Source: a virus
Virus record (IMG/VR): IMGVR_UViG_3300022927_000154
Location: 1-20,602 of that record
Reading direction: 5' to 3' (one strand)
DNA length: 20,602 bases
Position numbers and translations under genes: made by a program. This document shows positions 1 through 20,602 of the stretch, one piece after another (positions within the stretch are counted from its first letter, which is position 1; every line of letters begins with the position of its first letter). The notes below the pieces were generated by a model. That model had not been told where the DNA came from and did not search any database. It saw nothing but the letters and a program-made list of their open reading frames with translations.

Positions 1-462
1 GTTGGTAGTCAACCAAGCAGGAACGCCAGCCAACTCACGAGCTGCGTTAGAAGCACCTGCTGCACGAGCGTTGTTGTCGAACAATGCCTTTTCGATATCG
101 AGCTTCTGCTCTTTAGCCATCTTCATAGTCTGGTATGCGATTTCTTTCGCACGGCCAGCTTTGTTGATGCCTTCGTCAGTATCAGGAACAACAACTGCGT
201 TCTTAAAGATCTGGGTGTAGTTACCCAAACGAGTAGTCGCAGTGCGAGCTTCAGCAGTAGTTACATCACCTTCGACGTGCGCGTTAGCTGTTGATGAACG
301 AAGAGAGTCAGTCTGCCACTCGTGGTAAGTGTTAGTCGCTTTTGACTTCTTACAAGCAGAAAGGAATGGGGTCTCTTCAGGTGAGATGTTGTAGATTACG
401 TCGCGTAAATCTTCGCGAATGCCGACAGCATCGTAGCTGTCAAAAGTATTAGTAGGTTGCAT
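1..462 (-). CDS. Major capsid protein, SU10-type (N-terminal 154 residues; runs off the left edge)
   Basis: Forms the icosahedral or prolate head shell. Translating the minus strand from the ATG at 462 gives 154 uninterrupted residues to the window edge. Features recalled from the SU10 major capsid family are visible: an early TPFLSACKKSKATNTYHEWQ segment (about residues 31-50), then VEGD, RLGNYTQIF and a long helix with NKAGRAKEIAYQ and ending in ARELAGVPAWL. The start is fixed by a clean AAGGAG eight bases upstream (471-476). The gene follows the scaffold-like gene by 17 bases, the usual portal-scaffold-capsid order. The C-terminal part, probably more than half of the protein, lies outside the window. 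Family assignment is from recalled motif similarity, not a search. Confidence 0.93.
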   Translation of the reverse strand, partial: MQPTNTFDSYDAVGIREDLRDVIYNISPEETPFLSACKKSKATNTYHEWQTDSLRSSTANAHVEGDVTTAEARTATTRLGNYTQIFKNAVVVPDTDEGINKAGRAKEIAYQTMKMAKEQKLDIEKALFDNNARAAGASNAARELAGVPAWLTTN

Positions 463-470
463 GATTAAGT

Positions 471-476
471 CTCCTT
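471..476 (-). promoter_or_regulatory. Strong Shine-Dalgarno for the capsid gene
   Basis: The minus strand reads AAGGAG eight bases before the capsid ATG. It is one of the best ribosome sites in the window, which fits the most abundant virion protein. Confidence 0.8.
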
Positions 477-479
477 AAA

Positions 480-1499
480 TTACTTCAAGTTTGGATCAAG
501 TATCAGTGACATTGCGTCCTCAATAGAACCGCTCTGTCTTAGTTTGTCGCGTTGTTTGCGAGCAGCTTCGCCTTTCTTGACAGTTTTCTTAGCACCGGCC
601 TTTACAGGTTTACGGGCTTTCTTTGCCTTCTGGCGAACGATCTCTTTGCCATCTTGTAGGGCCATATACTTAGCAGCTGCATCTAAGACAAGCATGTCAC
701 GATGCGATGTGATAGCTGACAACTCTTCCTTAGAGTAACCGAACTTTTCACCTACTTTTCTAACTCTGCCTTGAAAGCTTTCCAATTTCTTGGGATCAGA
801 CAATTCAGGCATAGCCTCTACTAACCGATACGCTTCTTCAGTGATGTACTTACCGCGCGCTTGCTGTTCTGCTGCAGACTGCTGATGCATCTGTTGTTGA
901 ACAACTTGTACGTTCTGGTTGTACACCTTGACCTGCTCGTCGTAATTCATCTTGGCTTCCATGTAGCCAATAGGATCACTATCGAACAGCTCGCGGCTCG
1001 GTTCTTGTGGCGGAACTAAAGCACCTTGCTGAACTTGATTAACAATGTTCGCTAGCTGCTGCCGCTCTTGCATCAAAGCATTGAAAGTTTCCTCAGCTTC
1101 TTTACGAGCTTCGGCTGCTTTCTGCATGCCTTGCTGGACATACTGCTGACCGCTGTATCCTCGCTTGAGGTCTTCAAGGGTTACCTGTTGTTCGACTCCG
1201 TCCACCTTTACGGTGATGAGTTCTGTTTCAGGCTCTTGTTCGTCCTCAGCTTCGTCTACGTCGTCTTCGTAGTCCTCATCCCCTTCATCGTCCGCGTCGT
1301 CCGATTCCGGTTCATCGTCGTCATCATCTTCGACTTCGTCTTCATCGAAAGAGTCCGCTTCGGGTTGCTCTTCCTCAAACTCTGCCTCTGGCTCTGACGC
1401 CGACTGAGATTCTTCTTCAACAACCTCTTCTACTGGTTGCTCTGGTGCGACCATGGCTTCTACAGCCTGGTCAATGCTCATAGGTTCAGTCGTTTCCAC
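480..1499 (-). CDS. Capsid scaffolding-like protein (339 aa, acidic N-terminus, basic C-terminus)
   Basis: Likely internal scaffold that directs capsid assembly. Residues about 20-92 are extremely rich in Asp and Glu. Residues about 120-215 are Gln/Glu/Ala-rich and look like a coiled coil. Residues about 287-321 are strongly basic (many Lys/Arg), followed by a short tail ending DPNLK. A basic C-terminus that contacts the coat and a helical middle are typical of phage scaffolds; the assignment rests on this charge pattern and on the position between portal and capsid genes. The start is GTG at 1499, with AGAGGGGGA about ten bases upstream; an ATG six codons later (1481) has no comparable site. 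No protease gene is visible nearby, so I cannot say whether it is cleaved. Confidence 0.8.
   Translation of the reverse strand: METTEPMSIDQAVEAMVAPEQPVEEVVEEESQSASEPEAEFEEEQPEADSFDEDEVEDDDDDEPESDDADDEGDEDYEDDVDEAEDEQEPETELITVKVDGVEQQVTLEDLKRGYSGQQYVQQGMQKAAEARKEAEETFNALMQERQQLANIVNQVQQGALVPPQEPSRELFDSDPIGYMEAKMNYDEQVKVYNQNVQVVQQQMHQQSAAEQQARGKYITEEAYRLVEAMPELSDPKKLESFQGRVRKVGEKFGYSKEELSAITSHRDMLVLDAAAKYMALQDGKEIVRQKAKKARKPVKAGAKKTVKKGEAARKQRDKLRQSGSIEDAMSLILDPNLK
1224..1442 (-). repeat. Low-complexity acidic tract in the scaffold-like gene
   Basis: GAN-rich codons encode a stretch of about 73 residues that is mostly Asp and Glu, including runs such as DEVEDDDDDEPESDDADDEG. It is compositional rather than an exact tandem repeat. 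Its antisense strand yields a spurious hydrophobic reading frame. Confidence 0.75.
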
Positions 1500-1523
1500 G
1501 GTACTGAGTCCCCCTCTGCTAGT

Positions 1524-1757
1524 TTACGAATTGTGTTTGTCATAAATAGACTCTTCATCGAGGATTCGCTGAATTGTTCTATCTATGTTCTTTAATGCTA
1601 CCACTATCGCCCTAGCGTCATCAATAGCGTCAACCGATGATGACGGGTCCAAAAATACCGCAACTTGTTCGTTTGCGACGTTCTCTATTAGTTCTTTAAA
1701 AGTTTCGTCCTTAGCAAGGTTCCTGTATCGGAGTGCCTTGTCTTTAATGCTTTCCAT
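1524..1757 (-). CDS. Small conserved-position protein between portal and scaffold (77 aa, unknown)
   Basis: I do not recognise this protein. It is short, soluble and predicted largely helical, with many charged residues and a central DPSSSVDAIDDARAIV segment that looks like a turn between two helices. Its ATG overlaps the portal stop by one base (TAATG), so translation is probably coupled to the portal. The scaffold-like gene begins 24 bases downstream. Small helical genes in this slot are common in podovirus head modules, which suggests a capsid-assembly or portal-associated role, but nothing in the sequence proves it. Confidence 0.75.
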   Translation of the reverse strand: MESIKDKALRYRNLAKDETFKELIENVANEQVAVFLDPSSSVDAIDDARAIVVALKNIDRTIQRILDEESIYDKHNS

Positions 1758-3865
1758 TAATATCTCGCTTCAGGTACCGCTTGTGCTGGCGCTACGTCTG
1801 CATAACGTGGCGAGTTCTGCATTGCTTTAATCTCTTCCACATCAACCGCTACGCCCCACTGGCCAAGGATCTTGGCTGCCTCAACCAATAGATCAGCGTC
1901 CATCTTGTCGCGCTGACGATCGTCTTCGGCCAACGCTTTTTGAGCTTCAAGTTGAATCTTAGCCTGAACTTCTTGCATCTTAGCCTGAGCCTTAATCTGC
2001 TCTGCAGCAATCTGAGCCTGGGCTAGCGCTGCATTTGGATCAGGTGGCTGTTGTTGAGCTGCCTGCTGTTGCATCTGCATCATCAACTGCTGTTCGATCT
2101 GTTGGTTCATTGGCGCGTAGTAGCGATCAGCGTTACGCATACCACCGAGAGCCAAGATATCAGCAAGAGTGTTACGAATGTTAGTAAGAGACACGACGCC
2201 ATTCTGCGCTCCGTAAGTCTGATAGATCGCCATCTGGGTTTGTAAGGTAGACTGAAGCGCCATAGCCTTCTCGTCTTCTTTGCCAGTGCCTAAGCCTACG
2301 TTGATTGAGATATTCATATCGATACCCCATGAACGTGGATCTATTGGCATAAACATCTCGCCAGAAACACGCATCATCTCTTCTTCTGGGCTGTTCTGAG
2401 ATACTGCTTTCAACATCAACTTAAACAGGCGACGCATGCCACCTTCAGCTAAGTTGCGTGCAATAACTTCAACCTGGCCCTGACCAGCGGCCTGAGTAAG
2501 CTGTACCGCTGTCGCGGTAGTGTTCTGTAGAGCGTTAGGATCTAATCCGTTAGATGCGCGTGCTACGCCAGTCTTCTGTTCGATAGTCTGATCGTAGTAC
2601 TCAAGAGCGCCTAGAGTTTGTCCTGCCACAAATGGCACTGACATCTCTTGAACTGCGCCTTGCTGACGCATGCGAACAATGCCGCCAATCTCGTTATTCA
2701 GTAGGTCGTCGATATTGACCTGACCCTCAACCATCGCCAGGCGTGGTGAGTTAGTCATCGCGATGTTATCGAGTACACCACGAAGCATTGCGGTGGCCGC
2801 ATCCTGGTCGTTAACGATTAGATCTGCGATCGAGTTACCGAAGAATGTGTGTGGCTCTGGGTCTGACTCAAAGATAGCGAAAGGAATGACTGAGCATGGC
2901 TCGTAATCAAGCAACTCCATCTCACCGCCACCAAGAATTAACTTGTGTAGCTGTGGCATGCCAGTGCCGTCTACGTCGATCTTCATGTACGCTTCAGTGA
3001 TCGCAACCAGCTTCATTGATGGGTCTTGCTTAGACTCGTCAGTCTCCATCTGGTCCCAACCACGACGCTCGAACTGCTCAGCCTCTGACATGGTGTCGTT
3101 GTAAGCAATTCCTGACAACTCTGACACCTGGTCAAAGTCGTAGCCCATTTCTACAAGCTCACCAACGCGTAACTCAGTGCGGTGGCCGCAGACATAACAA
3201 TCATCAATCGATACAGCTTCACGGTTTACAAAGAACTCTTCTGGCGGAACTGACTCAATACGCAAACTACCTGATAGGTTGCGCTTCATGATCTTGACGC
3301 TATGGCGAGGCGTTTCTACCTGCATACCCATCTCGTCAATTTCGATCTCCATCTCGACTTCTTGTTCGATGATCTCTACGTCATCTTCTTGAGCCAGGAT
3401 GGTTAATTCTTCTTCAGTAAGGTTAGTGAACTCATAAGTCTCTGAGTCTTCAACCTCATCCCAGTAACACTTAACGACACCGACTTTCTTCAGCAGTGCG
3501 TCGTGGAATGCGTCAGATAAAACACGGTAGCCATTGTTCTCTTGAAACTTGCCGTGGATATACTTGGTCGCAGTCTCTGCAGCTAGAACCTGGTCTGGTC
3601 GCTTAGGGATATATTCAACAAAGTTTTCGTTAGATAAGAAGATGCGCATCAGGCTAGGCTTGATCTGGCGGATGGTGTCGCGAACCTTAGTAGCAACTAC
3701 CTTAGAACGACCTTCTTCTTCGCCGATATCAACTTCGCCGTTATAGTACTTTTGCGCCTTGATACGATCGTCTGCAACTTCTGACTCTATGAAACTTAAA
3801 GCGTCGGTGATTGCTTCTTGTGCAATACCTTCGATTTGATCATCTGACATTGGCTCTAGTTTCAT
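1757..3865 (-). CDS. Portal protein (702 aa)
   Basis: Forms the dodecameric ring at one capsid vertex, through which DNA is packaged and ejected. The N-terminal part has the pattern EGRSKVVATKVRDTIRQI (about residues 52-69), typical of large podovirus portals, followed by an acidic insertion around residues 150-180. The middle contains NDQDAATAMLRGVLDN and the GVARASNGLDPNAL segment seen in this portal group. From about residue 586 on, the chain is Gln/Ala-rich and helical, as in the barrel extension of P22-type portals. The size fits P22-like rather than siphovirus portals. The start overlaps the preceding gene by four bases (ATGA) and the stop overlaps the next start by one. The identification is from motif memory and gene order. 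Confidence 0.9.
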   Translation of the reverse strand: MKLEPMSDDQIEGIAQEAITDALSFIESEVADDRIKAQKYYNGEVDIGEEEGRSKVVATKVRDTIRQIKPSLMRIFLSNENFVEYIPKRPDQVLAAETATKYIHGKFQENNGYRVLSDAFHDALLKKVGVVKCYWDEVEDSETYEFTNLTEEELTILAQEDDVEIIEQEVEMEIEIDEMGMQVETPRHSVKIMKRNLSGSLRIESVPPEEFFVNREAVSIDDCYVCGHRTELRVGELVEMGYDFDQVSELSGIAYNDTMSEAEQFERRGWDQMETDESKQDPSMKLVAITEAYMKIDVDGTGMPQLHKLILGGGEMELLDYEPCSVIPFAIFESDPEPHTFFGNSIADLIVNDQDAATAMLRGVLDNIAMTNSPRLAMVEGQVNIDDLLNNEIGGIVRMRQQGAVQEMSVPFVAGQTLGALEYYDQTIEQKTGVARASNGLDPNALQNTTATAVQLTQAAGQGQVEVIARNLAEGGMRRLFKLMLKAVSQNSPEEEMMRVSGEMFMPIDPRSWGIDMNISINVGLGTGKEDEKAMALQSTLQTQMAIYQTYGAQNGVVSLTNIRNTLADILALGGMRNADRYYAPMNQQIEQQLMMQMQQQAAQQQPPDPNAALAQAQIAAEQIKAQAKMQEVQAKIQLEAQKALAEDDRQRDKMDADLLVEAAKILGQWGVAVDVEEIKAMQNSPRYADVAPAQAVPEARY
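1760..2110 (-). other. Gln/Ala-rich helical C-terminal extension of the portal
   Basis: Residues about 586-702 contain runs such as QQLMMQMQQQAAQQQ and a long Ala/Gln/Lys coiled-coil-like helix. By analogy with P22 this could form the barrel inside the capsid; that is inference from composition. Confidence 0.5.
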
Positions 3866-5547
3866 CGCTTTTCCTCTTCAGCGCGCTGCATTTGATATAA
3901 AGCGTTCATTATCGTGGGCTGGTCCATCTTACGCAAGACTGACGCAACAGGATCTGCCACCTGGCCAGCGCGGCCTAATGCGTGAGACATTTCACCAACA
4001 ACGCGTGGTGATCCTGCCGCCATGGCAGCTAAACCAGCAGGCCAGTTAGCTCCATAAAGAGCCAAACCACCAGCTGCAAGCGGGGTTGTTGCACCCTGAA
4101 TACCTCGTGGCATCCATGACTGCATAGATTGACCTGCGACGCGAGGCATGATGTTTGCGCCTTCTTCGTCTAGCATCTTAACTTTCTCAGCACGAGAACC
4201 GTAGCCAGTATTTACGTTATCACGCATAACTGACTGCAACTTACGCAGCTTAGTCTCTGCGCCAGCGTTCTTACCCATGGATAGCGACTTCTGGATCTCT
4301 TTGATAGTTTCCATCGCGTTTGAGTATTCTTTCATGTACTTGGCATAAGCAGGCGCTTGTTTACCGATACTACTTTGCACTGCCTTCTTAATCTGCAATA
4401 CAGCAGACTGCGCTGTACGCTCGTTCATTGGAATGCTTTCGTAGATGTCATCTAAACGCTGCTTTAAATCATCAAATCCTGATGCGGTATGATTGACTCT
4501 AGGATCACCGGCTATCCATTCTTTTACAGCCTTGTCAGCCTCATCAACGTACTTTAATACGCTTGGACGCTTAACGATCTTGCCTGACATAGCCATCTGC
4601 TTGCCACGCTGAATTGCGCCTAAAATAGAGTTAAATGACAAGATATTTTTATCTTGAGCTAGTGCTTGTTTATTCGTGCTGTATGCGGCAAATGCACGGT
4701 CCTTCATAGCCCTGACAGCATCTTCAGCGCTAGCAACTACTGCACTCATATCATCTTGACCACGCATTGCAGATCGGAATGATTCGCCAGCTTCACCGCC
4801 TTGGCGACCAGCTTGATATGCAGCCTGAATTGGAGCGTAACCAGTGCCTGAATATTGACCTGCTAAACGGCCTGCTGTTGAACCTGCAAGAGTAGTAGCG
4901 CCTCTACCTAGAGCAAGAGCGCCTTTTGTTGTAGCGGTTATTGGCTCAATGGCTGAACCTGCGCCCATCAACTTCTGACCTGCGCCACCGATACCAGTCA
5001 GTGTTTCTCCGGCAATCGTACCTGCTTTAGCGCCTGTAGCAGCTTTAGCTGTGGCAGCTCCTGCACGAAGGCCTGCGCCTGCGCCAGTGAATGCCAGGCT
5101 TATGTCAGCAAGTACACCAACAGGATCTTCAATCATTGCGCGTTGAGCAGCTTCTGGTGAGCCGTAACGATCTGTATAGAATTGGCCAACACGCTTAGCC
5201 ATTGCTTGTGCTTCTGGGTCACCATCGATATTAATACCAAGCTCAGGCAAGCCTAGCTGAATAGCACCCTTACCTACGTTGTAAATCGCAGTGGCCGTGT
5301 CGATAGGATTGGTAACAGCTTCGTATAATGCACCTGCAAGCTTAGCGCCTGACTCTCCTACGTTACTAAGGCCTTCCATAACCTTTTCGCCAGTAGACAT
5401 GCCAGAGTAGTCTTTAGGCGCTTCACCGAATGCGCCTGCTTCATACTGCTGTTTAGCAAAGCCTAAGATGTCAGCTTCTGATGCACCTTCTGGATGGTCG
5501 ATATACTCTTTTCGGCCATCAGGCAGATTTACTAGCGTTCTAGCCAT
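3862..5547 (-). CDS. Putative internal/ejection virion protein (561 aa)
   Basis: I do not recognise a named family with certainty. The N-terminus (MARTLVNLPDGRKEYIDHP) resembles a short N-terminal segment found on many phage internal virion proteins, followed by EGASEADILGFAKQQYEAG. Residues about 143-230 are Ala/Gly-rich and could insert in membranes or pack as helices. The middle (about 240-470) is charged and helical, with AVVASAEDAVRAMKDRAF. A second hydrophobic Ala/Gly stretch lies at about 488-512. The gene sits directly upstream of the portal with a four-base ATGA overlap and two bases after the preceding gene. This composition and position fit a protein stored in the head and ejected with the DNA, like P22 gp7/gp16/gp20, but sequence similarity to those is not evident. 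Confidence 0.65.
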   Translation of the reverse strand: MARTLVNLPDGRKEYIDHPEGASEADILGFAKQQYEAGAFGEAPKDYSGMSTGEKVMEGLSNVGESGAKLAGALYEAVTNPIDTATAIYNVGKGAIQLGLPELGINIDGDPEAQAMAKRVGQFYTDRYGSPEAAQRAMIEDPVGVLADISLAFTGAGAGLRAGAATAKAATGAKAGTIAGETLTGIGGAGQKLMGAGSAIEPITATTKGALALGRGATTLAGSTAGRLAGQYSGTGYAPIQAAYQAGRQGGEAGESFRSAMRGQDDMSAVVASAEDAVRAMKDRAFAAYSTNKQALAQDKNILSFNSILGAIQRGKQMAMSGKIVKRPSVLKYVDEADKAVKEWIAGDPRVNHTASGFDDLKQRLDDIYESIPMNERTAQSAVLQIKKAVQSSIGKQAPAYAKYMKEYSNAMETIKEIQKSLSMGKNAGAETKLRKLQSVMRDNVNTGYGSRAEKVKMLDEEGANIMPRVAGQSMQSWMPRGIQGATTPLAAGGLALYGANWPAGLAAMAAGSPRVVGEMSHALGRAGQVADPVASVLRKMDQPTIMNALYQMQRAEEEKR

Positions 5548-5549
5548 TA

Positions 5550-7148
5550 TTACCTCGCGATTGAGAAGCCGGCATATGGGTTTGTAGGTGCTGCAGGGGC
5601 TGCTGCTGGAGCGGATGATTTTGAGCCTTTAATTTGCTCAAGATAATCTAACTCGCTGTGGATAGCAGGATTATAACCTGGTTTAACACGATAGCCACGC
5701 TCAGCACGATCAACACCACGCTGGTAGATCTCACGAAGCAACTTCAACTGCTCACGAACATAGTCTGGACTTAGACCAGTCTTAATCTTACCTTCTTCAT
5801 CAAACAATGCGAGACCAGCTTGCTTAGCCTGGCCACCCTCAATGTTAGAGATTTGACCGCCACCTTTAAGCGACTCAAAGCCTGCCAAGAACTGCTTAGC
5901 ACCGATCTGGTTAAGCTTAGAGTAAAGGTCTTCAGTCTCAGGGATGACTGTTGGTAAGTATTTACCAGTAATACCAAAGGCACGATCAAGGGTGTCTTTG
6001 CGCTCTGGATTAAGCACCCAGTCGATCGCTGAAATACCCTGAGTTAAGTTGTCGATAGTTTTCTGGCCACCTGAAATTGATTCAAGCCAGCTCTCAGCCA
6101 TGCCCTTCTCGATAACACCTTTGCCGATATCTTTAGAGCGGCTACCAAGAAGCTGGCCGCTAGCCATGTCGTAAAAGAAGATATCTGTAGCAGTCTCAAC
6201 TTTTTCTACGTTAGGTGGCACTTCCATACCTTCAGGCAATTCAACCTTCTTAGGCGTGCCATCAGTGCCAAGAACCATCCACTCACGCTCGCCCGTCTTA
6301 GGATTAATTACTAAGCGTGGAGTTGTGCCGTAAGTTGTATCAGTTCCAAACGCAATCTTAGCTGCGCCTTTCATATCTTTAGTGGCTTGATAGTAATCTA
6401 AAGCTTTTTTAGCTTTTGGATTATCTGACTTCTGCCATGATAGCAATGTAGCGTTATGGCCACGCTGCGCTGATAGGGTCTTTAAGCGATCGCCCAATAC
6501 ATTAGCTAGCTGTGCATCTGGCTGATAGCGCATAGAGTTAAACGCTAGCGCCAAGCGAGTCATACGCTCTTCATCGCCAAATAGATCTTTAAAGAAGTTA
6601 CCTGCTGATTCAAAGAAGCCAGGTTCTTGATCGGCGCTTGCAGCTATAGCCTGTGTACTAGATAGCGCTACTGCGCCTTTCTGCATCTCAGGATCTTGTG
6701 CAACCTCAGGCGGTACATCTTTTACCAACATCTTCTGAGCATTGCTCATCACTGGTGAGCCGTACTGACGTACAAAATCGAGAGTTTGCTCTTTATTGTT
6801 AACGATGTTGGCTGTATTCGTGTCGTCAAATGCTTTTTGGCCTGCAGGATTCATGTCCTGCATAGATATGCTTTCAAGCAATGCATTCATTTGATCGTCA
6901 TTCAGCGTGTCACCCTCGACATTACGCATACCTGATGGCGAATATGGAGTAGTTACAGCTGCGTTACCACTAGACATAGATGGGTAACCATCGATCATAG
7001 TGGCACCCGGAGTCATTGGTTGCTCAGGACGATTAAATTCTGTAATCGCATCGCGGATCGATGGCTCAACATATTCGCGTGCCTTGTCAGCTCCTGCGCC
7101 CATAACCATGTTACGCAAGAACTCAAGTAGTGTTTTTTCTACTGCCAT
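5550..7148 (-). CDS. Putative internal virion protein (532 aa, unknown)
   Basis: No enzyme motif is visible. The first 180 residues are polar and low in hydrophobicity, with Met/Gln/Asn-rich stretches. At about residues 183-253 there is a helical block, FFKDLFGDEERMTRLALAF, followed by a Gln/Lys-rich region; I recall similar blocks in uncharacterised proteins of aquatic phages. Residues about 270-300 look like a small beta unit (RLVINPKTGEREWMVLGTDG). The C-terminus is Ala/Pro-rich and ends NPYAGFSIAR. The ATG overlaps the previous stop by one base (TAATG). Position among ejection-type genes suggests a virion role. Function is unknown. Confidence 0.6.
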   Translation of the reverse strand: MAVEKTLLEFLRNMVMGAGADKAREYVEPSIRDAITEFNRPEQPMTPGATMIDGYPSMSSGNAAVTTPYSPSGMRNVEGDTLNDDQMNALLESISMQDMNPAGQKAFDDTNTANIVNNKEQTLDFVRQYGSPVMSNAQKMLVKDVPPEVAQDPEMQKGAVALSSTQAIAASADQEPGFFESAGNFFKDLFGDEERMTRLALAFNSMRYQPDAQLANVLGDRLKTLSAQRGHNATLLSWQKSDNPKAKKALDYYQATKDMKGAAKIAFGTDTTYGTTPRLVINPKTGEREWMVLGTDGTPKKVELPEGMEVPPNVEKVETATDIFFYDMASGQLLGSRSKDIGKGVIEKGMAESWLESISGGQKTIDNLTQGISAIDWVLNPERKDTLDRAFGITGKYLPTVIPETEDLYSKLNQIGAKQFLAGFESLKGGGQISNIEGGQAKQAGLALFDEEGKIKTGLSPDYVREQLKLLREIYQRGVDRAERGYRVKPGYNPAIHSELDYLEQIKGSKSSAPAAAPAAPTNPYAGFSIAR

Positions 7149-7732
7149 TAGACCATGCCTCGCATTTGTCGCATTTTAATCATGTCTTGGATGCTTGGTG
7201 CTGCGCCTAGATTCTGCTGCTGAATTGTTTGCATTGCAGATGATGGCTGACCGATCGTTTGCGGTTGAGCTTGTGCCTGCTGAATAGGCTGAGCTGTACC
7301 TGCACGCTCAATAGGCTTCAAGATAGATCCTTGTGGTGGTGGCGGAGCTTTAGGGCCACTATCGCCACCTAATGCACCTAAACCTTTAGCTATTGCGCCT
7401 GCCATTCCTGCAACATCAAAACCAGAACCCATTCCGGCAGTTGCTGACTGGCCTAGCACATCTTTCATTTGATCTGCGCCAATGCCTTGACCCGCTAGTT
7501 GAGCTGCATCTGCTGCTTCAAAAGCGTCAAAACCAGAACCCTCAAGGATTCCAGCCATCTGATCAGTGCCGATACCTGATTCTGCTAAGCCTGCTGCATC
7601 AGCAGCCAAGAAGTCTGCATTCTCAAGAGCGGCAGCTTTCTCGCCACCAAAAGCATTTCCAACTGATGACCAGTCAAATTTATCTTTATCTTTCTCCCAA
7701 GGATACTTGAAGGAGCCAAAAATACTGCTCAT
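7148..7732 (-). CDS. Ala/Gly/Gln-rich virion-associated protein with a 30-residue internal repeat (194 aa)
   Basis: Unrecognised. The N-terminus (MSSIFGSFKYPWEKDKDKFDW) is followed by two adjacent copies of a roughly 30-residue unit, at about 41-70 and 71-109, each built on AADAAxLAxxGIGxDQM and ending SGFD. A Gly-rich helix (about 107-124), a polyproline run (about 129-133) and a Gln-rich tail with IQDMIKMRQMRGM complete it. The start overlaps the preceding stop by one base (TGATG). It lies in the row of ejection-type genes, so a structural or internal virion role is likely. The unusual repeats make this one of the least ordinary proteins of the block. Confidence 0.6.
   Translation of the reverse strand: MSSIFGSFKYPWEKDKDKFDWSSVGNAFGGEKAAALENADFLAADAAGLAESGIGTDQMAGILEGSGFDAFEAADAAQLAGQGIGADQMKDVLGQSATAGMGSGFDVAGMAGAIAKGLGALGGDSGPKAPPPPQGSILKPIERAGTAQPIQQAQAQPQTIGQPSSAMQTIQQQNLGAAPSIQDMIKMRQMRGMV
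7406..7612 (-). repeat. Two-copy internal protein repeat (AADAAxLAxxGIGxDQM)
   Basis: Residues about 41-70 and 71-109 of the 194-aa protein align without gaps for the first 20 or so positions; the second copy then carries an insertion (QSATAGM) before the shared SGFD end. The repeat is clear in protein but diverged in DNA, so the duplication is not recent. Confidence 0.75.
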
Positions 7733-8634
7733 CAGAAAGCACCTTTCAACTCAGGATGAGCGTAGTTGACCTTCATGTAGCCATCGTTATCAACGATAAC
7801 CGCTTCAGGTAGAACCTTGCGAACTTCTTGAGCAAGAACTCCTTTAAACATATTGCCTGCTTTACCAGACTCAATCGCTTGCTTGGTCCACTTCCAAGTG
7901 TAGATACCGAGACCGTTAGCCAACTCTCCAACCTTCTTGATTGACTCTTTCAAGCGAACGTCTGATGAGCCGAATGCGGTAGCACCTAGAGTTAGGTAGT
8001 CGAACAAGCCCGGCTGACGCTGTGTGCCGCCAGTGGTCTGTTGAGTCGATGACATTGGAACTGGGGTAGCGCCCAATGCAGCTGATACATAACCCAAGCT
8101 AGAAACTGGAGCGTTCTGGTAGCCTGCGTACTGTGCCTTAGATGCATCAATCATTGCCTGTTGCAACGCTTGTTGTGCCTGGCCCTGCTGAGCAAGACCA
8201 GATTGAATCTGTTGGCCATAACCAAATGATTGCTGACCAAGACCTGCTAATTGTTGAGCCTGAGCCATGCGGTTCTGGATATCTTGCTGAGCCATTGACT
8301 GAGCGTTCTGATAACCCTGTTGGCGCATAGCTGCTGTCTGAGTGCCAAGGTTCTGCATCACGCCTTTGCCAAACTCGCCAAGAGCTACGCCGTGACGTGA
8401 GCCACCAAATGCACCTGCCTGTCCTGCTTGGTAGTTAAGAGCATTTTCAGCAATTTGTGCGTTACGCAGAATGTCGCCTTGAGTGGCTTGAATAACTTGC
8501 TGGTTGTACGGGTTGGTGTACGGAGATAAGTTAGTGCCTGCTATCGTTCCAGCGCCTGCTGTTCCTGCTAATGCACCTTGTTGAGCCATCGATGCTTGTT
8601 GCATCGGATTTACTGGTACGCCTGCCATGCCCAT
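7732..8634 (-). CDS. Gln/Ala-rich virion protein with C-terminal S74 autoprocessing chaperone domain (300 aa)
   Basis: Residues about 1-215 are rich in Ala, Gln and Gly, with repeated helical stretches such as AMRQQGYQNAQSMAQQDIQ and a GAFGGSRHG motif. From about residue 223 the sequence changes to SSDVRLKESIKKV, the hallmark of the intramolecular chaperone/peptidase S74 domain best known from phage endosialidases. In that family the protein cuts itself between Ser and Asp and a Lys five residues after the Ser is needed; here these are Ser224, Asp225 and Lys229. About 76 residues would be released, ending HPELKGAF. The family normally helps trimeric tail spikes fold, whereas here it is attached to an ejection-type protein. 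The gap to the preceding gene is 11 bases and holds an AAGGT ribosome site. Confidence 0.8.
   Translation of the reverse strand: MGMAGVPVNPMQQASMAQQGALAGTAGAGTIAGTNLSPYTNPYNQQVIQATQGDILRNAQIAENALNYQAGQAGAFGGSRHGVALGEFGKGVMQNLGTQTAAMRQQGYQNAQSMAQQDIQNRMAQAQQLAGLGQQSFGYGQQIQSGLAQQGQAQQALQQAMIDASKAQYAGYQNAPVSSLGYVSAALGATPVPMSSTQQTTGGTQRQPGLFDYLTLGATAFGSSDVRLKESIKKVGELANGLGIYTWKWTKQAIESGKAGNMFKGVLAQEVRKVLPEAVIVDNDGYMKVNYAHPELKGAF
7735..7968 (-). other. S74-type intramolecular chaperone domain with predicted self-cleavage site
   Basis: Encodes residues about 223-300. It shows SDxRLKE, a Gly-Leu-Gly turn, a YTWKW strand, GVLAQEV and a VDNDGYMKVNY end, which matches the order of motifs in the family. 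Predicted scissile bond is Ser224-Asp225. Confidence 0.82.
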
Positions 8635-8645
8635 GATTATTTACC

Positions 8646-9116
8646 TTATGAGAATAGCGCTTTGTAACGCGCCATGTATGTTGGGTCAGCCGCTGTAGCC
8701 TGCTGAATAGCTAGGTCGTACATTGGAGCTGATGAATAGCCGGTAAATCCGCCTACGTTAATGGGTTGTGGCATGCCAGATAGTGCCGTCAGGTTTTGAT
8801 ATCCCTGAGGCATCATACCGAATGCGTTAGCCGCATCGATATTCATCTGCATAGCAGCCTGTTGAGTTGGGTTGTAACCTGCTACGTCTAGGCCTCGAAA
8901 TGGCATGTAGCCGATACGCTGTGCCGCTTCTGCACGTTGAAGATTTCGAGTAGCAGGATCTTCAATCCACTTTGGAATCTCTTGCTGCTCTACAACTGTT
9001 TGATTCGTAGTCTGACCGCCGCCTTTACTGCCTTCGTAGGTGCGAATGTATTTGTTCTCGTTGAACGCGTGGATTGGCAAATCAGCTACGCCATCCATTT
9101 CACCAAAACGACTCAT
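8646..9116 (-). CDS. Small virion-type protein (156 aa, unknown)
   Basis: Unrecognised. It has a Gly/Gln/Thr-rich stretch (GSKGGGQTTNQTVVEQQ, about 30-46), a helix with IEDPATRNLQRAEAAQRIGY, and a Met/Asn/Ala-rich middle. The GLDVAGYNPTQQAAM segment resembles the style of the downstream S74-bearing protein (SPYTNPYNQQVIQAT), which suggests that the two may work together or derive from one longer protein. Its start overlaps the preceding stop by four bases (ATGA) and the S74-bearing gene follows 11 bases later. A virion role is inferred from composition and context only. Confidence 0.6.
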   Translation of the reverse strand: MSRFGEMDGVADLPIHAFNENKYIRTYEGSKGGGQTTNQTVVEQQEIPKWIEDPATRNLQRAEAAQRIGYMPFRGLDVAGYNPTQQAAMQMNIDAANAFGMMPQGYQNLTALSGMPQPINVGGFTGYSSAPMYDLAIQQATAADPTYMARYKALFS

Positions 9117-9505
9117 TGTTCAATCTCCATACCGAGGGCTATACCGGTTTCTTTGTAGCCCAAATCTTTCAAAACTTTTACCCATCCGCGTCTGCCGCAA
9201 TTAGTTACCGCATCGCATTTGTTTATCTTAGCAAATTCCTTGAACGATTCATTGTAATCAAGTATACGCTCAAGATTGCCACCAACCAGAAAAATGTGCA
9301 AATGACGCTTCTTCGGGTACTGGATTATTTGCGTGATTATACACGCATTATCTGCCGCCCAAAACTGCATCTGATTTGTCAAGACCGCATCTACAATATC
9401 TTTAAAATCGTGCGTGCCGCCTGAATACTCAAGAGCGGCCTCAATCCAGGGCTTGCAGCGTTCTAGCTCATCAAAAATTACATTAATTTCTTCTGCTGCG
9501 CTCAT
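9113..9505 (-). CDS. Small gp13/GNAT-like phage protein (130 aa)
   Basis: The chain runs ELERCKPWIEAALEYSGG, then a Phe-Trp-Ala strand, a HLHIFLVGG strand and a final GRRGWVKVLKDLGYKETGI. This order and the closing RGW...LGYKE motif recall the acetyltransferase (GNAT) fold and the small T7 gp13-type internal virion assembly protein. The usual GNAT acetyl-CoA loop (Q/RxxGxG/A) is not obvious, so it may be catalytically inactive. I place the start at the ATG at 9505 because GAGG lies five bases before it; a longer frame to 9559 would overlap the upstream gene and lacks such a site. The gap to the upstream gene is eight bases. Role in virion assembly is inferred. Confidence 0.6.
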   Translation of the reverse strand: MSAAEEINVIFDELERCKPWIEAALEYSGGTHDFKDIVDAVLTNQMQFWAADNACIITQIIQYPKKRHLHIFLVGGNLERILDYNESFKEFAKINKCDAVTNCGRRGWVKVLKDLGYKETGIALGMEIEQ

Positions 9506-9513
9506 CCTGACCT

Positions 9514-10185
9514 CTATACACTCTTGACCATGAGTGTGATTGATGGGACGGCCGGACAAAATGTCTCAGCCGTATATGTTTTTAACGCTGTATCAGTATC
9601 ATCTGCAGCCCAATACGCCTCAAGGTAATCACCTGCATTCACCTCAAATATAGCGGCGCGGGCGATGGTTTTAGCCTCATCGTTGTCGTGCATGGTAATA
9701 CGCATGGTAGAACCCGGAATATCAGTGCCGTTGATCCTTGGCCAGAACCAAAAGGTTTTAGCGTTAGCAGACTGTGAATTTAGCTGCGCCGTGAAGTGGA
9801 TGTAGTATTTGCCGCTGTTGGTAAAGTTGATGCGGCTAGTCACTGTGTCATCAATAGAAACGCCGTTTGAGTACACTTCAGTACCCCAGGTCAACGCATA
9901 TGCGGTTTCAGTAGCTGCCACTGTTTTGTCGTTGTAATCAACAAAAGCGCCATAACCGTAACCTTGATCAGGTTCGTTTAAGCCATAACCTAGCGGAACC
10001 CATTCACCATCAATGGACACGACAGGGTGATCAATAGCTGGATCCCACAACAAGACGCCGTCCTGGGTAGCCCGAGCGTCATTACCTTTAAAGCTCAGCT
10101 TGTCTCTGACGCGCAAAAGGTATTCGACAAGACGTTCTCCCCAAACATTCCAAGAAGAACCCAACGGTGGCGGTACTTGACTCAT
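9514..10185 (-). CDS. Jelly-roll (C1q/TNF-like) virion surface protein (223 aa)
   Basis: The N-terminal 45 residues contain a conserved-looking amphipathic stretch, GSSWNVWGERLVEYLLRVRD, that probably anchors the protein. After a short beta segment (VVSIDGEWVPLGYG), residues about 85-223 look like a single beta-sandwich: TAYALTWGTEVYSNGVSI, SRINFTNSGKYYIHFTAQL, FWFWPRINGTDIPGS, and FEVNAGDYLEAYWAADDTD. This succession of strands matches the C1q/TNF-like domain found in many phage fibres and decoration proteins. It may be a capsid or tail decoration or a receptor-binding head. The ATG overlaps the upstream stop by one base. Fold assignment is by pattern recognition. Confidence 0.65.
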   Translation of the reverse strand: MSQVPPPLGSSWNVWGERLVEYLLRVRDKLSFKGNDARATQDGVLLWDPAIDHPVVSIDGEWVPLGYGLNEPDQGYGYGAFVDYNDKTVAATETAYALTWGTEVYSNGVSIDDTVTSRINFTNSGKYYIHFTAQLNSQSANAKTFWFWPRINGTDIPGSTMRITMHDNDEAKTIARAAIFEVNAGDYLEAYWAADDTDTALKTYTAETFCPAVPSITLMVKSV

Positions 10186-10658
10186 TACAAATAATTAAAG
10201 TTTAAAGTTATGCGTACACTTTCATCACTGCAAGAACTACTGCAATGTGGTTTTGACGAATCAAAAAGCATTAATCTATTGGCTACAGATTCAACTTCTT
10301 CGCCGTTATCAAGTGTTGTTACGCCGTTGTTTGTGTTGACATAAAAGATCATCCCTTTATGTTCAAAATCTTGATCAACGTGCATGCCATGCTTTTCTAC
10401 CGCAGGCGTTTTGACGTAACAATTCATTTTGGCTCTTAGCAGCTTTTTAACACCTGCATAGCTCAAGAACGGATTAAGCAACTGAAACTCATGTGAGTAA
10501 GCTTGATCGTTATCGTAAAAATGATGAGTAAAATATACTGCGCCATCATCCTCGCTAGCTATACCTTGATCCATACTCCAAGGGAAAAAATCACCATAGA
10601 CCACTGATTTGAATTGATCAAAATCATCTGGTGGCAAAAAGTTGTCGATAATTAACAT
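10185..10658 (-). CDS. Compact 2-oxoglutarate/Fe(II) oxygenase-like protein (157 aa)
   Basis: Predicted non-haem iron dioxygenase that uses 2-oxoglutarate and O2 to hydroxylate an unknown substrate. It starts MLIIDNFLPPDDFDQFK, the usual opening of viral prolyl-hydroxylase-like enzymes. The iron ligands are visible as His93-Val-Asp95 (KHGMHVDQ) and distal His138 (SSKPHCSS), with Arg149 (VRITLNF) as the likely 2-oxoglutarate-binding residue eleven positions later. The length is short for the fold, so it may be little more than the double-stranded beta-helix core. It sits between the hub-like gene and the jelly-roll gene, overlapping each by one base, so it is co-translated with virion proteins. 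It is distinct from the two other oxygenases upstream. Confidence 0.85.
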   Translation of the reverse strand: MLIIDNFLPPDDFDQFKSVVYGDFFPWSMDQGIASEDDGAVYFTHHFYDNDQAYSHEFQLLNPFLSYAGVKKLLRAKMNCYVKTPAVEKHGMHVDQDFEHKGMIFYVNTNNGVTTLDNGEEVESVANRLMLFDSSKPHCSSSCSDESVRITLNFNYL

Positions 10659-12160
10659 TATCGGCGACCACCTGCTTCAGCATTAATACGGAATGTGCCG
10701 ACTCGAAAATCTGAGTTGCCAGTAGCTTCTACGCGAAGTCTTACCTGACGCCCTGTAAAGCGCACAGACGTTGGCATTGATGTCAGGTCATAGTAGGTAC
10801 TAGATGACGGATAAGTACGCTCTGTGTCGTTAGGATGGAACCTGGTCTTAAACTGAACCCTGACTTCTCCTGCTGTTTCTTCATCGCCAATCAACTGATT
10901 GACCTTCATCACAGTATCGCCGCTGCCAATTGAAATAGGCGAAGACTCAGCAAAAGGCGTGTATGAGCCGTGCGATACGCCATGCAATTCATGCTCATAT
11001 ATGTGACCAGTAGCATCAACCCACATAGGCTCATCAAATACGCCTTGATCTGCACCTGCTGTGCGGTCAAGAGTGCCTATTTCCCAATGGTTCTCAGCGT
11101 AGTCGTAACAAACGTAAGAATCACACTCGGTTGCACTAGATGAAGGGTAATACCACCATACTTCACTGTATTCAGAGTTATGAACAGCCCACGCCTTAGT
11201 GCGTTGGTTGTGGTTCATGTTTTCAAACACAAAATCCTGCACGTCACATGGCATTTGCTTGGCGACAGACCCGTCAAAAACGTAAAAAGCCTCTTTGCCC
11301 ATCCAAAATGCACCTGCTTCCAATGCGACCATTGCCCTTCTTGAAACAGCACCGCAGGCTGTGCCAACACGCTCAAAGCCGTAAACGAATGGCGCGCCCT
11401 GATAGGTAGCAACATGGGCGTCAGTAGATGTAACAATGATTGTGCGTCCACGCATACGCGCTGCTTGCATAATCTCGCCGTTAGTTTGTAGCTCAATGTC
11501 GCCGGCTTCGTTAGTCGCCAATGGCGTCCAGACGGTGTTGTCTTCGCGATCACACCATGAGATTTTGCGTGGATTACCACCGGCATGTAGCGCAAAAATA
11601 AATCTTTCTTCGGTAACAAGCATTCCTTTGCAATCAGTCGGGCTGTTTGCAATCTGAGCCGCAGCCGCAGATGTGTTTAGCGTCCACTCATAAAGTTTCC
11701 CGTCAGAAGTACAGCAGCCAACAAGGTACTCGCCCCAGTTATCTAGCGACCATGTATCGGCTTCTTGGAAAACACCGGAATACGGGCGCTTAACACCGTA
11801 ATTGCCTGTGCCAAAATATGTGCCGCCAAACGCAGTGTTTACCGCAGCACTAGCACGACCTGCTGTGAATCCAGCTGGAGTAATGTCAGTGACGTTGCCG
11901 CCGCTTGAAACATACAAAAGCTCATTAGCCGTGCCCATAGCAATGTGTGAGTCACGATTAATGTCAATCCATGTATGCATTCCACGCGGCGGAGCAGTAA
12001 CGCTAGATGATGCATCCGTCTTTTGCGACCAGCCGCCAACAGGGCGCATAGAGCCGCCATGCCAACGGATTAGGTTTGAGTCACGCCACCGGCCTGCGCC
12101 TTCATAATCTGTGCCTATACGGTAAATACCTGCCGGAATTTTCAGCGGGATCAGAGCCAT
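10658..12160 (-). CDS. Tail hub / packaged-DNA-stabilisation-like protein (500 aa)
   Basis: The N-terminus, IPAGIYRIGTDYEGAGRWRD (about 9-27) then SNLIRWHGGSMRPVGGW, matches in my memory a group of podovirus tail proteins compared with P22 gp10, which seals the portal channel. Repeated Trp/Tyr/Gly strands suggest a beta-propeller: NELLYVSSGG, DGKLYEWTLN, RKISWCDREDNTVW, GAFWMGKEAFYVFDG (about 283-297) and SEVWWYYPSSS. The C-terminal part (about 405-500) is a separate beta domain ending GTFRINAEAGGRR. The 61-base gap before it holds a strong AGGAGAG ribosome site. Comparison with gp10 rests on position and fold-like pattern; sequence identity to P22 is not evident. Confidence 0.75.
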   Translation of the reverse strand: MALIPLKIPAGIYRIGTDYEGAGRWRDSNLIRWHGGSMRPVGGWSQKTDASSSVTAPPRGMHTWIDINRDSHIAMGTANELLYVSSGGNVTDITPAGFTAGRASAAVNTAFGGTYFGTGNYGVKRPYSGVFQEADTWSLDNWGEYLVGCCTSDGKLYEWTLNTSAAAAQIANSPTDCKGMLVTEERFIFALHAGGNPRKISWCDREDNTVWTPLATNEAGDIELQTNGEIMQAARMRGRTIIVTSTDAHVATYQGAPFVYGFERVGTACGAVSRRAMVALEAGAFWMGKEAFYVFDGSVAKQMPCDVQDFVFENMNHNQRTKAWAVHNSEYSEVWWYYPSSSATECDSYVCYDYAENHWEIGTLDRTAGADQGVFDEPMWVDATGHIYEHELHGVSHGSYTPFAESSPISIGSGDTVMKVNQLIGDEETAGEVRVQFKTRFHPNDTERTYPSSSTYYDLTSMPTSVRFTGRQVRLRVEATGNSDFRVGTFRINAEAGGRR

Positions 12161-12221
12161 ATCGCTCTCCTATAAATCATTGCTGTGATTTTGGCAGATT
12201 ATCCGGAACATTCCAATAGTA
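12161..12221 (-). promoter_or_regulatory. Longest intergenic gap, with strong ribosome site for the hub-like gene
   Basis: The gap carries AGGAGAG at 12165-12171, about four to six bases before the ATG. A GATAAT hexamer at 12198-12203 resembles a -10 box, but I find no matching -35 at 16-18 bases, so a promoter is only possible. A GGAA/TTCC four-base inverted repeat is too small to be a terminator. Confidence 0.4.
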
Positions 12222-12962
12222 CTATCGATTGAACCTGAACGGGCACTTCGCTTTGCTTTTTCGTGCCTTTTGCAAGCCGCCCACAAAAGACGTTGGTCTA
12301 AAGGTTGCTGCCCTTCTTGCTTCCCACTCATCCTTAGAGACTAGCTCCGTTTTAATTTTCACATTTTTCTGTGTCAAGGGGAGTAAGAAAGCCGCCGGAT
12401 CGTTTTCCTTGAGGGTTAGTTCGTAATCTTCATCCTTTCTAGCAAACATCATATTGACGTTAAGCGTTGATATAAATTCGGTATCAAGAACGCCCTCAAG
12501 CCACGTTATGTGTTCACTGTAATTGTTAGACCATGACGGCATTAGCATTAGCAGATCGACTGGCTCGCTAGACTCAACCATCCAAACCATATCCAACTTC
12601 ATGTGGCAGTTACTTTCATCAGGGCGAAATGTCCCACGCTGATATTCATTGTGCTGCGTAAATCCGCCATCCATGCTCGCAAATGCGTAAGCCCAAAAAT
12701 TAGTGCCTTTTTTGCCGATCTTAAACGCGACATCTGACCACATCGGAATTTCGATCATCTTGTCGTACATATCGGTCAAGCCGCTACATAACTTCATGTT
12801 TGGCAAAGAATGATCCTTATCGAAGTTGTAACCTTCAGGCTTAGGCAGGTTTTTATACCAATCAGGCATATTATTGCGAGCAAGGTGAACACTATGCTGG
12901 TGATACGCGTTTGCGTCGTGACATACAAAAGTAAGCTCGATATCTTTCTCTTTCTTAAACAT
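12222..12962 (-). CDS. Unknown late protein, possibly DUF6065-like (246 aa), inside the oxygenase cassette
   Basis: I recognise only a weak resemblance to the uncharacterised DUF6065 type: an N-terminal beta strand with FVCHD, then MPDWYKNLPKPEG (about 32-44), LCSGLTDMYDKMIEIPMWSD (about 58-77) and a hydrophobic strand LLMLMPSW. No known catalytic motif stands out, though His15, Asp16, His21, His23 and His26 cluster near the start. The last 30 residues are basic with a Lys/Arg-rich tail ending CPFRFNR. It overlaps the upstream oxygenase stop by one base (TGATG) and precedes the hub-like gene. Its position beside oxygenases hints at a linked function, which is inference. Confidence 0.65.
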   Translation of the reverse strand: MFKKEKDIELTFVCHDANAYHQHSVHLARNNMPDWYKNLPKPEGYNFDKDHSLPNMKLCSGLTDMYDKMIEIPMWSDVAFKIGKKGTNFWAYAFASMDGGFTQHNEYQRGTFRPDESNCHMKLDMVWMVESSEPVDLLMLMPSWSNNYSEHITWLEGVLDTEFISTLNVNMMFARKDEDYELTLKENDPAAFLLPLTQKNVKIKTELVSKDEWEARRAATFRPTSFVGGLQKARKSKAKCPFRFNR

Positions 12963-13558
12963 CAGAATTCAGCCCAACCTGTAACGATATACTTCGATCC
13001 AGATAGCGGCGGGTTACCTCTATGGGTATGCGTGAATGCAGCAGGGAACAACACCAGCCTGCCTTTCACGGGTTTTATTCTTTTACCTAAATAAAGAAGC
13101 TCGGTTTCACCGCCTTCCTCAACATCATTGAGATATAAGATATGCGTTAAAATTCTATTAGATTGTGCGCGAGCAGCCGACTCAAAGTGCCAAATATGAT
13201 AACCGCCGCCAGGGTTAGTCTTTTGCACCTTGTTTTCGTAAATAGTGAAGTTATCGCAGTGTTTTAATGCCGAGTATGTTTCAGCATAATTTGGGTATAT
13301 TTTCTGCCAAAAAACGTCATTAAACGTCCTGTTTAATACTGTCCTTAAACCTGAGAACTTTGCCTCAGCATGGCAGTACTCGGCAGTCCAAGTCGATATA
13401 TCTTTCTTGTGTACTTCATCGCCATCATGTAATTCTTGGCGCGTCTTTGTTAGTCCATCTTCATGGTGGATTTCAAAAGCTTTTATTACCTCATCGCACC
13501 ATTCAGGCGTGAAAAAGCCATCATAGACTCCGACAAAGTCGGTTATTTTAGATTGCAT
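12962..13558 (-). CDS. 2-oxoglutarate/Fe(II) oxygenase-like protein with an HxE iron site (198 aa)
   Basis: Predicted dioxygenase of the prolyl-4-hydroxylase-like group. The N-terminus reads DFVGVYDGFFTPEWCDEVI. The core starts at NPGGGYHIWHFESAARAQ, where His124-Phe-Glu126 would be the first two iron ligands, then THILYLNDVEEGGETELLY, and LVLFPAAFTHTHRGNPPL with His177 or His179 as third ligand. Lys189 in SGSKYIVTGW is placed to bind 2-oxoglutarate. Glu in place of the usual Asp is a noteworthy variation. I chose the ATG at 13558, since GAGG lies five bases upstream; a longer frame to 13603 overlaps the previous gene with no better site. The substrate is unknown. It follows the first oxygenase by 14 bases. 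Confidence 0.85.
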   Translation of the reverse strand: MQSKITDFVGVYDGFFTPEWCDEVIKAFEIHHEDGLTKTRQELHDGDEVHKKDISTWTAEYCHAEAKFSGLRTVLNRTFNDVFWQKIYPNYAETYSALKHCDNFTIYENKVQKTNPGGGYHIWHFESAARAQSNRILTHILYLNDVEEGGETELLYLGKRIKPVKGRLVLFPAAFTHTHRGNPPLSGSKYIVTGWAEF

Positions 13559-13572
13559 ATTGACCTCTATTG

Positions 13573-14181
13573 CTATCTGAAACTTAAAAACTGGCTCATG
13601 CAATATCGACCATTACACTTACCTTCATCTTTGCCATCCATGACTACATTAGTAACACCATGCATCTCTAGGCTACAAAAAATATACGTTGTATTGAATT
13701 TTGATTCAAGAACAAAATCATATTCAGGAAAGTACAAGTCTCCGCCGGTAAACTTTTTAGGCTGTTTGAAAAAGTACGTTAAAGCCGTCAGGTTGCTTGC
13801 GTCGTGATGAGGTTTATACAGATCTTCGTTTTCGTAGTAACTAACCAACGTCCAATCTAACGTGCATTTTTCAACAGTTCTAAACACTGCACCAAGCTTG
13901 CGTAAGTCAAGTTGACTGCCTATAGAAAATAACTTTCTGTTGTGGCAAAGGATCGGTGATTCACTTCTATTTTGATAAACATCATCAACCCATACAGCTG
14001 AGTTTTTCTTTAGTAATTCATTGTCGTCAGCCGCAGAGCCTGTTTGCTCTGGTGGTAAAAAAGAGCCTGACTCATGGAACGAATCAAGCTCTTTCATTAT
14101 GTCGCTTACTTCGCTTTCGGTGTAAGCGTTACGGATTTCAACGTATGGAAATGGTTTTTCGTGCTGTATGACCTCATTCAT
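13573..14181 (-). CDS. 2-oxoglutarate/Fe(II) oxygenase-like protein next to the tail fibre genes (202 aa)
   Basis: Predicted iron and 2-oxoglutarate-dependent hydroxylase. It begins MNEVIQHEKPFPYVEIRN, then TESEVSDIMKELDSF. The metal site is readable as His125-His-Asp127 in YKPHHDASNLTALTYFF, followed by a KFTGGDLYFPEY strand pair and distal His174 in LEMHGVTNV; Arg192 in NGRYCMSQF would hold 2-oxoglutarate. The start at 14181 overlaps the upstream stop by eight bases (ATGAATGA), so translation is likely coupled; a frame starting at 14247 would overlap the chaperone gene by 74 bases. The direct position after the fibre and its chaperone makes the fibre a candidate substrate, which is inference. 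Confidence 0.85.
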   Translation of the reverse strand: MNEVIQHEKPFPYVEIRNAYTESEVSDIMKELDSFHESGSFLPPEQTGSAADDNELLKKNSAVWVDDVYQNRSESPILCHNRKLFSIGSQLDLRKLGAVFRTVEKCTLDWTLVSYYENEDLYKPHHDASNLTALTYFFKQPKKFTGGDLYFPEYDFVLESKFNTTYIFCSLEMHGVTNVVMDGKDEGKCNGRYCMSQFLSFR

Positions 14182-14533
14182 CCATGAATGGTACGTCAGG
14201 GAAGCCTTCTTTGGAAGGGTAATCACGCAATGCTTGACGTGTGTCAATCTGCTCTTGCGTCATCGTGCGATCCGATACAGCCCACCAATCGGTGTCCTTA
14301 AGCATCTGGTCGCGCCACTCACGGGCTTCTTTCTTACGCTGCTCTAAATCCGCTGCATCTTTGGCGGTCGCCGCGTCTGCTTGAACTTGATCTAAAGACT
14401 TAGTTCCGTCTTGTGTTCCGGCGTATGTAAACACATCTTCTGTAACTTCTGTGCCATTCGCGGGAACGTAGTCATCCTCACAGATAAGAACGTTTGTTAC
14501 TAAACCGCCTTCAATAATTGCATAGTATTTCAT
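14174..14533 (-). CDS. Tail fibre assembly chaperone (119 aa)
   Basis: Small helper that assists folding or attachment of the tail fibre. The N-terminal 45 residues form a beta unit (YYAIIEGGLVTNVLICEDD), followed by a helix rich in Ala, Asp and Lys. The C-terminal half carries AREWRDQMLKDTDWWAVSDR and QALRDYPSKEGFPD, which I recognise as the phage tail assembly chaperone (APC) signature. It follows the fibre gene by 12 bases, which is the usual place for such a chaperone, and a GGGGT ribosome site lies before its ATG. Family membership is well supported by motif; the partner is assigned by adjacency. Confidence 0.85.
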   Translation of the reverse strand: MKYYAIIEGGLVTNVLICEDDYVPANGTEVTEDVFTYAGTQDGTKSLDQVQADAATAKDAADLEQRKKEAREWRDQMLKDTDWWAVSDRTMTQEQIDTRQALRDYPSKEGFPDVPFMDE

Positions 14534-14545
14534 ATCTTACCCCAA

Positions 14546-15943
14546 TTAACGGTTGAACAAGATTTCAATAAATGTGACTTTAGTTGCCCCAGAGCCAGCA
14601 AGTCCGTTAGGAATCGATGCGCCACCTCGATTTCGACCAAGCACCTGATAAGAGAAGTTGTGAGAATAACGACCCACACCTTCGTTTGTGTTGCCTGTAT
14701 CACTCATGTCTTCAGCAGCTGCAACTGAACCAGTGCCGTTGCTTCCGTTAGGCGTGGAATTAACGTTGTGACTTGCATTTGCGCCATTATTGCCGCCACT
14801 TGAGCCGCCTTGTCCGCCATCTTTTCTTTGTGCAGTCATGTTACTAATAATACCGCTACCGCCTTGACCGCCGTTGCCGCCACGACCGCCGCCGCCGCCT
14901 TGACCGCCATTAGCGTACTGACCGTAATGGTTAGCATATGCGCCACTACCGCCGTTACCGCCAGAATAAGAAACTGTGCCGCCACTACCGTTACCGCCAG
15001 TCTGACCACTCGCTGCGTTTGCAGTCATGCCGTCAAACTGAGCTGCCGAACCAATACTAATTGTAGTGCCAGCTAACGCTTGTGCGTCAGCATAATATTT
15101 TTCAGCGTAACCGCCACCGCCACCGTTTCCGCCGCCACAACAACAAACCAAAACACTGATTGCTGATGGATGTGGGGTATATGTGCCTGAAGCCGTAATA
15201 TTCTGATAGTTAACAGGGAAGCCGAGAGTTTCTTTAAACACACGCCACACACCACCAACAGCGCCAACCAGGTAATCTTTCTTACCTGCCATGATGCCGC
15301 CACCCAGCCCTAACTCGTCAAGTTCATCGGTAGCCTGAATGATTACTTCTTCGCTATCTTCAAGCTTTTGAGAAATAGCAAAAGCCAAACCATCTTGGTA
15401 ACTTGGCAAAGTAATGGTTGTTCTGTCTGAAGTAATTAAAAGCGACTTACCGTTGTCGTTAGCAGTCAACGTGATCGCAGTTGCACCACCGTCATTTACG
15501 TCAATAGTGTCTGAAAACAAACCAGAGCTTGGAGCGTCAGCCCATGACATAGAGCCGTCGCCATCTGAACTCAGGAATTGACCGGCTGTGCCTGTGCTAG
15601 CAACATCCATCGCCGCAGTGCCAACTGAGTTATCAGCAATCTTAGTGCCGTCTACTGCGTCGTCAGCAATGTGTACAGTATCGATTGAGCCATCAACGTA
15701 GTGTTCAGAATCAATGCTATTGTCAGCGATCTTAGTGCCATCTACAGCATCAGCAGCCAAAAGATCTGTCGTGATATCACCTGACGTAAGGGTCGCTTGC
15801 TTTGCTGTAATAGCATCAGCGTTAGTCTTTAGCTGACCATCGATAGTGTCAAGGTTATCATTTAGTTTAGTACCCCAAGTATCCTCAGACGCGCCGACTT
15901 CCGGCTTGGTCAAGCTATAATTGGTTGTCGTAGTATCTGCCAT
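14546..15943 (-). CDS. Tail fibre with glycine-rich C-terminal domain (465 aa)
   Basis: Receptor-binding fibre. It opens with the common fibre start [20 protein letters not shown] (about 7-26) and a short helix with [10 protein letters not shown]. Residues about 64-107 hold two near-identical [13 protein letters not shown]-type units, typical of trimeric fibre shafts. Residues about 140-245 form a beta region with [18 protein letters not shown]. After [13 protein letters not shown] comes [17 protein letters not shown], and residues about 268-405 are dominated by Gly with Ser and Asn, ending in a Gly/Ala/Asn loop region. Glycine-rich fibre tips of this kind (for example in S16 gp38) can form polyglycine-II bundles that bind host receptors. 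The chain closes with [19 protein letters not shown] ribosome site sits about eight bases upstream. Confidence 0.88.
14729..15142 (-). repeat. Low-complexity glycine-rich segment of the tail fibre
   Basis: Encodes residues about 268-405 with many GGN and GGX triplets (for example [19 protein letters not shown]). It is compositional and not an exact tandem repeat. The GGN codons on the minus strand give CCN-rich plus-strand sequence, which produces false reading frames there. Confidence 0.8.
15623..15754 (-). repeat. Two near-identical fibre shaft units (DGTKIADNS)
   Basis: Residues about 64-77 and 94-107 are almost the same in protein, and the two DNA copies differ at only a few bases. They are typical of modular fibre shafts that grow or shrink by recombination. 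Confidence 0.7.
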
Positions 15944-15965
15944 GAGATATTTCCTCTATGTGCCG

Positions 15966-16667
15966 TTATGCGGCGATTGTAGTCCAAATATTTGAATCGT
16001 TGGTGATAATTTCCCATTTTTCACGACCGATAGCAATCGTAGCCGATTCAACTACGGAAAGCTGTGTCGTAAACCTGACCCTTTCGACTACCAAAGCAGG
16101 AGTTGCTCTCGCAGTCACGGTTCTAGGCTGAGAATTTACTGTAAATGCACCTTGCGCAGAAGCTGTTGTGTACGCGTAACTATTGAAGGTGCCATCGGCT
16201 AAGTTTGTTGGGACATTCGCCTCTCTAACGCGCTCAGATGAGCTTGCTGAAGATGCTGACGCCGATGCAGAAGCAGAGCCAAGATGGATTTTTTCACCGC
16301 TCGCCGTTGACCCTGCTGAAGTTGCTGACGATATTGTCTGCAAGTCAGCATTATCAAATACGTTGTATCCGTAAACACCACCGCCATAAGCGAGTTTATC
16401 AGTGCGTTTGATTACAACGCCTTCACCGGCTGCAATAATCGTTGAAGTGACTGAAGCTAATGCGCCAGATTCACGTTCACGCATTGCGCTTGCTGCTGTC
16501 GCAGAAGAAACAGATGCCGCTGCTGAACTTTTTAGCGAACGACCACCAGAAGCCGACATTGACGCGGAAGCCGATACAGAAGCGCTACCCTCATGGATAA
16601 CGCCGCTTGTACCGAAGTCGCCTGAACCGTAAAGGTAAAGACTGTAACCGCCGCGTTCAATAGGCAT
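15966..16667 (-). CDS. Ser/Ala-repeat virion protein (233 aa)
   Basis: Probable structural or fibre-associated protein. After GGYSLYLYGSGDFGTSG, residues about 27-88 are built from units of about 20 residues such as SASVSASASMSASGGRSL, SSAAASVSSATAASAMRE and SGALASVTSTIIAAGEGVV. Two more units occur at about 110-149 (SASASASASSASSSERVRE). Each unit has alternating Ser and small residues ending with a Gly or a charged pair, a pattern fitting stacked beta-strands. The C-terminal part (about 150-233) is ordinary beta-rich sequence ending KWEIITNDSNIWTTIAA. I recall similar Ser/Ala repeat proteins in aquatic phages but know no function. It lies between the small conserved gene and the fibre, three bases after its neighbour. 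Confidence 0.65.
   Translation of the reverse strand: MPIERGGYSLYLYGSGDFGTSGVIHEGSASVSASASMSASGGRSLKSSAAASVSSATAASAMRERESGALASVTSTIIAAGEGVVIKRTDKLAYGGGVYGYNVFDNADLQTISSATSAGSTASGEKIHLGSASASASASSASSSERVREANVPTNLADGTFNSYAYTTASAQGAFTVNSQPRTVTARATPALVVERVRFTTQLSVVESATIAIGREKWEIITNDSNIWTTIAA
16221..16589 (-). repeat. Ser/Ala protein repeat region
   Basis: About five units of roughly 20 residues occur in two blocks (16404-16589 and 16221-16340), separated by a Gly/Tyr-rich linker. Copies are divergent in DNA, so length variation by slippage is not obviously recent. Confidence 0.65.
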
Positions 16668-16670
16668 TTA

Positions 16671-17057
16671 TCAGTCCAGGGTAATATCTAAATCGCCTGC
16701 CGGTACGCGGAATACGTCACCAGTTTCGATTGTTTTAGATGAAGCTAACGCTGCATAAATCAGCATATTGCCGGATGTCGCAGCATCCCACACAGCAACG
16801 TGAGTCACTGTTCCGAAGTTAGCGGTAGCTGTTGCAAACTCAATTGCAGCAGTAGTTGTCGCAGTGTTACCTGATACTGAAAAAGTTGCTGTTTGACGAG
16901 CGTATGCAGTGCCAGAAGTTGAAACTTCAGCGCCTGATGCATCTTCGTCAGGGTTTGCGGTGTGAAGCGACAAATACAAGGTAGATGGCGCAGTGTATGC
17001 ATTGCCCGCGAAAACGTGGTCAAGCAGTTCGGTTTCTAAATAATTTGAAAAAGACAT
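16671..17057 (-). CDS. Small conserved tail/virion-type protein (128 aa)
   Basis: I recognise the general type rather than a function: NYLETELLDHVFAGNAYTAP, then TLYLSLHTANPDEDASGAEV, a GTAYARQTATFSV segment and a VFRVPAGDLDITLD end. Such compact beta-rich proteins of about 120-130 residues occur in many podovirus and siphovirus tail regions, often annotated as hypothetical or tail fibre proteins. The ATG overlaps the adaptor stop by one base (TAATG). It may be a minor tail or decoration protein. The placement directly after the head-tail adaptor supports a virion role. Confidence 0.75.
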   Translation of the reverse strand: MSFSNYLETELLDHVFAGNAYTAPSTLYLSLHTANPDEDASGAEVSTSGTAYARQTATFSVSGNTATTTAAIEFATATANFGTVTHVAVWDAATSGNMLIYAALASSKTIETGDVFRVPAGDLDITLD

Positions 17058-17689
17058 TAGCCTAATCCTCGTACTTTAAGTGTCATGCCAGAGCCGGAAT
17101 AACGTGCCTTTTCAGACGCGTTGTTTACATTCTGCACAGCGGCAGAATACATTTGCGCCCAGACTGCGACTCTAGCATCTTCAGCCAAGTATGGCGCACT
17201 GTGGAGCAAAGCTCCATATAGGTAAACATCTGGTGCGTCAGTCAGCAACCAGTTGGTTGTTACTGATGAACTCAGATTTGGAATCTTTTGATAATACAGC
17301 AGCTCGAAGTCAGTGTCTTCTACTGGCGTAGGATACAGCTCGAACTGGCCATCAGAGTGGCAGTAGTAATACGGCAATACTGTTGAGACGTTCTCATTCT
17401 TGGCTCGTATGTCTGCTATAGCAGCCCGACTCATCAATGTAAGCGCTGAAGTACCTGAGCTTGTCAGGTGCAATCGGATAGTCTCAAGCCAATCAGCCGG
17501 CACTTGCATATACTGATCGCCGCCTGTTTGCTGGCCGTTAGATCGAGCTTCCATTTTGTAATGACGAACCTCGCGGTTCATCTGTCCTTCAGCTAACTGG
17601 ATGAACGTAGGAATAACAGACGTCAAGTCATCTCGGTTCAAGAAGTCCGCGATCGTTGTCTGCAGGTTTGTATAGTTAGTAATGGCCAT
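17057..17689 (-). CDS. Head-tail adaptor protein, SU10/P22 gp4-like (210 aa)
   Basis: Likely forms the ring below the portal that joins head to tail. The N-terminus is ADFLNRDDLTSVIPTFIQLA followed by EGQMNREVRHYKME, a pattern typical of this adaptor group. It then shows DQYMQVPADWLETIRLHL, an aromatic YPTPVEDTDFELLYYQKIP strand and a helix with DVYLYGALLHSAPYL, ending in a Gly-rich RYSGSGMTLKVRGLG. This order of motifs is characteristic and the capsid gene belongs to the same virus group. It starts two bases after the upstream stop. Family assignment is from motif recognition. Confidence 0.85.
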   Translation of the reverse strand: MAITNYTNLQTTIADFLNRDDLTSVIPTFIQLAEGQMNREVRHYKMEARSNGQQTGGDQYMQVPADWLETIRLHLTSSGTSALTLMSRAAIADIRAKNENVSTVLPYYYCHSDGQFELYPTPVEDTDFELLYYQKIPNLSSSVTTNWLLTDAPDVYLYGALLHSAPYLAEDARVAVWAQMYSAAVQNVNNASEKARYSGSGMTLKVRGLG

Positions 17690-17691
17690 AA

Positions 17692-18039
17692 TCAGTCTCT
17701 AAAGAATACTGGGTACTTGCGCTTTACCTCGGAATTATACTCTTCAGTACCGGGTTCTGCTTGCATTGGTCGATATACTTTACCTTTGCTGAAAGCCTCA
17801 AGTATCTGCATCATCTCATTTTCGTCGAACTTATGCTCGTATGGCTTAGGCTCGGAATAGTCGTAGAGCATGAACTTACTCTCAGGCAAACCTTCAACCT
17901 CGTAGTCATAAGCCTGTCGTGTTGGGTTTACCTTACTCATGCGTGGTGTCTCAGTGACGTATTCACCACGGGCAGCGTACTGACCTTCGTTCATGGCTCG
18001 GATGGCATCTAGGATACCTTGCATTTCTATTGGTGTCAT
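17692..18039 (-). CDS. Unknown small protein (115 aa)
   Basis: Unrecognised. It is soluble, with an N-terminal helix (EMQGILDAIRAMNEGQYA), a polar middle containing MLYDYSEPKPYEHKF, and a C-terminal EYNSEVKRKYPVFFRD. No signal peptide or membrane segment is visible. Its ATG overlaps the stop of the large upstream gene by four bases (ATGA), and the adaptor follows two bases later. The placement suggests a late virion or assembly role. Confidence 0.65.
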   Translation of the reverse strand: MTPIEMQGILDAIRAMNEGQYAARGEYVTETPRMSKVNPTRQAYDYEVEGLPESKFMLYDYSEPKPYEHKFDENEMMQILEAFSKGKVYRPMQAEPGTEEYNSEVKRKYPVFFRD

Positions 18040-19826
18040 TGTTCTGCCAACTTCCGCAATATTTCTTCAAGCGTAGCGCCTGCCATAGCTGTATTTAATC
18101 CAACGTCAGCAGCAGAGCTACCTAACTCCCATCCACTAACGCCTTTTTGGAAGCCTTTAGCACCTAAGCGATTGCCATAGCGATCGTACATAACAGCGTC
18201 GTCAACAACGTGTCTGAATGGCTGAGCCTTAGTACCTATAGAGCGTAGAGAGCTGATACTTGGCTTCATTAGCGGGATTGCAGCGACTTCAAGCGCTGGA
18301 ACGACGTAATCTTGCCAATCTAGCTCCATACCTTGGCCAATCTTCTCTAGCGTTGTGCCCATAGCATCTAGCAAGCCAATGTTGCCTTCGTCTGCCTTAA
18401 TGAAATTACCAATGTCGATCAGAGTGTCGCTGCGTGGCGCACGATGAGATTCGCGCTCCCAGCTAGCCATCTTGGCTGCGTCGTCTTTGATCTGCTGTTT
18501 ACGATCGATCTGAGACTTGATGTCATTGATCATCTCCTGAGCTTGAGTAAAGCCGTACTTGCGGACCAGGCTGGCAAATGGGTTGTACTTAGCCTCGTCA
18601 GGCTTCTCGTCAGCCATAACCTCGCCGGCCGCCAAAGCTGCAGGCAGAGAGCCGTACTTAGCGATCAATGCTTTGTTGTACTCGATAGCCTTATTTACTG
18701 AGTCGATAGACTCTTGATCAATCTTTTGGATAGTGCCAGTAGCGCCGGCTGATCTATCCATGTTGGCGGTCATTAACTCACCATAAGTGAATGGTCGTGG
18801 CTTAGTCAGCTTGAGTGTCTTTTCGCTCCACTTTGGAGTCGTGTAAGCGTCGCCTAATGCACGCATAACTGCAGGGTTCTGTGCTGCAAAGCTAACAGGA
18901 ACCTCGTAGCGGCCCATTGTGCCTTCAAGCCTTGGCAGAATGTGAGAGTATGACTCGTGCAGTCCGGTTTTATTCTCTACCCGACGAGCTGTGTCAGGCA
19001 GCCACATATTCAAGCCTTGAGTGCCAATAGGTAATCCTGCGTACTCAGGGTTATCAATAACTGGCAATGCGGTGTTTGGCTGCGGGAAGCCCATCTTGCG
19101 GAACTCAGGCTTCTCTAGCACCTGAAGGAATCGCTTACGGTGAGCGCCTGCGCCTTTCATGGTGTGATCGCCCAAGCCTTTCAGCTGCTCTAGCGCTTCA
19201 TCTGATTCCAGGCCAACCCATTTCTTATCAGTTTTACGCATCTCATCATCAAATGCTTTAACGGCCTGCTTAGATGGCATGTTGTCTTTAACGAGCTTAA
19301 GCATCATCTCAGCTACTGGTACACTGAATCGTGATGACTCTTCACCCATAAGAACACTGCTTGCAGCCGATGGCATATCAGTCAGGTTCTCAGTAGCTAT
19401 GGCTTTGCGATGCGCCTTGTTGGCGATACCAGACATTCCGGTATCGGATCCCATAGACGCCCAACCAAACAGCTCATCAGCGTGCTTTGGCGTGAACTTA
19501 GTGCCTGATTGAACCTTAGTGCCCATCTGAGTACCAAGGAATCGATCAACAACACCCAAGTCACTGCGATCGGTCTTGTAGTTAACCAATGCGTGGCCAG
19601 CGAAGTCTTCTGGCTTTACGATCTGGTGCTGTACGTTTTCTGGTACATAGAGACTACCGAAGTCATCCTCTGCAGCTTTAGCAACCATCTCACGATAGTG
19701 CTTCTTCTTCATCAAGTTTTTGTACTCTTCTTGAGCGTTCTTGATAGCCCTGGGCTTTGCAGCTGCATCAGGCTTTAGTAAGCCTAACTTGATAAGTTTG
19801 ACGACTTCATCGACGACTGCGCTCAT
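18036..19826 (-). CDS. Large unknown protein (596 aa)
   Basis: I do not recognise this protein. It is Lys/Asp-rich and mostly soluble, with an N-terminal helical part (KPRAIKNAQEEYKNLMKKKH), a mixed middle containing HESYSHILPRLEGTMGRYEV, a helix-rich part with AIEYNKALIAKYGSLPAALA, and a Lys/Gln-rich coiled coil (about 450-490). The last 100 residues are less charged and end LEEILRKLAEQ. Its size and composition fit a minor virion or ejected protein, and its four-base overlap with the methyltransferase-like gene suggests joint translation. A link to giant phage polyvalent proteins is only a guess from the presence of a neighbouring methyltransferase-like domain. Confidence 0.6.
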   Translation of the reverse strand: MSAVVDEVVKLIKLGLLKPDAAAKPRAIKNAQEEYKNLMKKKHYREMVAKAAEDDFGSLYVPENVQHQIVKPEDFAGHALVNYKTDRSDLGVVDRFLGTQMGTKVQSGTKFTPKHADELFGWASMGSDTGMSGIANKAHRKAIATENLTDMPSAASSVLMGEESSRFSVPVAEMMLKLVKDNMPSKQAVKAFDDEMRKTDKKWVGLESDEALEQLKGLGDHTMKGAGAHRKRFLQVLEKPEFRKMGFPQPNTALPVIDNPEYAGLPIGTQGLNMWLPDTARRVENKTGLHESYSHILPRLEGTMGRYEVPVSFAAQNPAVMRALGDAYTTPKWSEKTLKLTKPRPFTYGELMTANMDRSAGATGTIQKIDQESIDSVNKAIEYNKALIAKYGSLPAALAAGEVMADEKPDEAKYNPFASLVRKYGFTQAQEMINDIKSQIDRKQQIKDDAAKMASWERESHRAPRSDTLIDIGNFIKADEGNIGLLDAMGTTLEKIGQGMELDWQDYVVPALEVAAIPLMKPSISSLRSIGTKAQPFRHVVDDAVMYDRYGNRLGAKGFQKGVSGWELGSSAADVGLNTAMAGATLEEILRKLAEQ

Positions 19827-20500
19827 TTCTTTTTCTTCTTCTTAGGGACGCGCTTGATCTTAGCGCCTGTTGCCGCCAGTGGAGCCTTTTCCATCTCGAA
19901 GCGCTTACCTTCACCCATGTCTTCAGCCATGCGGTTCATGTAGTCGATCAGGCCTTCGTTCTTACCGCCAAAGCCATATTGATATGTGCCTTTACTGGTA
20001 ACGATGCCGCCATCGCCAACCATCTTAGGGTTCTTAGCGTTCATTACGTCAGAGTAGCTACGAGCGCCTACCAGGGCGTCACCACCCATGCGAACACGAT
20101 CTAGCAGCTCTTTGGCCACCTGGTCACGAATCTGTGGCGGCAGCACGTTTAGTACGTTGAGGTTAACAACAGCGTCAAATAGCTCGTTAGGTGGTTTTGT
20201 GTAGTCTGGAGTAAAACCTTCTTCAGGGAATGGCTCGTAAGACTTAGCCTTGATGATGTCAGTGCCCAAGCCTTTGCCTGCGCCGTAATCGATACGCTTA
20301 TCACCTGAGCCTAGACGATCTAGCATCTCAGCGGCTTTACGGTATGTGCCAACAGTTGTGGCCACCTGAGTATCGCCAGAGTTAGATAGCTTAAATAGAT
20401 CACCGTTCTCTAGGCGTACATAACCTTCAGGCACGTCATCCCATGCGCCGGTTAGATCATCGATCCATTTAACCGCTTTCTTCTTAATTGGGTTAGGCAT
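19823..20500 (-). CDS. SAM-dependent methyltransferase-like protein (225 aa)
   Basis: The core shows DYGAGKGLGT (about 71-80), the S-adenosylmethionine-binding glycine loop, then YEPFPEEGF, and VVNLNVLNVLPPQIRDQVAK (about 111-130), which is the usual fourth motif followed by its helix, then MGGDALVGARS. A later SKGTYQYGFG segment matches a small methyltransferase type I recall near structural genes and in phage polyvalent proteins. The N-terminal 50 residues (VPEGYVRLENGDLFKLS) are a separate small domain. The Lys-rich end has six consecutive Lys. Start: ATG at 20500, with AGGTGAT just upstream; GTG at 20509 would keep only three more residues and lies within that site. Target molecule unknown. 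Confidence 0.75.
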   Translation of the reverse strand: MPNPIKKKAVKWIDDLTGAWDDVPEGYVRLENGDLFKLSNSGDTQVATTVGTYRKAAEMLDRLGSGDKRIDYGAGKGLGTDIIKAKSYEPFPEEGFTPDYTKPPNELFDAVVNLNVLNVLPPQIRDQVAKELLDRVRMGGDALVGARSYSDVMNAKNPKMVGDGGIVTSKGTYQYGFGGKNEGLIDYMNRMAEDMGEGKRFEMEKAPLAATGAKIKRVPKKKKKK

Positions 20501-20602
20501 ACATATCACCTATTGCGCCAAGGATACCTTGTGGCTGTTCTGTCTTGCCGTACTTCTTCATACCTTCGGTTTTGATCTTCTCGATCATCTCGTCGGTCAA
20601 TG
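20493..20602 (-). CDS. C-terminal end of an upstream gene (partial, about 35 residues)
   Basis: The frame runs from the right window edge to TAA at 20493-20495. Visible residues read LTDEMIEKIKTEGMKKYG and then GILGAIGDMYA. It overlaps the methyltransferase-like gene start by eight bases (ATGCCTAA), the same arrangement as between the tail chaperone and the first oxygenase (ATGAATGA). Other frames on this strand stop early or lack a sensible composition. Too little is visible to name the protein. Confidence 0.6.
   Translation of the reverse strand, partial: LTDEMIEKIKTEGMKKYGKTEQPQGILGAIGDMYA
20505..20511 (-). promoter_or_regulatory. Shine-Dalgarno that decides the methyltransferase-like start
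   Basis: AGGTGAT on the minus strand lies about six bases before the ATG at 20500, and includes the alternative GTG at 20509. This supports the shorter protein. Confidence 0.6.

What the first reader, a model, noticed from the sequence alone, without database searches (positions are those of the whole stretch)
10185..14181. Three different 2OG/Fe(II) oxygenases interleaved with tail genes: a possible virion-modifying cassette
Three oxygenase-like genes (202, 198 and 157 residues) sit within about 4 kb of late structural genes. Each has a readable iron site (HHD/H, HFE/H, HVD/H), and they differ so much that they are not recent copies. They are co-translated with a tail fibre, its chaperone, a hub-like protein and a jelly-roll protein, which suggests that their substrate is made or met late: Lys, Pro or Asn side chains on the fibre or hub, a capsid surface protein, or a sugar or base. 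Single phage 2OG oxygenases are known, but this interleaved set with an unknown fourth gene looks like a system.
Basis: partly seen in the sequence, partly recalled or inferred. Interest (0 to 1): 0.72.

Follow-up and report, generated by a model that had tools for sequence, protein, structure and literature searches.

The report
Phage oxygenase island beside tail fibre
Three real iron-dependent oxygenase genes sit among the tail genes of an uncultured phage, in a slot between tail fibre and tail hub where related and unrelated phages keep up to nine such enzymes; this suggests that the enzymes chemically modify the fibre, but no one has yet looked for the modification.

Summary
Window 10185-14181 carries three intact, mutually divergent 2OG/Fe(II) oxygenase genes, translationally coupled to a fibre chaperone, a hub and a C1q/BclA-like protein. 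All three keep HxD/E...H and an R or K for 2OG. Ox3, in a family that databases call "DNA endonuclease V", models at pLDDT 96.7 as a prolyl-hydroxylase-like fold.

The arrangement recurs. Among 23 dereplicated relatives, 16 of 86 fibre-to-hub slot genes are 2OG oxygenases, against 1 of 277 elsewhere (p=4e-10). In 14 further dereplicated loci holding a fibre chaperone and a hub of the same family, all 65 detected 2OG ORFs lie between the two (0 of 59 elsewhere). Cyanophages S-SM1, S-RSM4, Syn9 and ACG-2014h have similar islands beside tail fibres. Partner genes include Trp halogenase, carbamoyltransferase, desaturase and GT8-like enzymes. The "unknown fourth gene" (phrog_7084; weak dUTPase-like fold) is a recurrent partner.

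Best reading: a late module modifying the fibre or another tail-tip protein (confidence 0.5). The substrate is inferred; no covariation with fibre type was shown. Many 2OG genes per cyanophage are already published, but read as metabolic or DNA-repair genes. The fibre-to-hub linkage appears new in the papers I could search.

The parts
15966..16667 (-). Tail protein upstream of the fibre (fibN); marks the far edge of the slot
   Evidence: homologs in the same position in many hub relatives; no Pfam or PHROG family
14546..15943 (-). Tail fibre, 465 aa, Gly-rich C-terminal half; proposed main substrate (inferred)
   Evidence: phrog_892 tail fiber 5e-12 and other fibre PHROGs; 17.8% Gly
14174..14533 (-). 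Fibre assembly chaperone, 119 aa
   Evidence: PF16778 Phage_tail_APC 7e-10, above cut-off; fibre-assembly PHROGs
13573..14181 (-). ox1: 2OG/Fe(II) oxygenase, 202 aa, HHD..H, R; PKHD-like
   Evidence: PF13640, phrog_61 1.3e-16; invariant H125 and H174; PDB profile hits; clade of island/slot members with support 0.998
12962..13558 (-). ox2: 2OG/Fe(II) oxygenase, 198 aa, HFE..H, K; prolyl-4-hydroxylase-like
   Evidence: PF13640 7.8e-14; phrog_61 1.1e-46; profile to Bacillus P4H 2e-15; invariant H124 and H179
12222..12962 (-). g4: phrog_7084 protein, 246 aa, unknown function, weak dUTPase-like fold; recurrent partner in such islands
   Evidence: contexts; HJTV-1, Syn9; model pLDDT 75, Foldseek dUTPase E 1.4e-3
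10658..12160 (-). Tail hub/stabilisation protein, 500 aa; near edge of the slot
   Evidence: phrog_3287 1.4e-82; 80 relatives fetched
10185..10658 (-). ox3: 2OG/Fe(II) oxygenase, 157 aa, HVD..H, R; family misnamed DNA endonuclease V
   Evidence: phrog_274 1.6e-45; H93/D95/H138/R149 in 55-57 of 58 homologs; model pLDDT 96.7; Foldseek best hits PHD2 and P4H, E about 1e-6
9514..10185 (-). Jelly-roll (BclA_C/C1q-like, weak) protein, coupled to ox3; directly follows the hub in most relatives
   Evidence: PF18573 3e-4, below cut-off; order in relatives

Best explanation
The region is one example of a recurrent, exchangeable modification island that tailed marine phages keep between the tail fibre/chaperone genes and the hub gene. 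The 2OG/Fe(II) oxygenases, made late and in coupled translation with fibre, chaperone and hub, would hydroxylate side chains of the fibre or adhesin (or another tail-tip protein) while it folds and assembles. In richer islands halogenases, carbamoyltransferases and glycosyltransferases would act on the same or further groups. Different enzyme sets paired with different fibres would diversify the receptor-binding surface or stabilise it. Shown: the enzymes, their intact sites, the overlapping gene order and the recurrent location. Inferred: that the substrate is the fibre, which residue is modified, and any effect on adsorption.
For: Three intact 2OG oxygenases overlapping or abutting chaperone, hub and jelly-roll genes. 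In 23 dereplicated hub relatives 16/86 slot genes are 2OG against 1/277 elsewhere, p=4e-10; no phrog_61 match outside the slot in 16 whole records. In 14 dereplicated loci with chaperone and hub all 65 detected 2OG ORFs lie between them, 0/59 elsewhere. Similar islands beside fibres in S-SM1, S-RSM4, Syn9, P-HM2, S-H38 and ACG-2014h, the last with 2OG - chaperone - 2OG. ox2 is nearest to protein hydroxylases (P4H, LH3), ox3's fold to PHD2 and P4H. Partners are tailoring enzymes.
Against: No modified virion residue is known. No covariation between oxygenase and fibre type was found or could be tested. More than half of the dereplicated hub relatives lack a detected slot 2OG (13/23), so it is not essential. 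Some phage 2OG genes lie beside replication, recombination or head genes. The desaturase in some slots points to lipids rather than proteins. Folds of this family also act on small molecules and nucleic acids.
Confidence: 0.5

Rival explanations
1. The enzymes modify the host surface (LPS, capsule, lipid or glycan) late in infection, for example to block superinfection or stop progeny sticking to debris. They sit beside the fibre because fibre and receptor modification co-evolve.
For: Slot partners in relatives include a fatty acid desaturase and a GT8-like protein. Receptor-modifying genes carried by phages are established in general (background knowledge).
Against: Translational coupling to chaperone and hub; ox2's nearest solved relatives are protein hydroxylases; no membrane segment or export signal was looked for in ox1-3.
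Confidence: 0.17
2. Passive insertion hotspot: the fibre-hub junction recombines often, and 2OG genes, abundant in marine phages, land there without acting on the tail.
For: The slot is highly variable and patchily filled. The contrast is partly accessory versus core genes. 2OG genes also occur elsewhere in cyanophages.
Against: The slot genes with a recognised family are fibres, chaperones and tailoring enzymes, not a random moron set. Arrays of up to nine 2OG genes lie strictly between chaperone and hub. All nine members of the ox1 clade come from islands or slots. Some slot genes remain unidentified.
Confidence: 0.15
3. Nucleic-acid modification or repair: the oxygenases act on DNA or RNA bases (AlkB- or TET-like), with g4 as a nucleotide enzyme.
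For: Some phage 2OG genes sit beside uvsX/uvsY (the repair reading is reported in PMC3037559 and PMC9146016). ox1's profile touches TET-like dioxygenase (4e-5). g4's model resembles dUTPase/dCTP deaminase. Carbamoyltransferases occur in other islands.
Against: No C5-methyltransferase in 40 records and one Tet_JBP match over cut-off, in a record without a detected slot 2OG (records are fragments). g4 lacks most dUTPase motifs by eye. Late tail-gene position.
Confidence: 0.09
4. Metabolic (AMG) role: the enzymes consume 2-oxoglutarate or tune host nitrogen and carbon metabolism, as proposed for cyanophages.
For: This is the published proposal (PMC3037559; repeated in PMC9602691).
Against: It does not explain the fibre-to-hub position, three divergent active sites, or arrays with halogenase and carbamoyltransferase.
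Confidence: 0.06

Closest known systems
Cyanophage 2OG-Fe(II) oxygenase gene runs (S-SM1, S-RSM4, Syn9, ACG-2014h; 24 copies in S-SCSM1, PMC9602691)
   Same: Same families (phrog_61, phrog_274), runs of several divergent 2OG genes near tail fibre genes, with halogenase and a g4 relative in Syn9; S-SM1's island has relatives of ox1, ox2 and ox3
   Different: Here a different phage type with a phrog_3287 hub, 2OG genes flanking the hub itself; identities 28-45%; published reading is metabolism or DNA repair, not tail modification
Prolyl 4-hydroxylase / PHD family (Bacillus P4H, PBCV-1 P4H, EGLN1)
   Same: Fold and active-site layout of ox3 by model; ox2 by profile, E 2e-15
   Different: 11-17% identity for ox3; ox2 has HxE in place of HxD; no collagen-like repeat was seen in the window's tail proteins; substrate untested
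T4 endonuclease V (DenV), the database name of ox3's family
   Same: Only the propagated name of phrog_274
   Different: No Pfam endonuclease V match in any of 58 homologs or in the 'DenV' proteins of S-SM1, P-SSM2, HTVC008M and Syn9; the fold is a 2OG oxygenase
phrog_7084 proteins (Syn9 gp43, HJTV-1 gp35), for g4
   Same: Homologous family; neighbours are 2OG, halogenase, fibre or adhesin genes
   Different: Function unknown in all; members of the alignment share 14-30% identity with g4

Membership tests
2OG/Fe(II) oxygenase superfamily (PF13640-type) | HxD/E...H iron triad | tested here: met
   all three proteins; conserved in relatives
2OG/Fe(II) oxygenase superfamily (PF13640-type) | R/K binding the 2OG C5 carboxylate near the C-terminus | tested here: met
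   ox3 R149 in 57/58; ox1 R and ox2 K/R in alignments
2OG/Fe(II) oxygenase superfamily (PF13640-type) | Double-stranded beta-helix fold | tested here: met
   ox3 by model and Foldseek; ox1 and ox2 by profile only, not modelled
2OG/Fe(II) oxygenase superfamily (PF13640-type) | 2OG- and Fe-dependent catalysis | not testable with these tools
   needs enzyme assay
Prolyl hydroxylase (P4H/PHD) | Sequence or fold closest to P4H/PHD | tested here: met
   ox2, ox3; ox1 nearer to PKHD-type
Prolyl hydroxylase (P4H/PHD) | Hydroxylates protein proline | not testable with these tools
   no substrate data; not claimed
T4 endonuclease V (ox3's database name) | Pfam endonuclease V domain or fold | tested here: not met
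   no such match at E<=1 in four named DenV proteins or at E<=0.01 in 58 homologs; Foldseek gives P4H/PHD
TET/JBP base-modification system | Tet_JBP enzyme with C5-methyltransferase in the genome | tested here: inconclusive
   40 records: no PF00145, one Tet_JBP over cut-off; records incomplete
dUTPase/dCTP deaminase (for g4) | Trimeric dUTPase fold | tested here: inconclusive
   Foldseek best E 1.4e-3 on a pLDDT 75 model; sequence match E 0.32
dUTPase/dCTP deaminase (for g4) | Full set of conserved dUTPase motifs | tested here: not met
   read by eye from alignment A3: a motif-3-like GvlD and 'GTPxxQxIPL' seen, motifs 1 and 2 not

The most novel reading that the evidence does not exclude
Phages run dedicated multi-enzyme lines (several 2OG hydroxylases, with halogenase, carbamoyltransferase or glycosyltransferase steps in some), encoded between fibre and hub, which install non-standard residues on the receptor-binding fibre and so diversify its chemistry beyond sequence: a virion post-translational modification system not previously described.
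Probability: 0.33. Interest if true: 0.88.

Novelty: new variant of a known kind. Interest (0 to 1): 0.64.

Why it matters
Phage 2OG oxygenases are common in ocean viruses (up to 24 per genome, PMC9602691) and have been read as metabolic or DNA-repair genes without an assigned substrate. Their confinement to the fibre-to-hub slot in two sets of phage loci makes a single testable prediction: modified residues on the tail tip. If true, phage host recognition has a chemical layer that genome comparisons of fibres cannot see. The work also indicates that two widely copied annotations ("DNA endonuclease V" for phrog_274, and possibly "ferrochelatase" for phrog_2954/3531) hide more members of these islands.

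Tried and rejected
(1) Link to Gly-rich fibres: fibre Gly content overlaps between lineages with and without 2OG. (2) Fibre-type covariation: could not be tested, because the window's fibre C-terminus matches only copies of the same phage among fetched loci. (3) Defence reading: PADLOC gives only a generic CRISPR-associated '2OG' profile to ox1 and ox2; rejected as plain superfamily similarity. (4) DenV reading of ox3: rejected. (5) TET/C5-methyltransferase base modification: 40 records searched, no support, not excluded. (6) g4 tblastn in annotated phages gave nothing directly; its L031 homolog reached Syn9 and haloarchaeal phages. (7) Multi-2OG against single-2OG loci for presence of hub or chaperone: suggestive only (16/27 vs 4/16 dereplicated, p=0.056). 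(8) Papers linking fibres to hydroxylation: none found in searches of an open-licence library. (9) A mixed tree put ox1 in a clade of island/slot members only, while ox2's clade also holds a gene beside the S-RIM2 major head gene.
Full report
What is there. The window is a 20.6-kb fragment of a tailed phage from IMG/VR. Its genes on the minus strand are late virion genes: major head protein, scaffold, portal, ejection-type proteins, hub, fibre and tail proteins. A 26.3-kb contig (L086) is a near-identical copy (hub 100%, ox3 99%); in its 5.9 kb beyond the window I recognised no base-modification gene by eye. The gene order is: tail protein - fibre - fibre chaperone - ox1 - ox2 - g4 - hub - ox3 - jelly-roll protein. 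Chaperone/ox1 overlap by 8 nt; ox2/g4, hub/ox3 and ox3/jelly-roll overlap by 1 nt; ox2 starts 14 nt after ox1 with its own AGAGG site. This fits translational coupling, which was not tested.

Are they 2OG oxygenases? Yes. ox2 passes the Pfam cut-off, ox1 sits at it, ox3 is weak by Pfam but strong to phrog_274. The HxD/E...H triad and the 2OG-binding R/K are conserved in relatives. An AlphaFold2 model of ox3 from 58 homologs has pLDDT 96.7, and its Foldseek neighbours are PHD2 and algal and bacterial P4H. ox2's profile finds Bacillus P4H (2e-15), PBCV-1 P4H and lysyl hydroxylase LH3 (PDB entry identities beyond the printed molecule names are from memory). ox1's finds PKHD-type hydroxylases and, weakly, TET-like enzymes. 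Substrate specificity cannot be read from this.

Is the arrangement conserved? Eighty IMG/VR loci were fetched with the hub as query, and the genes between fibre and hub were mapped. The slot is variable: empty, chaperone only, extra fibre-like proteins, or one to three 2OG oxygenases. After dereplication at 90% hub identity, 23 lineages with a complete slot remain; 10 have 2OG genes. 2OG genes are 16 of 86 slot genes and 1 of 277 others, that one being this phage's own ox3 (Fisher p=4e-10). Searching 16 whole records (up to 35 kb) with phrog_61 found no match outside the slot. Caveat: most genes outside the slot are conserved structural genes, so part of the contrast is accessory versus core.

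A second, largely separate sample supports it. Eighty loci were fetched with ox3 as query; the best is the same phage again (L090). In 58 of the 80 there are two or more 2OG ORFs within 6 kb, up to nine with the first thresholds and ten in one locus with looser ones. In the 14 dereplicated loci holding both a chaperone and a hub, all 65 detected 2OG ORFs lie between the two, and none among 59 other genes. The hub of L091 belongs to the same PHROG as the window's, and phrog_3287 is found in several more of these records. S-SM1, S-RSM4, Syn9, P-HM2, S-H38 and ACG-2014h show comparable runs near annotated tail fibre genes. S-SM1's single island holds relatives of ox1, ox2 and ox3. Exceptions exist: P-SSM7, S-RIM2 and HTVC008M carry 2OG genes beside replication, recombination or head genes, so not every phage 2OG gene is fibre-linked.

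What else is in the islands? Trp halogenase (L009, L155), carbamoyltransferase (L104, L155), fatty acid desaturase (L053-L063 group), a methyltransferase (L129) and a GT8-like protein (L031, just below cut-off). L129 and L155 are islands in records without a phrog_3287 match. g4 belongs to phrog_7084. Its relatives occur as fibre-chaperone-g4-2OG (L177), 2OG-g4-halogenase-like (L183), in the L155 island, between halogenases and 2OG genes in Syn9, and close to fibre and adhesin genes in the haloarchaeal virus HJTV-1. The g4 model is only moderate (pLDDT 75); its best folds are dUTPases (E 1.4e-3), and the weak sequence match also goes to a dUTPase-like motif region. The full dUTPase motif set is not there by eye, so it is treated as a fold hint, not a function.

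How it most likely works. Steps shown: late virion-gene neighbourhood, overlapping genes, intact enzyme sites, recurrent position next to the fibre. Steps inferred: the oxygenases meet the nascent fibre or tail-tip protein with its chaperone, hydroxylate one or more side chains, and in richer islands other enzymes act on the same or further groups. The benefit could be a more varied receptor-binding surface or a more stable fibre. I put this at 0.5, against host-surface modification (0.17), a passive insertion hotspot (0.15), nucleic-acid modification (0.09) and metabolic drawdown of 2OG (0.06); the remainder is for readings not listed.

Relation to what is known. The multiplicity of 2OG genes in cyanophages is published: 24 in S-SCSM1 (PMC9602691), nine in S-SZBM1 (PMC9146016), several per genome in PMC3037559. 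Structural similarity of phrog_61 proteins to human EGLN3 is published too (PMC12774648). Published readings are nitrogen/2OG metabolism, host reprogramming and DNA repair; those of S-SZBM1 are described as scattered through the genome. I found no paper linking them to the fibre-to-hub slot or to virion modification, in a library that lacks most subscription journals. The finding is therefore a new variant of a known kind, with a new and testable reading.

Limits. IMG/VR loci are fragments and were found by similarity to this phage, so frequencies are not population estimates. The 2OG profiles were built from these loci, and more diverged members are missed, for example perhaps the 'ferrochelatase' families. 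Gene calls in relatives are mechanical ORFs, and the fibre edge of the slot was set by homology to fibN or by a short upstream ORF. The host is unknown; the nearest annotated relative by hub infects Octadecabacter.

Noticed in passing
window 10185-10658; L003 8249-8737; L185 12899-13417: phrog_274 is named 'DNA endonuclease V' (denV) across cyanophage records, but the family has a conserved 2OG iron site, a P4H/PHD-like fold and no Pfam endonuclease V match: a propagated misannotation.
   Followed up: yes
L091 3195-3773; L129 3012-3731; L003 11634-12750: Island proteins named 'ferrochelatase' (phrog_2954/3531) sit inside 2OG runs; ox2 itself matches phrog_3531 at 3e-10, so these may be diverged 2OG oxygenases. 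Pfam shows no clear family for the four tested.
   Followed up: partly
L054 5550-6302 and the L053-L063 group: A fatty acid desaturase gene lies between a 383-389 aa 2OG protein and the hub, in the same slot.
   Followed up: no
L155 5336-12485: One island with several 2OG genes, a g4 relative, a carbamoyltransferase and a Trp halogenase, partly on opposite strands.
   Followed up: partly
L184 10094-10936 (HJTV-1 gp35): A g4 relative lies a few genes from the fibre and adhesin genes of a haloarchaeal tailed virus.
   Followed up: no
record of L050 (G055:C1:7905-8339, minus strand): A Tet_JBP match over cut-off (35.8 bits) in a hub relative without a detected slot 2OG.
   Followed up: no
window 7732-8634: Ejection-type protein (phrog_4287) whose C-terminus (DVRLKESI...) matches many fibre PHROGs and looks by eye like an S74-type chaperone domain usual in tail fibres.
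   Followed up: no
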